Assembly: GCA_009838845.1 (NCBI GenBank)
Contig: VXRD01000124.1
Location: 1 to 64,000, forward strand
Source: Gemmatimonadota bacterium
GTDB taxonomy: Bacteria > Latescibacterota > UBA2968
DNA: 64,000 bases
Reading direction: 5' to 3'
The notes beneath the pieces are model-generated. The model did no database searches. It saw nothing but the letters and a program-made list of their open reading frames with translations, and was not told the DNA's origin. Of this stretch, positions 1-64,000 are shown in pieces; position 1 is the stretch's first letter, and every line of letters starts with the position of its first letter. A program made the position numbers and the translations under genes.

Positions 1-144
1 GGGAGGGTTTATCCCCAAATTTAAGGCTAATTTAAACATTGCTAATTAATACGTTTTACATCAAATTTAGTGGCAAGGGCAGTCCCATCAAACCACCCTT
101 GCCGTATCCGCATAGCCATTTACCATCTAACCTGGAGTTGTCAG

Positions 145-321
145 ATGAAACAACAAGGAATGTCCATAGCTACGCAGGATTTAGCTAAAGTACTAATTAG
201 CAGAATGGAAATTGAAATGCATTCAAAAGGGTCTATGACGGACGAAATCGAATATCAAATAAACACATTCAGGTATAAAATGCTGAAAGATCACGCAGAA
301 AAGCTGAAAATAAAGCAATGA
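145..321 (+). CDS. small hypothetical protein (58 aa)
   Basis: An ATG at 145 follows a GGAG-like site (about 134-137) and opens a 58-residue frame. The frame also extends upstream to 70, but the longer version has no ribosome site. The protein is charged and probably helical, with a Lys-rich C-terminus and no signal peptide or membrane segment. I recognise no family. It lies upstream of a transposase gene, so it may be cargo or a flanking remnant. Only modest coding evidence. Confidence 0.4.
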   Translation: MKQQGMSIATQDLAKVLISRMEIEMHSKGSMTDEIEYQINTFRYKMLKDHAEKLKIKQ

Positions 322-429
322 ATTTCCGCTTAATTCGGGCTTGTTATCTTAGTTCTTTTCGCTGTTTGGGCACGTAGAAAAGTGTTGCTTCGCCAGTAAT
401 TATTTACTATAACAGCGAAAAGTGGCAAA

Positions 430-450
430 GGGGCTATTACCAGTAGCCCC
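430..450. other. GC-rich hairpin upstream of transposase
   Basis: A 7-bp perfect stem, GGGGCTA at 430-436 with TAGCCCC at 444-450, and a 7-nt loop. No T-run follows, so it is not a typical terminator. It may block read-through into the transposase gene from outside, a common trait of insertion sequences. Confidence 0.35.
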
Positions 451-497
451 TCCGCCCAAACATTCATCCGCCGCAAACGAATGAAAGGAAACAAGCT

Positions 498-1409
498 ATG
501 AGCATTATTAAAGTGATGGAAAAGTTCAAAAGTCAAGAGGATTGTATAGAGTTCCTTGAGTATTTGCGATTCAACGGCAATCCTTACTGCCCTCTGTGCG
601 GCAATCACAATGTAAGCAGGAAGAATCCGCAGGATGCGACAGAACGTTGGAGATGTCGAAGCTGTCGAAGTTCATTTAATGTCTTGAGCGGGACGATATT
701 CAGTGGGACGAGGACACCTTTGAGAATCTGGTTTCTTGCAATCGTTTTGATGACGTACCAAAAGAAAGGCATTTCGAGCTACGCATTGGCAGAACTGCTT
801 GATATATCACAAGATAACGCTTGGAGGATACAGGACAAGATAAGACAAGAGATGTATGCCGAAGCCAACGAAACGCTTGTGCAAGCAATCACAGGAATTG
901 CTGAAATGGACGAGACGTATGTGAGCATCAAAACAGAGTATCCACACAGTTCTTGGACGGACAAGATGGCAATTCTCGGTGTGACTTCAAGAACAGGCAA
1001 GGTCGCTATGAGAAGAACATACAGTACTGATAACGAGTCTATGCAATGGTTTGTATCTCAATATCTTGATTTGAACAACGTGACGCTCTATACTGACCAA
1101 TATAGAGGATACGCCAAAATGAAAGAAATTGTAGAACATGCATTTGTGAAAAGAAAATACGGTAAATTTATTGACGATATACATACGAATGGAATGGAGA
1201 GTCTTTGGACTGTCGTCAAACGTACGTTCAGAGGGACATATTATCATTGTAGCGAAGAACGGATTAACAATTTTCTTGCTGAAATCTCATTTCGACTTAA
1301 TTGGAGACACCTGAAAAGAGAGCAGATATTAAAGCAATTCCTCAAATTCTGTCTGTTCAAGCATCGAGATATAACATATCACGTTATAAATGATAGCTGG
1401 ATGCTGTGA
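498..1409 (+). CDS. IS1595-family (ISXO2-like) transposase
   Basis: A 303-residue DDE-type transposase that would cut and join the ends of its own insertion sequence. The N-terminus holds a zinc ribbon (CPLCGNHNV near residue 32 and WRCRSC near 53). The ISXO2-like catalytic domain follows: EMDETYV near 137, YTDQYRGYAKM near 199, and the family signature NGMESLWTVVKRTFRGTYYH near 231. Length is normal for the family and no internal stop is seen, so it looks intact. ATG 498 is preceded by a GAAAGGAAA stretch. I could not find matching terminal inverted repeats at either side, so the limits of the element are unknown and it may be a decayed or domesticated copy. Confidence 0.88.
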   Translation: MSIIKVMEKFKSQEDCIEFLEYLRFNGNPYCPLCGNHNVSRKNPQDATERWRCRSCRSSFNVLSGTIFSGTRTPLRIWFLAIVLMTYQKKGISSYALAELLDISQDNAWRIQDKIRQEMYAEANETLVQAITGIAEMDETYVSIKTEYPHSSWTDKMAILGVTSRTGKVAMRRTYSTDNESMQWFVSQYLDLNNVTLYTDQYRGYAKMKEIVEHAFVKRKYGKFIDDIHTNGMESLWTVVKRTFRGTYYHCSEERINNFLAEISFRLNWRHLKREQILKQFLKFCLFKHRDITYHVINDSWML

Positions 1410-1683
1410 CCAACGGGGCATTAGAAGCCTGCTTAGAACAATTATTTATTTTCGTTTGACAATCCATTTTTAGTCGTTATATTTACCGCGTCGCTAATCC
1501 GCAGATCCCGTTTAGACGGGTATGTCTGCTAAATAAAATAGCTCTCTCAAAGATTCAGGGTCGCTCCTTGAATTAGAGCAAATAGGCAGGACAACCGCGT
1601 TCTAAATTTTCTGCGCGATTGGCGACAAATGCCCGTCATCAAGAGGATGCGAGCAAACGTCAACCCAAGCGGAGGATATAGCG

Positions 1684-2133
1684 ATGCGTCTTTGCATTTT
1701 AGCAGTAACAGTTTTCTTTGTGGTATCAGGTTGTTACACAGCAACGATTGACACAGGACGTAAACCCTCAACAATTGTTGTGCAGAAGAATTGGGCACAT
1801 GGTTGGCTGTTCGGATTAGTACCACCTTCAACTGTCCAAGTTGCCTCGAAGTGTACCAACGGAGTAGCAAAAGTTGAAACTCAACTTTCATTCCCAAATC
1901 AAATTGCAAATGCACTCACAGGTGGATTATATTCGCCAATGACTATACGCGTGACTTGTGCAGAGAAATCAGATCTGAGCAAGATTGATAGCGAGACCAA
2001 TTTCTCAATAAGCAAGGACGCATCAACCGAAGAATATCAGAACGTATTTATGTTAGCAGCCAATGCCGCAAAAGAGTCAGGAGAAACAATATTTGTTAGG
2101 ATGAAAGACGAGGAAATAAGAATTGACTTCTGA
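1684..2133 (+). CDS. Bor-like lipoprotein
   Basis: A 149-residue protein starting with a lipoprotein signal: a short hydrophobic stretch ends in the lipobox VVSGC, with the modified Cys at residue 17, so the mature protein should be membrane anchored. The spacing W..GL...., a C..GVAKVETQ.SF block and a G.YSP..I.V.C end resembles the Bor/Iss family of small phage- and plasmid-associated surface lipoproteins (about 97 residues in lambda). This copy has about 45 extra C-terminal residues. The start is supported by a strong GGAGGA site 7 nt upstream. Family assignment is by pattern only; lipoprotein status is firm. Confidence 0.6.
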   Translation: MRLCILAVTVFFVVSGCYTATIDTGRKPSTIVVQKNWAHGWLFGLVPPSTVQVASKCTNGVAKVETQLSFPNQIANALTGGLYSPMTIRVTCAEKSDLSKIDSETNFSISKDASTEEYQNVFMLAANAAKESGETIFVRMKDEEIRIDF

Positions 2134-2151
2134 CAGATGTTTGAATATTTG

Positions 2152-2178
2152 GGGGCAGGTGTTGGACGCACCTGCCCC
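2152..2178 (+). terminator. hairpin after the lipoprotein gene
   Basis: A perfect 10-bp GC-rich stem (2152-2161 with 2169-2178) and a 7-nt loop start 18 nt after the lipoprotein stop. No T-tract follows, so termination efficiency is uncertain, but the position fits a transcript 3' end. Confidence 0.5.
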
Positions 2179-2224
2179 GTAGCCCGATCATTCCAATTTA
2201 ACCCTTTTCAGAGACATTAAATTT

Positions 2225-2386
2225 ATGACCGAGCAAAATAAAGAAGAATTGAGAAAGCAGCACGAAGAATTAGCGAGAGGCTTGGCAGAGATAAACAATC
2301 CTTTGTCTTACCAAGATGTGTTACGCAGACAAACAATTGCGGACTATAAGAGTCAGAGGAACCCAAAGGACTTTTTCAAGAAATAA
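2225..2386 (+). CDS. small charged protein (53 aa)
   Basis: An ATG at 2225 opens a 53-codon frame ending TAA at 2384-2386. The product starts MTEQNKEELRKQHEEL and is rich in Glu, Lys and Gln, very likely helical, with a basic C-terminus (NPKDFFKK). It fills the interval between the lipoprotein hairpin and a terminator hairpin at 2424, which supports a real short transcription unit. No ribosome site is obvious and no family is recognised. Confidence 0.4.
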   Translation: MTEQNKEELRKQHEELARGLAEINNPLSYQDVLRRQTIADYKSQRNPKDFFKK

Positions 2387-2423
2387 CTTCCAGACCTTTC
2401 CCATTTCACACCTGGAAGTCGAG

Positions 2424-2458
2424 GGCATTGGATCAGTATTGATCTGATGCCTATTTTG
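2424..2458 (+). terminator. intrinsic terminator before the Nudix gene
   Basis: GGCAT (2424-2428) pairs with ATGCC (2447-2451) and GATCA (2431-2435) with TGATC (2440-2444), with a small internal loop. ATTTTGTT follows at 2453. It would end transcription of the small ORF before the Nudix gene. Confidence 0.6.
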
Positions 2459-2507
2459 TTGCGTCAATAACCCGTTGATCCCGATATATCAGAAGAGGGA
2501 TTTGATC

Positions 2508-2936
2508 GTGTTCACAATCGGAGTTTTTGGGATTATTACCGATGACAAAGACCGCGTCTTGTTGTGCCACCGACGCGACTTCGATTTGTGGAATTTACCG
2601 GGTGGTGGCGTTGAGGCAGGCGAGAGTCCGTGGGCTGCTCTGGTGCGAGAGATAGAAGAAGAAACGGGTTTGAAAGCTGTGCCCGTCCATCTCAGTGGGG
2701 TGTACAGTAAAACAGATAAGAATGAGATCGTGTTGTCATTTTTTTGCCAGGTTACAGGGGGTACAATCCAGCTTACCGATGAGGCGGATCAGATTGAGTA
2801 TTTTCATTTAGATCGTATCCCGAGCAACACGTCCCTAAAGCAGGTCGAACGCATCAAGGATTACTTCGCGGACAAGACGAGGACCTATTACAAGGTACAA
2901 ACAGGACCTTCTGCTATTGATTTGATCAACGTTTGA
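2508..2936 (+). CDS. Nudix hydrolase
   Basis: A single Nudix domain that would hydrolyse a nucleoside diphosphate linked to another group; the substrate cannot be read from the sequence. The Nudix box is complete: GGGVEAGESPWAALVREIEE, then ETGL, which gives the G-x5-E-x7-RE-x2-EE-x-G metal-binding pattern. I chose GTG 2508 because GAGGGA lies 7 nt before it; the frame continues to a TTG at 2475 with no ribosome site. At about 142 residues it is normal for the family. It is 10 nt upstream of the creatininase gene, so the two are probably co-transcribed. Confidence 0.85.
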   Translation: MFTIGVFGIITDDKDRVLLCHRRDFDLWNLPGGGVEAGESPWAALVREIEEETGLKAVPVHLSGVYSKTDKNEIVLSFFCQVTGGTIQLTDEADQIEYFHLDRIPSNTSLKQVERIKDYFADKTRTYYKVQTGPSAIDLINV

Positions 2937-2946
2937 ATGAGTCAAG

Positions 2947-3690
2947 ATGAAATCCCATAAATTTACTGATTATACGTACTTAGAAATCAAGGATATGGTT
3001 GACGCCGGGTGCCTGGCGATTGTACCCACGGGATGCACCGAGCAACAGGGTCCGCATTTGTCAGTGGATTTCGACACATGGTTTGCGGAAGCTGTTGCGT
3101 TGGAGGCAGCGCAGTATGCGGCACGCTGTCACGATGTACGTGCTCTGGTTTTGCCAGCTATGCCATTTGGTCCCACGCCCGAACATCGGGGTTTTGGCTC
3201 AGGATATGTCAATATCCCGCACGTTGTTCATGAAGCGTATGTCTATTTTGTCCTTGAATCGCTGGCAGAGCAGGGCTTTGGCACTATTGTTGTCTGGCGC
3301 GGCTGCGGTGAGCATCGACTGCAGGAGGCGGTGGACAGGTTCAACGCGAAATTCCATCCGGGATGCAAAGCTTGTCTTCCACCCCTGCCATATCACGACA
3401 TTTGGTGCCGTGTAGCTGATCCCAGCGTTCCAGGTGGTCACGCCGATAGTTTTACGACTTCGATTGCGATGTATCAACGCCCGGACACGGTTAGACTCGA
3501 GAACATCCCTTCGTCCAGTTCAAGAGAAGTGAATTGGGATGATCCGCATCTCGATTTCACAAAATACTCAGATACTGGTGTTATTGGTGATGCGACCAGA
3601 GCGAGTGCGGAGTTGGGACGCAGGCTTTGGGATGAGGTCATATCGACTACAGCGGGGATTTTCAGAGATGCTATTGAACTTTCTGAGTAA
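2947..3690 (+). CDS. creatininase-family amidohydrolase
   Basis: A 247-residue protein of the creatininase family, metal-dependent cyclic-amide hydrolases that include creatininase and riboflavin/coenzyme-biosynthesis members. The N-terminal signature TGCTEQQGPHL and DFDTW supplies Glu, His and Asp ligands. A second conserved block, GGHADSFTTS near residue 165, matches the family's GHAGE-ETS segment. The usual N-HGGN segment is altered here to WRGCGEHR. Length is typical. The true substrate is not known. It follows the Nudix gene by 10 nt and precedes a DoxX gene on the same strand. Confidence 0.8.
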   Translation: MKSHKFTDYTYLEIKDMVDAGCLAIVPTGCTEQQGPHLSVDFDTWFAEAVALEAAQYAARCHDVRALVLPAMPFGPTPEHRGFGSGYVNIPHVVHEAYVYFVLESLAEQGFGTIVVWRGCGEHRLQEAVDRFNAKFHPGCKACLPPLPYHDIWCRVADPSVPGGHADSFTTSIAMYQRPDTVRLENIPSSSSREVNWDDPHLDFTKYSDTGVIGDATRASAELGRRLWDEVISTTAGIFRDAIELSE

Positions 3691-3727
3691 AGGACGACGT
3701 CTGTAAACCACAACAGGGAGGTAAATT

Positions 3728-4162
3728 ATGATTAAGCGACTTGTATTTGGTGGATCGGTTATTGAGTCGATCCCGGCAAATGTCGGGTTGGCGATTCTCA
3801 GGGTGTTTGTAGGGTTGAGTATGGCATTGGGACATGGATTGGGGAAGATCCCACCTTCTGAGCGGTTTGTGACCATTATAGAAAATTTGGGGTTTCCCTT
3901 GCCCGAGTTTTTTGCCTGGATGGCAGCCTTTTCGGAGTTTGGCGGCGGGCTATTGTTGGCACTGGGATTACTCACGCGACCAGGGGCGTTTTTGATATGC
4001 TCGACCATGCTGGTGGCCGGGTTCTTACAACACGCAGCGGATCCATTCAGCACGAAGGAGATGGCATTTCTGTACCTGGTTATTACAGGGATGTTCGTGG
4101 TTATCGGTTCGGGAAAATACGGGATAGATCCTCTGATACGATCGCGTGACTCACATTTATAG
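3728..4162 (+). CDS. DoxX-family membrane protein
   Basis: A 144-residue inner-membrane protein with about four hydrophobic segments. The family signature lies at the start of the first helix pair (LAILRVFVGLSMALGHGLGK) and an FGGGLLLALGLLTRPGA segment follows. DoxX proteins are often linked to redox or thiol stress, but the role of solitary copies is unknown. A strong AGGGAGGT site at 3715-3722 sets ATG 3728. It is 37 nt after the creatininase gene and probably belongs to the same transcript. Confidence 0.82.
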   Translation: MIKRLVFGGSVIESIPANVGLAILRVFVGLSMALGHGLGKIPPSERFVTIIENLGFPLPEFFAWMAAFSEFGGGLLLALGLLTRPGAFLICSTMLVAGFLQHAADPFSTKEMAFLYLVITGMFVVIGSGKYGIDPLIRSRDSHL

Positions 4163-4206
4163 CACTTCCAATAAATCAGTCAGAATATCCCGCGGAGATA
4201 GCACTG

Positions 4207-5229
4207 ATGGTAACAAGACTCGCCAGCATGAAAGATATCCGCGCTCTATTCCGCGATAAGCCGGATGTAACCCGTGGACAGATTGATGCGCTTTTTGAGA
4301 AACATAGTTTCAGTTCGTCCCGGTCTATCAGGCGCTTGGAGACTAATTTCACAAACCAGATTTTTCTGGTGGAGACTCGCGTCCACGGACGGGTGATCTT
4401 GAAGATACAGTTTCGCCAATCCCTCGGTTTCAGTTTGAAAACCGAGTTCGTTGCCACAAAGGCATTGCGCACCACCGCCGGTGTTCCGGTGTCTGAATCT
4501 CTGGTGTACGATGGCGATGGAGAATCAGAATGTCTTTTGATCCCATGCGAGTTGGGGAAGTCGGGACTCAATTACTACCTGGGCGCGCCTCGATCACAGC
4601 GACTACAGTTAGGCGCATTACTGGGACAAACAGTGGCACATATTCACAGCCAACAGTGTCCGGGAGAGCTTAAATCACAGAAAACGAGTGATCTTGCTTC
4701 GTGGGAAGTGACGATCCGGGAAGCAATGTTTGGCGACGGGGTGTTGGCCTCTTCCATGGCGGCAACCCTGCCGGAACTCTGGAGCAGGCTATTGGTTGCT
4801 ACGGACCCGGTGTCCGAAGTCAGAGTACAAGGCAGCAACGTATTCCTGTGGGGCGAAGCAGGACTCCACAATGTGCTCGTGGAAAACGGCAACTCACTGC
4901 GTATTTCAAATGTCCATGATTTCCAATCAGCTGGCTGGGGGACGGCAGCCTATGACCTGCGGCAAGCCGAAGGAGAATATGTGACCAGGCCGAGTTCGGA
5001 GTATTTCGAACCCGGATACGTTGATGCTTTTCGATCTTCCTATAATGCCGTCATCGAAAAGCCCCTTATGGAATTGTCGCCTGTAGAGAAGATGGTCCTG
5101 TCAATTGTCGCGAATCTCCGGATGATAAGGTTTTTCTGGGACTGCGGTCGTCTTCTACATCCCAGGACGCCTGAATTCCTGAGCGCGGCGGTTTCCGATC
5201 TAGAGCACCTGCATGGCGTAGCTGGGTAA
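4207..5229 (+). CDS. divergent phosphotransferase-fold (APH-like) protein
   Basis: A 340-residue protein with the layout of the aminoglycoside phosphotransferase/choline kinase fold: a nucleotide-binding N-lobe up to about residue 100 and a C-lobe with the catalytic loop near residue 220. The loop reads WGEAGLHNVLV, where active members have HGDxxxxN, so the usual His is Trp and the catalytic Asp is Glu. The metal-binding IDF is VHDF, followed by QSAGWGTAAYDL as in the family. It may be a pseudokinase or have an unusual substrate. The start is supported by GCGGAGA before ATG 4207. A second, canonical family member lies at 10617. Confidence 0.7.
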   Translation: MVTRLASMKDIRALFRDKPDVTRGQIDALFEKHSFSSSRSIRRLETNFTNQIFLVETRVHGRVILKIQFRQSLGFSLKTEFVATKALRTTAGVPVSESLVYDGDGESECLLIPCELGKSGLNYYLGAPRSQRLQLGALLGQTVAHIHSQQCPGELKSQKTSDLASWEVTIREAMFGDGVLASSMAATLPELWSRLLVATDPVSEVRVQGSNVFLWGEAGLHNVLVENGNSLRISNVHDFQSAGWGTAAYDLRQAEGEYVTRPSSEYFEPGYVDAFRSSYNAVIEKPLMELSPVEKMVLSIVANLRMIRFFWDCGRLLHPRTPEFLSAAVSDLEHLHGVAG

Positions 5230-5352
5230 ACCAACCCACACTGTTCGTGGACCTGTTTTGTAATATAGAAACCATTTTGTCGCTAAAACTGTCACAAGAT
5301 TAGAAAATCTTCGTGGTAAAAACACTATCTATCAGAGAAAAGGCGTCATTTC

Positions 5353-6015
5353 ATGCAATCCCATTTGGCTTTTCTTCATACTTCACCAGTGCATATCGGT
5401 ACTTTCAATCGGCTTATGGAGGAAGCTTCTTTAGAATTACCCGTTAGACATATTGTAGAAGAGCAATTTCTGACAGAGGCTCGTGACAGAGGAATCACTC
5501 AAAATCTGGATGAACGTATTCGGGATTGTATCCTCTCCGAAAGAAAAAAAGGCGCAACTGTGATACTCTGCACATGTTCTACAATTGGAGCAAGTGCGGA
5601 AAAAGTAAATCATTTAACAGATGGTGTTATTGTTCGAATCGATAGACCCATGGCGGAGAAAGCAGTCGAAATAGGTTCTCGAATTATTGTTGCTGCCGCA
5701 CTTGAGAGTACGATTGCTCCAACTCGTGACCTTATTCTTGAAACCGCAAAAACGCGCCAAAAGCGCGTTGAACTTATTGAGGTTTTTTGTGCTAATGCTT
5801 GGATCAGATTTGAGGAGGGAGACCACAATGGATATTTTAGTGAAATAGCCCGAAATATAAAAGACAAAGCACCTGAAGGAGATGTCATTGTGTTGGCACA
5901 AGCCTCTATGGCGGGAGCCGCAAATTTGTGCCCAGAAATTTCAATTCCAATCCTCAGCAGCCCTGAAATAGGCTTAATGTATGCAGCCAATGTTTGGAAA
6001 CAAGTTGGAGACTGA
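5353..6015 (+). CDS. aspartate/glutamate racemase-like protein
   Basis: A 220-residue protein of the Asp/Glu/hydantoin racemase superfamily, which uses two cysteines to invert or activate an alpha carbon. The first Cys lies in CTCSTIGASA near residue 75. A C-terminal block AQASMAGAANLCPEI followed by PILSSP supplies the second. Length suits the family. The true substrate cannot be told. ATG 5353 has an AAAAGG stretch upstream. A 59-bp repeat begins 5 nt after its stop codon and may mark a recombination joint. Confidence 0.7.
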   Translation: MQSHLAFLHTSPVHIGTFNRLMEEASLELPVRHIVEEQFLTEARDRGITQNLDERIRDCILSERKKGATVILCTCSTIGASAEKVNHLTDGVIVRIDRPMAEKAVEIGSRIIVAAALESTIAPTRDLILETAKTRQKRVELIEVFCANAWIRFEEGDHNGYFSEIARNIKDKAPEGDVIVLAQASMAGAANLCPEISIPILSSPEIGLMYAANVWKQVGD

Positions 6016-6020
6016 AAATA

Positions 6021-6079
6021 GAATCCCTATTTGTAGAGTGATGCCTTCACTATTTCGAGGCTATCCCAAGAGTTTAGTC
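6021..6079 (+). repeat. 59-bp imperfect direct repeat, copy A
   Basis: About 90% identical (6 mismatches in 59) to 11442-11500. Read in the frame used at the other copy, it encodes IESLFVE then a stop, matching IESQFVD-stop, the C-terminus of the phosphotransferase gene ending at 11462. It therefore looks like the left-over 3' end of a related phosphotransferase gene. It contains a small hairpin, AGTGA-TGCCT-TCACT. Confidence 0.75.
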
Positions 6080-6080
6080 T

Positions 6081-6773
6081 ATGTTTGTTGTTGTGATCAT
6101 TTCAGCCAATATTGAATGGGATGCTATCGGGAGAATTTTTTCCGATTCTGACCTACAAGCATCTCCTTATGGACAATGGTTTGAGACGCACCTTGACATT
6201 AAGGGTGGGCAACAGCCAGCCATATTTTTTCACGGAGGATGGGGTAAAATTTCGGCAGCATCATCAGCACAATATGCTATTGATCGATGGTCTCCAAATC
6301 TCGTGGTGAATCTGGGAACTTGCGGTGGATTTAAAGGCGGGGTTGAGAAGGATACGATTGTGCTGGTTGAGCGTACGGTTGTCTATGATATTGTCGAGCA
6401 GATGTTGGATGCCGAGGAAGCGATCAGAGATTATACAACTGAGATTGATCTTTCGTGGTTAAGTGAGCCATATCCCCATCCCGTGTTGAGAACTGTTCTG
6501 GTATCAGCAGACCGCGACCTGGTGGCAGAAGATATTTCGGTTTTGAAGTCCAAATATGGTGCAGTAGCAGGGGATTGGGAATCGGGCGCAATTGCGTGGG
6601 TAGTAAACCGAAATAAGGTCAGATGTCTCATTTTACGCGGAGTTACGGATTTGGTTGGGTCTGAAGGCGGCGAAGCTTATGAAGGCAATGTGCAGATTTA
6701 TGTAGAAAATACAGAGAGGATAATGAATGATCTGGTTTTGCATCTTCCCAACTGGATTGAGCAGGCGATATGA
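6081..6773 (+). CDS. nucleoside phosphorylase/nucleosidase family protein
   Basis: A 230-residue protein of the PNP/UDP phosphorylase-MTA/SAH nucleosidase fold, acting on purine nucleosides or related compounds. Evidence: the N-terminal ISANIEWDAI, the NLGTCGGF glycine loop near residue 77, a GDWESGAIAWV segment that matches the ribose-binding ME(G/S)AA region, and LRGVTDLV with the base-binding Asp. The substrate and whether it is phosphorolytic or hydrolytic are not determinable. It starts directly after the 59-bp repeat and is followed 34 nt later by an NAD-binding protein gene. Confidence 0.75.
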   Translation: MFVVVIISANIEWDAIGRIFSDSDLQASPYGQWFETHLDIKGGQQPAIFFHGGWGKISAASSAQYAIDRWSPNLVVNLGTCGGFKGGVEKDTIVLVERTVVYDIVEQMLDAEEAIRDYTTEIDLSWLSEPYPHPVLRTVLVSADRDLVAEDISVLKSKYGAVAGDWESGAIAWVVNRNKVRCLILRGVTDLVGSEGGEAYEGNVQIYVENTERIMNDLVLHLPNWIEQAI

Positions 6774-6807
6774 ATAGCAAAAGTTCACATAAAGGACGTT
6801 ATTTGTA

Positions 6808-7542
6808 ATGGCAAGGAAGAGACTTTGCATAATCGGTTTTGGCAGAATGGGAAAGCAGGCAGTAAATGCATTCGCAGATCAATTCCAAATTGAAGTTATT
6901 TCGAGTCGCGATATAAGCTCTGAACTGGTCGATGTTAGAGCGCGACAGTCAAGCAACAATACTGAAAGTCTTTCCGAGGCAGATGTCATTTTTTTAGCTA
7001 TTCCGGTCTGGGCACTTAGCAAATGGGTTCCGAAGATCAATGAGCATGCCAAATCTGATTGCGTTGTGATTGATTGTTGTACAGCACGACTTGCTGCAGA
7101 TAGGGAACTGTCAACATTGAATCGAGAGAGGTTTGGACTATCGCATCTCGGTCCAGGCAATATACCCCTATTTGGAAAAGCGGATCCCGAGATATCAGCG
7201 TGTTTGAAGCGAATGGGTTGTAAGCTGATCCCCAGGACTGCAGAAGATGAAGATCGCAGAACTGGACCTGGTATGGCACATTTCATTGGGATGGCTCTTG
7301 AACTCTATCTACCGGAGGAAGAGCGCGAGAAGTTGCCATCTGGAGCAGGCAGGTTTCTCCTGCAACTGATTGAACACCTGAATACGAACTCGCCTTCCAC
7401 ATATAGAGAGACGCAATTGCTGAATCCGTTTATGGCAGATGCCCGAAAAAAGGTAATCAAGGCTCTTGTGCAATTCGATGAGGCGCTCAATAGAGGAGAA
7501 TTTAACTTCCAGGCCTATCCGCGCGATAAGTGGAGAGATTGA
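6808..7542 (+). CDS. NAD(P)-binding dehydrogenase, prephenate-dehydrogenase-like
   Basis: A 244-residue protein beginning with a Rossmann dinucleotide site, IIGFGRMGKQ at residues 8-17, and a core like TyrA/ketol-type dehydrogenases (VIFLAIPVWAL, then VVIDCCTARL where prephenate dehydrogenases have the conserved substrate loop). Similar small proteins are often annotated as prephenate dehydrogenase-like; the substrate is uncertain. Its stop codon lies at the right boundary of the IS200/IS605 element (hairpin begins at 7549), so the last residues or the stop may come from the insertion and the native C-terminus could be missing. Confidence 0.7.
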   Translation: MARKRLCIIGFGRMGKQAVNAFADQFQIEVISSRDISSELVDVRARQSSNNTESLSEADVIFLAIPVWALSKWVPKINEHAKSDCVVIDCCTARLAADRELSTLNRERFGLSHLGPGNIPLFGKADPEISACLKRMGCKLIPRTAEDEDRRTGPGMAHFIGMALELYLPEEEREKLPSGAGRFLLQLIEHLNTNSPSTYRETQLLNPFMADARKKVIKALVQFDEALNRGEFNFQAYPRDKWRD

Positions 7543-7690
7543 CGTACTCCCAAAGCTGAAGCATTGGGATTCTTGTTGCTTCAGCAGGGATTGTGGTATC
7601 AACGGCAGTAGCCAGCTATTCAAGCCTGGTCTTACGCTGCCTCCGCCAGAGGTGGACGCCCCCACCTGTGAATGTTTATCGCTGCGTTGA
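7543..7690 (-). ncRNA. probable TnpB-associated reRNA/omega RNA
   Basis: In IS200/IS605 elements the guide RNA of TnpB overlaps the 3' end of tnpB and runs to the right end of the element, where the flanking host DNA acts as guide. Here that interval is about 7690 down to 7543 on the minus strand. It ends in the right-end hairpin (7549-7568), preceded by a second possible fold around 7570-7600. Location is by analogy; the RNA's 5' end is not visible. With tnpB disrupted upstream, the RNA could persist without its protein. Confidence 0.45.
7549..7568. other. IS605 right-end subterminal hairpin
   Basis: CCCAA at 7549-7553 pairs with TTGGG at 7564-7568, with GC/GC inner pairs and a TGAA loop. 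It corresponds to the right-end structure recognised by Y1 transposases in this family. Confidence 0.7.
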
Positions 7691-8300
7691 GGTCTCTATC
7701 TATTTCAAGACCACAGCCACAGCGGAATGTTCTTTCTCGCAATTCAAGATTCTCTTGTAACATGCCACATGCGGAGCATGTCTTAGATGTGGGTAGCCAC
7801 TGGTCGAGTTGCCGAACTGTCTTGCCTGTCTTTTGTGCGACATACTTGAGGATGGTCAAGAAGTCGGCAAAGCCCAGGTCGTTAATCTTTCTGCCCCACA
7901 ACTGTTGGATGGCTTTGATATTCAGCTTTTCAAAGCACATTACGTCATATTGCCTGCAAAGATGGTAGGCAAGTTGCCAGTGATAGTCCCTGCGCTTTGA
8001 GGCAACACGCCGATGCACTCTGGCAAGGTTTACTCTTGCGCTATGGCAGTTGTTGCTGCCTTTCTGCTTACGTGACAGATTGCGGTTGGCTTTTTTCACC
8101 TGTCTGGCGTTGCGAGAAAAGAACAAAGGCGATTGTGTTCGTGTGGTGTCTGAGGCTGTCAGGTATGTTTTCAAGCCAAAGTCAAAGCCTGCGGTTTTAC
8201 CGTTCTTGGCAATGAATGACTTGATACCTTCAGCCTTTGCAACAACACATAGCCACAAGTCACCTACACGGTCACGCTTGATTGTGACCGTCTTGATACT
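7632..8300 (-). pseudogene. tnpB: tnpB, 3' part (RuvC and zinc-finger half)
   Basis: The C-terminal part of a TnpB nuclease, the RNA-guided ancestor of Cas12. Visible are the first RuvC Asp (GFDFGLKTYL), the Glu block CFEKLNIKAI, the four-Cys zinc finger (CSACG and FRCGCG), and the final RuvC Asp (DRDLNAAINI), so every catalytic residue is present. The frame is cut off from its start by the IS3 element at 8301. Removing that element and one copy of the 3-bp duplication joins this part in frame to the part at 9557-9994, giving about 367 residues, a normal TnpB length. An internal TTG at 8258 could give a shorter product, probably inactive. Confidence 0.88.
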
Positions 8301-8355
8301 TGGACTTGACCCGTTTTGGTGGGTACCTTATCAGTAATCAGAAAGGAGCCCCACT

Positions 8356-8670
8356 ATGCCACCAACACGTCCGCCTTATCCAGCCGAGTTGAAACGCCAG
8401 ATCATTGAGCTTGTGCGCGCTGGTCGCTCTCCATCCGAGTTGGCCAAAGAGTTTGAGCCAACCGCCCAGACGATCCAAAACTGGATACGCCAGGCTGATC
8501 GAGATGAGGGCCTTCGAGAAGACGGCCTGAAGAGCGATGAGCGCGAAGAGTTGCGTCGTCTTCGACGTGAGAATAAGCAGTTGCGCATCGAGCGCGAGAT
8601 ACTCTCAAAAGCAGCGGCCTGGTTCGCAGCGGAGACCGACGCGAACCCAAGAAAATCTTCGCGTTCGTGA
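8356..8670 (+). CDS. IS3-family transposase OrfA
   Basis: A 104-residue DNA-binding subunit of an IS3-type transposase. It has an N-terminal helix-turn-helix (from YPAELKRQIIELVRAG to TIQNWIRQADRD, about residues 5-50) followed by a heptad-rich helix (EELRRLRRENKQLRIEREIL) that serves as leucine zipper. AAAGGAG sits 9 nt before ATG 8356. Its stop TGA overlaps the GTG of orfB (GTGA at 8667). In this family OrfA and OrfB are usually fused by a -1 frameshift near the overlap, and the AAGAAAA run at about 8650 is a possible slip site. Confidence 0.9.
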   Translation: MPPTRPPYPAELKRQIIELVRAGRSPSELAKEFEPTAQTIQNWIRQADRDEGLREDGLKSDEREELRRLRRENKQLRIEREILSKAAAWFAAETDANPRKSSRS

Positions 8671-9515
8671 AAGCGCACCAGGCACTTTGGCCTATCGCCA
8701 CACAATGCCGAGTCCTGGGTGTTTCCCTCAGTGGGTATTATGCCTGGCGAACACGTCCACCCTCTAAACGAGCAAAGGTCGATATGGACCTGAAGAAGCA
8801 GATCAAAGTCTTTCACACCCGATCAGATAGCACCTATGGTGCCCCTCGCATCTTTAAAGACCTGATGGATATGGGTATCCGAGTAGGCAAGAAGCGCGTG
8901 GCACGTCTGATGCGTGAGATGACCATTTGTGGCGTTTCTCGCCGCAAGAGCACACGAACGACTGTTAAGGCGCATCAGGATAGAAAGGCTCCCGATCTGA
9001 TAAAGCGCGACTTCACTGTGGCAACGGTCAATAAACTCTGGGTGGCTGACATCACCTATGTACCTACCTGGTCGGGCTTCTTGTATCTCAGTGTTGTCGT
9101 AGATGCCTTCTCCCGCCGCGTTGTGGGCTGGGCAATGGCGAGCCACTTGCAAAGTGAGTTGGTCTTATCGGCTTTAAATATGGCACTTTACCAGCGCCGA
9201 CCCGAAGACGTGATCCATCACTCTGACCAGGGGGCGCAATATACCTCCATAGCATTTGGAAAGCGTTGTCAGGAGGCTGGCGTACGTCCCTCAATGGGAG
9301 CTGCCGGCGACTGCTATGACAACGCACTGTGCGAGAGCTTTTTCGCCACCTTGGAGTGTGAACTGATCAATCGCCGATCCTTCCGTACGCATAAAGAGGC
9401 TCGGTTGGCTATCTTCTCCTACATTGAAGGGTGGTATAATCCGCATCGCAGGCACTCTTCCATTGCTTACCATGCACCGATAGCTTATGAAAAACTGCAT
9501 CAATCACAGGCTTGA
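8667..9515 (+). CDS. IS3-family transposase OrfB (DDE integrase domain)
   Basis: The 282-residue catalytic subunit of the IS3 element. An HTH_21-type region (YGAPRIFKDLMDMGIRVGKKR, about residues 52-72, written in part) precedes the retroviral-integrase-like core. The DDE residues lie in VADITYVPTW, HHSDQGAQYTS and ALCESFFATLE. The C-terminal RRHSSIAYHAPIAYE motif is typical. The frame is complete. GTG 8667 overlaps the orfA stop; the functional enzyme in this family is the OrfAB fusion. Confidence 0.92.
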   Translation: MKAHQALWPIATQCRVLGVSLSGYYAWRTRPPSKRAKVDMDLKKQIKVFHTRSDSTYGAPRIFKDLMDMGIRVGKKRVARLMREMTICGVSRRKSTRTTVKAHQDRKAPDLIKRDFTVATVNKLWVADITYVPTWSGFLYLSVVVDAFSRRVVGWAMASHLQSELVLSALNMALYQRRPEDVIHHSDQGAQYTSIAFGKRCQEAGVRPSMGAAGDCYDNALCESFFATLECELINRRSFRTHKEARLAIFSYIEGWYNPHRRHSSIAYHAPIAYEKLHQSQA

Positions 9516-9556
9516 TACACAAGCCCTAAACTCTCCACCATAGCGGGGTAACTCCA

Positions 9557-9994
9557 ACTATCTACATCGAAGTTTCTGCTTTTATGGTATCTGAATACAC
9601 GCTTGCCGATACGCACTTTGTTACCAGAAAGAAATTTGTAGCCTGCCTGCGCCAGCGTATAGGACTGATACCGAAAGCGTGACCTGAATGTGGGCGGTCG
9701 CTTGTTGTCTCTGGCAAAGAACTTCTGGTAGCCAAAATCTATGCGAAATACCACATCTTGCAATGCCTGAGACGGTAGCGCACTCCAATGACCAAACCGC
9801 TCAGTTTTTTTCAGTTTTGTCAGATGCTTCTTCAGTGCATACTTGTTCGGATACTTATTGAAACGCTGATAGTATCTCTTGTGCAAAGCTATGAAGTGGT
9901 TATACACGCCCGCAAAAGCGTCTATCTCATAGTGCAGGTACTTGTTGCGGTCACACACCGAATACAGCTTGAATTTGTAAGTTATATAGTCCAC
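9557..9994 (-). pseudogene. tnpB: tnpB, 5' part (wedge/REC half)
   Basis: The N-terminal 146 codons of the interrupted tnpB. They start at GTG 9994, overlapping the tnpA stop by one base (TAGTG). The protein begins MDYITYKFKLYSVCDRNKYL and continues with the basic helical segment typical of TnpB N-termini, ending ...KSRNFDVDS at the insertion point. Beyond 9557 the frame reads 19 codons into the IS3 element before a stop at 9500-9502. It belongs with the part at 7632-8300. Confidence 0.88.
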
Positions 9995-10413
9995 TATACG
10001 CCCTTTTGATTTTCGACGTAGCGTTTCAGAACTCCAAGCGTCACTTCGCCAGCGGTTGCTACAAACTTACTCCGCGTCCACAAAGACGGCAATCTGCTTT
10101 TAAGTTCTGGATATTCAGACCGCAGAATATGAGCCGTATAGCCTTTGAGCCTGCCTACAACACTACTCACTGGCTTTGACGGCGTAACAGAAAGAAGCAA
10201 ATGAACATGATCAGACAAGATTTCACAACCTTGCACTTCATAGCCATATTCGCACTGCTTCTCAAGCAATAAGTCTTTCAGTCGGGTTTGCATGTCAACA
10301 GACAGCACTTGGCGTCGATATTTGGTACACCAGACAACATGATAATGGCAACTGAAAACTGCACTGTGCGAGGTGTGATATTTCATGTCAGGACTTTTCA
10401 ACTTCACGATCAA
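9994..10413 (-). CDS. tnpA: IS200/IS605 Y1 transposase TnpA
   Basis: A 139-residue single-strand DNA transposase of the HUH/Y1 family, which excises and inserts the element at replication forks or other single-stranded DNA. The HUH motif reads SDHVHLLLSV (about residues 67-76) and the catalytic Tyr is in VLKRYVENQ near the C-terminus; the N-terminal HVVWCTKYRR segment is a family hallmark. An alternative start at the internal Met in DMKYHTS would match many homologs. Intact, so it could still act in trans on the element's ends even though tnpB is broken. Confidence 0.93.
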   Translation of the reverse strand: MIVKLKSPDMKYHTSHSAVFSCHYHVVWCTKYRRQVLSVDMQTRLKDLLLEKQCEYGYEVQGCEILSDHVHLLLSVTPSKPVSSVVGRLKGYTAHILRSEYPELKSRLPSLWTRSKFVATAGEVTLGVLKRYVENQKGV

Positions 10414-10504
10414 CCCCTTGTGTTAGATTGTATAGGTTCAATCTAATAAATACATAGCACATTGTCATGTAGAATTATTCGAATAGTCTGGTTGATTCAC
10501 CACC

Positions 10505-10526
10505 CATATCGCATATTCGCGATATG
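10505..10526. other. perfect palindrome in IS605 left region
   Basis: CATATCGC (10505-10512) and GCGATATG (10519-10526) flank a 6-nt spacer. It lies between tnpA and the left-end hairpin. It may be an operator or a structure that blocks outside transcription of tnpA. Confidence 0.5.
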
Positions 10527-10569
10527 CCCCAGGCTAAAGCACCGCCCCATAAATTTTAGCGCGTTACAT

Positions 10570-10590
10570 CCCAAGTCTGAAGGACTTGGG
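10570..10590. other. IS605 left-end subterminal hairpin
   Basis: CCCAAGTC (10570-10577) pairs with GACTTGGG (10583-10590) around TGAAG. An outer pairing of GCGT (10561) with ACGC (10595) is also possible. It is the counterpart of the right-end hairpin at 7549. Confidence 0.7.
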
Positions 10591-10616
10591 GATTACGCGC
10601 ATTTCAGCTAAATCGC

Positions 10617-11462
10617 ATGCAGACGTACGAATCAATCATTCGAAATGCGCTAACTGAGCCTGTAGAATCCATTATTCAGTTGGATGAAGGCTGGACGCAT
10701 GTGGTTTTGGAAGTAAACGCGAAGTGGATATTCCGATTCGTTCGGGATCTATCAAATACTCAGCTTGCTGTTGAACAGGCTTTTCTACCCCTTTTCCAGA
10801 AAGACTCACCACTATCGATCCCGGAAATACAGCACTCGGGTAACAACTACATAGCCTATGAAAAGATAGAGGGTGACAAGTTTTCTGAGACGATATTTCA
10901 GAATCTCGGTCAGAGGGAGAGAAAGACTACGGCAGAAGCTTTGGGCAATTTTCTGTCTTGTCTTCACGCCGTTGCATTCGAACACCAGTATATCAAGGTT
11001 GCTCCATTTGGAGGTAAAGATTTTTGGCGGGAATTGTGGCCTGCCGTGTCTCCGCGCCTGCGAGGGCATACTCGGGAGAAAGCCGAAGACTACTTCCAAC
11101 GAGCAATACCGAAAGTCACGTCTGCCACATATCAGAACGTCATTGCTCACTCGGACTTTGGTACCAACAATGTCCTGATTGATGCGGCACAATCAAAGAT
11201 TGTTGGGGTGATTGATTTCGGCGATTTGAGTATCAGCGATCCTGCTGTTGATTTTGCAACGTTTTACCGCAGGTTCGGGAAGCAGTTTGCCGAGGATATG
11301 GTTGAACACTACCAATTGCCTTTGGGGAAGAACTTCTGGACGCGGGTGGATTATGAGTCAAAGCGGAAGCTCTTTTTTGTTGTTTTTTTTGCTCTGAATT
11401 ACGGATTTGAGCAGTACGTACCTGGTGTTGTCAGGGCTATTGAATCCCAATTTGTAGATTGA
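10617..11462 (+). CDS. aminoglycoside-phosphotransferase-family kinase
   Basis: A 281-residue small-molecule kinase of the APH fold. The catalytic loop is canonical: AHSDFGTNNVLID near residue 180, with the catalytic Asp and the metal-binding Asn. The metal-binding GVIDFGDLSISDPAVDFA lies near residue 200. The N-lobe carries the Lys region near KWIFRF. The substrate could be an antibiotic, sugar, amino alcohol or other hydroxyl compound; nothing nearby settles it. The last seven codons fall within the 59-bp repeat shared with 6021-6079. It begins just outside the IS605 left end. Confidence 0.82.
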   Translation: MQTYESIIRNALTEPVESIIQLDEGWTHVVLEVNAKWIFRFVRDLSNTQLAVEQAFLPLFQKDSPLSIPEIQHSGNNYIAYEKIEGDKFSETIFQNLGQRERKTTAEALGNFLSCLHAVAFEHQYIKVAPFGGKDFWRELWPAVSPRLRGHTREKAEDYFQRAIPKVTSATYQNVIAHSDFGTNNVLIDAAQSKIVGVIDFGDLSISDPAVDFATFYRRFGKQFAEDMVEHYQLPLGKNFWTRVDYESKRKLFFVVFFALNYGFEQYVPGVVRAIESQFVD

Positions 11463-11500
11463 TGCCTTCACTATTTCGAGACTATTCCAAAAGTTCAGTC
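11442..11500 (+). repeat. 59-bp imperfect direct repeat, copy B
   Basis: Overlaps the last seven codons and stop of the phosphotransferase gene and runs to 15 nt before the HAD gene. 53 of 59 positions match 6021-6079. The hairpin AGTGA/TCACT of copy A loses one base pair here. Confidence 0.75.
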
Positions 11501-11514
11501 AAAAGGTGTGGGAA

Positions 11515-12135
11515 ATGAAGGTCGGTGATCTGAGCAAGTTCAAGTGCGTTGTTTTCGATTTTGGTTTTACGTTGTCCTCGGATCTCTATTTCAAGGTATC
11601 CCCACCAGAATGCCCCGAGTGGCACGATATTATTCAAGAGCATGTGTTCGCCAATCGGCCTGTCTGCAGGATGTGGATGACGAATACCCTGGGTCTTAGA
11701 GATATTGCGGCCATTGTCTCCGATCACGCGAATATGGATATTTCTGCGGTTTTGGAAACTATGGAGTTGGGATGCAGGGATCTTGACTTTAACGAGGCAG
11801 TCCTGAATTTCGCGCTTGCGCAGAGAAGTCAAGGGAGACGTACCGCGATTGTAACTGCCAATATGGATGTTTTTTCAGATGTCGTTGTTCCATCGCATAG
11901 ATTGGACGAGAAATTTGACGTGATTATCAATTCTTCCGATTACGGAGAAAACGATAAGCGCGCACTCTGGCCGATTGCATTTAAGGCGCTGGGAGATGAT
12001 ATCCACTATGGAAATAGTCTTTTGATTGAAGATGGCAGCAAGGAGCCAGAGTTGTTCAGAGGTTGTGGTGGTTTTGCCTATGAGTACACTAATGACGAGA
12101 GTTTTCTCAGGTGGTTGGACGAGGATGTGCTCTGA
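11515..12135 (+). CDS. HAD-superfamily hydrolase-like protein
   Basis: A 206-residue HAD-fold protein. Motif I is VVFDFGFTLSS, with the nucleophile Asp present. The second Asp of the usual DxDx(T/V) is Gly, so a standard phosphatase mechanism may be impaired or the enzyme may belong to a group with a different acid/base. Motif II is AIVTANMD; a downstream NDKRA may supply the Lys, and motif IV is LIEDGSKEPE. ATG 11515 is chosen because AAAAGG lies 8 nt before it; the frame also opens at GTG 11506. It is followed 15 nt later by an acetyltransferase gene. Confidence 0.68.
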   Translation: MKVGDLSKFKCVVFDFGFTLSSDLYFKVSPPECPEWHDIIQEHVFANRPVCRMWMTNTLGLRDIAAIVSDHANMDISAVLETMELGCRDLDFNEAVLNFALAQRSQGRRTAIVTANMDVFSDVVVPSHRLDEKFDVIINSSDYGENDKRALWPIAFKALGDDIHYGNSLLIEDGSKEPELFRGCGGFAYEYTNDESFLRWLDEDVL

Positions 12136-12150
12136 CTGGAAAAGAGAGAT

Positions 12151-12702
12151 ATGGAAATGCTGTCGGAACTTATTCAAACAGACCGATTGATACTCAGGCG
12201 GTTTAGCCTTGTGGATGTTGAGGATGTTTTGTTATACGCATCTGATCCGGAATGGGCACGCTTTCTTCCGGTTCCCCAGCCCTATACGAGATCAGATGCC
12301 GAAAAATTTGTAGCAGGTCAAGTGTTGCAGGATCGCAAAACACGCGTGTCCTGGGCGATTGAACACGCTGGCTCTGTTATTGGTGGGATTAATATTGGAT
12401 TTGATTTTGATAATCGCGTTGGCGAAATGGGCTATAGCATTGCCCGACGCTTTTGGGGAAAAGGATTGACTACGGAAGCTGTGGGTGCTGTTATCGACGA
12501 ATCGTTTTCAGGCTATCCAGATTTGAATCGCATTCGCGCTACAGCCGATGAGAGAAATGTGGGTTCTCTCCGAGTAATGGAGAAGCTGGGCATGGTCCGT
12601 GAAGGTGTCTTGCGCCAGGATATCTATCTAAGAGATGAATTTAAAAACATGGTATGGTGTGGGTTATTGCGTGATGAATGGGAGGCTCGAAAAAATAGGT
12701 GA
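12151..12702 (+). CDS. GNAT acetyltransferase, RimJ/RimL type
   Basis: A 183-residue acetyl-CoA-dependent N-acetyltransferase of the RimJ/RimL group (acetyltransf_3), which acts on ribosomal protein N-termini or small amines. The N-terminal LIQTDRLILRRFSLVDVEDV is diagnostic. IARRFWGKGLTTEAVGAVID carries the acetyl-CoA pyrophosphate loop, and NVGSLRVMEKLGMVREG matches the family's Asn-S-RV-EKLGF end. The ribosome site GGAAAAGAG precedes ATG 12151. Likely co-transcribed with the upstream HAD gene. Confidence 0.88.
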   Translation: MEMLSELIQTDRLILRRFSLVDVEDVLLYASDPEWARFLPVPQPYTRSDAEKFVAGQVLQDRKTRVSWAIEHAGSVIGGINIGFDFDNRVGEMGYSIARRFWGKGLTTEAVGAVIDESFSGYPDLNRIRATADERNVGSLRVMEKLGMVREGVLRQDIYLRDEFKNMVWCGLLRDEWEARKNR

Positions 12703-12810
12703 AGTGTCCCCTCATCTTTTGCGTAAATTCGGCAACCCGCGGGCCGGTATCAGCTATTACCCAACCCCTGCAAAGTAGCCATTCTTGACCGTTTGATCGG
12801 AGACAGTGAA

Positions 12811-13071
12811 ATGGAAAATTACCGTCGTGCTAAGAAGCATATTGAGGTATCCGTAGGAGAATCTGTCCGTATTATCCGCGAGCTTCAGGAACTTAGTCAA
12901 AATGAGCTTGCCAGACGCACAGGCATTCCCCAATCGACTATTTCGGCCATCGAAAATAACCGCATCCAGCTTGGAGTTGAGCGCGCCAAGGTACTCGCTC
13001 GGGCGTTGGAGTGCCATCCGGCTGTTCTCGTTTTCCCCGGTTGGGAAATTAGACAGATCACCGCCGCTTGA
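12811..13071 (+). CDS. XRE-family transcriptional regulator
   Basis: An 86-residue helix-turn-helix protein. The Cro/CI-type domain spans about residues 18-75, with the clear pattern LSQNELARRTGIPQSTISAI in the recognition region. ATG 12811 has GGAG 8 nt upstream; an in-frame TTG at 12793 is less likely. Proteins of this size and type often serve as HigA-like antitoxins, but no toxin-sized gene lies on either side (90-bp gap upstream, a GNAT gene downstream). I treat it as an orphan antitoxin or small repressor. Confidence 0.8.
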   Translation: MENYRRAKKHIEVSVGESVRIIRELQELSQNELARRTGIPQSTISAIENNRIQLGVERAKVLARALECHPAVLVFPGWEIRQITAA

Positions 13072-13089
13072 ACGGCAGTCTATTTCATT

Positions 13090-13557
13090 ATGCGAATCAG
13101 TTTAAAGAAAGCATCTATTAGAGATGCCGAAGCTATTCACCGGCTTCAGATTGAGTCATTTTTGCCACTGCTTCGCAAGTATCGGGATTACGAGACTAAT
13201 CCAGCCAATGAAGATGTTGAACGGATTATCGACAGATTAAAGCAGCCCCATACCACTTATTACTTCATTATGCTTGACGGCGTGCGAATCGGAGCGATCA
13301 GAATTATCTACGATGACGAGGTGAGACGGGCGAGGATTAGTCCCATGTTTATCGTTCCAGAGCATCAGGGGAAGGGATATGGTCAAGATACCATCGGGCT
13401 TGTTGAGGATGTTGTTGATGCGGAGCGCTGGGAGCTTGAGACGATTTTACAAGAGGAAGGTAACTGTTATTTTTATGAGAAAATGGGATACAGGAGAACT
13501 GGCGTTACGCGAGAGATCAATGACAGAATGACTATTGTTTTTTATGAGAAATTATGA
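13090..13557 (+). CDS. GNAT acetyltransferase
   Basis: A 155-residue single-domain GNAT acetyltransferase. The N-terminal ISLKKASIRDAEAIHRLQIE, the strand SPMFIVPEHQGKGYGQ with the acetyl-CoA binding Q-x-x-G-x-G loop, and the C-terminal YFYEKMGYRRTG are all present. The substrate is unknown. Its stop overlaps the start of the HIT gene (ATGA), so the two are translationally coupled. Confidence 0.85.
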   Translation: MRISLKKASIRDAEAIHRLQIESFLPLLRKYRDYETNPANEDVERIIDRLKQPHTTYYFIMLDGVRIGAIRIIYDDEVRRARISPMFIVPEHQGKGYGQDTIGLVEDVVDAERWELETILQEEGNCYFYEKMGYRRTGVTREINDRMTIVFYEKL

Positions 13558-14057
13558 TGAGTGATACTGTTGCCGAATTTGAGATGCCGATGTTGGATCC
13601 CTGTCCATTTTGTGAAAGAGTTGCTGGACGCGGTGAAAGTAGGCATGTTATCAATTCGACAGAAAAGACGCTTACGTTGCTCAATCCCAGGCAGTTTGAA
13701 ATCGGACAGCTTCTCGTTATCCCTCACCGACATGCACCGACGATATTGGATCTGACGGATGATGAGGCTGGTGAAATTATGAAGACTGTCCGAATAGCAT
13801 CAGAAGCACTTGTTAAAACTTTCAATCCGGATGGGATTACGGTCTATCAGAATAACGGTGTGGCCAGCTTGCAAGAGGTGCCGCATTTTCACATGCACGT
13901 TGTTCCTCGCCGGAAGTCGAGCAATTGGGGGAGTGGACCACCTCATATCGCTGCCTTACAGCCAAAAGATGGGAGTTTGAAGCAGAAGGTGACCGTGTCA
14001 TGGGAACGGGCGGAAGAGATTGCGTCTATTATAAGGCCGAATTTTAAGACGATTTAG
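13554..14057 (+). CDS. HIT-family hydrolase/transferase
   Basis: A 167-residue histidine-triad protein, a nucleotide hydrolase or transferase of the Hint/Ap4A type. The histidine triad reads PHFHMHVVPR near residue 115, preceded by the conserved YQNNGVASLQEV. An N-terminal CPFCERV pair may bind zinc, as in many Hint proteins. Two ATG codons (13554 and 13557) are possible; the first gives the usual 4-nt overlap with the upstream GNAT gene. Twelve nt later hflX begins. Confidence 0.88.
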   Translation: MMSDTVAEFEMPMLDPCPFCERVAGRGESRHVINSTEKTLTLLNPRQFEIGQLLVIPHRHAPTILDLTDDEAGEIMKTVRIASEALVKTFNPDGITVYQNNGVASLQEVPHFHMHVVPRRKSSNWGSGPPHIAALQPKDGSLKQKVTVSWERAEEIASIIRPNFKTI

Positions 14058-14069
14058 ATAGGACAGTAT

Positions 14070-15374
14070 ATGGCAAATATGCATGATCTCACAAAAGAAC
14101 ACGCGCTTGAGCGGGGCATACTCGTCGGGCTTGCGCTGCCCGGCATTTCACTGGGCGAAGCACAGGACACGCTTGACGAACTCGGGCTTTTGGCGGATAC
14201 GGCGGGTGTTGATGTTGCCGTGCAGGTGCTTCAGGAACGCGGGCGCAGAGACCCTGCGTACCTGATTGGTCGCGGCAAGGCCGAAGAACTCGTCGAACAG
14301 GTCGTAGAACACCATGCACAAGTTGTTATTTTTGACGAAGATCTCTCGCCGGCACAAACCCGCAATCTCGAAACCCTGCTTGAAGTTAAAATTATCGATC
14401 GCAGCCGACTCATCCTTGATATCTTTGCCAGTCGCGCCAAGACTCGAGAAGCCCAGACTCAGGTCGAGTTGGCTCAACTTATCTATATGTTGCCCCGGTT
14501 GACCCGTCAATGGACCCATCTTTCGCGGCAGGCTGGCGGTACTGGTGGCACTGGCGGGGTGGGTACGCGCGGCCCGGGTGAAACGCAGCTCGAGGTGGAT
14601 CGGCGCGCGACCAATCGCCGCATTACTATTCTCAAACAAGCACTGGGCCGCATTGCCAGACAACGCGAGATTGCCCGCAAACAACGCACCGATATTTTTC
14701 GCGCAGCACTTGTCGGCTATACCAATGCGGGCAAATCCACCCTTATGCGTGCCCTTTCTGGCGCCGATGTGTTGATCGAAGACCGGCTCTTTGCCACGCT
14801 TGATTCCACTACGCGGCGCGTCTCCCTCGGTTATAACCGCGATATTCTTTTGTCCGATACTGTTGGTTTTATTAAAAAGCTGCCCCACCATCTGATCGCT
14901 TCTTTTCACAGTACCCTTGAAGAGGCAATCGAAGCCGATCTTTTGCTGCATGTAGTTGACGTCAGTCATCCAGCTTGTGAAGAACACATCGCTACGGTGA
15001 TTGAGGTGCTTGGGGAACTCGATGTGGCCGATAGACCGACTATGATGGTGTTTAACAAAAATGATCTGTTAGACGATCGGGCCAGACGCAAATATCTAAA
15101 AGCGACATATCCCGACGCGGTCTGGCTTTCTGCTGAGACGGGCGATGGACTCGAAGACCTGCGGTTGGCGATCTACAACCACCTTGAGGGCGACCGTCTG
15201 ACGCTCGTGGTTCAGATTCCGCAACGCGAGGGCAAACTCCTGTCAGAACTCTACCGCATTGGCGAGGTTTTGCACACGGACTACAAGGGCAATGATGTTT
15301 TAATGGAGGTTAAACTCAGCCAACACAATGCACGGCGTCTTTTGCCCAATGGTCGTTATCAAATCATGTGCTGA
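14070..15374 (+). CDS. hflX: GTPase HflX
   Basis: A 434-residue ribosome-associated GTPase that in model bacteria splits stalled or heat-damaged 70S ribosomes. The HflX N-terminal domain (RGRRDPAYLIGRGKAEEL) is followed by the glycine-rich linker GGTGGTGGVGTRGPGETQLE with the TRGPGE signature. The G domain has G1 GYTNAGKST (about residues 215-223), G3 DTVGFI, and G4 NKND. A C-terminal ferredoxin-like extension is present. Full length. It is the last plus-strand gene of this cluster; a strong bidirectional terminator follows 41 nt after the stop. Confidence 0.96.
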   Translation: MANMHDLTKEHALERGILVGLALPGISLGEAQDTLDELGLLADTAGVDVAVQVLQERGRRDPAYLIGRGKAEELVEQVVEHHAQVVIFDEDLSPAQTRNLETLLEVKIIDRSRLILDIFASRAKTREAQTQVELAQLIYMLPRLTRQWTHLSRQAGGTGGTGGVGTRGPGETQLEVDRRATNRRITILKQALGRIARQREIARKQRTDIFRAALVGYTNAGKSTLMRALSGADVLIEDRLFATLDSTTRRVSLGYNRDILLSDTVGFIKKLPHHLIASFHSTLEEAIEADLLLHVVDVSHPACEEHIATVIEVLGELDVADRPTMMVFNKNDLLDDRARRKYLKATYPDAVWLSAETGDGLEDLRLAIYNHLEGDRLTLVVQIPQREGKLLSELYRIGEVLHTDYKGNDVLMEVKLSQHNARRLLPNGRYQIMC

Positions 15375-15415
15375 ATGCGATTCGGTATCAGCGGGTCAGC
15401 CTTTCGGATAGGCAT

Positions 15416-15448
15416 AAAAAAACGCGCGTCATAAACGCGCGTTTTTTT
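15416..15448. terminator. bidirectional intrinsic terminator
   Basis: A7-CGCGCG (15416-15428) pairs perfectly with CGCGCG-T7 (15436-15448) around a 7-nt loop. It sits between the convergent hflX and bactofilin genes and can end transcription both ways. Confidence 0.95.
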
Positions 15449-15465
15449 GTCTATTGCAGTGTCGA

Positions 15466-15963
15466 TCAATCTGCTACCTGCTCGACTTCTTCCTGCTTTT
15501 CTATATCCATCTCTTCTTGTTTTTCTATATCGCCCTCTTCCTGTTTCTCTTTGTCCTCTTTCTGGTTTTTTATATCTACAGCATTGGGTGCTACAGCGCA
15601 TGTCCCGCGCAATACAGCACCTTTTTCGACTATCAGCACCTGAGTTGTAATATCGCCATCAACCTCAGCACTGGGGCCAAGTCTTACGGAGTGCGAGGCG
15701 TCCAGAGGTCCTTTGACACATCCGTCAACAACCGCATCTTTTACCTGAATCAAATCGGCATCTACTTCTCCCTGAGTACTGACGATCAGTGAACCAGAAG
15801 ACGTGATTTTTCCGCGAAAAGTCCCATCTACTCGGATACTATCGGCGATCTGAAAATGCCCTTCCACAACCGACCCCTCGCCCACAATTGTATCGATGGC
15901 TTCTACGTGGTCTTGTTTGTTCAACTTCGCTAATTTTGAGGTAAGAAATCGTGCGGATTGCAT
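15466..15963 (-). CDS. bactofilin
   Basis: A 165-residue bactofilin, a cytoskeletal protein that self-assembles without nucleotide and recruits cell-wall enzymes. The core (about residues 20-125) shows the beta-helix repeat pattern: DTIVGEGSVVEGHF, SIRVDGTFRGKI, SLIVSTQGEVDADL, VVDGCVKGPL. The C-terminus is an unusual charged tail of repeated KQEE(G/M)DIE units. ATG 15963 has GGGGGA upstream. The 5' end overlaps the M23 peptidase gene by 34 nt; bactofilins are commonly encoded next to a membrane-bound M23 partner that they localise. Confidence 0.93.
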   Translation of the reverse strand: MQSARFLTSKLAKLNKQDHVEAIDTIVGEGSVVEGHFQIADSIRVDGTFRGKITSSGSLIVSTQGEVDADLIQVKDAVVDGCVKGPLDASHSVRLGPSAEVDGDITTQVLIVEKGAVLRGTCAVAPNAVDIKNQKEDKEKQEEGDIEKQEEMDIEKQEEVEQVAD

Positions 15964-16760
15964 GCCCGTCCCCCTTCGATAACTTCGTAGTGTAAATGAG
16001 GTTCACGGCTTTGCGTTGAGGTGCCTACCTGTGCAATATATTGCCCTTGTCTGACATAGTCCCCTTCTTTGACCAGCAGTGCGCGGTTGTGACCATACCG
16101 CGTCGTATAAATACCACCGTGATCAATAACCACCATATGTCCCAACTCGGGATCGAAATCTGCAAATGTCACCTGTCCATTGGCTGTGGCCTGCACGGGT
16201 GTCCCTGCACTGGCGGCGATATCAATCCCCGAGTGGCATTTTTTTAATACGCCACTCGGAGATAACCCATTGACGCAGTTGTCTCCCACTTCAAATGCGC
16301 GTGCCACCCACCCAAGAGAAGGGGGTACAGGCCAGATTGCGGGAATCCAGTGCATTTCCAGACCACTACGTGGCTTGTTTTGCACCAATAGGGTTGATAT
16401 TTCATAGTATCCTTCAACGTACTGCGCTTCATCGGGTATTGGCGACAAGCCCATGTGACCTGCCAATATAGAACGCAATTTTTGCTCTCCGACCTGCATG
16501 CGCATTACCACTTGCGCCAGTTCATCCACGCGGGCAACGTCGGCGTATAGACGCTCATTTTCCTGTTCAAGAGTTTCTGCAGTGTTTTTCCAGGATAGGG
16601 CCTGCCAGAAAAAAAATAGACCGATAAATATCATACACAGCGCAAAGGCCAATCCCGAGCCTATCCCCAATAGCATGCGATAACTGAGCTTAAATTTCAG
16701 GGTCCTTGAACCATCGTCTGGAATGACCAGCACTGAAAAATTTTTGCGTTGCCAGTTCAA
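15930..16760 (-). CDS. membrane-anchored M23 peptidase (LytM domain)
   Basis: A murein endopeptidase-like protein. After a short cytoplasmic start (NWQRKNFSVLVIPDDG) it has one transmembrane helix (about residues 30-53), a periplasmic coiled coil (from NTAETLEQENERLYADV) and a C-terminal M23 domain. That domain has HSGIDIAASAGTPV for the first His and Asp, and HLHYEV for the last pair, so zinc ligands are present. I chose TTG 16760 because GGGAGG lies upstream and the N-terminus then matches related proteins; the frame continues to a TTG at 16823 overlapping the upstream stop. It probably works with the overlapping bactofilin. Confidence 0.9.
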   Translation of the reverse strand: MNWQRKNFSVLVIPDDGSRTLKFKLSYRMLLGIGSGLAFALCMIFIGLFFFWQALSWKNTAETLEQENERLYADVARVDELAQVVMRMQVGEQKLRSILAGHMGLSPIPDEAQYVEGYYEISTLLVQNKPRSGLEMHWIPAIWPVPPSLGWVARAFEVGDNCVNGLSPSGVLKKCHSGIDIAASAGTPVQATANGQVTFADFDPELGHMVVIDHGGIYTTRYGHNRALLVKEGDYVRQGQYIAQVGTSTQSREPHLHYEVIEGGRACNPHDFLPQN

Positions 16761-16819
16761 CACGCCTCCCAATGATTTGAGCTGTGGGGTGTGCAATATA
16801 AGGGGCACTAAACCAGAAG

Positions 16820-17314
16820 TCAACGGGCGTTTTTAAGTGTGTGATCGGCCAAAATGTGAAAAAGATCGGGCAAACACAGCCCCGCGAGTGCCCATATAAC
16901 GATTTTGAAATCCAGGTCTTTCAAGTCGTCAAACGACATTTTCCAACCCAGATCAAAGAATGCGTTGGCTATAGCTGCGATTGCGTACACAACTATGAAA
17001 ATATAAAGCACCCGGGTCAGGGTGCCCACAATCGGCGTATGAGAAAGTCCTCTGTGTTTGAAAATATGAGAATAAGGCCGCCACAGCAAACGCAAAATCC
17101 CCCAGTTTTTCAACGGGTCACTGGCTTTTAAGTCCAGGTCGGGCGATAGTAAAAACGTGCCAAATAAGTAGGCAACCACAAAAACAGTTCCGTATTCGAC
17201 CATTTCATCGCGTCCGAAATATTCGACGAGGGGATTCCAAAAGCAGGCTCCTATGCCGATAATGATTACCAGCAAAAAAAGATCAATCCGAGTATGTGTT
17301 TTACCCGATGGCAT
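16820..17314 (-). CDS. DUF2227-like putative metal-binding membrane protein
   Basis: A 164-residue protein starting MPSGKTHTRIDLF, with SPDLDL near residue 60 and a later PYSHIFKHRGLSH; these His/Asp motifs define the DUF2227 putative metal-binding family. Three to four hydrophobic segments indicate a membrane location. A final LPDLFHILADH adds another possible ligand set. ATG 17314 is favoured by GGAGGGCG 7 nt upstream; the frame opens 6 codons earlier. Biochemical function is unknown. Followed directly by the M23 gene. Confidence 0.78.
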   Translation of the reverse strand: MPSGKTHTRIDLFLLVIIIGIGACFWNPLVEYFGRDEMVEYGTVFVVAYLFGTFLLSPDLDLKASDPLKNWGILRLLWRPYSHIFKHRGLSHTPIVGTLTRVLYIFIVVYAIAAIANAFFDLGWKMSFDDLKDLDFKIVIWALAGLCLPDLFHILADHTLKNAR

Positions 17315-17341
17315 GTCAAACGCCCTCCACAAATACCATGC

Positions 17342-17384
17342 AAAAAAGGGTCAACACTCACGCGAGCATTGACCCTTTTTTTAT
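17342..17384 (-). terminator. intrinsic terminator
   Basis: A6-GGGTCAA (17342-17354) pairs with TTGACCC-T6 (from 17369) around a 14-nt loop, with T-rich sequence on the outer side for both strands. It lies just after the 152-residue secreted protein gene (minus strand), separating the exporter genes from the DUF2227-M23-bactofilin set. Confidence 0.9.
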
Positions 17385-17394
17385 TTTTTATGCT

Positions 17395-17853
17395 TTAAAA
17401 CCCTTTTTTTAACTGAACCTGCATCTTTCTCTGAAACACATCGCCTTTTATATCTAATGCCACACCTTTGATATTCACGATGCCTCGATTCATTTCCGGG
17501 GGAGGCAAACCACTCTCGTCTTCTTTCATAAACAGATGCACGGAAAAAAGAATCGCTGCGCCACCGGCAACGCCCAATACTGCGGCGCGGGTGTCATGGC
17601 GCTTGGAATTATCGTAAAATTCTCGTGCCAATGCAGAGGTGCCGGCTTGTTTGTAAAGATCATAAGCATCATTGGCCTCTTTTTTTGCATCGAATGCTTG
17701 CTTAACCAGAACGCCACCCAGGCCAAACATCAGTGCACTGTGAAATTTTGATCGCATCAAAAAGTCCTTACCTACAGCCTGGGCAGGTACAGCCATGCTC
17801 AAGATCAGAGCAGCCGCAACCAATCCCACACCAGTTCGATAAAACATACCCAT
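17395..17853 (-). CDS. secreted hypothetical protein
   Basis: A 152-residue protein with a classic Sec signal peptide (LVAAALILSMAVPAQA, predicted cut after AQA at residue 26). The mature part has two weakly hydrophobic glycine-rich stretches (SALMFGLGGVLVKQAF and AAVLGVAGGAAILFSVHLF) and ends with a basic segment. No family is recognised. It lies 15 nt after the TolC gene on the same strand and has its own terminator, so it may be an accessory factor of the exporter. Confidence 0.65.
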   Translation of the reverse strand: MGMFYRTGVGLVAAALILSMAVPAQAVGKDFLMRSKFHSALMFGLGGVLVKQAFDAKKEANDAYDLYKQAGTSALAREFYDNSKRHDTRAAVLGVAGGAAILFSVHLFMKEDESGLPPPEMNRGIVNIKGVALDIKGDVFQRKMQVQLKKGF

Positions 17854-17868
17854 AAACTCGCCTCCGTA

Positions 17869-19242
17869 TTATTCAGGATTTCCGACAACAGGTGTGCCGA
17901 CTTCGCTTTCCAAATTCGCCATTTCGATCAGATAGTTGTATTTTGACTGCACGAGATTATTGCGTGCATCAAACAAATCGCGCTGAGCGGTCAATCGCTC
18001 GAGAAAAGTTCCCCCGCCAAAATTATACCGCTCTTCTTCCAGCTTAAAATTTTCTTCAGCCGCTTGCACTGCCACTTCATTTGCTTCGATCAAACGCCGA
18101 AAGCGCTCCAGGTTGAGATAGCGCAGTCGAAGGTCCAATGCTTTTTGTCGTTTGGCCTGATCTAACTGTTCCTGACTGCGCAAATACAGCAACTTTTGCC
18201 GTTTCAGGTTGATGCTCGTATTGAAGTTAAAAAGGGGCATGGTCACGCCGATACTAAAACTGTAATTATAGTTCTTGAGGAATATGTCTTCTATACCGCC
18301 AAATTCCTCATCCTTACCAATGCTCCAGCTATAAGCACCCGTGCTCATCGTTATTCTGGGATGGTACAAACTCTTTCTCGTCGCATTATAAGTGTCCCGG
18401 GACGCCAGCATACTGTACTTGGTACCCAGAATGTCGGGGTGTTCTTTAAGGGCTATAGATAGTGCATCGCTTTCAGAATATTTCGGAGTCAGAAGTTCAA
18501 ACTCTTCTTCTGATGGAATAATATCCACATCCGTGCCCAGGCCCATTGTAAATGCCAGGTTTGACTGGGCGATGAACACGGCATTTTCTCGCTGAATCAG
18601 AGTTGCGCGCAAACCCGCCAGATTTGATCTTGCGTTCGTTACCTGCAAAATTGCAGCGGACCCAATTTCGTACAATGTCTCTGCCCTGCGCAGACTTTCT
18701 TCGGATACTCGCACGCGCTCTTGCTGGACTTCCAATAATTTAATGGCTTGCAACAATAGAAAGTAGCGCTGCTTGGTTTGAAAAATGATCGTTTGGCGAG
18801 TGACTACTTGTTGCATTTGCGTTTGCATCAGACTGTTTTTTGCGCTCGATAGCAGGGAGATGATCTGACCGTCATAAATCGGCATTGACAGTCCACCAAT
18901 TCTGAAGTTCTGCCCACCACCAATTCGATCTTCCCCCAATAACTGCACCAGAGTACCGGTCGTCTGATCCAGAACTTGTCCTTCACGCGGTCCCTGAACA
19001 CTTCTATTGAGCCCCCAGTTCATCGTAGAATTAGTCGGGAAAAAACTATTTCGCGCATTATCTACCTGGGTCTCAGCAATCGCAACCGTGTATTTAAATT
19101 GCTCGATCTGGGCACTGCTCGTCAGCGCGATCTCCACACACTCGTTTAGCGTGAGGCGCATTTCCCGCCGCTCTTCTTGAGCATTGGTATTCACACTGGC
19201 AAAGATAATTGCCAATACAGCAATATATTTAACGCAACGCAT
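17869..19242 (-). CDS. TolC-family outer-membrane efflux protein
   Basis: A 457-residue outer-membrane channel subunit with a signal peptide (AVLAIIFASVNTNA). The body is the duplicated helical repeat typical of TolC: MRLTLNECVEIALTSSAQIE at the start of the first repeat, LGTDVDIIP at the middle, and DALSIALKEHPDI at the start of the second. Trimers would form the exit duct for the RND pump encoded upstream. It lies third in the order adaptor, pump, channel, 179 nt after the pump gene. Confidence 0.92.
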   Translation of the reverse strand: MRCVKYIAVLAIIFASVNTNAQEERREMRLTLNECVEIALTSSAQIEQFKYTVAIAETQVDNARNSFFPTNSTMNWGLNRSVQGPREGQVLDQTTGTLVQLLGEDRIGGGQNFRIGGLSMPIYDGQIISLLSSAKNSLMQTQMQQVVTRQTIIFQTKQRYFLLLQAIKLLEVQQERVRVSEESLRRAETLYEIGSAAILQVTNARSNLAGLRATLIQRENAVFIAQSNLAFTMGLGTDVDIIPSEEEFELLTPKYSESDALSIALKEHPDILGTKYSMLASRDTYNATRKSLYHPRITMSTGAYSWSIGKDEEFGGIEDIFLKNYNYSFSIGVTMPLFNFNTSINLKRQKLLYLRSQEQLDQAKRQKALDLRLRYLNLERFRRLIEANEVAVQAAEENFKLEEERYNFGGGTFLERLTAQRDLFDARNNLVQSKYNYLIEMANLESEVGTPVVGNPE

Positions 19243-19421
19243 CGTTCAAATCTCCATGTTTCGGCAAATAGGATGACTATCGTTGTTACAAGGGTTAGAC
19301 GACAAAACGCCCAAAAAGTTACCGGGTATTTGCTTCCTGGCCATAAAGAACTACAAGTGTTTAAGAAAATGGAAAGTTGTCAAAAGTCAATTGGAAAAAA
19401 ATCTTAGGAGTTGGGGACTGG

Positions 19422-22400
19422 TCATTCGCTGCGGTCCATTAGAGAATATACGGTTGGAATAATTACCAGTGTTAATAGGGTGGAACTGATTAGTCCGGCA
19501 ACGACGGTGATCGCCATTGGCGTGCGGATTTCTGCGCCATCGCCCAGGCCGAGTGCCATGGGCAATAATCCCAGCACGGTTGTCGATGTGGTCATCAAGA
19601 TGGGGCGCAATCGCACTTCGCCGGCCTGCGCAATTGCTTCCAATTTGGACAGACCACTGCGCCGCAGATGGTTGATATAATCTACGAGCACAATGGCATT
19701 GTTCACCACAATGCCCGCCAGCATGATAACGCCCAAAAACACCACGACGGAAAGAGGTATGCCCGTGAGAAATAGAATGACGATTACGCCAATCAGTGCC
19801 AGTGGAATGCTAAACATAATTACGAATGGATGGAGAAATGATTCAAATTGCGAGGCCATTACGATGTACACGAGAAAAATTGCGAGAGCCAATGCAAAGG
19901 TCAAACTGTTCAACGATGTCTCCATTTCTTTGTTTTGCCCGCCAATGACCATCGACACATCCTGGGGTACTTCCATTGTTTCCAGTGCCTGCTGAATCAT
20001 AGCGGTCATTGTTCCCAGGTCTATACCGCTCACATTGGCTGAAATCAGAACTGCGCGCTGTTGATCTATGCGCCGAATTTCACTCGGTCCTTCGTGTACT
20101 TCAATTTCGGCTATCGCAGATAGGCGAATGGGCACTTGCTGTCGTCCCGGGTTCACCACCAGCCGACGCAACTCAGTTACTCCGGCGCGGTCGGCCTCAT
20201 CTACGCGCACCAGCACATCAATGCGTCGGTCGGCCTCTCGAAATCGCGTCACCACATTGCCCTGTACTTTTTCGCGCACCAGCGAGGCTACCTGACGCAC
20301 ATTCAAGTTGTATTTTGCTAACAATTCACGCTTATAGACAATTTGCACTTCCGGGTTGCCGCGCTGAAGGCTCGATTTCACATCGTAAAGTCCGGGAATC
20401 TCGCTCATTACCCGCTCGGCTTCGCGCCCCAATTGGGTCAATGTTGGCAAATCATAACCGCGAATTTCTACTTCTATAGGTGTCTTAAAACTAAATAGTG
20501 CAGGACGTGAAAAATCGGCTTTTATCTGCGGCAAATCCGAGAGCCTGTTTCGCAAATCAGCCATCAATGCGTCTTCGCGCTGTGCCAAAACACTTTCCCC
20601 TTTGATGCCGCCCCAAATACGTGCGGGCAATGTCAGGAGGTCTTGCCCCCAACCCGCCATTACATTTTGGGGGATCTCTGTTTCGATATCCTCCAGCACT
20701 ACAGACACAACTCCGGTGTGCTCGCCCTGATCAGACGATGTGATATCGGTTTTATCCACGCCAACTGTCGAAGAAATCGCGCCCACATCATAAGCATCCA
20801 TCACCCGCGATTCGATGAGCTTCAGGGTTTCATCGGTCATTTCGAGCGGTGTGCCTACGGGCAAACCAATATCCACATTAAACTCGCCCTGATGCACCTG
20901 TGGGATCAATTCATTGCCCAATCGGGGCAACAAGACCATCCAGCATATCGCAAAAGGCACCACAGCACCCGCTACAATGCTCAGTCTGTTGTGCAAAGCC
21001 CAGCGGATAAAAGGTGTGTAAGCGCGCCGAATGGCTGCAAAACCGCGCTCAAACAAAAACAGTACTGGCGCGAGGATGGGCAACAGGACAAGGGCGATCA
21101 CCAGCAATGCGACCAATCCGGTTAAAAATACAAACATGAGTGCCAGAATCAGTATTTTGCCGACCAAGATGAGTGTTGTAAAGATCAGAAATCGAAGAAG
21201 AAAATAAACCGCACCGAGCACAAAGAGCAGCAAAACGCCTACTGAGCCAAGGAGCACGGGTGCGATTTTTAAGACGCGCTTCCAGATCGCGTGCTTCCCG
21301 ACCCAGCGGAACAGACGCTTCAATGTACTCCCTGTCCATCGCATTTGCACACTCAAGTCGCGTCCCAAATTTTGGGGCGTTACAAATGCCAGCAAATCAT
21401 CCCATATGATCCGCACCCATGCTTTGCCAAACAGGTCGCGATCCTCAGCCCAGGTGCACAGAGGTCCCCACAGGCGATTTATTTCCCGACGCCATAAGGG
21501 TCCGGAACCGAGCCAGCAATAAAATCCCCATCCGGGATAGATGATGGGGTATAGAAGAGCGGCCAATACGGTGAATACGGCTTTGAGTGCCACGATCGCA
21601 ATTACACTTGCAAGCCACAATGTGCGGGCGATGTATTCGCCCAGTAAATAGATAAAGCCAATTGGCACGCGCATCAACAGCGTGCTAAAATTCATGGCGT
21701 GATATTGAAGCGCATTTTCGCCCCTGTTTTTCAGGCCCATGCCTTCGAGTAGCCACGCGACCGAACGCAATTGCAATACTTCAGACTGCATTAGACGCTC
21801 GCCTTGTCCTTCGCTATTGCCGCGTGCCAGATGCACTTGCCGAGAAGCCAGCATGGGGATAAAGAATAGCGCGACGCCCAGAGATGCCAGGAGTGAAAAA
21901 ACAACGGTTAGTGCCATGTCGCCAAAAATCTGCCCGGCCACGCCTTCGACAAATACAATGGGAAAAAACACCGCCACAGTTGTCAGCGTGGATGCAAAAA
22001 CCGCTCCGCCGACTTCCCCGGTCCCCCGGATGGTAGCCGAAATCATATCGTCGCCTTCTTCGCGACATCGAAAAATGCTTTCCAATACCACAATGGCATT
22101 GTCAACCAGCATTCCAATACCGAGTGCCAGCCCTCCCAGAGACATGATATTCAGGGATACGCCAAAAATGTTCATGGGGGCAAATGTCGCCACAATTGAA
22201 ATCGGGATGGCGAGGCCCACAATAGCTGTGTGAGATGGATTGCGAAGGAAGATGTACAGGACCAGTATGGCCAATAACCCGCCTATCAGCGCGGTTTGCT
22301 TGACCTCATTGACCGATGATTCAATAAATGTCGATTGATCGGACAGCATTTCCATGGCCACGCCTTCGGGCAATGTAAAGGCGATAAAACTCGTCATCTC

Positions 22401-23462
22401 CTTCATCTGCACAAATTGCCGCACCTGTTCCCGCCGGTCGTTGGCTTTGGCTTTTTCGATCTCGCCCGCTTTGAGTTTTTCTATGTATGCCAATTGTTCG
22501 GGTGTGCCGAACAGGCGGTCGCGCACGCGCTGTGCTGTGGCTACGATATTGGCGTCGGCTTCCTTAAAAATTTCGATTTCTACACTTTCTATGCCATTGA
22601 CCCGCGTGATGATCTCCCGCTCCTTGTGCGTGCGATAAACTTGCCCCACATCTTTTACCCGGATTTCAATGTTGTTGCGGTCGCCTACCACCAGATTGGC
22701 AATTTCGTCAATGGTGCGAAATTCATTCAGCGTACGCACGAGGTACTGCGTTTGTCCGTCCAGCAAACTGCCGCCGGCCAGGTTGACATTTTCCTCTTGC
22801 AACCGCCGGTTGATGGTGTTGATATTGAGTCCCATCAGTGCCAATTGCCGTTCGCTGATTTCAACCCGAATTTCTTCTTCGAGTCCGCCTTTTACACGCG
22901 CCGCTGCTACGCCTTTGAGCGCTTCCAGTTCTTGCTTGATTTCTTCTTCGGCGATATGGCGCAATACATACATATTTTCGGTGCCGTAAATCCCAACGCG
23001 CATGATTGGGTCTTGCGTGGGGTCGTAGCGCAATATCAATGGGCGATTGACCCCGCGCGGCAAGTTGAGGCGGTCGAGGTTTTCGCGCACTGTTTGCACG
23101 GCGTCATTCATATCGGTGTCCCAGCCAAATTCCAAAATGACATCGGACATGCCGGGTCTGGAGATCGATGTAATGCTTACGAGATTGCTCACAACCCCCA
23201 GGCGCTGTTCAATGGGCCTTGAGATCAAATTTTCAACTTCTTCGGGTGCGGTATCGGGATATTCGGTACGCACTGTTAATGTTGGATATGAAATGTCGGG
23301 CATCATGTTTAGCGGCAGTTGCTGATAAGACACATAACCAAATACGGCAACGGCCAGGACGACCATAAAAATCGCTACGGGCCGCCGGGTTGTAATCTCA
23401 AATGTGCGAGAAAAATCCCGTTTTACATTGTCCCGAACTTCCGATTCCATATTGTTCTCCAT
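19422..23462 (-). CDS. RND-family efflux transporter with large inter-TM insertion
   Basis: A proton-driven inner-membrane pump of the AcrB/HAE type. The N-terminus has TM1 (RPVAIFMVVLAVAVFGYVSY), the porter domain with GGSLLDGQTQYLV, and the TM4 relay GLALGIGMLVDNAIVVLE with its Asp pair position. The C-terminal half has FVDIGLPVGTPLE-like porter sequence and TM10-12. It is 1346 residues, about 300 longer than usual. The excess is roughly residues 543-815 (about 21023-21836), between TM6 and TM7, and contains several extra hydrophobic helices. ATG 23462 is chosen for GGAG 7 nt upstream; the frame opens at 23498. Confidence 0.92.
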   Translation of the reverse strand: MENNMESEVRDNVKRDFSRTFEITTRRPVAIFMVVLAVAVFGYVSYQQLPLNMMPDISYPTLTVRTEYPDTAPEEVENLISRPIEQRLGVVSNLVSITSISRPGMSDVILEFGWDTDMNDAVQTVRENLDRLNLPRGVNRPLILRYDPTQDPIMRVGIYGTENMYVLRHIAEEEIKQELEALKGVAAARVKGGLEEEIRVEISERQLALMGLNINTINRRLQEENVNLAGGSLLDGQTQYLVRTLNEFRTIDEIANLVVGDRNNIEIRVKDVGQVYRTHKEREIITRVNGIESVEIEIFKEADANIVATAQRVRDRLFGTPEQLAYIEKLKAGEIEKAKANDRREQVRQFVQMKEMTSFIAFTLPEGVAMEMLSDQSTFIESSVNEVKQTALIGGLLAILVLYIFLRNPSHTAIVGLAIPISIVATFAPMNIFGVSLNIMSLGGLALGIGMLVDNAIVVLESIFRCREEGDDMISATIRGTGEVGGAVFASTLTTVAVFFPIVFVEGVAGQIFGDMALTVVFSLLASLGVALFFIPMLASRQVHLARGNSEGQGERLMQSEVLQLRSVAWLLEGMGLKNRGENALQYHAMNFSTLLMRVPIGFIYLLGEYIARTLWLASVIAIVALKAVFTVLAALLYPIIYPGWGFYCWLGSGPLWRREINRLWGPLCTWAEDRDLFGKAWVRIIWDDLLAFVTPQNLGRDLSVQMRWTGSTLKRLFRWVGKHAIWKRVLKIAPVLLGSVGVLLLFVLGAVYFLLRFLIFTTLILVGKILILALMFVFLTGLVALLVIALVLLPILAPVLFLFERGFAAIRRAYTPFIRWALHNRLSIVAGAVVPFAICWMVLLPRLGNELIPQVHQGEFNVDIGLPVGTPLEMTDETLKLIESRVMDAYDVGAISSTVGVDKTDITSSDQGEHTGVVSVVLEDIETEIPQNVMAGWGQDLLTLPARIWGGIKGESVLAQREDALMADLRNRLSDLPQIKADFSRPALFSFKTPIEVEIRGYDLPTLTQLGREAERVMSEIPGLYDVKSSLQRGNPEVQIVYKRELLAKYNLNVRQVASLVREKVQGNVVTRFREADRRIDVLVRVDEADRAGVTELRRLVVNPGRQQVPIRLSAIAEIEVHEGPSEIRRIDQQRAVLISANVSGIDLGTMTAMIQQALETMEVPQDVSMVIGGQNKEMETSLNSLTFALALAIFLVYIVMASQFESFLHPFVIMFSIPLALIGVIVILFLTGIPLSVVVFLGVIMLAGIVVNNAIVLVDYINHLRRSGLSKLEAIAQAGEVRLRPILMTTSTTVLGLLPMALGLGDGAEIRTPMAITVVAGLISSTLLTLVIIPTVYSLMDRSE

Positions 23463-23476
23463 GTGTCGCTCCGCAT

Positions 23477-23520
23477 AAAAAATCAGCGAACCGCCCACAC
23501 ATTAAGGTCTGCGATTCGCT
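23477..23520 (-). terminator. hairpin with T-run between adaptor and pump genes
   Basis: On the minus strand a 9-bp stem (AGCGAATCG with CGGTTCGCT, 23520-23512 and 23493-23485, one G-U pair) is followed by GATTTTTT, ending just before the pump's ribosome site. It has the form of an intrinsic terminator placed inside an operon, and may act as an attenuator of pump expression. Confidence 0.6.
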
Positions 23521-23556
23521 ATTTTATACAACGACAGGCAAACAAAAGATACCTCA

Positions 23557-24807
23557 TCACGTCTTTTCTGCCTGTTCCCCTGTTGAATCTGGCTTCGCGG
23601 GAATGCGCAATCCTTCACCTTCGATGATTCGCACTTTGGCTTTGTCCTTCAAACCGTTTTGTCCCACCACGACTATCTGGTCGCCTTTTTTTACGCCCGC
23701 GAGTACTTCGACAAATTCGGTGTCGTCAAAGCCCATTTCAAATCGCACTTTATTGACTGTGCTGTCCGACACGACGAATACGTGCGGTAGTCCATCGTCG
23801 TACACCACAGCCCGCTTGGGTACGAGTACAGCCTGGGGGTGGGTCGCTGTGACGATGTGTGCATTGACAAACATACCGGGCCGCAGCAACCGATTCTTTG
23901 ATTTCAGTTCCAGGGTTACCTTAAAGGTGCCCGATCCGGGATCCACGACTGGGCTGATACGCAATATTTTTCCGTCAAATTTTGTACCGGGTAAGAAATC
24001 TGTTGTTATGAGTGCGGGTTGTCCAACTGCTAAATTGTGCATGCCCTGTCCCGGCACATGTACATAAGCGATCAAGCGACTCAAGTTGACCATTTCGTAG
24101 AGCTTGGTGCTGGCACCGATGCGGTCGCCCAGCTTGACCGAGCGCCTTGAAATGACCCCGCTTACCGGCGCGCGCACGCGCGCGTAATCGAGAGATAATC
24201 GGGCGCGTTCCCACCGAATTTTGTTCTGTTCAACATTGATTTTGAGGTCTTCGTATTCTTCTTTTGCCAAAAGTTGTCGATTAAATAACTCTTCTTTTCG
24301 TTTGAGCTGGCTTTCCAACTTCTGATACATCAATTTCGCCTCGGCTTCGTTGAGCTTTAATTCGTCGTCAACCAGTTCGATCAGCACCTGGCCCTCGCGC
24401 ACACGCTCCCCTTCTTCGACCAGTACGCGTCGCACCAATCCGGAGCCTCGCGCGTAAATGTCGATGGTTTCTTCGGCTTCTACTGCGGAGCTGTAGAGCA
24501 CATGCTGGGAGATTTCGCCCGTTCCTACGACAGATACTTTTACGGGTACCCCTTCGGCGACTCTCGGTTTCTGATTTTTGCGGTTGGGATTTGGTTGCTT
24601 TTTGGCCTTTGGATTCGGTTGTTTGGTGCGCTGCTTCCTTGCGGCAACTTTGGCAGAATCAGCTTTGGCAGAATCGGCCTTGGTCGAACTGGTCTTTGCC
24701 GTGCTATCAGCAGATGCCTTGTCGGCAGTGGCTTCCTCACTGCACCCCGAAAACGCCCAGAGAAGAATTAGAATTCCGAGTATAACCGATATACGTTGCA
24801 ACATCAT
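23557..24807 (-). CDS. RND periplasmic adaptor lipoprotein
   Basis: A 416-residue membrane-fusion protein linking the pump to the TolC channel. The signal ends in lipobox AFSGC (Cys about residue 22), so it is lipid anchored. A 50-residue Lys/Ala/Pro/Asn low-complexity spacer follows. Then come the lipoyl/barrel-sandwich halves (ARGSGLVRRVLVEEGERVREG and YARVRAPVSGVISRR) flanking a helical hairpin, a beta-barrel, and a membrane-proximal domain. ATG 24807 and 24804 are both possible. First gene of the exporter operon. Confidence 0.92.
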   Translation of the reverse strand: MMLQRISVILGILILLWAFSGCSEEATADKASADSTAKTSSTKADSAKADSAKVAARKQRTKQPNPKAKKQPNPNRKNQKPRVAEGVPVKVSVVGTGEISQHVLYSSAVEAEETIDIYARGSGLVRRVLVEEGERVREGQVLIELVDDELKLNEAEAKLMYQKLESQLKRKEELFNRQLLAKEEYEDLKINVEQNKIRWERARLSLDYARVRAPVSGVISRRSVKLGDRIGASTKLYEMVNLSRLIAYVHVPGQGMHNLAVGQPALITTDFLPGTKFDGKILRISPVVDPGSGTFKVTLELKSKNRLLRPGMFVNAHIVTATHPQAVLVPKRAVVYDDGLPHVFVVSDSTVNKVRFEMGFDDTEFVEVLAGVKKGDQIVVVGQNGLKDKAKVRIIEGEGLRIPAKPDSTGEQAEKT

Positions 24808-24930
24808 TTATCCTCACGGGTTGGAATATGCCTGAATTCTACAAGACCTTTGACGCACCAGTGGGAAGACTGGTTTCGGAAAACATTATTAAATATACTG
24901 AACGGGTGTGTAGTTTTCAAGAAAGAAATA

Positions 24931-24963
24931 AAATAAGGTGCTCGCATAACGACCACCTTATTT
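24931..24963 (-). terminator. intrinsic terminator after the Mrp gene
   Basis: AAATAAGGTG (24931-24940) pairs with CACCTTATTT (24954-24963) around a 13-nt loop. It lies 27 nt past the Mrp stop codon on the minus strand, separating Mrp from the exporter operon. Confidence 0.85.
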
Positions 24964-24989
24964 ATGATACGCGATTGTGGATGCAGTTT

Positions 24990-25781
24990 TCATATTTCCA
25001 GGGATCGCCAGATGCTGTCGGCGATGTCGCGGTATATCTTTGCCAGAGGCGAGTCGGGATCAGAGGCTACGATTGGTTCTCCCGTGTCACTTCCCATTTG
25101 TACCTGTAGATGCAGGGGGATTGCGCCCAAAAATGGCACGCTATAGGCTTTTGCTGTGCGCTCGCCACCTCCCTGACCAAAGATCGGCGTTTCTGTGCCG
25201 CACTTGCTGCATATATACGTGCTCATGTTTTCAATTACACCGAGTACGGGTACTTCAACGGTGTGAAACATTTCGACGCCGCGCCGCACATCTTCCAGGG
25301 CGACCAGAGGAGGTGTCGTCACGATGACCGCGCCGTCCAATGGGGTCGATTGGGTCAGGGTCAGTTGCACATCGCCGGTGCCCGGAGGCAAGTCGATGAC
25401 CAGACAATCGAGCGGTGCCCAGGCCACATCGCGCACGAATTGGGTGACCATTTTGGCTAACATTGGTCCGCGCCAGATGATGGGTACGCCATCGCCGGCG
25501 ATCAATCCCAGAGATACCATTTTTACACCGTACAGCTCAAGGGGTTCAATTTTTTGCTCCGGTGTCATTTGCGGCTGCGCTTTGCTACCCATCATGATGG
25601 GTACATTGGGACCGTAAATATCCGCATCCATCAATCCCACCGCGTGTCCCGACTGTGCCATTGCCACAGCCAGATTTGACGCGGTCGTGGTTTTGCCCAC
25701 GCCGCCTTTGCCACTGGCGATTGCGACGATGTGTCTGACACCCGGGATGGGGGGGCGCTCTGGGATTGGTGGTGCGCTCAC
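24990..25781 (-). CDS. Mrp/NBP35-family Fe-S cluster carrier ATPase
   Basis: A 263-residue P-loop ATPase of the Mrp/ApbC type, which carries or inserts iron-sulfur clusters. The deviant Walker A reads ASGKGGVGKTTTASNLA (about residues 22-38), followed by GLMDADIYGPNVPIM. The cluster-binding pair is CSKCG near residue 195. It lacks the N-terminal DUF59 domain found in many homologs, as is common in shorter forms. Ends at a clear terminator. Confidence 0.93.
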   Translation of the reverse strand: MSAPPIPERPPIPGVRHIVAIASGKGGVGKTTTASNLAVAMAQSGHAVGLMDADIYGPNVPIMMGSKAQPQMTPEQKIEPLELYGVKMVSLGLIAGDGVPIIWRGPMLAKMVTQFVRDVAWAPLDCLVIDLPPGTGDVQLTLTQSTPLDGAVIVTTPPLVALEDVRRGVEMFHTVEVPVLGVIENMSTYICSKCGTETPIFGQGGGERTAKAYSVPFLGAIPLHLQVQMGSDTGEPIVASDPDSPLAKIYRDIADSIWRSLEI

Positions 25782-25829
25782 ATTATACTCCTATTTTTAT
25801 TTTTTTGCCTGCTACTGTATATGCAAGCC

Positions 25830-25863
25830 GTCATCGCGGCATGGTTTTGAGCCGCGATCCAGA
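25830..25863. repeat. REP-like palindromic repeat, copy 1
   Basis: TCGCGGC (25834-25840) and GCCGCGA (25851-25857) form a 7-bp stem inside GTCAT...TCCAGA flanks. A second copy at 48201-48233 has the same flanks and a compensated stem change. A T-run follows here (from 25864), so this copy may also act as a terminator. Confidence 0.75.
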
Positions 25864-25883
25864 TTTTTTTTAGATATGGGCAA

Positions 25884-26318
25884 CTATGCCGCTCTGTCTT
25901 CTATGACCAGGCTGCGCCCAACGGTTCGGAGTGCTTTCATGATCTGACTGATATGGGAGAAACAGTCCGGATCGAGCAATTTGCGGATGGCGGAATCGCT
26001 CAGGTTTAGACGAACGGCGAGCGCGTCCCCAGTGATTCCCTGCTCGCGCATGGCCGTATAGAGAGCCAACTTGGCGGCGGCAATAGGCGGGAGTGCGACG
26101 AGTTCTTGATCGTCGGCAACAGGGCTTGGCGTTGGGATTTTCCGTTGCTGTTGGACGTACACAGCGAGCATGGCAACGAGAGCATCTTCGGCTAAGAAAA
26201 GAGATTCTTCCCTGGTTTGCGCCCCTGTTATGGCTCCCGGTACGTCGGGGAAGGTCACGACGAATCCCTCACCTTCTTCGTGATCGGGAATCAGATTGCA
26301 TGGATAGGCATATTGCAT
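25884..26318 (-). CDS. HicB-like antitoxin
   Basis: A 144-residue protein with the HicB fold at the N-terminus (YPCNLIPDHEEGEGFVVTFP then DVPGAITGAQTREESLFLAEDAL) and a C-terminal helix-turn-helix (GITGDALAVRLNLSDSAIRK) for operator binding. HicB partners normally neutralise the mRNA interferase HicA, encoded next to it. No HicA-sized gene is visible in the 102 bp downstream or upstream. Its start overlaps by 28 nt the end of a second antitoxin-like gene, so it seems an orphan now coupled to another antitoxin. Confidence 0.8.
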   Translation of the reverse strand: MQYAYPCNLIPDHEEGEGFVVTFPDVPGAITGAQTREESLFLAEDALVAMLAVYVQQQRKIPTPSPVADDQELVALPPIAAAKLALYTAMREQGITGDALAVRLNLSDSAIRKLLDPDCFSHISQIMKALRTVGRSLVIEDRAA

Positions 26319-26548
26319 GAATCAGAACTCCTTCCAGTCATGGTTGCCAAAACGCCTTTCGAATCGGGGTGGGGCGCGAATCGGTCGTGTATAGCGCGTG
26401 CTAAATTGATGGGAGGCGTGTGCTCCATAAGCGCAGCACGTAAAATTATCCGCGCTTCCTCTTCCATTGAGTGGCCATGCTCAGCCGCCTGGATGCGCAG
26501 ACGCTGCTTAATGTCGTCGCTAAGATTACGTATTGTCATGCTGGCCAT
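26291..26548 (-). CDS. FitA/Arc-type ribbon-helix-helix antitoxin-like protein
   Basis: An 85-residue protein with the pattern MASMTIRNLSDDIKQRLRIQ then AAEHGHSMEEEARIILR, diagnostic of FitA-like ribbon-helix-helix antitoxins that pair with PIN-domain (VapC/FitB) toxins. ATG 26548 has GGAGG 8 nt upstream. No PIN toxin follows; instead the gene runs into a HicB-like gene (28-nt overlap). The C-terminal tail (SSDSCNMPIHAI) is read through the HicB start region and may have been altered when the toxin was lost. Confidence 0.78.
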   Translation of the reverse strand: MASMTIRNLSDDIKQRLRIQAAEHGHSMEEEARIILRAALMEHTPPINLARAIHDRFAPHPDSKGVLATMTGRSSDSCNMPIHAI

Positions 26549-26647
26549 CTTCTTTACCTCCAATTTGAAGTCACACATCGCGTATAAAGTGTACCATTAA
26601 GACGCCAAATCATCAAGGAAAATTCTGAATAAACAGATTTTGGTGTG

Positions 26648-29600
26648 CTACTCGCGTTCTGGCTCGAACACCAGTTCCGGCACCACAACCTCCCAGGCAT
26701 CGCATTTCGCGTGGTCGCGGTATTGCGATTCCGATGCTTCGCGACTCCAATCCACGACAGCGAAGACTGTGGCAGACTTGCACCGCATGCCCGATGGGGG
26801 TTCAAACGCCTGGGCAAGACGCCCCACCACCATTCCCGACTGGTTCAGCAATTCCCAGGAGCCAGTTTTGGCAATCCGCGTCTCTATTGGATCACCGGGC
26901 GACAGAGAGGCTATCGCACGATGCACCGGATGGTTGGTGTAGTAACGCCCTGCGAATCCCAGATTGACCTCGCGCAGACTGGGTCGTCGATATTGACGTG
27001 CGAGTTCCAGGATTTCCGGCTGCGAGTCACCGGATGTGCGGTGCAGAACCGAGCCATTGTTCGGAAAGGTATATGGCAACGAGTGCAAGCGTCCGTACAC
27101 TGGAGGTTCAGATTCCATTACGAAATCCGGTCGTGTACCTCCTGCCGGGCGCGATCCTTGAAAACGCACGAGCGCGAGAGTCTGCCGGGCGCGCGTCATA
27201 GCCACGTAGTAGAGCCTGCGCGATGCATCCGGGTCTTCGCTTCTGTCGATTTTGTTCCAGCCTCCATCGAGTACCGCTATGTGATCAAATTCCAATCCCT
27301 TGGCGCGGTGTGCGGTCAATAGCAAGAGCCCGCGCTGGCGGCGGCGTATATCTCGCCCCCATTCGGCCAGCCACTCGATGAAGTGGTCCACCGGTACTTC
27401 TGCGCCGCCAGTTTCCAGGGTGTGCTCGTCCAGGGCTTGCCGCAGTAGCTCAATCCAGGGTCCTGAGGGGTGTGCATCTACCCAATTGTTCAGATCCGCG
27501 CTATCTACCAGACGGGTATCTCGTCCACGTAGCCATTCAACAAATTCCCGAGTTTCCCGCAGGTGCCAGAAGCTCGGAATTTCTTCGTTTCCCATCTGCA
27601 CCGGGATATGGTGGGTTTCGCAGAATGCACGTACCGGATCCAGATATTTCCACTCGCGTGCGATCACTGCACATGTGGACCAATCCCAATTCGGAGAGAG
27701 TGCTGCGAGACGCTGCAACTCTGCCATAGCGACCTGCGCTTGCGAGATCGGATCGCGCCAGGTAGATAGAATCTGGACTCGACCGCGAGAGATCGGATCC
27801 AGCGCATCCCAGTCGCCACCGGGCGGATTCTTCGCACGCGCCCGGTCAATGCGGATGGGATGTCCGGTCTTCATCCGTTGGCGCGCCGGGTTGATCAGCG
27901 CGTTGGCCGTTGCGATGATGTGGTCAGTGGATCGGTAGTTGTCGATCAGGTAGGTGGGCTTTGGCCCGTAATCCGCTTCGAAACGACGGATGAACTCCAC
28001 TGAAGCACCGTTGAAGGCATAGATGTTCTGGTCGTCGTCGCCTACTGCGAAGAGGGTGAGCTTGCGGTCTTCATCTTTCAGGGTTCGTCCGGCCAGGGCA
28101 GATATCAACTCGTATTGATCCGCGCCAATGTCCTGGTATTCATCTACCAGAATCCAGCGGAAACCCGCGAGGAGCCGTTCCCGCTGATCATCCGCTTCCT
28201 CCGGCTCTAGCCCCTCGCCGCGCAGCAGTGCCGTTGCCTGGCGCAAAACTTCGCGAAATGCATCGTCGTCGAGTAGCCGGCGTTCTCGCTCTTGAAAGCT
28301 GACACCTACCAGTCGCATGGCCAGCGCGTGACAAGTGAGCACAGTTACTCCGCGGGCGTCGTCGCCGATCAAATCTATGAGGCGTCGCCGGATCTCGACT
28401 GCCGCGTGTCGATTATAGGCCAGCGCCAGAATACCGCGGGGATTTTCGCGCCTTGCGCGTATGAGGTAGGCGATGCGGTGAACCAGCACTCGCGTCTTAC
28501 CCGAGCCGGGACCGGCGAGCACCAGCACGTTCGTCTGCTCCCGATCATCCGCAACGATGCGCTGCTGAATGGGATTTTTCAGACTTTCGACGATGGCTCT
28601 CCACGATTCGGGCGTGGTCTCCCTTGCTATTTCCTTATCCCGATCTGGTAGCCAGCGGCGAAGGAAATCCTCCTGCTTCAAACTGAAGTAGTCAATAGCC
28701 AGACGCAGAGCGTCGGCCATGTTGTCGAGGCCCCGCTGCGCGAATTCCACCATTACATGGATCTGTAACACCTGCCCTTTGTAGTGGAAATCGAGTGGTG
28801 CAAAGTCGGCGGTGGCAAAGCCGCGCCTTTCCTCCTCCAGCCGGATGGTCATGGCCGGACGAAATACCGCAAGGCCCTTGTTGAGACGAATGATTTCCTG
28901 CTCGTGCAGCCACAGGAGCGCGCGATCCAGCAACTTCTCAGGATTCCTGCTTTCTATAAACAGGTCGGACGTGATCGCTTCCAATAGTTTGCCAAGGGTG
29001 GTCTCCGCCAGTAGATCCAGGCCTCGACTCCCGGGTGGCAGACAGGCGAGTAAGTGATCTAGCAGGCGCTTTGCCCCTTCGCGCCGACGCGACGCGAGTT
29101 CCTCCAAATCCGACCATTCGCGTCGCAACATTACCTGCACTGTCTCTGCGTCTCGTCGTCGTACCCCGAGGCTGCCAGCGTCGCCCTCTTCGCCGCGTCC
29201 GTCGTTGGCGATACTGCGGAGAATGCGCCATAGTCGTTCCGGCAGGGGATCGGTCACTCCCTCATCCCTCAGAGTTTGCGCGGCGACGCGCAAATGCAGG
29301 ATTGAGGTGTCTCCCTTGCCCATATCCGGTGCGACTTCGCGCATCTGCGAGATCAGGGCGGTCTCCAACTCCGCCGCCTCATCAAAGCGCTTGAGCGAGT
29401 TGCGCACCACTCCCGCATGGACAAAGGCGGTCAGCACTGTATCGTTGCTGGCGATGCCCAGCCGCTCCAGATTGTATAGGGCACTGCGTACGCCTTCGGC
29501 ACTCAGGCCGGATACGCCCATCAGTTCGTCAGTGGAGATGCCTTCATCGGGGTCGGCATCGATTAGCGTTTCGGCGATTCTGAGTAGTCGTCTCCGGTGG

Positions 29601-31825
29601 TTGTCGGTCATGGACGCCTTCGCCAACCGGTTGCGTGCTTCCTCTACCGAATCCACCCGGAGAGATGAAGGAAATACCTGCACCCGGTTCTCATCTCTGG
29701 TCAATAGTATCGCCTCCTCAAGCCAGGATATGGCGGTTCGCACGCGGGTATCGTCGGTGGTTGAGTCTCGTTCGAATACCTTTTCGTCGTCCTCGCTGAG
29801 GATTTCGCCTGCTGTGGCCACGACCTCGCCGTCCAGACGTTTTTTTCGATCCAGGTTGCGCAGCGCTCTCAGGACGCCGTGAATCTCCCGCCGGGTGAGC
29901 CGCGAACGCGCCGACAAGCCGAACTGTCTCTCCACATCGTCCGTCGTATAGAGAAGTACGCAGCGCGCCATCTGCCGATCTCGTCCGGCGCGGCCTGCCT
30001 CCTGCAGGTAGTTCTCCAGCGACCCGGGAATATCGGCGTGGATTACCAGACGCACATCCGGTTTGTCGATGCCCATGCCAAAGGCATTGGTAGCCGCGAT
30101 CACGCGTAGCTCGCCGCTGATGAAGCACTGCTGCACATTCTTCTTGGTCTCGGGCTGTAGCCCCGCGTGAAAGTAGTCTGCCGCGATCTCTTTGTCCTGC
30201 AGGAATTCCGCTACCTCTTCGGTCTGTCGGCGTGTAGCACAATAGACGATGGCTCCTCCGGGCAGGTCCGGTGGCAAGTCAGTCATTAGAATCTGGTGGA
30301 TGTGCGAGAACTTCTCTCCCCCGGTTGTTGGCACCACTATGAACTCCAGATTGGTGCGATGAGAACCGCCATCGAAAACCTTCAGTCTTATACCGAGTTC
30401 GTCCTGAAAATATTGCTTGATGTCCGCTACCACATCGGGCTTGGCGGTTGCGGTCAGGCATAGCACTGGTGGGATCGGATCCTGTCCCGCCTTTTTGCGG
30501 ATGACGCGTCCTATGTAGCGATAATCGGGCCGAAAGGTGTGTCCCCACTTTGAGAGGCAGTGGGCTTCGTCCAGCACCCAGGCACCGATTTCGCGTTGAT
30601 CCAGTACCCTGTGCAGAGATTGATTGCGGAGTTGCTCCGGTGAGATGATGAGGATGCCTGCGTCCCCGAGTCGAACCCGGTCCAACGCATCGGCTCGCTC
30701 GGGCATGGACAGCAACCCATTGATAGCCACACAGGAGCCGATTCCGTGTGCCTCCAGCCCCGCCACCTGATCCGCCATGAGCGCGACCAAAGGCGAAATT
30801 ACCACCGTGAGAGCACCGGTCTTGTCATAGCGGGATAAAGCTGGGATCTGGTAGCAGAGCGATTTGCCGGTGCCGGTAGGCAGAATGCCTAGAGCGTGCT
30901 CCTCAGCCATTGCTGTCTCGACGATGGTCTGCTGCATGGGCTGGCCGTCTTGATCCACCGGTTCTGGACGAAAATCGTCAAATCCAAACCAGCGTTTAAG
31001 CTCTTTGCGTGGATTGTGTCTCTCCCCACACCAGTCGCAGTCCGACTCGCCACAGGGCATATCGCGTAGTTGGCGAACCAGCTTACTGGCTTCTGGAAAC
31101 TGATGTCGTACCCACGGAGGCATCACAGAATTACCGCCGGAAACTGATAGCCAGGCCAGCGCGTAAGCCAGTGGCCAGCCGCTTTGAGCGACATTCTCGA
31201 GAATGTCCTGACCGCGATTCTGGCAGGCGATGCCCGCAAGTCGCTCGCGGATCGCCGCGTTGGCTGCTGCTTCGGTTGACAGGGGCGAGTACCTTATGGC
31301 AGCGAATACGGCGTCGAACCCCGCGCTGTCAGGTCCTGTTCCGGTCAACCAATGCCACGCAGCGAGTAAGCTAAAAGGTGCATCGCGCAAGGCGGTTTGT
31401 TGACTGTCGAAGACTTCCAGCGCGAGGCAGGCGTCGAGTTCCGGGTCGTTTAATCGCCCGCGTTTGAGCTGTCCATCCTGATAGTGTTTGACGAGGTGGT
31501 GATAGGGATTACGGGGAAAGGCGAGGGGGTTGAGCCACAATGTATCTACCGGCGGTAGCTCCAATATCCGTAGATCGGACTTCGCGGCTTTCAGATGTGG
31601 TAGATCGAAAGTGATCAGGTTGTGGCCGAGCAGGAAGTCCACGCCATCAGCGAAGTCGTCGAGTTTCGCCAACGCCATTGCCAGGTCGCCGCCGTGGAAG
31701 ACCAACGGTTGATCAACGTCCGTACGCACTGCGGCAAATGCGCGAATGCGGTGATCTTGCTTGCCGACTTCAAGGTCCAGAGAGAGAAAGTGGGGAGATT
31801 GACTTGGGACCATAGCGATGTTCAC
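26648..31825 (-). CDS. exonuclease-RecQ-UvrD fusion helicase
   Basis: A 1725-residue DNA-processing protein with three catalytic parts. (1) Residues 10-140: a DEDD-type exonuclease domain (LSLDLEVG, GHNLITFDLPHL, NDPELDACLA). (2) Residues 290-650: a RecQ-type SF2 helicase (LPTGTGKSLCYQ, VLDEAHCLSKWG, QEAGRAGRD), preceded by a likely zinc site CGESDCDWCGERH. (3) From 1085: a UvrD/PcrA-type SF1 helicase (LAGPGSGKTRVLVHR, VDEYQDIGADQY, GDDDQNIYAF, LLTAHRAKGLEFDH). It could resect, unwind and clear DNA in one polypeptide. Its role in repair or defence is not shown by the context. Confidence 0.9.
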   Translation of the reverse strand: MNIAMVPSQSPHFLSLDLEVGKQDHRIRAFAAVRTDVDQPLVFHGGDLAMALAKLDDFADGVDFLLGHNLITFDLPHLKAAKSDLRILELPPVDTLWLNPLAFPRNPYHHLVKHYQDGQLKRGRLNDPELDACLALEVFDSQQTALRDAPFSLLAAWHWLTGTGPDSAGFDAVFAAIRYSPLSTEAAANAAIRERLAGIACQNRGQDILENVAQSGWPLAYALAWLSVSGGNSVMPPWVRHQFPEASKLVRQLRDMPCGESDCDWCGERHNPRKELKRWFGFDDFRPEPVDQDGQPMQQTIVETAMAEEHALGILPTGTGKSLCYQIPALSRYDKTGALTVVISPLVALMADQVAGLEAHGIGSCVAINGLLSMPERADALDRVRLGDAGILIISPEQLRNQSLHRVLDQREIGAWVLDEAHCLSKWGHTFRPDYRYIGRVIRKKAGQDPIPPVLCLTATAKPDVVADIKQYFQDELGIRLKVFDGGSHRTNLEFIVVPTTGGEKFSHIHQILMTDLPPDLPGGAIVYCATRRQTEEVAEFLQDKEIAADYFHAGLQPETKKNVQQCFISGELRVIAATNAFGMGIDKPDVRLVIHADIPGSLENYLQEAGRAGRDRQMARCVLLYTTDDVERQFGLSARSRLTRREIHGVLRALRNLDRKKRLDGEVVATAGEILSEDDEKVFERDSTTDDTRVRTAISWLEEAILLTRDENRVQVFPSSLRVDSVEEARNRLAKASMTDNHRRRLLRIAETLIDADPDEGISTDELMGVSGLSAEGVRSALYNLERLGIASNDTVLTAFVHAGVVRNSLKRFDEAAELETALISQMREVAPDMGKGDTSILHLRVAAQTLRDEGVTDPLPERLWRILRSIANDGRGEEGDAGSLGVRRRDAETVQVMLRREWSDLEELASRRREGAKRLLDHLLACLPPGSRGLDLLAETTLGKLLEAITSDLFIESRNPEKLLDRALLWLHEQEIIRLNKGLAVFRPAMTIRLEEERRGFATADFAPLDFHYKGQVLQIHVMVEFAQRGLDNMADALRLAIDYFSLKQEDFLRRWLPDRDKEIARETTPESWRAIVESLKNPIQQRIVADDREQTNVLVLAGPGSGKTRVLVHRIAYLIRARRENPRGILALAYNRHAAVEIRRRLIDLIGDDARGVTVLTCHALAMRLVGVSFQERERRLLDDDAFREVLRQATALLRGEGLEPEEADDQRERLLAGFRWILVDEYQDIGADQYELISALAGRTLKDEDRKLTLFAVGDDDQNIYAFNGASVEFIRRFEADYGPKPTYLIDNYRSTDHIIATANALINPARQRMKTGHPIRIDRARAKNPPGGDWDALDPISRGRVQILSTWRDPISQAQVAMAELQRLAALSPNWDWSTCAVIAREWKYLDPVRAFCETHHIPVQMGNEEIPSFWHLRETREFVEWLRGRDTRLVDSADLNNWVDAHPSGPWIELLRQALDEHTLETGGAEVPVDHFIEWLAEWGRDIRRRQRGLLLLTAHRAKGLEFDHIAVLDGGWNKIDRSEDPDASRRLYYVAMTRARQTLALVRFQGSRPAGGTRPDFVMESEPPVYGRLHSLPYTFPNNGSVLHRTSGDSQPEILELARQYRRPSLREVNLGFAGRYYTNHPVHRAIASLSPGDPIETRIAKTGSWELLNQSGMVVGRLAQAFEPPSGMRCKSATVFAVVDWSREASESQYRDHAKCDAWEVVVPELVFEPERE

Positions 31826-31863
31826 ATTATTGAAAGACCAATAAGTGGCTCAAAAATGCGACT

Positions 31864-32982
31864 TCATTTCTGCGTTGCCATGACGCATTCTGCCAGCTTG
31901 GGAATACCTTCTCGGATTTGTGCGAGGGATGCGTAGCCAAATGCGAGGCGCAGGTAGGGCACGTCGTCGTGGTGTACGTGAAATGCTTTGCCGGTGGCGT
32001 AGTCGATTCCGCGGGATTCGGCTATTTGTTCGCATTCGATCACATCGGTGGCATCGGGCAATTTGACCCAGATAAATAATCCGCCTTTGGGACGGCTGAA
32101 CCATTCAAAAGCGTCGGGAGATTGTCCCAGCATTTCAAACATCAAGTCGCGCTTTTCTTTTACGATTGCGTTGATGTTATTGACATGGGTCCACAGGTGC
32201 TCGCGAAAGTATTCGTACACAATGGCTGCGGCGAGCGAACTCGTGCCGCCGTCTCGACGAATTTGCAAAATTTTGCCCAGGAGGGGTTGTTTGGTGAAAA
32301 AGCACCCCAGGCGCACACCTGGCCCCAGAATTTTGGAGAGGGATTCAATATGTACTACGGGCACTTCCGCTGGGAGGGTATAGAGGGAAGGTACGTAATA
32401 ATCGTCTTCATACACCGTGTCGGCATAGCAGTGGTCTTCGACGACGGGGATCTCGTACTGTGCGGCAATTTGCAACAGTTCTTTTCGCCGTTCGAGGGGC
32501 ATGATCGCACCCGTGGGATTTTGGAATGTTGCGAGTACATAAATGAATTTGGGCAGTTTCCCGTTACCGGCTCGTTTTTTTAATTCGTCGGATAGTGCGT
32601 CCATCCGCATGCCGTGTTCATCCACGGGAATGCTCACCAATTCTGCGCCTTCTTTGTTATATGCGCCAATTGTACCGGAGTAACAAAATTCCTCCATGAC
32701 GACGCCATCGCCAGGCTGATCGATAAACATCTGCGCCATCAGGGTCACGGGCTGCATTGAGCCATTGGTCAATGCGATTTCTTCAACGGGAGGGGCGATC
32801 CCTTCGCGTCGCAACAGGCGATCAGCCAGGACCTGTCGCATCGGTTGATATCCCAATGTGCCGGGATAAAGTGCCAGTTCATTGCCCATTTCGGGCAAGA
32901 TACGCATGGCGGCTTCGGCCAATTCCCGCTTGGGAAATGATGCCGGATCGGGACGTCCGCTGCCAAAAGGATATCGCTCCAT
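31864..32982 (-). CDS. PLP-dependent aminotransferase (class I/II)
   Basis: A 372-residue fold-type I aminotransferase of the 2-aminoadipate/MocR-like group. It shows LALYPGTLGYQPMRQVLADR near the start, FQNPTGAIMP, the VEDHCYAD segment with the PLP-ring Asp, and the Schiff-base Lys in HIESLSKILGPGVRLG. No GntR domain is fused, so this is a stand-alone enzyme. Amino donor and acceptor cannot be inferred. ATG 32982 has GGAGATAA upstream. Same strand and order as the following gamma-glutamyltransferase. Confidence 0.88.
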   Translation of the reverse strand: MERYPFGSGRPDPASFPKRELAEAAMRILPEMGNELALYPGTLGYQPMRQVLADRLLRREGIAPPVEEIALTNGSMQPVTLMAQMFIDQPGDGVVMEEFCYSGTIGAYNKEGAELVSIPVDEHGMRMDALSDELKKRAGNGKLPKFIYVLATFQNPTGAIMPLERRKELLQIAAQYEIPVVEDHCYADTVYEDDYYVPSLYTLPAEVPVVHIESLSKILGPGVRLGCFFTKQPLLGKILQIRRDGGTSSLAAAIVYEYFREHLWTHVNNINAIVKEKRDLMFEMLGQSPDAFEWFSRPKGGLFIWVKLPDATDVIECEQIAESRGIDYATGKAFHVHHDDVPYLRLAFGYASLAQIREGIPKLAECVMATQK

Positions 32983-33056
32983 GTGATTTATCTCCAGTTA
33001 AAAAGGTGAGACGTAAGACGTGAGGGTAGGTGGCGGTTTGAAACCGCCACCTACAT

Positions 33057-34643
33057 TTAATAGCCTTTTTCTCGCGCCTTCATGCGCGGATCGTACATGG
33101 CCAGCAATCCGTCTTCCACAATCTCAATCATCCGAACACGGGCGGCTGCCGCGCCCTTTTTGTTTATTTTGTATCCGACTGAACTCAGATAATCTGGCGC
33201 GGCTTCGCCGAACTCTTCTTCTATGCTTACCCATTCATTGCCCTCTGAATGTACTCGAGGGGCTGCGATGGACCATTCGGGATCTTCGTCGAGTACGAGC
33301 CTTCGCGCCAAAACCTGAAAGACAGACGATGGGATCCGCGTTCCGCCAGACGCGCCCACAGTCAGGACGGGTTCACCATCTTGCAACACAATGGTTGGTG
33401 CCATGTTCATGATGGGTGCTCTGCCGGGGGCAATTGAGTTTTTTAAGCCCGAGCCGGGGTCAAACCGCGACATGCCCGCATTCATCAACAAGCCCATGCG
33501 GGGAATTGTTACAAGAGAGCCATAGCCCGGTCCGTGCGTGAGGGTCAGGGCGACCATGTTGCTTTGCGCGTCTATTGTGCAAATATGCGTCGTGCCGCCC
33601 GTATAAAATGGCCGCAACAGCGATTGTCCGCGTTTTCCTTCGGCAATATATGTGGCAATTTCTTTGGCATTTGCACCGAGATTGATATCCGACATCAGCA
33701 TGTCTGTATCTACATGTATTTGCTTTGGATCGCCAAAATGCCGGTATCGGTCCATCCAGGCTGCGCGAATGATTTCGACCATGCCATGGGCCAACCGGGC
33801 GGAATCTCGTGCGTAGAGGTCTAATTCGGCTTCGTCGGCAATGGCACACATTTGCGCCAGGCTCAATCCAGCACTGCAAAGGGGCGAGCTGTACATATCG
33901 TATTCCATGCAAGCCGTTTGTACTGGTTCAACGACTTGAGCTTCGTAATTTGCCAGATCATCTCGCGATAAGATCCCACCGTTATCCCGAATGTGTTTGA
34001 CAATACGCTCTGCGATGCGTCCCTCATAAAATTCGCGTACGCCTTTGTCTGCAACTTGACTGAGCATTCTGCCCAAATAGGGGTTTTGTGCACGGTCGCC
34101 GCTTTTGGGCACTTCGCCGCTGATCATCAATAAGCGGGTTGTTTCTGGGAACTCGCGAATGCGCGCTTCGCTTTGGGCAACGCCTGTAGCGTAGTTTGCC
34201 GATACCCGAAATCCGCGTTCACATGCGCGAATAGCAGGTGCGAGTACTTCAGATAGTGGCATTTTGCCAAATTTTTCCAGGGCCAGAGCAAGACCTGCCA
34301 GTACGCCGGGTACGGAGATGGCTTTATAACCGGTTGAATTGGCATAACCGCTGACAGCAGAACCAAATCGCCCGTCGGAGCGCGTTACGCGAAACATCCG
34401 GTCATGGGCCTCTTTGGGTGCGACTGTGTTAAAGTCAATGCAGACGACTTCGCCGCCAATATAGGCGGTCATCGCGCCGCCATAACCGCCAATGCCGCAC
34501 GATTTAGGTGCCAAAACACAGGCGAGGAATGCCGCTGTAACAGCGGCATCGACTGCGTTCCCACCCTTTCTCAATATGCTTACAGCCGCAGAATCAGATT
34601 CGGGTTGTCCAACTACTGCGCCGTATTCAAACGTTGCTGCCAC
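33057..34643 (-). CDS. gamma-glutamyltransferase family hydrolase
   Basis: A 528-residue Ntn hydrolase of the gamma-glutamyltranspeptidase family, which matures by self-cleavage before a nucleophilic Thr. The N-terminal KGGNAVDAAVTAAF and the GIGGYGGAM block are typical. The cleavage site is GGTTHICTIDAQSN near residue 340, with the Thr present. GASGGTRIPSSVFQVL lies in the small subunit. I chose GTG 34643, which has GGGGG upstream; the frame runs on into the preceding gene. No signal peptide is visible, unlike many periplasmic GGTs. It may act on glutathione, cephalosporin-like or other gamma-glutamyl amides. Confidence 0.9.
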   Translation of the reverse strand: MAATFEYGAVVGQPESDSAAVSILRKGGNAVDAAVTAAFLACVLAPKSCGIGGYGGAMTAYIGGEVVCIDFNTVAPKEAHDRMFRVTRSDGRFGSAVSGYANSTGYKAISVPGVLAGLALALEKFGKMPLSEVLAPAIRACERGFRVSANYATGVAQSEARIREFPETTRLLMISGEVPKSGDRAQNPYLGRMLSQVADKGVREFYEGRIAERIVKHIRDNGGILSRDDLANYEAQVVEPVQTACMEYDMYSSPLCSAGLSLAQMCAIADEAELDLYARDSARLAHGMVEIIRAAWMDRYRHFGDPKQIHVDTDMLMSDINLGANAKEIATYIAEGKRGQSLLRPFYTGGTTHICTIDAQSNMVALTLTHGPGYGSLVTIPRMGLLMNAGMSRFDPGSGLKNSIAPGRAPIMNMAPTIVLQDGEPVLTVGASGGTRIPSSVFQVLARRLVLDEDPEWSIAAPRVHSEGNEWVSIEEEFGEAAPDYLSSVGYKINKKGAAAARVRMIEIVEDGLLAMYDPRMKAREKGY

Positions 34644-34686
34644 AGGTAAAAACCCCCTTTTGTGTTTGTCAAAGTTGTCCCGCTGG

Positions 34687-35730
34687 TCAGGTTCGCAGCG
34701 AATTGTAATCGATAACCACTTTAATGGCCCCATCGAGGCGATCGGTGAACAGCTCATATCCGTGCTGAATCTCTTCAAAGGGCAATACATGAGTTACCAG
34801 AGGTGCCATGTCAACACGTCCTTGTGCGATCAGGTCGCGGGCAAGAGAAAAATTGGGCACCACATTGGGACCAACTGTGGAGATCAGGTTGAGATTTAAT
34901 CTGAAAAATTCGGGATATGCAAATGGGTAATACGCATCGTCGGGTACGCCAAAGCACAGCAGTGTGCCCATGTGGCGCACGAGTTTCATGCACGAGTTGA
35001 GTGTTTTTGTCTGATGGCCGACTGCTTCGACTACCAGATCCGCCATTTTGCCGTTTGTGATCTCGCGGATGGCTTCCACAGGGTCGTCTTTATCGACGTT
35101 GACCGTATGGGTTGCGTGCATTTTTTTTGCGGTGTGTAAGCGGTAATCCAATTTGTCGAGTCCAATTACGGTTCGCGCGCCCAAATTTGCCAGCATGCGC
35201 GTGAACATCAATCCCATAGGACCTTGTCCGACTATTGCCACGTCACTGTCGACGATGTTGCCGAGTTTTTGGCACGCCCATACGACTGTGCCCAGGGGCT
35301 GTGTCATCAGAATTTGTTCGTCGGGTACAGCCCCTTTGGGCAGTGGAATGGTTCGGCTGTCGGGAGCGCAAATATATTCGCACAGTCCCTTTTGTGCGTC
35401 GGGTAGTGCAAGGACAAAATCGCCGGTTTGAAATTGGTCAGATGTCGATTCAACGACTGTGCCCAGGCATTCGTGAATCGAGAGGCCAACGCGCAGGGGA
35501 TACGGGTCTCCGTTGACGTAATCGACAAATGGTGCGCGTTTTGCTTTGCGCGGATTGAGTCGCGCTCTTTCTGCCAGTTCGTTGTGGTCGTAATCCCATA
35601 ATGGCACGTCTGAACCGCAAAGACACGCCCGTTCGAGTTGGATTTTTACTTGCCCAGCACCCATGAGTTGTGGTTCGTCTGTTTCGACGACCACAATGCG
35701 TCTGGGTGCGACGATTTGTGCTGCTTTCAC
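34687..35730 (-). CDS. zinc-type medium-chain alcohol dehydrogenase
   Basis: A 347-residue MDR-family dehydrogenase. CLCGSDVPLWDYD holds the catalytic zinc Cys and the Asp/Trp segment. SIHECLGTVVE replaces the common GHE box, and the NAD(P) site is VAIVGQGPMGLMF near residue 175. The four structural-zinc cysteines are not obvious. The start is GTG 35730 after GGGAGATGTAA. Substrate unknown (sugar alcohol or secondary alcohol class). Located 43 nt upstream of the GGT gene on the same strand. Confidence 0.9.
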   Translation of the reverse strand: MKAAQIVAPRRIVVVETDEPQLMGAGQVKIQLERACLCGSDVPLWDYDHNELAERARLNPRKAKRAPFVDYVNGDPYPLRVGLSIHECLGTVVESTSDQFQTGDFVLALPDAQKGLCEYICAPDSRTIPLPKGAVPDEQILMTQPLGTVVWACQKLGNIVDSDVAIVGQGPMGLMFTRMLANLGARTVIGLDKLDYRLHTAKKMHATHTVNVDKDDPVEAIREITNGKMADLVVEAVGHQTKTLNSCMKLVRHMGTLLCFGVPDDAYYPFAYPEFFRLNLNLISTVGPNVVPNFSLARDLIAQGRVDMAPLVTHVLPFEEIQHGYELFTDRLDGAIKVVIDYNSLRT

Positions 35731-35827
35731 TTACATCTCCCGGTTTAAATTTCCCCACTGTTTTTTAGAACGCGTAATATAGCTTGTCACAATCGAAAAG
35801 TCAATCTGCCATTGGACATATGTTTAT

Positions 35828-35865
35828 AAAAAATAACCCCTTTCCCATTAAGTATAGAAAAGGGG
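35828..35865 (-). terminator. intrinsic terminator
   Basis: CCCCTTT (35837-35843) pairs with AAAGGGG (35859-35865). On the minus strand the stem is followed by TTATTTTTT. It ends the DUF4258-DUF2283 transcript 26 nt after its last stop. Confidence 0.8.
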
Positions 35866-35890
35866 AATGTTTTGCGTCACAGTGTTGACC

Positions 35891-36109
35891 TTAACGCGCC
35901 AACTTTTTCGGTCGTGTCTCAAATTGAAAATCCATAAGATTGATCGGTTGTTCTCTCTTGGAGAGGTACAAAATTTCAAGACCCACGACCTGTTCAGATG
36001 CATCGTAGTCGATGATGACACCAGGCGCAACCTCCTCCGACTCCTCAACAGGAATATTTACCAGTTGAAGGTGAAGAGCGTCAGCTTCTTCATCTATTTT
36101 TAATTTCAT
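35891..36109 (-). CDS. DUF2283 protein
   Basis: A 72-residue protein matching DUF2283: MKLKIDEEADALHLQL, then SEEVAPGVIIDYDASEQVVG and EILYLSKR. The family is small, of unknown biochemical function, and often encoded directly after a DUF4258 gene in a toxin-antitoxin-like pair. Here it overlaps the DUF4258 stop by 4 nt, and in such pairs it is presumed the antitoxin partner. Confidence 0.85.
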   Translation of the reverse strand: MKLKIDEEADALHLQLVNIPVEESEEVAPGVIIDYDASEQVVGLEILYLSKREQPINLMDFQFETRPKKLAR

Positions 36110-36360
36110 AATTTCCTCCGCATCGTGCGATCAAAATAGCAGGTGATGATTTTTAACGGAAATGTATCTTTTTTTACAATCACACGCAATACTCGATCAT
36201 CATATTCCCGAATTCGCCCTAATCGGTGTTCTAATTCTGGATCATGTTTGTCGGGGTCCACGCGCTCGGGATGGTCGAGTACGCTTTCAATCCACTCTGT
36301 ACGAATATTGGGACGCTTACGCAAACTATCACGCGCATGTTCTGTCAACTCATACGCCAT
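36106..36360 (-). CDS. DUF4258 protein, possible toxin
   Basis: An 84-residue protein starting MAYELTEHARDSLRKRPNIR, with VLDHPERVDPDK, HRLGRIREYDDRVLRVIV and the ending KIITCYFDRT; this is the DUF4258 pattern, related to RelE/BrnT-like folds. ATG 36360 is chosen because the family begins with this segment; the frame extends upstream into the next gene. Paired with DUF2283 (4-nt overlap) and placed between housekeeping genes, it has the look of a small toxin-antitoxin module. Confidence 0.8.
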   Translation of the reverse strand: MAYELTEHARDSLRKRPNIRTEWIESVLDHPERVDPDKHDPELEHRLGRIREYDDRVLRVIVKKDTFPLKIITCYFDRTMRRKL

Positions 36361-36376
36361 ATCAATAATTTGTAAT

Positions 36377-37261
36377 CTATTTACTTTTTGATTGCTCGGC
36401 AAAGATATTGATGACCTGCGCGAGTGTTCGGCTCCTGTCTCGCGTTTCGGGTGCTTCGTCTGCCAGTGGTGTTTCACTGACGAGGCGATACATGTCTGCT
36501 GCGCCTTCGTATATTTTGGGCGTGAGTCCCAAATCGCCAAAGGTTTTGGCGATTTCCTCCATTTCACCTATCCACCGCTTTGCTTTGGTCGGCATTCCCG
36601 GCAAGCCCCGCTCCATGCCCGCCAACCGGTCTTGCTGACTCATTTCCCACTCTGCGATCAATCCTTCGTACAGGCCCATGCGCCGCGCGGCGATGAGCAA
36701 TTCCGTTTGTAGCGCGGTCGTTCCTTTGGTCTGCGCGGCATAGCACATTTTCAAGCCCGACGCCTGTCCGATTTCATCGCCTACTTTTCGCGCGTCCAGC
36801 CCGTAGTCGTTCAGTTTTTCAAAGACCGATGTGTCTGGTCCCGAACAGTAAAACCGCGTGCCTCCAGGCTGACGCGGCGGTCCGCCGATAATACCCGCAT
36901 CGACAAATACACTGCCCGCGTTTTCGATTATTTTGCCAATGCGCACGGTTGTTGCCGGAGCTATTGCATTGCAATCGGTATATACAATTTGTTCATTCGT
37001 TTCTTTCAGGGCGTCAGCCACGCGAGCGGCTACCGATTCTGCTGCTGCGGGGACGAGAATGCATATTACGAGTGAAGCTTCGCGCACGAGGTCGGAATAT
37101 GTGGGTACGTCTTCGATTCCCGCTATTTCTGCGAGCTTGCGCGTGCGCTCACTGCGGCCATTGAGACAGGTTATTACCCGGGCGCCAGAGGCGATTGCCA
37201 CTTGTCCAACGACGTGTCCCATGTCTCCGGGGCTGAGTAAACCAACTGTGAAGGTTGACAT
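36377..37261 (-). CDS. NAD(P)-dependent 6PGDH/beta-hydroxyacid dehydrogenase-like enzyme
   Basis: A 294-residue oxidoreductase. The N-terminal Rossmann site is VGLLSPGDMGHVVGQ; the central substrate loop is FVDAGIIGGPPRQPGG. A C-terminal helical domain resembling DUF1932 carries the conserved Lys in KMCYAAQTKGTTALQ. ATG 37261 is preceded by GAAAGGAGAGAG, so I reject the longer frame to 37300. Substrate unknown. Likely co-transcribed with the acetyltransferase and dioxygenase genes upstream. Confidence 0.86.
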   Translation of the reverse strand: MSTFTVGLLSPGDMGHVVGQVAIASGARVITCLNGRSERTRKLAEIAGIEDVPTYSDLVREASLVICILVPAAAESVAARVADALKETNEQIVYTDCNAIAPATTVRIGKIIENAGSVFVDAGIIGGPPRQPGGTRFYCSGPDTSVFEKLNDYGLDARKVGDEIGQASGLKMCYAAQTKGTTALQTELLIAARRMGLYEGLIAEWEMSQQDRLAGMERGLPGMPTKAKRWIGEMEEIAKTFGDLGLTPKIYEGAADMYRLVSETPLADEAPETRDRSRTLAQVINIFAEQSKSK

Positions 37262-37278
37262 TGCTCTCTCCTTTCGTA

Positions 37279-38403
37279 CTAAAATCGATCTGTCCACCAC
37301 ATATAAGGATTGCCTTTGGGAAACAGGATATCCAGCACAGGTAGCAGTTGTCTGGATATTTTTATTCCATCATTATAAGCAATATCTACTACCTGTCGAT
37401 ACCCCATTACCAGTTGTGTCAACGCCATTTGAGGCATTGACACCTGGGCACGGCCACCAACATCGGTCATGACAATATCCGATTCGGAAATCTCGAAGCC
37501 CACGCGCCCAATGTCTGTATCAATGGCAAATTCACCTGTCCAATTCAATTCTGAGTGCGCCCATCGTTTTTGGAATACGGGCAGCAATTTTTTCATTAGA
37601 CGATTCAGATGGATAATGCGTCCCATTGCGCTTTGATTAAACGGATACGCGATCAAACACGTACATCCCAGGGGTATGCACAGCGAGATAAATGGATCAT
37701 CGCAAGGCAGATGAAAGAGTACTTCTTCTGCGCCCGCACGTTTTGCTCGTCTTGCGATGGTTTTCCCGATAGAGGCAAGTGCTTCGCGGTCCTTTCCGCA
37801 GACTTCTGTTACCACGGTGCGCCCCGCCTGTATGTCGTAAACTGCATATCCGCGCACCCGGTCCCGAGCGTCATACACCACCAGAAATTTTCCCGCACGG
37901 CGAACCGTATCTTTGCCCAGGTTTGGCATATACCATCTCGGCTTCCAGTTCTTTTGACGTGCGTCCATGCCTGAGCGTGCGGCATTGTAATTTCTGTACA
38001 ATCGGCGCATTGCCTCGTGATCAGCCCTGCGCCCTCTCCGCGCTTTCAAAGGGCCGTTCAGCGACAATAATTGCGATGTTTTCAACCACATAGACTGATC
38101 GGCAAATACCACGGCATACCCATATCGATGGTAAAAATCGTCAATGCCAAACAAAATGCTCATGTCGCAGTTCTGGCGCTCCATCAGTGCAATCGATTCC
38201 CACATGGCCTGACTGGCATATCCTTTCCGGCGATGATTGGAATCCGTCCATACACCGGCAATGCCACCCATTTTTACAACAGCAGAATCGATCTGCATGT
38301 GTTTTTTTACCACACCGAGACCACTGACAGCCTGCTCGTCCAACAACAGACTGATCTGCCACCGGCTTTTGCGGTCTTCAATCGCGGTTCTCAATGCAGC
38401 CAT
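37279..38403 (-). CDS. Eis-like GNAT acetyltransferase
   Basis: A 374-residue protein with the two-part build of Eis-type acetyltransferases. An N-terminal GNAT domain has MGGIAGVWTDSNHRRKGYAS, with the acetyl-CoA binding RRxGxA-type loop, and IDDFYHRYGYAVV. The rest includes a second GNAT-like part and a C-terminal sterol-carrier-like domain. Eis-type enzymes acetylate amines on antibiotics or proteins; the substrate here is unknown. Its start overlaps the TauD stop by 26 nt. Confidence 0.8.
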   Translation of the reverse strand: MAALRTAIEDRKSRWQISLLLDEQAVSGLGVVKKHMQIDSAVVKMGGIAGVWTDSNHRRKGYASQAMWESIALMERQNCDMSILFGIDDFYHRYGYAVVFADQSMWLKTSQLLSLNGPLKARRGRRADHEAMRRLYRNYNAARSGMDARQKNWKPRWYMPNLGKDTVRRAGKFLVVYDARDRVRGYAVYDIQAGRTVVTEVCGKDREALASIGKTIARRAKRAGAEEVLFHLPCDDPFISLCIPLGCTCLIAYPFNQSAMGRIIHLNRLMKKLLPVFQKRWAHSELNWTGEFAIDTDIGRVGFEISESDIVMTDVGGRAQVSMPQMALTQLVMGYRQVVDIAYNDGIKISRQLLPVLDILFPKGNPYMWWTDRF

Positions 38404-39337
38404 CTACACTGTCCTTTTGCATCAACCACAGTCGCACGTAATGCCGTCTTTGATCTGGATCTGGATGGTCTTCAAATGCCGTTCGATTGTGCAGGATCCA
38501 GTTGTTGTTGGTAAATAGCATTTGTCCAGGCGCGAGATCAAATTCCACGCACATTTCGGGATGCTTTAATATGTCTTCAACGGTTTGTAGTGCGCGCTCT
38601 TGTTCTGGCGTGAGTGGCACTCCTGCTTCTCGATGTCCCACCTGGATATAATAATGCAGGTAGCGCATCATTAGTGTTTGTTTGTCCCAGGAAAACACAG
38701 GGGTCTTTTTTACAGGTGCTTCGTTCGGGAGATATTGTCCGCGTCGGTCAAAATAGAAAGATGAGTAGAGCGCGTTTAGAACATTGGGCGCTTGTTGGTG
38801 TAATATATTGTGTACTGCACAGGCACTGATCAGTTGACTGCGCCCACCCGATCGCGCGGTTTTGATACATAACAGGCCGACTATTTCGGGTACTTGTGTT
38901 CCGAATGCGCCATCTGTGTGAAACGAACTTTCTGCGTTGGTTACAGAAAAACGCGCGCCCGATTTTACATCTCGCCCGGTGTCCCGTACGTCGTAGAGTA
39001 GCGTGCCTTCGATATTTTGTTCAAAGGGTACGCCCAAACACTGTCCAATCATCCAATATGCGGCTCGCGCTTCGTCTCGTGTGTAATGTTCTACAGGCAG
39101 GCGCTCGATGATGGCAAATCCGCGTCCGATTTGCAATGCCTCTGAGACGGGCTGGAGACACGGCGCACAAGCGATGGCGTCGGAGACGCGAAGATCAGAT
39201 ATTGCGTCCGCATGTTTTTGCACTTCGCTGTCGAGCGCAGACAAATAGCTTTCAGACAGGGGGTAATACCAGTCAGAAGACGCATCAATTGTATCAGCAG
39301 TCCACGCACGGGCGTCTGTTATTTGTTTGTTTAACAT
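38378..39337 (-). CDS. TauD/TfdA-family 2-oxoglutarate-dependent dioxygenase
   Basis: A 319-residue Fe(II)/2-oxoglutarate dioxygenase. The iron facial triad is visible: SFHTDGAFG gives the HxD pair near residue 139, and WILHNRTAFEDHP gives the distal His near 287. The Arg that binds 2-oxoglutarate is in RRHYVRLWL. The family hydroxylates taurine, herbicides, gamma-butyrobetaine or amino acids; no signal here chooses among them. It is the first gene of the minus-strand group and is divergent from the sugar-nucleotide gene at 39451. Confidence 0.88.
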   Translation of the reverse strand: MLNKQITDARAWTADTIDASSDWYYPLSESYLSALDSEVQKHADAISDLRVSDAIACAPCLQPVSEALQIGRGFAIIERLPVEHYTRDEARAAYWMIGQCLGVPFEQNIEGTLLYDVRDTGRDVKSGARFSVTNAESSFHTDGAFGTQVPEIVGLLCIKTARSGGRSQLISACAVHNILHQQAPNVLNALYSSFYFDRRGQYLPNEAPVKKTPVFSWDKQTLMMRYLHYYIQVGHREAGVPLTPEQERALQTVEDILKHPEMCVEFDLAPGQMLFTNNNWILHNRTAFEDHPDPDQRRHYVRLWLMQKDSVDGCIENRD

Positions 39338-39450
39338 GATGAAATTCTTTTACCTTGCGTTCTACAAGTTTCTCCTGTTATTTTTTATTGATATTCTAAG
39401 GGACAAATTGCACTCTGTCAAGCGTTTGGCATTTGGAGGAGCATCGCGCT

Positions 39451-40353
39451 ATGGAGATTGAAAAAGTCGTTATTCCGGTTGCCGGTTTGGGCACGAGTCT
39501 GTTGCCTGCGACCAAATCTCAACCCAAAGAGATGTTGCCCGTGGGGAGAAAACCCGTGGTTCAGTATGTGGTTGAAGAGGTGATTGAGCAGGGGTTAAAG
39601 AAGATACTCTTTGTGACGGGAAAGGATAAGCGCACGATAGAAGATCATTTTGACCGGGATCCGGAATTGCAGAATTATCTCTCGGAGAGCGATCACACAC
39701 TCGATGAACTCGATTATGAAAGAGAAGGGGTCAAATTTTTCTATACGCGACAAATTATTCCTTCCGGTCACATTACGCCCGCGGGCATAGGCGATGCCAT
39801 TAGCAGGGCTGAGGACTTTGTTGCCGGCGAGCCATTTGTGGTCGCGTTTGGCGATACGATTATCAAGTCGGGCAATCATGCGGGTCTCTTGCGGCGGATG
39901 ATCAAATCGCACTGCGAAAATGGGTCCAGTTGTACTATTGCGGTTGTTGAAGTGCCCGGGGGCGAAGAGAACCAGTACGGTATTGTCGAGCCTGTGAACG
40001 GCGAGTCTGAAGACGATTTTGAAATCGCGCATATTGTGGAGAAGCCCGCTCCGGAAAATGCACCGAGCAATCTCGGCGTGGCCGCGCGTTATATTTTTAA
40101 TCCCGAAATTTTTACTGCTCTCAAACGCACATCTCCCAGTTACAGAGGCAAGCTCGAGCTTACAGATGCGATTTCGACGCTTATTAAAATGGGACATACT
40201 GTTCGCTGTATCAAGTTGTATCCCGAAGAATTGCGCTATGATATTGGCGATTTTGAATCGTATTTCAAATCCTTTATCGATTTTTCCCTTTTCGATCAGC
40301 GCTATGGGTACCTTCTCCGCCAGTACCTGCAAAAGCGCCTGAGACAATTCTAA
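39451..40353 (+). CDS. UTP-glucose-1-phosphate uridylyltransferase-like protein
   Basis: A 300-residue nucleotidyltransferase of the GalU group, which makes UDP-glucose from UTP and glucose-1-phosphate. The signature is AGLGTSLLPATKSQPKEMLP, where the position after GLGT is normally the catalytic Arg (GTR) and here is Ser. Later motifs are normal: VVAFGDTII with the metal Asp, and GKLELTDAIS. ATG 39451 follows GGAGGAG by 9 nt. It overlaps the GHMP kinase start by one base (TAATG). Either activity is retained by another residue or the enzyme has changed role. Confidence 0.82.
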   Translation: MEIEKVVIPVAGLGTSLLPATKSQPKEMLPVGRKPVVQYVVEEVIEQGLKKILFVTGKDKRTIEDHFDRDPELQNYLSESDHTLDELDYEREGVKFFYTRQIIPSGHITPAGIGDAISRAEDFVAGEPFVVAFGDTIIKSGNHAGLLRRMIKSHCENGSSCTIAVVEVPGGEENQYGIVEPVNGESEDDFEIAHIVEKPAPENAPSNLGVAARYIFNPEIFTALKRTSPSYRGKLELTDAISTLIKMGHTVRCIKLYPEELRYDIGDFESYFKSFIDFSLFDQRYGYLLRQYLQKRLRQF

Positions 40354-41408
40354 TGACCCATGCGTTTTTTTCCACTGCCCCAGGGCGGTGTGGCATTATT
40401 GGAAATCCCACCGATATGTACGGCGGTAGCGTTATTTCGTGTTCGACGCGAGAACGCGCCGCGGTTCTGATTGCGCCGTCCGATGTGCTCAGTTTTGAAG
40501 TCTCCGGGCAACGCTTTGAAGTGCATTGCCCGGAGGATCTGTATCCGGATGGCGGTTATTTTGATGTGGCGAAGGCTATTGTTCATTTTCTGGATCTCGG
40601 TAGTGCGAAATTTTCTCTACGCTGGGCGTGCAATGTGCCTTTTGCCGCCGGGCTTTCCAGTTCGTCGGCTATGAGTGTGTCTATTCTCAACGCGATTTTT
40701 GCATTTCTGGGACGCGATGAGCATCCTTTTTTTTGCGCTGAGATGGCGCGGCATATTGAGTTGAACTATATGGCTTTATGCGGGTATCAAGATGCGTATA
40801 TGTGCATGTTTGGCGGTCTGAATTATATGGATTTTAATGGCAAGCAGTTTTACCGCGCATTTGGCGATGAACCTTATGCGACTGTTGAACCGCTCCACGA
40901 ATATGTCGGGGATTATCCCTTTGTGTTGGGGCATACGGGTGTCCAGCGTTCGTCGGGTACTGTTCATTTGCCGATTCGAGAGCGCTGGTTGGAGGGCGAT
41001 CGAGAGGTCAGGCGTTGTTATTTGCGGATTGCCCATCTGGCGCGTATGGGCAAACGCGCGATTCTCGCCAAAGATTGGGCGCATCTGGGCGCGCTGATGG
41101 TTGAGAACCACGAGATTCAGCGCGATTTGGGAGGATCGGGTCCGGAAAATGAGCGGCTGATTCAGGCTGCATTGGATGGCGGCGCTCTGGGCGCAAAGCT
41201 CGCTGGCGCAGGGGGTGGCGGCACGATTATCGCGCTTGCGTGCGATACAAAGCCGGTTGTCGAGGCTATGGAACAGGCCGGTGCCAGTCGCATTATGTAT
41301 CCCAAACCCTGTCCCGGCGCGACTGTTATTCCACTTGAAAACGCAGCGGACCGCGAGCAGGCGGAACGAGAATTGATTCAGCGTAGTGAGCAGGCGGATA
41401 TTGCATAG
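40353..41408 (+). CDS. GHMP-family sugar kinase
   Basis: A 351-residue small-molecule kinase of the galactokinase/homoserine/mevalonate family. The ATP loop is PFAAGLSSSSAMSVS near residue 93, and the C-terminal motif is GAKLAGAGGGGTIIAL near residue 280; a RCGIIGNPTDMYGG segment opens the protein as in sugar-1-kinases. It is coupled to the GalU-like gene (one-base overlap). The pair could phosphorylate a sugar at C1 and then activate it to a nucleotide sugar for the adjacent glycosyltransferase. Confidence 0.85.
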   Translation: MTHAFFSTAPGRCGIIGNPTDMYGGSVISCSTRERAAVLIAPSDVLSFEVSGQRFEVHCPEDLYPDGGYFDVAKAIVHFLDLGSAKFSLRWACNVPFAAGLSSSSAMSVSILNAIFAFLGRDEHPFFCAEMARHIELNYMALCGYQDAYMCMFGGLNYMDFNGKQFYRAFGDEPYATVEPLHEYVGDYPFVLGHTGVQRSSGTVHLPIRERWLEGDREVRRCYLRIAHLARMGKRAILAKDWAHLGALMVENHEIQRDLGGSGPENERLIQAALDGGALGAKLAGAGGGGTIIALACDTKPVVEAMEQAGASRIMYPKPCPGATVIPLENAADREQAERELIQRSEQADIA

Positions 41409-41410
41409 TT

Positions 41411-42496
41411 ATGTCTTCTAAAAACAACTTCCGCATCCTTTTTCTCGCGCGTCGCTATCCGCCCAGTGTGGGGGGTATTCAGACGCATTGTTATAATCTC
41501 TATCATCGTTTGATGGAGATGTGTTCGGTTAAACTGGTCGCACTGGGCAGAGATTCGCTTTTGCATCTGATCTGGTTCGTGCCTTATGCGTTTCTGATAT
41601 CATTTTGTTGTGTTATTTTCAGGCGGGTTGATGCGATTTATTTTAGCGATGGCGTGATTTGTTCTATTGCGCCATTTCTGAGGTTGTTCACGCGCGTGCG
41701 TTTTGTGGTGACTATTTACGGTTTGGAGATGACGTTTTCCAATCCGATATTTAGCCGCATGATGCGCTTTGGTGTTTCGTTTTGTGACAGGGTGGCTGTT
41801 ATCAGTCAAATTACCAGAGAACTTTCCATTCAGGCTGGTGTGCCCGCTGAAAAAATTGATATTATTTATCTCGGTATCGATCCGCCCAGTATTCCCAGGG
41901 CGCAGCGCGAGGCTCTCAAAGCGCGATTTGAAGCCGAACACGGTGTTCAATTTGGACGGGACAAAATTGTTCTGAATTTTGGCAGGCAAGTGCCCCGGAA
42001 AGGCGTGGCTAAATTTTTGGCATGCGGCGTGCCTTTGCTCGACCGAGATATCAAACTGATCGTGAGCGGTTCTGGGCCAGATGCCGAGCGCATTCGCGAG
42101 ATTTGGGAAGAAAACGGTCTTCAAGATCGGGTGTTGTTGCTTTATCTGAGCGATGAAGAATTGGGATTTATTAGAGGCGCAGCCGATCTTTTTCTTATGC
42201 CCAATGTGCCCTATCCCAACGATGTGGAGGGGTTTGGCATTACCCATCTCGAATGTATGCACGATGGTACGCCCGTGGTTGCTTTTGCTGTGGATGCGCT
42301 TACGGAGAGTGTTAGCAAGGGGGGGTATCTCATCCCGTCCAATGATTATCAGGCGTTTGTCGATCAGATTCACGCTTTTTTTCAATTGCCCGCAACAGAG
42401 CGCGAGGAAATAGAACGCGAAGCCCGCGAGTATGTGCGTTCTGGGTTTACGTGGGATAAGACTGCTGTAGAATATTTCGATCTTTTTGTGCGTTGA
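41411..42496 (+). CDS. family 4-type glycosyltransferase
   Basis: A 361-residue GT-B glycosyltransferase. The N-terminus has the acceptor-side glycine loop PPSVGGIQTHCYNLY. The C-terminal half has IVLNFGRQVPRKGVAKFL and the donor-binding EGFGITHLECMHDGTPVVAF with the two Glu residues of GT4 enzymes. It probably transfers a sugar onto a surface lipid, glycan or small molecule, using the nucleotide sugar made by the two preceding genes. A hydrophobic stretch near residues 55-75 suggests membrane association. Confidence 0.88.
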   Translation: MSSKNNFRILFLARRYPPSVGGIQTHCYNLYHRLMEMCSVKLVALGRDSLLHLIWFVPYAFLISFCCVIFRRVDAIYFSDGVICSIAPFLRLFTRVRFVVTIYGLEMTFSNPIFSRMMRFGVSFCDRVAVISQITRELSIQAGVPAEKIDIIYLGIDPPSIPRAQREALKARFEAEHGVQFGRDKIVLNFGRQVPRKGVAKFLACGVPLLDRDIKLIVSGSGPDAERIREIWEENGLQDRVLLLYLSDEELGFIRGAADLFLMPNVPYPNDVEGFGITHLECMHDGTPVVAFAVDALTESVSKGGYLIPSNDYQAFVDQIHAFFQLPATEREEIEREAREYVRSGFTWDKTAVEYFDLFVR

Positions 42497-42508
42497 AAGG
42501 AACTTTTT

Positions 42509-44116
42509 ATGACTGGTGCTGATGTTCTTATCCAGAGTCTGAAAGCGCAGGGTGTTGATACGCTTACGGGTATGCCCGGCAATCAGAATATTCACCTTTA
42601 CGACGCGGTGCTGCGCGCCGGTGGTATTCGCCACCTGCTCATCCGCCACGAACAGGGCGCGACTTTGATTGCGAATGGGTATGCGCGTGCTTCTGGGCGC
42701 GTTGGTGTCGCGCTTACTGTTCCGGGTCCCGGTTCGACAAATGCTTCTACGGGTCTGGTGGATGCCCATACGGATTGCGTTCCCGTGCTGTTGATTACCG
42801 GGGGTACAGAGGTGGCTTTTGACGGGCGGGATCGCGCCAAGTGTTTTCACGGTCTGGATCAAGCGTCTTTTTTTAAGTCGATTACGCACTTTTTTGCGCG
42901 TCCCAGGTCTGTTGCTGAAATTCCCGATGCGGTTGTCGGTGCGTTCAAGGCACTGCGCGCTCCGCGCCCCGGTCCTGCGGTTATTGAAATACCGACCGAT
43001 GTCGCCGCAGAGGAGGGGATGGCGGATATTCCACCTGTAGTTGAGGGGGACCGCCTTTGTCCCGATAGTGTGGATATTGACCGCGTGGCTGAGGTGCTTC
43101 GCGCAGCAAAACGCCCGGCTATTCTGGCGGGTAGTGCGGTTATTCACGCCAATGCCACCGATGCGCTCCGTTCTCTCGCAGAGGATCTCAATATTCCCGT
43201 TGTTTATACCCGTCTTGGAAAGGGGGTTATGCCAGATGGCCATCCCCTGACTGTGGGGCATTGTTCGGCACAGGCGGGCAAGACGATTCTCGGCAGTGCC
43301 GATTTGCTTCTCGCGATAGGCTGTCGCTTTACGCAGATCGATACGCGGAGCTGGTCACTTCCTCTGCCGGAGCGCAAGGTTCAACTCGATCCCGATCCGC
43401 GAGAGCTTGGGCGCGAGTATCCGATTGAAGCGGGTGCTGCGGGCGATCTGGCGCTGTCGATTCCCCAGCTTGTCGAGGTGGTGGGTGATTATACGGCGGA
43501 TTGGGGCGATTTTGTCGATCGCACGCGGGCCGAAGCCGGGGCCAACCGCGCGCCAGTGCCCATTATGGGGGTTACGCGCAAGTCGCTTCCAGATGATGCG
43601 ATTATTGTGGTGGATGTTACGTCTATTGGGTATCGCGCGTTTGACGAGTATCCGATTACTGTGCCGCGCACGTTTCTCTATCCCAGTCATTCGGTTACGC
43701 TGGGTTTTGCGGTTCCCGCTGCTATTGGCGCGAAGCTCGCGTGTCCAGATCAGCAGGTTGTCGCGTTTTGTGGCGATGGCGGGTTTCAGATGACGGCGAG
43801 CGAGCTCGCTACTGCGGCCGAACACGGCGTTGAGACAGTTTCGGTTGTTTCCAATGATGGCAGTCTTTCGGCGATTCGCGGTGCGCAGGCGCAGGCTTTT
43901 AATGGTCGGGTGATCGATACGGATATGAAGACGCCTCGTCTTGCAGATCTGGCGCGGTCTCTGGGTGCACGGGGGATCCGCGTGGATGATCCCGACCGTT
44001 TTGAAGCGGTTTTTGCCGATACTCTGGGGCTGGAAGGTCCTACTGTGATTGAGGTGATGATGGAGGAACAACGCGATTATCTCATCAGCCGCGTGCCGTG
44101 GCTTTACCCGGAATAG
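42509..44116 (+). CDS. thiamine-diphosphate-dependent enzyme (acetolactate synthase-like)
   Basis: A 535-residue ThDP enzyme of the acetolactate synthase/benzoylformate decarboxylase superfamily. The catalytic Glu lies in IRHEQGATLIANGYARASG (about residues 48-66). The middle FAD/Rossmann-like domain is present, and the ThDP-magnesium motif begins GDGGFQMTASELATAAEHG and ends with the Asn in VSNDGS. No small regulatory subunit (IlvH) is next to it, so a catabolic or secondary role is likelier than branched-chain amino acid synthesis. It lies 12 nt after the glycosyltransferase gene. Confidence 0.87.
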   Translation: MTGADVLIQSLKAQGVDTLTGMPGNQNIHLYDAVLRAGGIRHLLIRHEQGATLIANGYARASGRVGVALTVPGPGSTNASTGLVDAHTDCVPVLLITGGTEVAFDGRDRAKCFHGLDQASFFKSITHFFARPRSVAEIPDAVVGAFKALRAPRPGPAVIEIPTDVAAEEGMADIPPVVEGDRLCPDSVDIDRVAEVLRAAKRPAILAGSAVIHANATDALRSLAEDLNIPVVYTRLGKGVMPDGHPLTVGHCSAQAGKTILGSADLLLAIGCRFTQIDTRSWSLPLPERKVQLDPDPRELGREYPIEAGAAGDLALSIPQLVEVVGDYTADWGDFVDRTRAEAGANRAPVPIMGVTRKSLPDDAIIVVDVTSIGYRAFDEYPITVPRTFLYPSHSVTLGFAVPAAIGAKLACPDQQVVAFCGDGGFQMTASELATAAEHGVETVSVVSNDGSLSAIRGAQAQAFNGRVIDTDMKTPRLADLARSLGARGIRVDDPDRFEAVFADTLGLEGPTVIEVMMEEQRDYLISRVPWLYPE

Positions 44117-44122
44117 GTCAGG

Positions 44123-46321
44123 ATGATCAGGATAGATAAGATAAGACCCTATATTGATCGTATAATCCATTGGATAAGGCCCCATCTTTTCCGTATGGCG
44201 ATCTATTGTGTGATTTGCGCGGTGGGGTATTTGGGCATTGCTGCTGCGGTGATTTACGCGTACAAGGATGGTTTGCCGTCTTTTGATAAGTTAGAGGATG
44301 TGGATCCCGCGCAGACGACTAATATTTTTTCTCGAGATGGGGTCGAGTTGAAGAAGTTCTGGGTGCAGAGGCGCGATCCCATTGCGTTTGAGCAGTTGCC
44401 GCGTGCTGTGATTGATGCTCTGATTGTTACGGAAGATCAGCGTTTTTGGGGGCACTGGGGTGTGAGTGTTCCCGATATTATCCGCGTGGTGTTCCGCAAT
44501 GTTTATACATCGGGTACTTTGAAAGGGCACGGTGCGAGTACGCTGACACAACAATTGGCGCGCAATATTTTTTTGACGCTGGATCCAACATGGACGCGCA
44601 AAATTCAGGAGCAGTTGACTGCCGTGCTCTTGGAGCGCACCTATACCAAGCGCGAAATTATTACGATGTATTTTAATCAGATGTATTTTGGCAATAGTGC
44701 GTACGGTATTCAGACGGCTGCGCGTCGTTTTTTCGGGAAGGATGTCGAGCGTTTGACGCTGGATGAGGGGGCGTTGTTGGTCGGGCTTTTGAAGGGACCA
44801 ACGCCCTATTCTCCGATTTACCATCCCGAGCGCTCGCTGGATAGGCGCAATAATGTGGTGTTGTACAATATGCGGGGGTCGGGTAAGATTACGGCGGCAG
44901 CATACGATTCGATTGCGCAGCGTCCGATTGTTTTGAAGGAGGTCCGAGAGGAGACGGGAGAGGCGCCCTATTTTACAGAGGATATCCGCAAGTATTTGGA
45001 ATATACCTATGGGCTGAGTGTGCTTTACGATGGCGCGACTGTTACTACGACGCTGGATAGCAGGTTGCAGGAGATTGCAGAAGATGTGGTGTCGCAAAAC
45101 TTGATGGAGCGGATAAAAGATCGCGTGGCTGCCAATTGGAAGCGCAATCCCCCGGGTGCGGCTTTTTTTGCGAAGATTAAGACGCATCAGGATACGCTGG
45201 CGAATCTGGTGTTGCAGGGGGCGCTGGTCGCGCTGGATCCGCATACGGGACATGTTTTGGCGATGGTGGGTGGGCGCGATTTTGAAGAGAGTAAGTTCAA
45301 TCGTGCAACGCAGGCGTTGCGTCAGCCCGGGTCTTCTTTTAAGCCTTTTATTTATACGGCTGCGGTTGATAAGGGCCATACGCCTACGTGGCGGTTGCCC
45401 GATACGGCTGTGTCGATTAAGATGTTCGACGGGACGTATTGGCAGCCGGAGAATTACGACCGAAAATTTTTGGGGTGGATGACGATGCGCGAGGGGCTTG
45501 CGGGTTCTCGCAATGTGGTGACGACTCAGGTGTTGGAAAAGGTGGGGCCGCAGACGGTGGTGGATTACGCGATGAGGATGGGTATTGACTCGCAGGTTCA
45601 ACCGGTTTTGTCTTTGGGGATGGGTACGAGTGAGGTCAAGTTGCTGGAATTGGTGTCGGCTTATGGCACGCTGGCGAATAAGGGTATTCGGGTGACGCCG
45701 GTGTCGATTTTGAAGATTGAGGATAAGAATGGGAATGTGCTCGAGGAGAATGTGCAGGGGCGCGAACAGGTGGTGTTGAGTGAAGAGTCTGCGGCTGTGA
45801 CTGTGAATCTGATGCGGTCGGTTCTGGATATGCGGGCGGGTGAAAATTACGCGGTTTTGACAGGTACGGGACGGATTGCGCGCACGGCTTTTGGTTTTCG
45901 CCGTCCAGCAGCGGGGAAGACGGGTACGACGCAGGAGTATGCCGATGCGTGGTTTATCGGGTTTACGCCGCAGATTGTGTGTGGGGTTTGGGTGGGGTTC
46001 GATTCCAAGGTGTCGATGGGTAGCCGAATGTCGGGTGCGGCTGTGGCGTTGCCGATTTGGGCGGAGTTTATGAGGCGCGCGCACACGATGCTCCAGTTGC
46101 CGGTTGAAGATTTTGTATTGCCAGAAGATATTCCAAAGGTGGAGGTTTGTGGGGAGACATACCAGGTGGCGTCTATTTATTGTTCCAGGCGCTATACGGA
46201 GGTGTTTAAGCCGGGTACAGAACCTAGGCGTCCGTGTCCTGTGCATACTTCGAATCCGCAGTCTTTGCCCTCGCCCAGTCAACCGAAAAAGCCGAGGACT
46301 AAGCGGGAATATCAGTTTTGA
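44123..46321 (+). CDS. penicillin-binding protein 1A-type bifunctional murein synthase
   Basis: A 732-residue class A PBP. A cytoplasmic start and one transmembrane helix (about residues 24-45) precede the GT51 glycosyltransferase domain: EDQRFWGHWGVSVP with the catalytic Glu, and GASTLTQQLARNIFL. The transpeptidase domain has SxxK in RQPGSSFKPFIYTA, SxN as AGSRNVV, and KTG in AAGKTGTTQEYAD. Both activities look intact. It ends with a Pro/Ser-rich tail. A strong terminator follows at 46328. Confidence 0.94.
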   Translation: MIRIDKIRPYIDRIIHWIRPHLFRMAIYCVICAVGYLGIAAAVIYAYKDGLPSFDKLEDVDPAQTTNIFSRDGVELKKFWVQRRDPIAFEQLPRAVIDALIVTEDQRFWGHWGVSVPDIIRVVFRNVYTSGTLKGHGASTLTQQLARNIFLTLDPTWTRKIQEQLTAVLLERTYTKREIITMYFNQMYFGNSAYGIQTAARRFFGKDVERLTLDEGALLVGLLKGPTPYSPIYHPERSLDRRNNVVLYNMRGSGKITAAAYDSIAQRPIVLKEVREETGEAPYFTEDIRKYLEYTYGLSVLYDGATVTTTLDSRLQEIAEDVVSQNLMERIKDRVAANWKRNPPGAAFFAKIKTHQDTLANLVLQGALVALDPHTGHVLAMVGGRDFEESKFNRATQALRQPGSSFKPFIYTAAVDKGHTPTWRLPDTAVSIKMFDGTYWQPENYDRKFLGWMTMREGLAGSRNVVTTQVLEKVGPQTVVDYAMRMGIDSQVQPVLSLGMGTSEVKLLELVSAYGTLANKGIRVTPVSILKIEDKNGNVLEENVQGREQVVLSEESAAVTVNLMRSVLDMRAGENYAVLTGTGRIARTAFGFRRPAAGKTGTTQEYADAWFIGFTPQIVCGVWVGFDSKVSMGSRMSGAAVALPIWAEFMRRAHTMLQLPVEDFVLPEDIPKVEVCGETYQVASIYCSRRYTEVFKPGTEPRRPCPVHTSNPQSLPSPSQPKKPRTKREYQF

Positions 46322-46327
46322 TTGCTG

Positions 46328-46363
46328 TGGGATGATCCAAAAACGGGTCATCCCATATTTTTT
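46328..46363 (+). terminator. intrinsic terminator after the PBP gene
   Basis: TGGGATGATCC (46328-46338) pairs with GGGTCATCCCA (46345-46355) with one mismatch, followed by TATTTTTTT. It also rules out the 5'-extended reading of the next gene. Confidence 0.88.
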
Positions 46364-46375
46364 GGGAATGTAAAT

Positions 46376-48160
46376 ATGTCTTCTGTCCATACTCTTGGCG
46401 TGCCGATCCGCAGTGTCAATTGGGTGCGTATTTTTCCGGTGCTGGATGCAGAGGGTCGCGATTATCTGGTGGCTGTGATGGGCCAGCAGGCAGATGGTTT
46501 CATGGTGGTGAAGGTAGATCCGGTTACGGGGGATACGGATCAGGTGACGGCGACGCTGCCTTCGGCGCATTATCCGACGGCGACGTTGCTGAGTCGCAGT
46601 GGCGTGATTTATATCGGGGCGGCGTACGCGGGGTATTTGTTTTGCTATGATCCAATGGCGGGGCGTTTGGATAATTTGGGGGCGATTAATTTGCCGGATG
46701 ATACGTTTCCCTGCCGTATTGATGAGGATGCCCAGGGGGTGCTGTGGATCGGGTGTTACGGTTCGGCGGGGCTGACGAGTTACGATCCGAGGACGGGTGT
46801 GTTTGTGCGGTATGGACGGATGGATGAGACGGATATGTATTGTTATCCGATGTGTGCGCCCGATGGGACAATTGCCTGCGATATTAAGATGACGCGGCCC
46901 CATGTGGTGGTGTTGGATCCGAAGACGGGTGTTCGGGAGGTGGTGGGACCGGTTGTGGCAAAGGAGGATGGTGGGGCGTCGGCGTTGGTGCGGGCGTCCG
47001 ATGGGGTGCTTTATATCGCGTCGTCTGAGGGCAATTTTCGTCTGGAAGGGTTTGAGGTGGTTCGGGTGGCGGCGCTTCCCGAGCCTGAACCGCTGCCGAC
47101 GATGTCCGATGGCGCGGTTGTTGATTTTGCCGATCGGGATACGCAGATGTACCGCGTGGTTGGGATTACGCATCCCAGGACGGGGACGACGAGGCAATTG
47201 CCCATTGCATACAAGTCGGCGGGGAGTGAGTTGTTTTTGATGCATCGCGGGCCAGACGACAATATTTACGGGTCGAGTATTTTGCCGTTGCATTTGTTTC
47301 GGTATGTGCCTTCTTCGGGCGATATGACGGATCTGGGGGTTTGCTCCACGGCGACTGGTGAAGCATATTCGATGGGGAATTTGGACGGGAAGCTCTATAT
47401 TTGTTCTTATCCCGGTGCGAGGCTGTCGGTGTATGATCCTTCGCGTCCGTATGAATTTGGGGTGGTGGCTGATAGCAATCCGCGCGATTTGGGGCGTGTG
47501 GATGAGGTGTCCTATCGCCCCCGTGCGATGATGACGGGTCCGATGGGGCGGGTGTGGATCGCTTCTGTTCCGGATTACGGTTTGTGGGGCGGTCCGTTGT
47601 CGTGGTTCGATCCGGGTACGGAGCAGTTTGGGTCTTACCGCGATATTGCCGGGGAGGCGAGTTGCTGGTCGCTGGCATGGCTGGTTCGCCAGGATTTGCT
47701 CGTGGTGGGGACGACGATTAACGGGGGGTCCGGTACCCGTCCGCGGGTTTCACAGGCGGTGTTGTTTTTGTGGGATTATGAGCGGGAAGAAAAGGCGTGG
47801 GAGGGGACGCTCGATAGGCATATTTCGGCGATTAATGCGCTTGTTGTCGGCGAGGATGGGTTGCTTTACGGTACGGCTCTGGGCGATGAGGGTCCTGTTC
47901 TGTTTGCGTTTGATCCTGTTTCGCGAGCTTTTCACTATGCGATTCCCTTAGATGGCCGTCCTCTGGATCTGGGGCTTCAGAATGGGCCAGATGGGAAGCT
48001 ATACGGTTTTACGACGGGGTCTTTTTATGCGTTCGATCCCGCCCACCGCGCTATTACGCCTCTGTACGAGGAAGAAGACGCTTTTCAGGTCCCCGGTCCT
48101 GTGATGGGGAATAATGTGTATTTCGCCAGGAAGCACGAGATGAAGCGGTTGGTGATTTGA
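46376..48160 (+). CDS. beta-propeller-like hypothetical protein
   Basis: A 594-residue protein without signal peptide. It shows recurring short blocks such as GVIYIGAAYAGYLFCYDP, GVLWIGCYGSAGLTSYDP, GRVWIASVPDYGLWG and GLLYGTALGDEGPVLFAFDP. A G.(L/V)(Y/W)IG...G.L..YDP repeat of this kind fits a many-bladed propeller of the virginiamycin-B-lyase/SMP-30-like sort. Enzymatic residues are not evident. ATG 46376 has GGGAA upstream; a TTG at 46322 would place the terminator inside the gene. Not clearly co-transcribed with the PBP gene. Confidence 0.62.
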   Translation: MSSVHTLGVPIRSVNWVRIFPVLDAEGRDYLVAVMGQQADGFMVVKVDPVTGDTDQVTATLPSAHYPTATLLSRSGVIYIGAAYAGYLFCYDPMAGRLDNLGAINLPDDTFPCRIDEDAQGVLWIGCYGSAGLTSYDPRTGVFVRYGRMDETDMYCYPMCAPDGTIACDIKMTRPHVVVLDPKTGVREVVGPVVAKEDGGASALVRASDGVLYIASSEGNFRLEGFEVVRVAALPEPEPLPTMSDGAVVDFADRDTQMYRVVGITHPRTGTTRQLPIAYKSAGSELFLMHRGPDDNIYGSSILPLHLFRYVPSSGDMTDLGVCSTATGEAYSMGNLDGKLYICSYPGARLSVYDPSRPYEFGVVADSNPRDLGRVDEVSYRPRAMMTGPMGRVWIASVPDYGLWGGPLSWFDPGTEQFGSYRDIAGEASCWSLAWLVRQDLLVVGTTINGGSGTRPRVSQAVLFLWDYEREEKAWEGTLDRHISAINALVVGEDGLLYGTALGDEGPVLFAFDPVSRAFHYAIPLDGRPLDLGLQNGPDGKLYGFTTGSFYAFDPAHRAITPLYEEEDAFQVPGPVMGNNVYFARKHEMKRLVI

Positions 48161-48200
48161 AAGGCTATGCCTGCGCCGTGTGCGTGTCGGTCCAGGCAAC

Positions 48201-48233
48201 GTCATTGCGGCATGTTTTAAGCCGCAATCCAGA
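48201..48233. repeat. REP-like palindromic repeat, copy 2
   Basis: GTCAT, then stem TTGCGGC (48205-48211) with GCCGCAA (48221-48227), then TCCAGA. Compared with copy 1 (25830) the second stem pair is T-A instead of C-G, a compensated change. Confidence 0.75.
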
Positions 48234-48293
48234 AGGTTTTTAGCCGCTGCGTGCAGTTGTACACCACTTTTTCTGCTCTCTACAGGTAATACA

Positions 48294-48333
48294 GCAGGCA
48301 CATTGAGATCAAAATAATGTGCCTGCTTTTATT
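48294..48333 (+). terminator. intrinsic terminator
   Basis: GCAGGCACATT (48294-48304) pairs perfectly with AATGTGCCTGC (48316-48326), followed by TTTTATTT. It closes the propeller-gene transcript and insulates the sigma-54 unit. The whole 48161-48556 interval holds no gene: it carries the REP-like repeat, this terminator, the paired upstream sites and the sigma-54 promoter. Confidence 0.9.
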
Positions 48334-48338
48334 TCAGG

Positions 48339-48375
48339 TGTTCATTTTCGGACACCACTGTATCAAAATCGGACA
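48339..48375 (+). promoter_or_regulatory. paired upstream activator sites (putative)
   Basis: Two similar sites: TGTTCATTTTCGGACA (48339-48354) and TGTATCAAAATCGGACA (48359-48375). Both end in TCGGACA and their centres are about 20 bp (two helix turns) apart. They lie 65-100 bp upstream of the sigma-54 promoter, where enhancer-binding activators act. No activator gene is in the window. Confidence 0.6.
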
Positions 48376-48440
48376 CTTATTGAACTGTGCCCATGGCACT
48401 AATTTTTATAACTCCTTGTAAAACATAGAGAAGAGGGTTT

Positions 48441-48456
48441 TGGCACAGAAATTGCT
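48441..48456 (+). promoter_or_regulatory. sigma-54 (RpoN) promoter
   Basis: TGGCACAGAAATTGCT fits the consensus TGGCAC-R-N4-TTGCW exactly, with GG (48442-48443) and GC (48454-48455) separated by 10 bases as required. It lies 101 bp before the ABC-permease start and upstream of no other gene. Confidence 0.85.
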
Positions 48457-48556
48457 TCCTCTTGGGATGGAAAACTTTCCACCCCATTATTTACCAGGTG
48501 TGTCTAATGGGTTAATAGTTTTTAATTCGTTCTGCTTGTAACGGGGGAGGGCTATT

Positions 48557-51013
48557 GTGTTTAGAAATTACCTGATTATCGCGCTGAGAAATCTCAAGCG
48601 GCAAAAGACCTTTAGCGCGATTAATATTTTGGGGCTTGCCATTGGTCTGGCTACGTGCATTTTGATCGTGCTCTATATTCAGGATGAGTTGAGTTTTGAC
48701 AGTTGGCATGCAAAAGGAGATCGGATTTATCGCGTGATGCGGGAGACTAAGGCTGGGGGACAATCGAATTATTTGCCCGATACGTCGGGCGCACTGGCAG
48801 AGGCACTTGAGCGGGACTTTCCCGAGGTGGAGAAAGCCGTGCGCGTATGGATTGATTTCATAGACGTAAGCCTGGGAGAAAAAGAATTTCCACTGAGTAT
48901 CTGTATTGCCGATCCCGAGATATTTGCAATTTTCGATTTTCCATTTGTGCGTGGCAATCTCGAAACTGCATTTCTCAATCCCAATGCTATTGCTATAACA
49001 GAATCAGCAGCAAAGCGGTTATTTGGAGACGAAGACCCGATTGGCAAGACCATCACCTCTGAAAGCAAGCATCACGGAGGTGAGCGCACCATCACTGCTA
49101 TAATAAAAGATGTGCCCCGCAACTCTACACTCAGCCGCTACGGTGAAACCGATTATATCGATTATATCGGAACAGGCAGTTTCTCGTCCGAAGGCGCGAA
49201 ATATCTCTGGGAAGATTGGATACCAACCGATGGTTGGCGTCCGGTCAATACGTATGTTTTGCTGCGGGAAGGGGCGGATCCAAAGGCGCTGTCCGCGAAG
49301 CTTTCCGAATTTATGGATCGCTATATGGGTGCAGAGATCGCGCGCACAAATGCATATCATCTCCAGCCTCTCAATCGCATTTATCTCTATTCGAGGCAGG
49401 ACTACAACCTGGATTGGTACGGCGATATTGACCGCGTTTATCAATTTGGGGCTATTGCAGTTCTGGTGCTTGCGATTGGATGTATTAATTTCACAAATTT
49501 GACGACGGCGCAATCGGCTCGCAGGGCGCACGAGGTGGGTTTGCGAAAGGTATCGGGTGCGTATCGTTCACAACTGATGGGGCAGTTTTTGGGCGAGTCT
49601 GTTCTCACGGCAATGGTCGCGCTTGTGCTCGCGCTTAGTGCCGTCGAACTTGTGCTTCCCGAGTTTAATGCCTTTTTCTATAAGCAGATTGAGTTGAATT
49701 TGTCGAGTGATCCTTTGCTCGCCATTTCTTTGATTGGTATTGCCGTATTTGTCGGGCTGTTGGCTGGTGTTTATCCCGCATTTTTTCTTTCGGCGTATGA
49801 ACCCACAGAGACGTTAAAGGGGGCTTTTCGCGCGGGTTCTCGGGGGCAGTGGATTCGGAGGGGATTGGTGGTGGCGCAGTTTGCTATTTCAATTATTTTG
49901 CTCGCGAGTACGGGGGTGATCTATCAGCAACTCGACTATATCAAAAATAAGCATTTGGGTCTTAATATGGAGCAGATGGTACTCATGCCCATATTTGTTC
50001 TCGATCAGGAGACAAAATTGGACCCGGGGAAAAAGCTCGCCGCCCGTTATGCCACGGTAAAGCAGGCATTCCTCGCCCATCCGAATGCGCTCGAAGCAAC
50101 GGCGTATCGCTGGCGGGTTGGTTGGAGTGGGGGGATTATCCGGACCATTCGGGCAGAGGGACACGAGGGCACGGACTGGCGCATGCCTCTCTTGGAGGTC
50201 GATGAAGATTATCTCGATGTGTTTCAAATCGAACTGGTAGAAGGGCGCAAATTTGATCCGATTGCATTTCCCACAGATACGTCAAAAGCCTTTATCATCA
50301 ATGAAACAGCGGTTGCGCGGCTCGGTTGGGACGATCCTGTTGGCAAATCTTTTGAGTGGGTTGATCGAGAGAGGAATCGGAAGGGGACGGTGGTTGGCGT
50401 AGTGAAAGATTTTCACTACGGTCCGTTGCAAGAAGAAATTGGTCCTGTTGCACTAACGCTTCGGCACCAGCAATTTTACAGTTTGGGCGTGCGCGTTAAA
50501 GCCGGAGGCATGGAAGAGACGCTCACTTTTTTTGAAAAGACGTGGAAGCGTTTCGCGCCTGCAGATCAGCCTTTTGACTATTTGATGTGGGATCAGCAGT
50601 TTGAATATATGTACTCTGCAGAACAACGGGCGCAGGCGCTGACGTTGCTTTCCTCAGGGATGGCAATTTTGCTCGCGTGTATGGGGCTTTTTGGCCTTGC
50701 GGCATTTACGGTTGAGCAGCGTGTGAAAGAGATTGGAGTGCGCAAGGTGTTGGGTGCGAGCGTGTCCAATATTGTGATGTTGATTTCCAGGACATTTGCC
50801 ATTATGGTTTTGATTGCGAATCTGTTTGCATGGCCGGTTGCGTATTTTGCGATGCGAAGTTGGCTGGATGGTTTTGCTTATCGCACGGATCTTTCGTGGT
50901 GGATATTTGTTTTGAGTGGCGCGGTTGCCCTGGCGATTGCGTTGTTTACTGTGAGTTTCCACGCTCTTCGCGCGGCGCTGTCCAATCCGGTGGAAGCCTT
51001 GCGGCATGAATAG
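48557..51013 (+). CDS. MacB/FtsX-type ABC transporter permease
   Basis: An 818-residue protein with two copies of the MacB-periplasmic-core plus FtsX unit. It begins with the family start MFRNYLIIALRNLKRQKTFS, followed by TM1, a periplasmic core, and three TM helices (from AIAVLVLAIGCINFTNLTT). A second core and final TMs follow, with the cytoplasmic signature VEQRVKEIGVRKVLGAS near residue 720. Such proteins work with a separate ATPase in mechanotransmission or lipoprotein/peptide export; no ATPase gene is adjacent. The start is GTG 48557 after GGGGGAGG. Expression appears RpoN-dependent. Confidence 0.9.
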   Translation: MFRNYLIIALRNLKRQKTFSAINILGLAIGLATCILIVLYIQDELSFDSWHAKGDRIYRVMRETKAGGQSNYLPDTSGALAEALERDFPEVEKAVRVWIDFIDVSLGEKEFPLSICIADPEIFAIFDFPFVRGNLETAFLNPNAIAITESAAKRLFGDEDPIGKTITSESKHHGGERTITAIIKDVPRNSTLSRYGETDYIDYIGTGSFSSEGAKYLWEDWIPTDGWRPVNTYVLLREGADPKALSAKLSEFMDRYMGAEIARTNAYHLQPLNRIYLYSRQDYNLDWYGDIDRVYQFGAIAVLVLAIGCINFTNLTTAQSARRAHEVGLRKVSGAYRSQLMGQFLGESVLTAMVALVLALSAVELVLPEFNAFFYKQIELNLSSDPLLAISLIGIAVFVGLLAGVYPAFFLSAYEPTETLKGAFRAGSRGQWIRRGLVVAQFAISIILLASTGVIYQQLDYIKNKHLGLNMEQMVLMPIFVLDQETKLDPGKKLAARYATVKQAFLAHPNALEATAYRWRVGWSGGIIRTIRAEGHEGTDWRMPLLEVDEDYLDVFQIELVEGRKFDPIAFPTDTSKAFIINETAVARLGWDDPVGKSFEWVDRERNRKGTVVGVVKDFHYGPLQEEIGPVALTLRHQQFYSLGVRVKAGGMEETLTFFEKTWKRFAPADQPFDYLMWDQQFEYMYSAEQRAQALTLLSSGMAILLACMGLFGLAAFTVEQRVKEIGVRKVLGASVSNIVMLISRTFAIMVLIANLFAWPVAYFAMRSWLDGFAYRTDLSWWIFVLSGAVALAIALFTVSFHALRAALSNPVEALRHE

Positions 51014-51032
51014 ATTAGGATAGTGAAAATAA

Positions 51033-51070
51033 AAAGCCCGGTGGATAATTGGATCCATCGGGCTTTGTTG
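51033..51070 (+). terminator. intrinsic terminator (shared family, copy 1)
   Basis: AAAGCCCG (51033-51040) with CGGGCTTT (51059-51066), extended inward by TGGAT/ATCCA around a short loop. The right arm TCCATCGGGCTTT recurs at 60803 and 63006. Confidence 0.92.
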
Positions 51071-51130
51071 TGTGGAACTGTCTGTCAACTTGCGGAATTT
51101 CAATCCTTTGTGTATATTGATTGGTGAACA

Positions 51131-51147
51131 TTTGAGCAGTTTGAGCA
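51131..51147 (+). promoter_or_regulatory. direct repeat upstream of ssp promoter, possible operator
   Basis: TTTGAGCA occurs at 51131-51138 and again at 51140-51147, 14 bp before the -35 element. It may bind the adjacent helix-turn-helix protein; this is inference from position only. Confidence 0.4.
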
Positions 51148-51160
51148 ATACAAATTATTG

Positions 51161-51189
51161 TTGACCGCAGCCCTTTAGCGTCTTATATA
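51161..51189 (+). promoter_or_regulatory. sigma-70-type promoter of the ssp operon
   Basis: TTGACC (51161-51166), a 17-bp spacer, and TATATA (51184-51189), close to the consensus. It lies 58 bp before the regulator gene at 51247, and the regulator, sspA and following genes are all on this strand. Confidence 0.7.
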
Positions 51190-51246
51190 CACAAATGTTA
51201 CATAAAGAGACATACGCAACGCTTTGAAACACTGCGAGACATCAAT

Positions 51247-51513
51247 ATGCCCATTCAGATTGACAATGTAACCTATTATTCAGCAACCGAAGTGATAGGT
51301 GACTTGAATGTGTCGCGCCAAACGCTCTGGCGGTGGCGAAATGAGGGCAAAGTTCCTGCCGGGCATCGGTATCGCAATAGGAGCGTTCTCTTTACCTCTG
51401 ATGAGGTCGAAGAGATTCGTCAATTTGCCAATAGAATTGAACCTATTGATCAATCCGATGCAAATCAGTTGAAACTTTTTATCCATAAACGTCCTGATTT
51501 GTCTAAGGTCTGA
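51247..51513 (+). CDS. MerR/excisionase-type helix-turn-helix protein
   Basis: An 88-residue DNA-binding protein. YYSATEVIGDLNVSRQTLWR then WRNEGKVPAGHRYRNRSVLF is the winged helix of the MerR/HTH_17 type, with a short C-terminal tail and no effector domain. It is the first gene behind the promoter at 51161 and lies 91 nt upstream of sspA, so it is a good candidate for the regulator of the phosphorothioation operon, possibly binding the TTTGAGCA repeats. Confidence 0.78.
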   Translation: MPIQIDNVTYYSATEVIGDLNVSRQTLWRWRNEGKVPAGHRYRNRSVLFTSDEVEEIRQFANRIEPIDQSDANQLKLFIHKRPDLSKV

Positions 51514-51604
51514 AATCTATAAATGGTCTTAGATCGAAAAATTACAGGGGTTTAGAGAAAGTTTCAATTTCAGGTATGAATTTTGCTTTTAATGAGAGTT
51601 GATC

Positions 51605-52786
51605 ATGCGAGAAGTGTATTTAGACAATAATGCGACGACGCGACCTTTCCCCGAGGTGCGCGAGGCAATGATGGGTGTATTGGGTGAGGATTTTGGCAAT
51701 CCGTCAAGCGCACATTCGGCTGGCGACCGAGTGCGTGAAGCAATGGTCTCAGCACGTGAAGCTGTTGCACAGTTGGTCGGGGCTGAGCCGGATCAGATTG
51801 TGTTTATGGGGAGTGGGACTGAGGCGAATAATACGGTGTTTAATTCTGTTGTTCAACGCGCCCCAACCGGAAAACGGGTTCGCATTGTGACGACGACTGT
51901 AGAACACTCGTCAATTGTGAAGATGTGTGACTATCTCGGCGCAAGAGGCGTTGAAGTGGTATCTGTTCCGGTGGATCGTTGCGGGCAGTTGGTTTGGGAA
52001 GCATTGGATGAGGCTATTACGCCAGACACTGACCTGGTTTCCGTGCAGTGGGTGAATAATGAAACAGGCGCGATTTTGCCTGTTGAGGAGATTGCTCGGC
52101 TTTGTCAATCCCGAGGGGTGTTATTTCACATCGATGCGGCGCAGGCTGTTGGCAAATTGCCCATTTCTGTAACAGAATCGCCCGTTGATTTTTTGACTTT
52201 TACTGCACACAAATTCCACGGACCACAGGGGATCGGAGCACTTTATGTGAGGTCGCCCAAAGGATTATTATCATTGCTTTGGGGCGGATCGCAAGAAGGC
52301 GGGTTGCGACCAGGGACAGAGAATGTGCCAGGCATTATTGGCATGGGAACCGCGGCTCAGGTGCGATTGGAGCGATTGAAGGATGTACAGGGGCTTATGG
52401 CTTCGCTTCGGGATAATTTTGAGCAGTCTGTCATTGATCGTGTGCCTGATGTGGAGATCAACGGTAATCCCAATATGCGGGTTTGCAATACGACAAATTT
52501 GCTGTTTCGTAATGTAGATGGTCAGGCACTCGTGGCGCGGTTGGATCAAGAAGGAGTGCGATGTTCACAGAGTTCGGCATGTACCAATCAGCGACCCGAG
52601 CCTTCGTATGTGTTGCGAGCTATGGGTCTGTCTGAGGCTGAGGCTTATGCGAGTATCCGGTTTAGCTTTTCAGAGTTCAATACAATTGAAGATGTCGATG
52701 AGACGGTTGCATATCTGGCGCGATTGTGTGAACAATTGCGGAGGTTCAGTCAGCGGCGATTGTCGCGTTTAGCGGAGGTGGGTTGA
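51605..52786 (+). CDS. sspA: SspA-type cysteine desulfurase
   Basis: A 393-residue PLP-dependent cysteine desulfurase (IscS/NifS/DndA family) that takes sulfur from cysteine as a persulfide and passes it to the DNA-modifying enzymes. The start MREVYLDNNATTRPFPEVRE is diagnostic, the Schiff-base Lys203 is in FTAHKFHGPQGIG, and the persulfide Cys326 is in SQSSACTNQRPEPS. GTEANN and HIDAAQ also match. ATG 51605 has GAGAG 6 nt upstream. Its stop overlaps the next start (TGATG), and the adjacent DUF4007, ATPase and PP-loop genes identify it as SspA rather than a housekeeping IscS. Confidence 0.9.
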   Translation: MREVYLDNNATTRPFPEVREAMMGVLGEDFGNPSSAHSAGDRVREAMVSAREAVAQLVGAEPDQIVFMGSGTEANNTVFNSVVQRAPTGKRVRIVTTTVEHSSIVKMCDYLGARGVEVVSVPVDRCGQLVWEALDEAITPDTDLVSVQWVNNETGAILPVEEIARLCQSRGVLFHIDAAQAVGKLPISVTESPVDFLTFTAHKFHGPQGIGALYVRSPKGLLSLLWGGSQEGGLRPGTENVPGIIGMGTAAQVRLERLKDVQGLMASLRDNFEQSVIDRVPDVEINGNPNMRVCNTTNLLFRNVDGQALVARLDQEGVRCSQSSACTNQRPEPSYVLRAMGLSEAEAYASIRFSFSEFNTIEDVDETVAYLARLCEQLRRFSQRRLSRLAEVG

Positions 52787-53697
52787 TGAAGTTTAGCGGA
52801 CACGAAACTTTTGCAATTCGAGAAGGGTGGCTTCACAAAGGACTCAAGTTACTCATTGAGGAACCCGAGTTGCTATATGATGAATATGTTGCGGATTGGC
52901 TCGGCGTTGGAAAAAATATGTCCCGTTCTATTCGTCATTGGCTGGCGGTAACGGGACTGGCGGAGCGCGTGACAGGCAGTGGGCGTCAGACCAGATTGAA
53001 AGAAACGGAGCTTGGCAGGCTTATTTATGAGCGAGATTGCTATTTTAATGAAGTGGGAACATGGTGGGCTTTGCATCTGAATCTGGTTGCCCCTAAGACA
53101 CAGGTATATACATGGCAATGGTTTTTCAACCATTTTAACTTGCACCGATTTGATCGGTCAGTGTGCCTGGAGAGTTTACGCCGACATGTGCTTATGTCAG
53201 GGGTCCGTTCGCCCAGGACATCGACTTTGGAACGCGATCTCGCATGTATGTTGACCAGCTATGGGCGCGTGATTCCCGTTGAGCACGACGATCCAGAAGA
53301 GGCTCGGGAATGTCCATTTGTCGAATTGGGGTTGCTGAACCATTTTCGGATGTCGGGATATTATCAATTACATCAAGGAGCGAAGGATGTGCCTCCCCAT
53401 TTGTTCGGTTATGCCCTGGCTCAGGCTTTTCCAGACTTGACCGAAGGCGAGGGGACCGTAGATATTCCGCTACTTCAGGCTGCGCGACAACCCGGGGGCC
53501 CCGGTCGGGCATTTGTTTTGACAGGTGAATCGCTGTTTGACTTGACCTCACAAGTCGAAGCCAATCTGGGTTCGCGGGAGATTCAAATTGCTGGCCTGGC
53601 TGGTAGTCGTATGATTCGTGTGAGTAAGAAAAAGTCTCTCGATTGGTTGCAAAACTATTACGCAGATTTGGAACGAGGAGATCGTCGTGCCGCATAA
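52786..53697 (+). CDS. sspB: SspB-type DUF4007 protein (predicted DNA nickase)
   Basis: A 303-residue DUF4007 protein. The N-terminus MKFSGHETFAIREGWLHKGL is the hallmark of the family, followed by the winged-helix-like segment RSIRHWLAVTGLAERV and a WWALHLNLV block. In known single-strand phosphorothioation systems the DUF4007 member SspB nicks DNA to allow sulfur incorporation; I assign that role by family and position. It overlaps sspA by one base and sspC by 11 nt, so translation is coupled along the operon. Confidence 0.86.
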   Translation: MKFSGHETFAIREGWLHKGLKLLIEEPELLYDEYVADWLGVGKNMSRSIRHWLAVTGLAERVTGSGRQTRLKETELGRLIYERDCYFNEVGTWWALHLNLVAPKTQVYTWQWFFNHFNLHRFDRSVCLESLRRHVLMSGVRSPRTSTLERDLACMLTSYGRVIPVEHDDPEEARECPFVELGLLNHFRMSGYYQLHQGAKDVPPHLFGYALAQAFPDLTEGEGTVDIPLLQAARQPGGPGRAFVLTGESLFDLTSQVEANLGSREIQIAGLAGSRMIRVSKKKSLDWLQNYYADLERGDRRAA

Positions 53698-56600
53698 TGA
53701 ACAGACTGCCGAAGCGTTTTTGCGCTCTATCAATATCCAATACGATGCCAATTATCCCGAGCGGGTGTCTCACTACCGTCCAACGGGGAAGAGTGTGTCA
53801 CTGCTCAAGGCCCTGGCGGGACAGACGCCTGATCGCGCCTTTTTTGTGGTCGCACCCTATGGAACGGGAAAGTCAATTACAGCGACCTATTTGTTGCATT
53901 TGGTTGAAAATCGCTCCGATGCCGATGAAACACTATCTGCCGCTGAAGACAAGTTAAAGGTAGTTAGTCCAGATTTGGGTAAGTTTTCCAAAGAACGTCG
54001 CAAAGCGAAAGACAAAGGGCTTGTGCTTGCATTGCAGGGCTATTGTCGGGATTTAAGTGCGAGCCTGAAAGATGCCGCGCTCAAGGGGATGTGGCGTATC
54101 AAGCTCGGTCGTCAAGCGCGTGCGATTGACGCCATGCCGTGTGAGACGATTGATCAGGCAATAGAATTGCTCGTCGAAGTTCGGGATAAGGCGCGTGCAT
54201 CAGGCTGTGATCGGATTGTTATTTTGTGGGATGAGTTTGGGCGCCATATTGAGTCTTTGATTTCCGAGGGACGTTCCGCTGCTTTGAGTGAAATTCAGTC
54301 GTTGGCCGAGTTTGTAAGTCGGTCTAAGGCTATTCCCGTAACACTCGGATTGTTATTGCATCAAGAGTTGTTGCAATATGCAGGTAGTATGCCGCAGGCG
54401 GTGCGAACCGAATGGCGAAAAATTGAAGGGCGGTTTCAGACAATTCAGTATATTGACGATAGTAAGGAGATTTATCGCCTGATTGCTGAAGCCGTGTCTG
54501 CCCGATCGCAATTCGATAAGATCGACAAAAAAGCGATTGAGAGGGCTGTGAATCAGTGTCGTAAGTTGGATATTTTTTCTGATTTTGCTAGGAAGGAATT
54601 GGCAGATTTATTTGTGCTCTCTTGTCCGCTTGAGCCAGTTGCGTTGTATTTGTTGCCTCGTCTCTCAGCACGTGTGGCGCAAAATGAACGCACGTTATTT
54701 AGTTTTCTCTATCATGTAGATTTTACGACCTTTGTGAAACCCGATGCGCTTTACGACTTCTTCTCTCCAGATATGCGTGCAGATTCTGCTGTTGGGGGGA
54801 CGTATCGGCAGTGGTTGGAGACGCAGAGTGCGTTGACAAAGGTCGGTCACGATGAAGATGCGGTCATTGCATTAAAAATTGCGTGTTTGTTAGGGTTGGG
54901 TACGAGTGGAGAGCGGTCACGTGCGGGTCGTGAACTTTTGGAATTTGCTCTAAAAGGGTATATTGAATCAAAGCGTGAAACCGCAACAATTGATCGTTTG
55001 ATTGAGCACAAGCTGCTGCTCCACCGCAAGCACAGTGATGAAGTGGCTGTGTGGCATGGCACGGATATGGATTTGCGAGGGCGATTGGAAGAAGAGAAGA
55101 ATCGATATCGCGATACCTTTCAGTTATGGGATTTTTTGACAGAAGAAGTGCGCCCTCCAGCTTGGCGGCCTGTGCGTTATAATGACGAGTTTCGCATTCG
55201 GCGGTATTTTGTCGGTGAATTTCAAAACCAGAGTACCTTGCGTGGGTTTTTGAGTCCAGAATTTCAAACAAGTTATGTTGAAGATACGAGTGATGGCAAA
55301 ATTGTTTATGTAACGGCTGAGACACATAGCGAGTTGGATTTCGCCGAGGATACTGCACGCAATCATTCGGATCACGACCGCGTGATACTGGCAATTCCAC
55401 GAGAACCCCTGCCGCTATTTGAAGCCGCGCTTGAAGTGTGGTGTTTGTCACAAATGCAGTTTGATGCTGACCTCGTCGATTCCGATCCTCTCGTAGTGCC
55501 CGAGTTACATCAGATGGCCGATGATGCGCGGGGGCTTATGCAGCGTTTGATTGACCGGCTCGTGCATCCTGCGCCCAATGGCCCACGATGGTTTTATCGC
55601 GGGGCAGAGCTTGATGTGCAGAGTCCGAGCGCGTTGCGCAGTGCTTTATCTGAGATCGCAAAGCAAGTCTATCCTCTGACGCCAAAGATCAATAATGAAC
55701 TCATCGTGCGTAACAAGCCCTCTGCCACTATTGTGAACGCCCGCAAGAAACTGTTGCTCGGTGTGCTGGAGAGGTCAGGGCAGGAGATGCTGGGTATAGA
55801 AGGCAATTATCCGGATGCGTCTATGTTCCGCACGGTGCTGTTGCACACTGGATTGTATAGAGACGACGACGATGGACGCTGGCGTTATGCGATGCCTAAG
55901 GAGGTAGAGGACGAAGGGCTAAGAGGTGTTTGGGATGAGGTTCGCTCATTTTTGACAATACCGGCAAAAGAGCCGAAGGATATTCAGGGATTTTTCAATA
56001 CGCTTATGGCACCGCCTTATGGGGTTCGCGCTGGATTGTTGCCAATTCTATTTGGGACGGGCTTAAAGGCATTTCCGAGTGCATTATCTCTGGCGTACGA
56101 GGGCGAATATGTGGCTGATGTATTGCCATCTGTTATCGAGCAGCTATGCCGTGAGCCAGACCGCTATCAATTGATTGTTTTGGATATAGATGCACCCAAA
56201 CGCGACTATTTGCTCGGGTTTTACCAGTGCTTTGCTGGCGAACAAACAGAAGATGTCCCGGATGGCGATCTCATACGTCGGTGTTACGATGCGCTGGAAG
56301 CATGGAAGGCGCAATTGCCCCCAGCGGCATTGACAACAAAGCAAGTATCTGAACGAGCACGTCGTTTTCAGGTAGCGATTCAACGATCATCTGACCCCGT
56401 GCAGTTGTTGTTCAAACAAATTCCCGGTGCACTGTTGGGCTATTCATTGGATGATTGCGATGCGTTTTTGGATGCCTTGGAAACGCATAAGCAAGAGTTG
56501 GATGATGTGGTGGGTATTTTCCGTAAACACGCTGCAACTTCATTGCGCCGTGCGATTTCTGTTGGGGTACGAGATCGAGAAGATAATATCCGCGAGTGCG

Positions 56601-57034
56601 CGATGCGTTGGGCAGAGTGTTTTCCGCGAGATTTTGTGATGCAGTTGACAGATGGTGTTGCAAAGGGATTGCTGTCTCGAATGCGGATGCCTTATGAGAC
56701 TGATGCTTTGTTTTTAGATTCGTTGGCGAGTTTGTTATCGGGTAAAACCACATCGCGGTGGGATGATAGCACGATTGCGAATTTTGATCGTGAAGTTCAA
56801 AATGTGGTGCGACGTATAGAGGAAGCCGCTCTGTCCGCAGATGCGAATATGAAAGACAATGGGGAAGCCGTTCAAGGTCTTGCCAATCTCGTAAGTGGGA
56901 GGATTGGTGAATTGATCGGTCGTCTAAAAGATTTGGTGGGGGAAGAGCAGGCTCACGCTTTAATTGCAGAGCAACTAACAGGGGAGGCTGAAAATGGCAA
57001 CGCTCAAGGAAGCACTGGCAAGCTTGCAGGATAA
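53687..57034 (+). CDS. sspC: SspC-type large P-loop ATPase
   Basis: A 1115-residue ATPase. Walker A is VVAPYGTGKSITATYLLHL (residues 54-72, GKS at 61-63) and Walker B is RIVILWDEFGR (176-186). The long C-terminal part is helical with no domain I recognise. In SspABCD systems the large ATPase SspC works with SspB, SspD and SspA in phosphorothioate insertion. The start GTG 53687 follows GAGGAG and overlaps sspB; its 3' end overlaps sspD by 41 nt. Assignment rests on the P-loop plus gene order. Confidence 0.82.
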   Translation: MPHNEQTAEAFLRSINIQYDANYPERVSHYRPTGKSVSLLKALAGQTPDRAFFVVAPYGTGKSITATYLLHLVENRSDADETLSAAEDKLKVVSPDLGKFSKERRKAKDKGLVLALQGYCRDLSASLKDAALKGMWRIKLGRQARAIDAMPCETIDQAIELLVEVRDKARASGCDRIVILWDEFGRHIESLISEGRSAALSEIQSLAEFVSRSKAIPVTLGLLLHQELLQYAGSMPQAVRTEWRKIEGRFQTIQYIDDSKEIYRLIAEAVSARSQFDKIDKKAIERAVNQCRKLDIFSDFARKELADLFVLSCPLEPVALYLLPRLSARVAQNERTLFSFLYHVDFTTFVKPDALYDFFSPDMRADSAVGGTYRQWLETQSALTKVGHDEDAVIALKIACLLGLGTSGERSRAGRELLEFALKGYIESKRETATIDRLIEHKLLLHRKHSDEVAVWHGTDMDLRGRLEEEKNRYRDTFQLWDFLTEEVRPPAWRPVRYNDEFRIRRYFVGEFQNQSTLRGFLSPEFQTSYVEDTSDGKIVYVTAETHSELDFAEDTARNHSDHDRVILAIPREPLPLFEAALEVWCLSQMQFDADLVDSDPLVVPELHQMADDARGLMQRLIDRLVHPAPNGPRWFYRGAELDVQSPSALRSALSEIAKQVYPLTPKINNELIVRNKPSATIVNARKKLLLGVLERSGQEMLGIEGNYPDASMFRTVLLHTGLYRDDDDGRWRYAMPKEVEDEGLRGVWDEVRSFLTIPAKEPKDIQGFFNTLMAPPYGVRAGLLPILFGTGLKAFPSALSLAYEGEYVADVLPSVIEQLCREPDRYQLIVLDIDAPKRDYLLGFYQCFAGEQTEDVPDGDLIRRCYDALEAWKAQLPPAALTTKQVSERARRFQVAIQRSSDPVQLLFKQIPGALLGYSLDDCDAFLDALETHKQELDDVVGIFRKHAATSLRRAISVGVRDREDNIRECAMRWAECFPRDFVMQLTDGVAKGLLSRMRMPYETDALFLDSLASLLSGKTTSRWDDSTIANFDREVQNVVRRIEEAALSADANMKDNGEAVQGLANLVSGRIGELIGRLKDLVGEEQAHALIAEQLTGEAENGNAQGSTGKLAG

Positions 57035-57806
57035 TCCCGAGATGCGCCACATTGTTAGTGTATCGGGCGGGAAAGATTCTGCTGCATTGGCGATTTATAT
57101 GCGTCAGTATTATCCAGAGATTCGTGCGGAGTATGTATTTTGTGATACCGGATGCGAGTTGGATGAGACATATCAATACCTGGAGCGTTTGGAAGCCTTA
57201 TTAGGTGTGAAGATCGTGCATTTGAACGCACTCGACGGCTTAAAGGTGGAGAAGAAACCCGGTCGCAATCCGTTTGATATGTATTTGAATGAAATATACG
57301 GTGGCTATTTGCCCAGTCCGAGGTCGCGGTGGTGTACGCGCGTGCTGAAAATTGAGCCTTTTGAGGATTATGTTGGTGATAGCCAGGCGTATAGTTATAT
57401 TGGTATCCGCGATGATGAAGACCGGGATGGGTACATCGCAAAAAAGCCACCCTCAATTTCTCAACAACCCAATATCATTCCCGTTTATCCATTTAAGGAC
57501 GATGGACTTGGTCTGTCTGATATTAAACAGATTCTGGAGGAGTCTGGGTTAGGACTGCCTGAGTATTACAAGTGGCGGTCACGGTCAGGGTGCTACTTTT
57601 GCTTTTATCAGCAGATTGGGGAATGGCAGAGGTTGAAAGAAGAACACCCAGATCTATTCGAGAAAGCAAAGGAATATGAACAGGTGAAGGATGGAAAGAA
57701 ATTTACCTGGGTGGATGGGAAAACCTTAGACGACATTGCAAATCAGCCGCTCAAACCTTTGCCCGTGATTGATGAGACGGAGGGTTGTGCGATTTGTCAT
57801 TTGTGA
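56994..57806 (+). CDS. sspD: SspD-type PP-loop ATP pyrophosphatase (PAPS-reductase-like)
   Basis: A 270-residue DndC/SspD-type enzyme that adenylates the DNA backbone before sulfur transfer. The PP-loop is SVSGGKDSAALAIY (SGGKDS at 24-29). FCDTGCELDETYQYLE and RWCTRVLKIEPF follow, and a C-terminal cysteine set, GCYFCFYQQ and GCAICHL, could bind an iron-sulfur cluster, as in DndC. ATG 56994 lies in GGGGAGGCTGAAA context inside sspC. It closes the sspABCD core; the next gene starts 48 nt later. Confidence 0.9.
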   Translation: MATLKEALASLQDNPEMRHIVSVSGGKDSAALAIYMRQYYPEIRAEYVFCDTGCELDETYQYLERLEALLGVKIVHLNALDGLKVEKKPGRNPFDMYLNEIYGGYLPSPRSRWCTRVLKIEPFEDYVGDSQAYSYIGIRDDEDRDGYIAKKPPSISQQPNIIPVYPFKDDGLGLSDIKQILEESGLGLPEYYKWRSRSGCYFCFYQQIGEWQRLKEEHPDLFEKAKEYEQVKDGKKFTWVDGKTLDDIANQPLKPLPVIDETEGCAICHL

Positions 57807-57854
57807 TATTTCTATGGTGCAAAGACCATTTATACACGTGGAGATATATAACCT

Positions 57855-58148
57855 ATGTCGAAAGAGGCTGTCCCTTCGTTAAAAGTCGGCACAGGATGGA
57901 TAGAAATTGAAATCATTTCCGAGCCCGATGTAGTCTTATCATTTAGGGGTTACGCACCTATTCTGCGAGTTCGGAAGTCTAGGACAGGCGTTGAATATCT
58001 ACTTTACATCTCAGCGAAGTCATTAGCGGAACCTCTTGAAGAGCTTAGAAAAAACAATGTTGGTATCTTTAAGGGTATCCGATTACGAATTCGTAAAGAG
58101 AGTATGGAAAGGATGTCGAAATATGAAATTGAGGTAGTAAATGATTAA
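57855..58148 (+). CDS. small Ssp-associated protein of unknown function
   Basis: A 97-residue protein, mostly beta-strand by pattern (KVGTGWIEIEIISEPDVVLS, then APILRVRKSRTGVEYLLYI), with a basic helix near the end. No signal peptide or membrane segment. The alternating hydrophobic pattern could suit an OB-like or small beta-barrel nucleic-acid-binding fold; that is inference. It lies 48 nt after sspD and overlaps the next gene by 8 nt. Base composition is AT-richer than in sspABCD, hinting that it came with the two following genes as a cassette. Confidence 0.7.
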   Translation: MSKEAVPSLKVGTGWIEIEIISEPDVVLSFRGYAPILRVRKSRTGVEYLLYISAKSLAEPLEELRKNNVGIFKGIRLRIRKESMERMSKYEIEVVND

Positions 58149-59508
58149 GTTGAACCTACGACGAACCTGGTATGAAATTTCTGAGTATCTCAATAGTAAT
58201 GATCCTAATCCACTGAGGATAGCTGAACTGGTCAACCGCGTTCCACCATGCTGCTGGACCTTTGAATTCACCTTTGAAGGTACTAAACGAACCAATGTGT
58301 GGATCGACTGCGATTCCACGATTGCTGATGATGACGCTCGACTATTGATCAATGGTTCATTAGAGGAAGTTTTTTTTACTGATACCCTCTATTTGCGCCA
58401 AGCAGGAAGATATCTCGCTGAAGATACCTCCAAACTCCTCCAGGAGCCACCATCTTCAAATCTAATTACACTTAGGAATTTAGACAGGAACGCGGACTAT
58501 CTCCTGGCCCTAAAGGGCTTCTGGCAGTCCAATTCTACACCACCAGAGATACAGCAGAATCCGGATATTCGTTCGTATTTTTTAGAAAATACTTGGCTGG
58601 GATCACCGGATTTCGCAGATTCCGATTATTATATTCGCTGGATAGTATTCGGGACAGAGGAGTTGATCCGCCCGGAGAACCGGTATGAAACTAAATTGGG
58701 ATTCGCAGATAATTTCACTACTCAAGCAAATTTGTACAATACAAACGGAGATCATATAGGTCAGGCTAGTTTTCAGACCTCTCCATCTCTTGAGGATGAT
58801 GAGATATATAATACGTTCGGTCCACTTGTCCCGAAACCGAAGAACTGGCTGAATAGGAGCCGTGGGGATCCTCGTTGGATTATCGAGATTGGTAGTCAAA
58901 CACTTAAGCAGGCCGTCGTCCAAGGAAAGCCCACAACCAAGCACATTAACGAGTTAGTTGAGTCTGTTGAGAAGGCTAAGGTTTCAGTTATTGATTCAGA
59001 CTGTTTCCAAAATTACAAGCAAGATATACGACGAAAACAACTAATCATAGCAGCAAATAGGCTGAAAGAAAGGCAAAAACGGGCACAGACAGGAAATAAA
59101 GTCATCTTTAAAGACAGACCAGTGATGCTCGTTCCTTCAAATGAGAATGAAGTTCTTGTTTTGCTATGCAAACTAGAAGCCCTTCATGCACTCCCCTTTC
59201 ATGAGTTCTTCTTGTGGGAATACACATCTCGTGCAGGAATAGATGCAATAGCCTCATACCAAATAAAAGAGACTGACGTTCAATATATGTTTAAAGCCAT
59301 CGAAGTAGAGTATCATTTTGAGAACTTCTTCGATCATGGACATCCTCATAACCAAGTGGACCTTGTGATCTGTTGGGATTTTCGCGATGGCGAGGTACCT
59401 TTAGAATTACGTCAACACAGTGAATACCTATTCGAGTATCGAAACCATGAATCTTTTTTTATACTCGTACTATCTCATATACCAAACCTTCAAGTCGAGA
59501 GGAGTTAA
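58141..59508 (+). CDS. putative effector with PD-(D/E)XK-like C-terminus
   Basis: A 455-residue protein I cannot place in a named family. The C-terminus looks like a restriction-endonuclease fold: GIDAIASYQ (366-374, candidate Asp), AIEVEYHFENFF (from 386, where ExK would be expected but ExE is seen), and HGHPHNQVDLVICWD (399-413), a segment common in predicted nucleases. The N-terminal 340 residues are unassigned. It overlaps the upstream 97-residue gene by 8 nt and is 3 nt before the DGQHR gene. It takes the place normally held by SspE or SspFGH, so a DNA-cleaving role is plausible but unproven. Confidence 0.65.
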   Translation: MIKLNLRRTWYEISEYLNSNDPNPLRIAELVNRVPPCCWTFEFTFEGTKRTNVWIDCDSTIADDDARLLINGSLEEVFFTDTLYLRQAGRYLAEDTSKLLQEPPSSNLITLRNLDRNADYLLALKGFWQSNSTPPEIQQNPDIRSYFLENTWLGSPDFADSDYYIRWIVFGTEELIRPENRYETKLGFADNFTTQANLYNTNGDHIGQASFQTSPSLEDDEIYNTFGPLVPKPKNWLNRSRGDPRWIIEIGSQTLKQAVVQGKPTTKHINELVESVEKAKVSVIDSDCFQNYKQDIRRKQLIIAANRLKERQKRAQTGNKVIFKDRPVMLVPSNENEVLVLLCKLEALHALPFHEFFLWEYTSRAGIDAIASYQIKETDVQYMFKAIEVEYHFENFFDHGHPHNQVDLVICWDFRDGEVPLELRQHSEYLFEYRNHESFFILVLSHIPNLQVERS

Positions 59509-59511
59509 ATA

Positions 59512-60561
59512 ATGAGCAATGAGATTACCGGAGTTGGCGAGATTACCGAAGTTATTGAGAAAACTCAAGGGGAACGAAAATATCTATTTGGCACAATAGG
59601 CTCTGACAAAATTAAGAATGTGACCTTTGTTCCAGTTATTGAGCGTAGTACTAGAACGTATCTAAATGAGATAACAGAAGAAGGCTATCAACGGCCTGGC
59701 TCATTATCTCGAATGAGGGCCTTTGCCAATTTCCTCAAAGACAACCCTAACAGCGTAGTTCCGCCGGTACTTCTTTCTGGGCGCGGAAACTGGAAATGGC
59801 AGCCTGGAGAACAGGAACAAGATTTGGGGCGGCTTATAATTCAAGACAAGGCTGCGGTCATTGACGGTCAGCATCGCCTAGGCGGTTTTGTATTTCTGTA
59901 TGAAGACTCCGAGGTTGTACGTGACATATCTTTTATTCTTCTTCCTGATCTCACTGTTAAGGAGGAAATACAAGAGTTTGTCGTCGTCAATAATTCCCAA
60001 AAGGGAGTGCCCAAACCTCTGACAGCGTATCTGGAAGACGAGGAGAAAGCGCAGGTTGGATGGGCACTCAATCAAGACTCCGACAGCCCGTTTAAAGGAA
60101 GGATCACACGGGTATCTCTACAGCGGAATCATCTCTTCGCGCTCCATAGCGTGGCGAAGCAGGTTGTGCGTCTGTTCTCAATTGGGAGCATTCAAGACTT
60201 AGATGTTGATCAAAAGATCGAATTCATGTCCCGGTTTTGGACAATAATTGCTGATCAACTCCCAGATGAATGGTCGGATATTGAAAAGCTTGACGATCGT
60301 GAGACAAGAGGACGGAGAGACTTCGAGTATAAGCTCTTGGAACTCACAGGACTCATCGCCTGGGCTCACACTGGCGCACATATTTTTTCACGTAGTTATA
60401 GCGAGGCAACAGGTATGAATTGGGATAACGTGAGCCGTCTAGTGGAGGCTACGTCAGGAATTGACTGGCGCAAGACTGGAGAATACGAAGGTAGGACTGG
60501 GGAGGCTGCGGGAAGGGTTATGGCAGATGAGATGATTCGTATGTTGCCGGCTGAAGCCTGA
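59512..60561 (+). CDS. DGQHR-domain (DndB-like) protein
   Basis: A 349-residue protein with the DGQHR motif (AVIDGQHRLGGF, residues 115-126) that defines the DndB-like family. A following VVVNNSQKGVPKPL matches the conserved N-N-Q-KG-P block. In Dnd systems DndB is a DNA-binding regulator that controls how much of the genome is modified. Such a protein placed behind sspABCD is not part of the described Ssp operons I know. It starts 3 nt after the 455-residue gene, so the two are surely co-translated. Confidence 0.85.
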   Translation: MSNEITGVGEITEVIEKTQGERKYLFGTIGSDKIKNVTFVPVIERSTRTYLNEITEEGYQRPGSLSRMRAFANFLKDNPNSVVPPVLLSGRGNWKWQPGEQEQDLGRLIIQDKAAVIDGQHRLGGFVFLYEDSEVVRDISFILLPDLTVKEEIQEFVVVNNSQKGVPKPLTAYLEDEEKAQVGWALNQDSDSPFKGRITRVSLQRNHLFALHSVAKQVVRLFSIGSIQDLDVDQKIEFMSRFWTIIADQLPDEWSDIEKLDDRETRGRRDFEYKLLELTGLIAWAHTGAHIFSRSYSEATGMNWDNVSRLVEATSGIDWRKTGEYEGRTGEAAGRVMADEMIRMLPAEA

Positions 60562-60677
60562 TGATAAGTAGTATTTATAAAATGTTTCATTGACCTATTT
60601 CTCACTCTCATTACTGCAAGGAAATAGGATGGGAAGACCGTATATAATAGGGCAAACCAACCCGAAGGTCCTTGCCG

Positions 60678-60842
60678 ATGATTGACGAAACAAAAATGCA
60701 GGATGAACTGCGTCCAGAGTATGACTTGAGAACTCTACAGGTGAGAAAAGTTGGGACCGAGCGAACGCACTTAAAAAATGAAAAAGTCCGTTGGATGGGA
60801 TGTCCATCGGGTTTTTGTTTTAGAGAGTATAAAACAGGATAA
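60678..60842 (+). CDS. small antitoxin-like ORF running into a terminator
   Basis: ATG 60678 opens 54 codons. The first half, with MQDELRPEYDLRTLQVRK, resembles small antitoxin-type proteins that begin with an E-L-R-P-E-Y-D pattern. The second half is read through the terminator hairpin at 60781, so the natural stop was probably lost and the ORF may be a remnant. It occupies the 306-bp interval between the DGQHR gene and the gene at 60868; I see nothing else there apart from the terminator. Confidence 0.35.
   Translation: MIDETKMQDELRPEYDLRTLQVRKVGTERTHLKNEKVRWMGCPSGFCFREYKTG
60781..60820 (+). terminator. intrinsic terminator (shared family, copy 2)
   Basis: AAAAAGTCCGTTGGA (from 60781) pairs with TCCATCGGGTTTTT (from 60803) and TGTTTT follows. 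The arms match the hairpins at 51033 and 62987 in sequence. It ends the ssp-cassette transcript. Confidence 0.8.
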
Positions 60843-60867
60843 ATAACGGAACAATAGGGGGCTAAAA

Positions 60868-61422
60868 GTGGAGTCTTATATCATACATAAAATTATGGAA
60901 GGGCTATCTCAACACCTAAAAGCTTTCGATTCAAAGGGAAAATTTCAAATTGCTTTTTCATCACAATTCCAGGCAACAGCACCGGCTTATCGGGTGCGCC
61001 TGGGTGTCCAGCCCATCCAAAGAGTACCCAACATTGTGGACATTTGGGCCAAAGATTATGAAACCCAAAATGTCGTCGCCATTGACTTGGCGTATCCTAC
61101 CGCCAAACAAGGAATGGTGTTAGAGCCAACAGGTACAGCTGTTTTTTTACCCGACTACCCGGAGATAGACACAGCAAAATCAGAATTTCGTGAAGCTATC
61201 GAAAAACTTGAATGGGCAGTAGCGGCACAATTAGCTAATAAAGGATTTGCGATTTTACTAACAAATCAGCCAAAGCTATGGGAAGACTTCCTGGAAAAGA
61301 TAACAACAACCGACCATATTACCCCTTCAAGAACTTATGATATAAACTGGAAGGATTATTCGTCATTAACTCAGGGAGAAAACCCCTGTTTTAGGTATCT
61401 CGTCGTCGAGATCAAACCCTAA
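60868..61422 (+). CDS. hypothetical protein with degenerate nuclease-like core
   Basis: A 184-residue protein from GTG 60868. The central part reads RVPNIVDIWAKDYETQNVVA then IDLAYPTA. This spacing recalls PD-(D/E)XK endonucleases (D...IELKYPT), but the catalytic Lys position holds Ala and the acid is Asp, so catalysis looks lost. The C-terminus (RYLVVEIKP) is a typical final strand. It is AT-rich like the preceding cassette. It could be a decoy, immunity or structural subunit. Family not recognised with certainty. Confidence 0.5.
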   Translation: MESYIIHKIMEGLSQHLKAFDSKGKFQIAFSSQFQATAPAYRVRLGVQPIQRVPNIVDIWAKDYETQNVVAIDLAYPTAKQGMVLEPTGTAVFLPDYPEIDTAKSEFREAIEKLEWAVAAQLANKGFAILLTNQPKLWEDFLEKITTTDHITPSRTYDINWKDYSSLTQGENPCFRYLVVEIKP

Positions 61423-61556
61423 ACGAGATTCAGGGGTTATAGGTAAACGAAATATGCCCTCCGTCACAGTGAAAAGTTAGGCGGCCATTTGCTCGGGGTC
61501 TAACTGTTGTGTGTGTTTTAAAATAGAATTCACCCATCAGACCCTGGGTATCCCTC

Positions 61557-62443
61557 AGGGCCGAATATGACACCATCTCTAAAGACCTCATCCAAACCTA
61601 CCCCAAAGACTTCATCCGCCTCACATTCGGACAGGACGATTTAGAAGTCCTCGACATCCTCAACACAGAGCAAACACCGTTGAAACACGACACATGGACA
61701 GCCTTATCCGCGTCCTTATCGCGGGTGAGGAGGCGTTGATCCATACGGAGTTTCAAACCACTGACGATCCGTCTATGCCACGCCGCATGGCGGGCTATAT
61801 TATACGTGCGATTGAGCAGCACGACCTGCCGATTTATTCCAGTGTGATCTACTTGCGGCGCAGTGCAGGTCGGCGCGATCCAGGGTACTTTGTTCAGGAA
61901 ATATCCGGCCGTCACGTTGTGATCAAATACACAGTGATTCGGCTCAGTGAGATAGAGGGACAGGACATTCTCGATGGCGGACCTTCGGGCTTGTTTCCAT
62001 TCGTCCCCTTGATGAAACATCCTGTTGGCATAGATTCTGAGGCGTGGTTGCGTCACTGTGTTGACGCTGCGAATGCGCTGCCGGTGGATGAATCAATAAA
62101 GGTTGACATTTTGGACAGGTTGGTGATATTGAGTGGGTTAGAGTATGATCTGGCACTGATCAATCGTATTCTATTACAGGAGGGTCTTATGGATGCTATT
62201 ATGCGCGAATCGTCGTTTGCACAATACATTATGAAGCAGGGCATTGAGCGCGGGGAGAGAGACCGCGCTATTGCCGATATCATCGAGGTGCTGGAAATTC
62301 GATTCGATCTACCTGAAACAGATCCCTTATCTGCTCGCATTGCCGCTATTGAAGATTTGCAACGCCTCAAGCAGTTGCATCGTACGGCGATTCAGGTGTC
62401 CAGTCTTGAGGCATTTCAGCAAATATTAGATGAAGCAGATTAA
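61557..62443 (+). pseudogene. Rpn-type PD-(D/E)XK nuclease/transposase-like gene, frameshifted
   Basis: The part from ATG 61694 (MDSLIRVLIAGEEALIHTEF, MPRRMAGYIIRAIEQHD, to the C-terminal QVSSLEAFQQILDEAD) is the body of the Rpn/DUF4351-like family of recombination-promoting nucleases. The expected N-terminus (AEYDTISKDLIQTYPKDFIR, FGQDDLEVLDILNTEQTP) is present at 61560-61677 in a different frame, so one base appears lost near 61677. No ATG opens that frame; the codon before GCC-GAA-TAT is AGG where ATG might have been. The candidate nuclease Glu (HTEFQT) is in the downstream part, but the N-terminal domain is cut off, so I call it a pseudogene. Confidence 0.8.
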
Positions 62444-62452
62444 GGAGGTACA

Positions 62453-62941
62453 ATGCCTGACGCGAAAACACCGCGTCACATCCATACGAATCGGTCAGCT
62501 AAGGCTGATTATCTCGCGTGTAAGGAGATCTTGAGCGGATCGAAGAACAGTGCTGAAACCACTTGTATGGATCGGTCAACTAAGGCTGACTTTCTCGCAA
62601 TTAGAGCGTTCTTCTGCGGGAGGTTGTACGACGCTGAAACCATTTGTAAAGTACTCGTAGAGGAGGATCTCATGGACCTCGTCTTTGAGTCATCCTTTGT
62701 AAAACAACTCATCCAACAAGGCAGAGAGAAAGGCATCCAACAAGTCAGAGAGCAAAGGGAAAGAGGCTACGCCATAAAAAATATTATCACGGTGTTGGAG
62801 ATTCGATTTGATCTACACGAATCAGAACACCTATCTGCTCGCCTTGCGACCATCACGGATTTGCAACGTCTCAAGCAGTTGCATCGTGCGGCGATTCAGG
62901 TGTCCAGCCTTGAGGCGTTTGAGCAAGCGTTGGATGCGTGA
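62453..62941 (+). CDS. partial paralog of the Rpn-type protein with duplicated N-terminus
   Basis: A 162-residue ORF. Residues from about 68 on (VEEDLMDLVFESSFVKQLIQ to VSSLEAFEQALDA) closely match the C-terminus of the Rpn-type protein directly upstream, including NIITVLEIRFDL and RLKQLHRAAIQVSSLEAF. The nuclease domain is missing. The first 67 residues are instead two copies of a roughly 27-residue unit (RS-KAD-LA.....AETTC) from an 81-bp tandem DNA repeat. An AGGAGG site lies 5 nt before ATG 62453, so it may be translated. Probably a decayed duplicate. Confidence 0.6.
   Translation: MPDAKTPRHIHTNRSAKADYLACKEILSGSKNSAETTCMDRSTKADFLAIRAFFCGRLYDAETICKVLVEEDLMDLVFESSFVKQLIQQGREKGIQQVREQRERGYAIKNIITVLEIRFDLHESEHLSARLATITDLQRLKQLHRAAIQVSSLEAFEQALDA
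62490..62651 (+). repeat. 81-bp tandem repeat, two diverged copies
   Basis: Units 62490-62570 and 62571-62651 both begin ATCGGTCA(G/A)CTAAGGCTGA and end near GCTGAAACCA(C/T)TTGTA. The middles are more diverged. The unit is a multiple of three, so the frame is kept. Confidence 0.7.
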
Positions 62942-62986
62942 CGCGATTATGTGGAATTATGCACATATCCTTCAAACTATATGAAT

Positions 62987-63020
62987 AAGCTCGGTGGACC
63001 GGTTATCCATCGGGCTTTTG
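62987..63020 (+). terminator. intrinsic terminator (shared family, copy 3)
   Basis: AAGCTCGGTGGA (62987-62998) pairs with TCCATCGGGCTT (63006-63017), followed by TTG. The right arm is almost identical to that at 51053-51066. Confidence 0.88.
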
Positions 63021-63039
63021 TGTCTTATAGGACTTCTTT

Positions 63040-63882
63040 ATGATTGTTGATACGCATGTTCACATTTGGGAAATTTCGGATAAGTATCCGGTTGGTCCCA
63101 CTGCGCCGACCTGGAATAGCTATCCGGATGAGTCGGGTACTGCTGAGGAACTTTTGGCCGATATGGATGCCGAAGGGGTGGATTGGACGGTGCTCGTGCA
63201 GACGAGTTGGTCCACATGGGATAATGGTTATATTGCGGATTCGGTGATTCGGTATCCGGATCGGTTTGTCGGGCATGGTCTTGTTGATCCCCAGGATCCC
63301 GATAATGCCGAGCAGGTGCGCTACTGGATCCGGGAGCGCGGTCTGGTTGGGTTCCGTTTACATCCGATGTACTATCCCGATGAAGAGATTCTGCTTACGG
63401 AGCAGAATGGTCCGATGTGGGAAGAGATTGTGGCGCTCGATGCTGTTATTCAGTTTCATTTGCGGCCTGAGGATGCCGATCAGGTCGCTGCGATTGCTCA
63501 GCGGTGTCCGGATACTGTTCTTATCTTAGACCATATGGGGTATCCGCAAATAGATCGTCCGCTTGCTAAATATCAGCCTGTTCTGGATCTGGCGCGTTTT
63601 GACAATGTGTTTTTTAAACTTTCTGATGTGGCTGGGCGTTCGCAAGAAGCTCATCCGTACGAAGATGTGCATCCCTATATTGAGGCGGCGCTGGCGGTTT
63701 TTACTGCTCAGCGTACGGTCTGGGGGACTGGTTATCCCGGGTATCACCGGGTCAAGCACAAGTGGCCCACGCTTGCTGATGAACTGCGTCTTATTCGCGA
63801 GGGGTTGCCCTTTCTGACGGATGGGGATATAGAACGCATTCTGGGCGGGACTGCGGCTGAGATATGGGGTCTGTCGGGATAA
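63040..63882 (+). CDS. amidohydrolase-family metal-dependent hydrolase
   Basis: A 280-residue TIM-barrel hydrolase of the amidohydrolase_2 (ACMSD-like) type. MIVDTHVHIWE carries the HxH metal pair. FRLHPMYYP, QFHLRPEDA, LDHMGYPQ and a late GTGYPGYH place the remaining His and Asp ligands in order, although the last site normally reads GSDxP and here is GTGYP, so the final Asp is missing. Substrates in this group include lactones and aromatic acids. It starts 20 nt after a terminator and leads to an FAD oxidoreductase. Confidence 0.85.
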   Translation: MIVDTHVHIWEISDKYPVGPTAPTWNSYPDESGTAEELLADMDAEGVDWTVLVQTSWSTWDNGYIADSVIRYPDRFVGHGLVDPQDPDNAEQVRYWIRERGLVGFRLHPMYYPDEEILLTEQNGPMWEEIVALDAVIQFHLRPEDADQVAAIAQRCPDTVLILDHMGYPQIDRPLAKYQPVLDLARFDNVFFKLSDVAGRSQEAHPYEDVHPYIEAALAVFTAQRTVWGTGYPGYHRVKHKWPTLADELRLIREGLPFLTDGDIERILGGTAAEIWGLSG

Positions 63883-63901
63883 TACGGAAAGAGATGAAAA
63901 A

Positions 63902-64000
63902 ATGAGTTATGACGCTATTGTTATCGGCGGTGGTGTTGTCGGGATTTCTGCCGCGTATCATCTGGTGTGCGACGGTGCAAAGACCTTGCTCGTTGATCGG
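63902..64000 (+). CDS. FAD-dependent oxidoreductase, 5' part
   Basis: ATG 63902 follows GGAAAGAG. The 33 codons in the window read MSYDAIVIGGGVVGISAAYH..., an ADP-binding Rossmann start typical of DAO-type (glycine oxidase/D-amino acid dehydrogenase-like) flavoproteins, with GGGVVG. The gene continues past the window end. It lies 19 nt after the amidohydrolase gene and is probably co-transcribed with it. Confidence 0.8.
   Translation, partial: MSYDAIVIGGGVVGISAAYHLVCDGAKTLLVDR

What the first reader, a model, noticed from the sequence alone, without database searches (positions are those of the whole stretch)
7543..10600. IS3-family element nested inside tnpB of an IS200/IS605 element, in-frame restoration on removal
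The 1256-bp IS3 element has TG...CA ends and an ACT duplication on both sides. Removing 8301-9559 rejoins the two tnpB parts with no frame change (...FDVDS joined to IKTVTIKRD...), giving about 367 residues with all RuvC residues and the zinc finger. The disruption is therefore recent, and it separates an RNA-guided nuclease from its guide RNA while tnpA stays intact.
Basis: seen in the sequence. Interest (0 to 1): 0.7.

Follow-up and report, generated by a model that had tools for sequence, protein, structure and literature searches.

The report
One jumping gene interrupting another
A common bacterial mobile element (IS3 family) has landed inside the RNA-guided nuclease gene (tnpB) of another mobile element (IS200/IS605) in a draft genome related to sponge-associated bacteria; a sister species keeps the uninterrupted version at the same place, so this is a well-documented but ordinary nested insertion.

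Summary
A complete 1256-bp IS3-family element (8301-9556, + strand, imperfect 22-bp inverted ends, ACT duplicated at 8298-8300 and 9557-9559) sits in tnpB of an IS200/IS605 element on the - strand. That element runs 7539-10607, slightly wider than reported. Without the insert, tnpB is one 367-residue frame with the RuvC D185/E269/D348 triad and a four-cysteine zinc site.

The strongest new evidence is an orthologous locus in another species of the genus (G001:C23): same flanking genes (93-95% identity), same IS605 position, and a tnpB that reads straight through the junction. Four other relatives carry the chromosomal site without the IS605 element; there TTTAG is followed by a sequence matching 15-19 of 20 bases of this element's guide, as expected for a TnpB target.

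The expected consequence is a tnpA-intact, tnpB-dead element whose guide-RNA region survives beside the RuvC half. 'Recent' is supported only relatively: no stops or frameshifts, and all intact siblings lack the insert. In-frame restoration alone does not show recency. The own assembly holds no intact nucleotide-level copy, but contig ends show unassembled siblings. Nested insertions and tnpB-only relatives are known, so interest is low.

The parts
7539..10607 (-). IS200/IS605-family element, left end at 10607 and right end at 7539, carrying tnpA and (interrupted) tnpB
   Evidence: Bounds from empty orthologous sites (GATTTAG|TCTCTCCAC in G007 and G010, AATTTAG in G002) and from where similarity to other copies stops
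10608..10612 (-). Target / presumed TAM, TTTAG, retained next to the left end; no target duplication
   Evidence: Present in empty sites of four relatives and at the left ends of the window, G001, G003 and G010 elements
9994..10413 (-). tnpA, 139-residue Y1 (HUH) transposase, intact
   Evidence: Pfam Y1_Tnp E 1.5e-36; NF033573; full alignment to solved IS200/IS605 transposases 2vhg and 2a6m
9557..9994 (-). tnpB 5' part (codons 1-146), GTG start overlapping the tnpA stop; now runs into IS3 and stops after 164 codons
   Evidence: NF038281 E 3.2e-13
7632..8300 (-). tnpB 3' part (RuvC motifs D185/E269/D348, zinc finger C320/C323/C339/C341)
   Evidence: Pfam OrfB_IS605 and Cas12f1-like_TNB, NF040570 E 5.6e-46; residues
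7539..7665 (-). Right end / predicted omega-RNA scaffold ending ...GGGAGTACGTCAA, overlapping the tnpB 3' end; intact. The inner boundary is approximate
   Evidence: Conserved across 17 sibling elements with a consensus fold; no Rfam family at gathering score
7519..7538 (-). Predicted guide, TCTCTCCACTTATCGCGCGG (chromosomal flank)
   Evidence: Matches 15-19 of 20 bases next to TTTAG in empty sites of G007, G002, G010 and G004
8301..9556 (+). IS3-family element, 1256 bp, complete, inserted in tnpB in opposite orientation
   Evidence: full-length relatives at 89-90% in G005, G007 and G001
8301..8322 (+). IS3 left inverted repeat
9535..9556 (-). IS3 right inverted repeat
8298..8300 (+). ACT target duplication, left copy
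   Evidence: 3-bp duplication (CAC) also seen at the G007:C1 copy
9557..9559 (+). ACT target duplication, right copy
8356..8670 (+). IS3 orfA (helix-turn-helix)
   Evidence: HTH_Tnp_1 E 9.2e-9
8667..9515 (+). IS3 orfB (DDE integrase core)
   Evidence: rve E 2.1e-26; NF033516 E 3.7e-101

Best explanation
An intact IS200/IS605 element (tnpA plus tnpB with an overlapping 3' guide-RNA region) sat 3' of a TTTAG target in the chromosome. A complete IS3-family element then transposed by ordinary DDE transposition into tnpB after codon 145/146, duplicating ACT. Shown: the geometry, the intact orthologue without the insert, and the intact tnpA, left end, right end and guide. Inferred: TnpB is now a 164-residue N-terminal fragment without RuvC, so guided cutting of the empty donor site is lost. 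The element should still be movable by TnpA but no longer protected from loss at its own site, unless a sibling TnpB acts in trans.
For: IS3 ends, 3-bp duplication and intact OrfA/OrfB. Orthologous locus G001:C23 is colinear with the window on both sides at 93-95% and has uninterrupted tnpB at the exact junction. Empty IS605 sites in G002, G004, G007 and G010 define the element ends and TTTAG. Sixteen homologues with at least 77% TnpB identity are open over residues 3-366 or more. Catalytic residues and PDB match to ISDra2 TnpB. A 3-bp duplication (CAC) flanks another full-length copy of this IS3 family. Published: TnpB cuts the TAM-flanked donor joint and tnpB is dispensable for transposition (PMC8612924); nuclease-dead TnpB loses the retention/drive advantage (PMC11870625).
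Against: The assembly is fragmented (172 contigs) and IS3 ends also occur at other contig ends (C68, C140), so the interior of the assembled IS3 could be a consensus of several copies. G001's tnpB from about residue 121 onward is 96-100% identical to G003:C114, so it has probably undergone gene conversion across the junction and is not a clean ancestral state on its own. Another full-length IS3 copy (G001:C24) shows no matching 3-bp duplication. Whether all cells carry the insertion is unknown.
Confidence: 0.94

Rival explanations
1. Assembly artefact: the assembler joined two unrelated IS3 flanks through a collapsed repeat.
For: Other IS3 copies in the same genome end contigs with 55-bp identical stretches; the genome is a draft of 172 contigs.
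Against: Both flanks are the two halves of one tnpB with a matching ACT duplication, and chromosomal order on both sides matches G001:C23. A random join would not do this.
Confidence: 0.02
2. The nested IS3 is old and tnpB a long-standing pseudogene.
For: There is no absolute date, and the window's nonsynonymous share is slightly above the sibling mean.
Against: No stop or frameshift in either half, catalytic residues kept, nonsynonymous share (0.46/0.44) within the sibling range, and no homologue shares the insertion.
Confidence: 0.07
3. The split gene keeps a function: the 208-residue RuvC/zinc-finger half is expressed from an internal TTG start or an IS3-borne promoter and works with the intact guide region, or with the N-terminal half.
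For: A 208-aa frame from a TTG start and an intact right end exist.
Against: The N-terminal half of TnpB is missing from that product. No expression data. None of the homologues examined shows such a split.
Confidence: 0.03

Closest known systems
ISDra2 (IS200/IS605, Deinococcus radiodurans)
   Same: Y1 TnpA of about 140 residues, TnpB with RuvC and zinc finger, target 5-mer retained at the left end, guide-RNA region at the right end (PMC8612924)
   Different: Target here is TTTAG (inferred) rather than TTGAT; tnpB is interrupted by IS3; tnpA and tnpB overlap by one base
IS3-family elements (model NF033516)
   Same: Two overlapping frames orfA/orfB with HTH and DDE core, TG...CA ends, 3-bp duplication
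   Different: Subgroup not assigned; how OrfAB is made (frameshift or GTGA coupling) not resolved
IS605-type elements of Haloquadratum attacked by other mobile elements (PMC3119063)
   Same: One mobile element inserted in an IS605-type element; many tnpB without tnpA
   Different: There the attackers are short repeats that mostly hit outside the coding region; here a complete IS3 within the tnpB frame

Membership tests
IS200/IS605 family | Y1/HUH TnpA | tested here: met
   Pfam Y1_Tnp E 1.5e-36; alignment to solved IS200/IS605 transposases
IS200/IS605 family | Insertion 3' of a short target, without target duplication | tested here: met
   Empty sites in G007, G002 and G010 join TTTAG directly to the right flank
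IS200/IS605 family | Structured left and right ends | tested here: inconclusive
   Right-end fold shared by 17 siblings; the left end is shared by G001, G003 and G010 copies but was not folded
TnpB RNA-guided nuclease | RuvC D-E-D triad and zinc finger in one intact protein | tested here: not met
   All residues are encoded but the frame is split by IS3. The orthologue G001:C23 is uninterrupted
TnpB RNA-guided nuclease | Guide RNA from the right end, targeting the TAM-flanked donor joint | tested here: inconclusive
   Guide sequence matches empty sites next to TTTAG at 15-19 of 20 bases; no RNA or cleavage data
IS3 family | OrfA HTH and OrfB DDE core | tested here: met
IS3 family | TG...CA inverted ends and short target duplication | tested here: met
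   3-bp duplication also at the G007 copy
IS3 family | OrfAB made by -1 frameshift | not tested
   orfB is in the -1 frame and overlaps orfA by GTGA; no slippage site was established

The most novel reading that the evidence does not exclude
A split arrangement: in this genome the only assembled tnpA of the subfamily lies in the element whose nuclease is broken, while unassembled tnpB-only siblings (right ends at contigs C58, C113, C105) may supply TnpB in trans, so transposase and nuclease would be provided by different copies.
Probability: 0.08. Interest if true: 0.35.

Novelty: new member of a known kind. Interest (0 to 1): 0.2.

Why it matters
It is a clean natural knock-out of tnpB with an uninterrupted orthologue at the same locus and empty sites in other species. 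That makes it a usable natural comparison for whether TnpB promotes element retention. The event itself, one insertion sequence inside another, is commonplace.

Tried and rejected
Rfam search for a known guide-RNA family: no hit at gathering score. An intact nucleotide-level copy in the own genome: none; the other TnpBs there are about 30% identical. Branch-specific substitution counts using G003 and G010 as outgroups were discarded: G001's 3' tnpB is nearly identical to G003:C114, probably by gene conversion, so the apparent excess on the window branch is not interpretable. A second tnpB truncated near the same position (L047) is not an IS3 insertion but a junction with unrelated sequence. 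The idea that a mosaic breakpoint lies at the IS3 junction, which would suggest misassembly, was rejected: identity changes at about 9690, away from the junction. Laying the whole genome for scripts was not available.

Full report
Observation. The window at 8301-9556 holds a complete 1256-bp IS3-family element in the + direction: imperfect 22-bp inverted ends with TG...CA, ACT on both sides, and two open overlapping frames with HTH and DDE domains. It lies inside tnpB of an IS200/IS605 element on the - strand, whose tnpA (139 residues) is intact and overlaps the tnpB start by one base. Joining the two parts gives 367 codons without a stop. The protein aligns to ISDra2 TnpB and has D185, E269, D348 and cysteines 320, 323, 339, 341.

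Is it real? The strongest evidence is comparative. In G001, another species of the same genus, contig C23 carries the same locus: the genes on both sides match at 93-95%, the IS605 element is at the same position, and tnpB runs without interruption through the exact junction. This answers the assembly-error worry, although copies of IS3 do end other contigs in this draft genome. Sixteen homologues with at least 77% TnpB identity in the genus are open over at least residues 3-366, and none of those aligned has extra sequence at the junction.

The host element. In G007, G002, G010 and G004 the chromosomal site has no IS605 element; TTTAG is followed directly by a sequence matching 15-19 of 20 bases of the sequence abutting the window's right end. 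This fixes the element ends, shows no target duplication, and gives TTTAG as target and probable TAM. The right end...GGGAGTACGTCAA, is conserved in 17 siblings with a shared predicted fold that extends into the tnpB 3' end, as expected for an omega-RNA scaffold. The adjoining 20 bases are then the guide, and the empty sites are what that guide would target. In ISDra2, TnpB with the right-end RNA cuts the TAM-flanked donor joint, and tnpB is dispensable for transposition (PMC8612924). [quoted passage not shown] that is inference.

Consequence. The N-terminal product is 164 residues (146 native, the rest read from IS3) without RuvC. The RuvC and zinc-finger half keeps a 208-residue frame from a TTG next to the intact guide region. 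The likely result is a transposition-competent element without its retention nuclease. Inactivating TnpB removes the advantage of an IS200/605 element in plasmid competition (PMC11870625). Nothing here measures activity.

Recency. In-frame restoration is automatic when an insertion and one copy of its duplication are left out, so it is not evidence of age. Relative recency is supported by intact frames, kept catalytic residues, a nonsynonymous share (0.46 and 0.44 in the two halves) close to the sibling mean of 0.42, and the absence of the insertion in every homologue. A caveat is that G001's tnpB, from about residue 121, is 96-100% identical to G003:C114 at a different locus, which points to gene conversion. 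Its uninterrupted state could in principle be a repair by such conversion, though all other siblings are uninterrupted too.

Context. A complete tnpA of this subfamily was found only in the window element, G001:C23 and, at 60% identity, G006:C37; most siblings are tnpB-only. The own assembly has no other nucleotide-level copy, but three contig ends (C58, C113, C105) carry right ends most like the tnpB-only element G001:C180, so intact siblings are probably present and unassembled. Named relatives from the genome collection are mostly Candidatus Latescibacterota MAGs, with records labelled Gemmatimonadota and Poribacteria among them. The sponge association is inferred from isolate labels and the literature on sponge Latescibacterota and was not tested.

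Verdict. A real, precisely defined nested insertion, confirmed by an uninterrupted orthologue. Mobile elements inserted in IS605-type elements and tnpB copies without tnpA are already documented (PMC3119063). Ordinary, with modest value as a natural tnpB knock-out.

Noticed in passing
window 9958-10438 and 9690-9937; G001:C23 (L051): 481-bp and 248-bp blocks identical between two species whose flanks are about 94% identical, covering tnpA and the start of tnpB; G001's tnpB from about residue 121 is 96-100% identical to G003:C114. Suggests recent gene conversion or exchange between element copies across species.
   Followed up: partly
G001:C180, G001:C96, G010:C472, G009:C73, G006:C26, G004:C51, G003:C30 and others (L085-L105): Most sibling elements have intact tnpB but no tnpA, while left- and right-end sequences persist in several; nuclease kept without its own transposase.
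   Followed up: partly
G008:C1 (L144-L149, e.g. L146:1072-1410): About ten places (six aligned, near-identical) carry only the last part of a tnpB and a right-end-like sequence ending GTCA, lying directly upstream of the start codon of a repeated gene (MAEYDTISKHLIQTYPADF..., not searched against a family library). Fossil, or a retained guide RNA upstream of a gene; unexplained.
   Followed up: partly
G000:C58, C113, C105 contig ends and C21:17513-17618 (L011-L014): Ends of related IS605 elements at contig ends show collapsed, unassembled siblings in the window's own genome.
   Followed up: partly
G002:C12:101500-104200 (L078): The empty TTTAG target with its flank occurs twice about 1.5 kb apart, so the chromosomal target region is partly duplicated there.
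   Followed up: no
L047 (JAJEDY010000031), 2917-3825: A sibling tnpB cut after about residue 175 and joined to unrelated sequence, leaving a 302-residue chimeric frame.
   Followed up: partly
window 10617-11462: Aminoglycoside-phosphotransferase-like gene (APH fold, Pfam E 1.3e-22), far below the curated cut-offs of resistance models, next to the element's left end.
   Followed up: no
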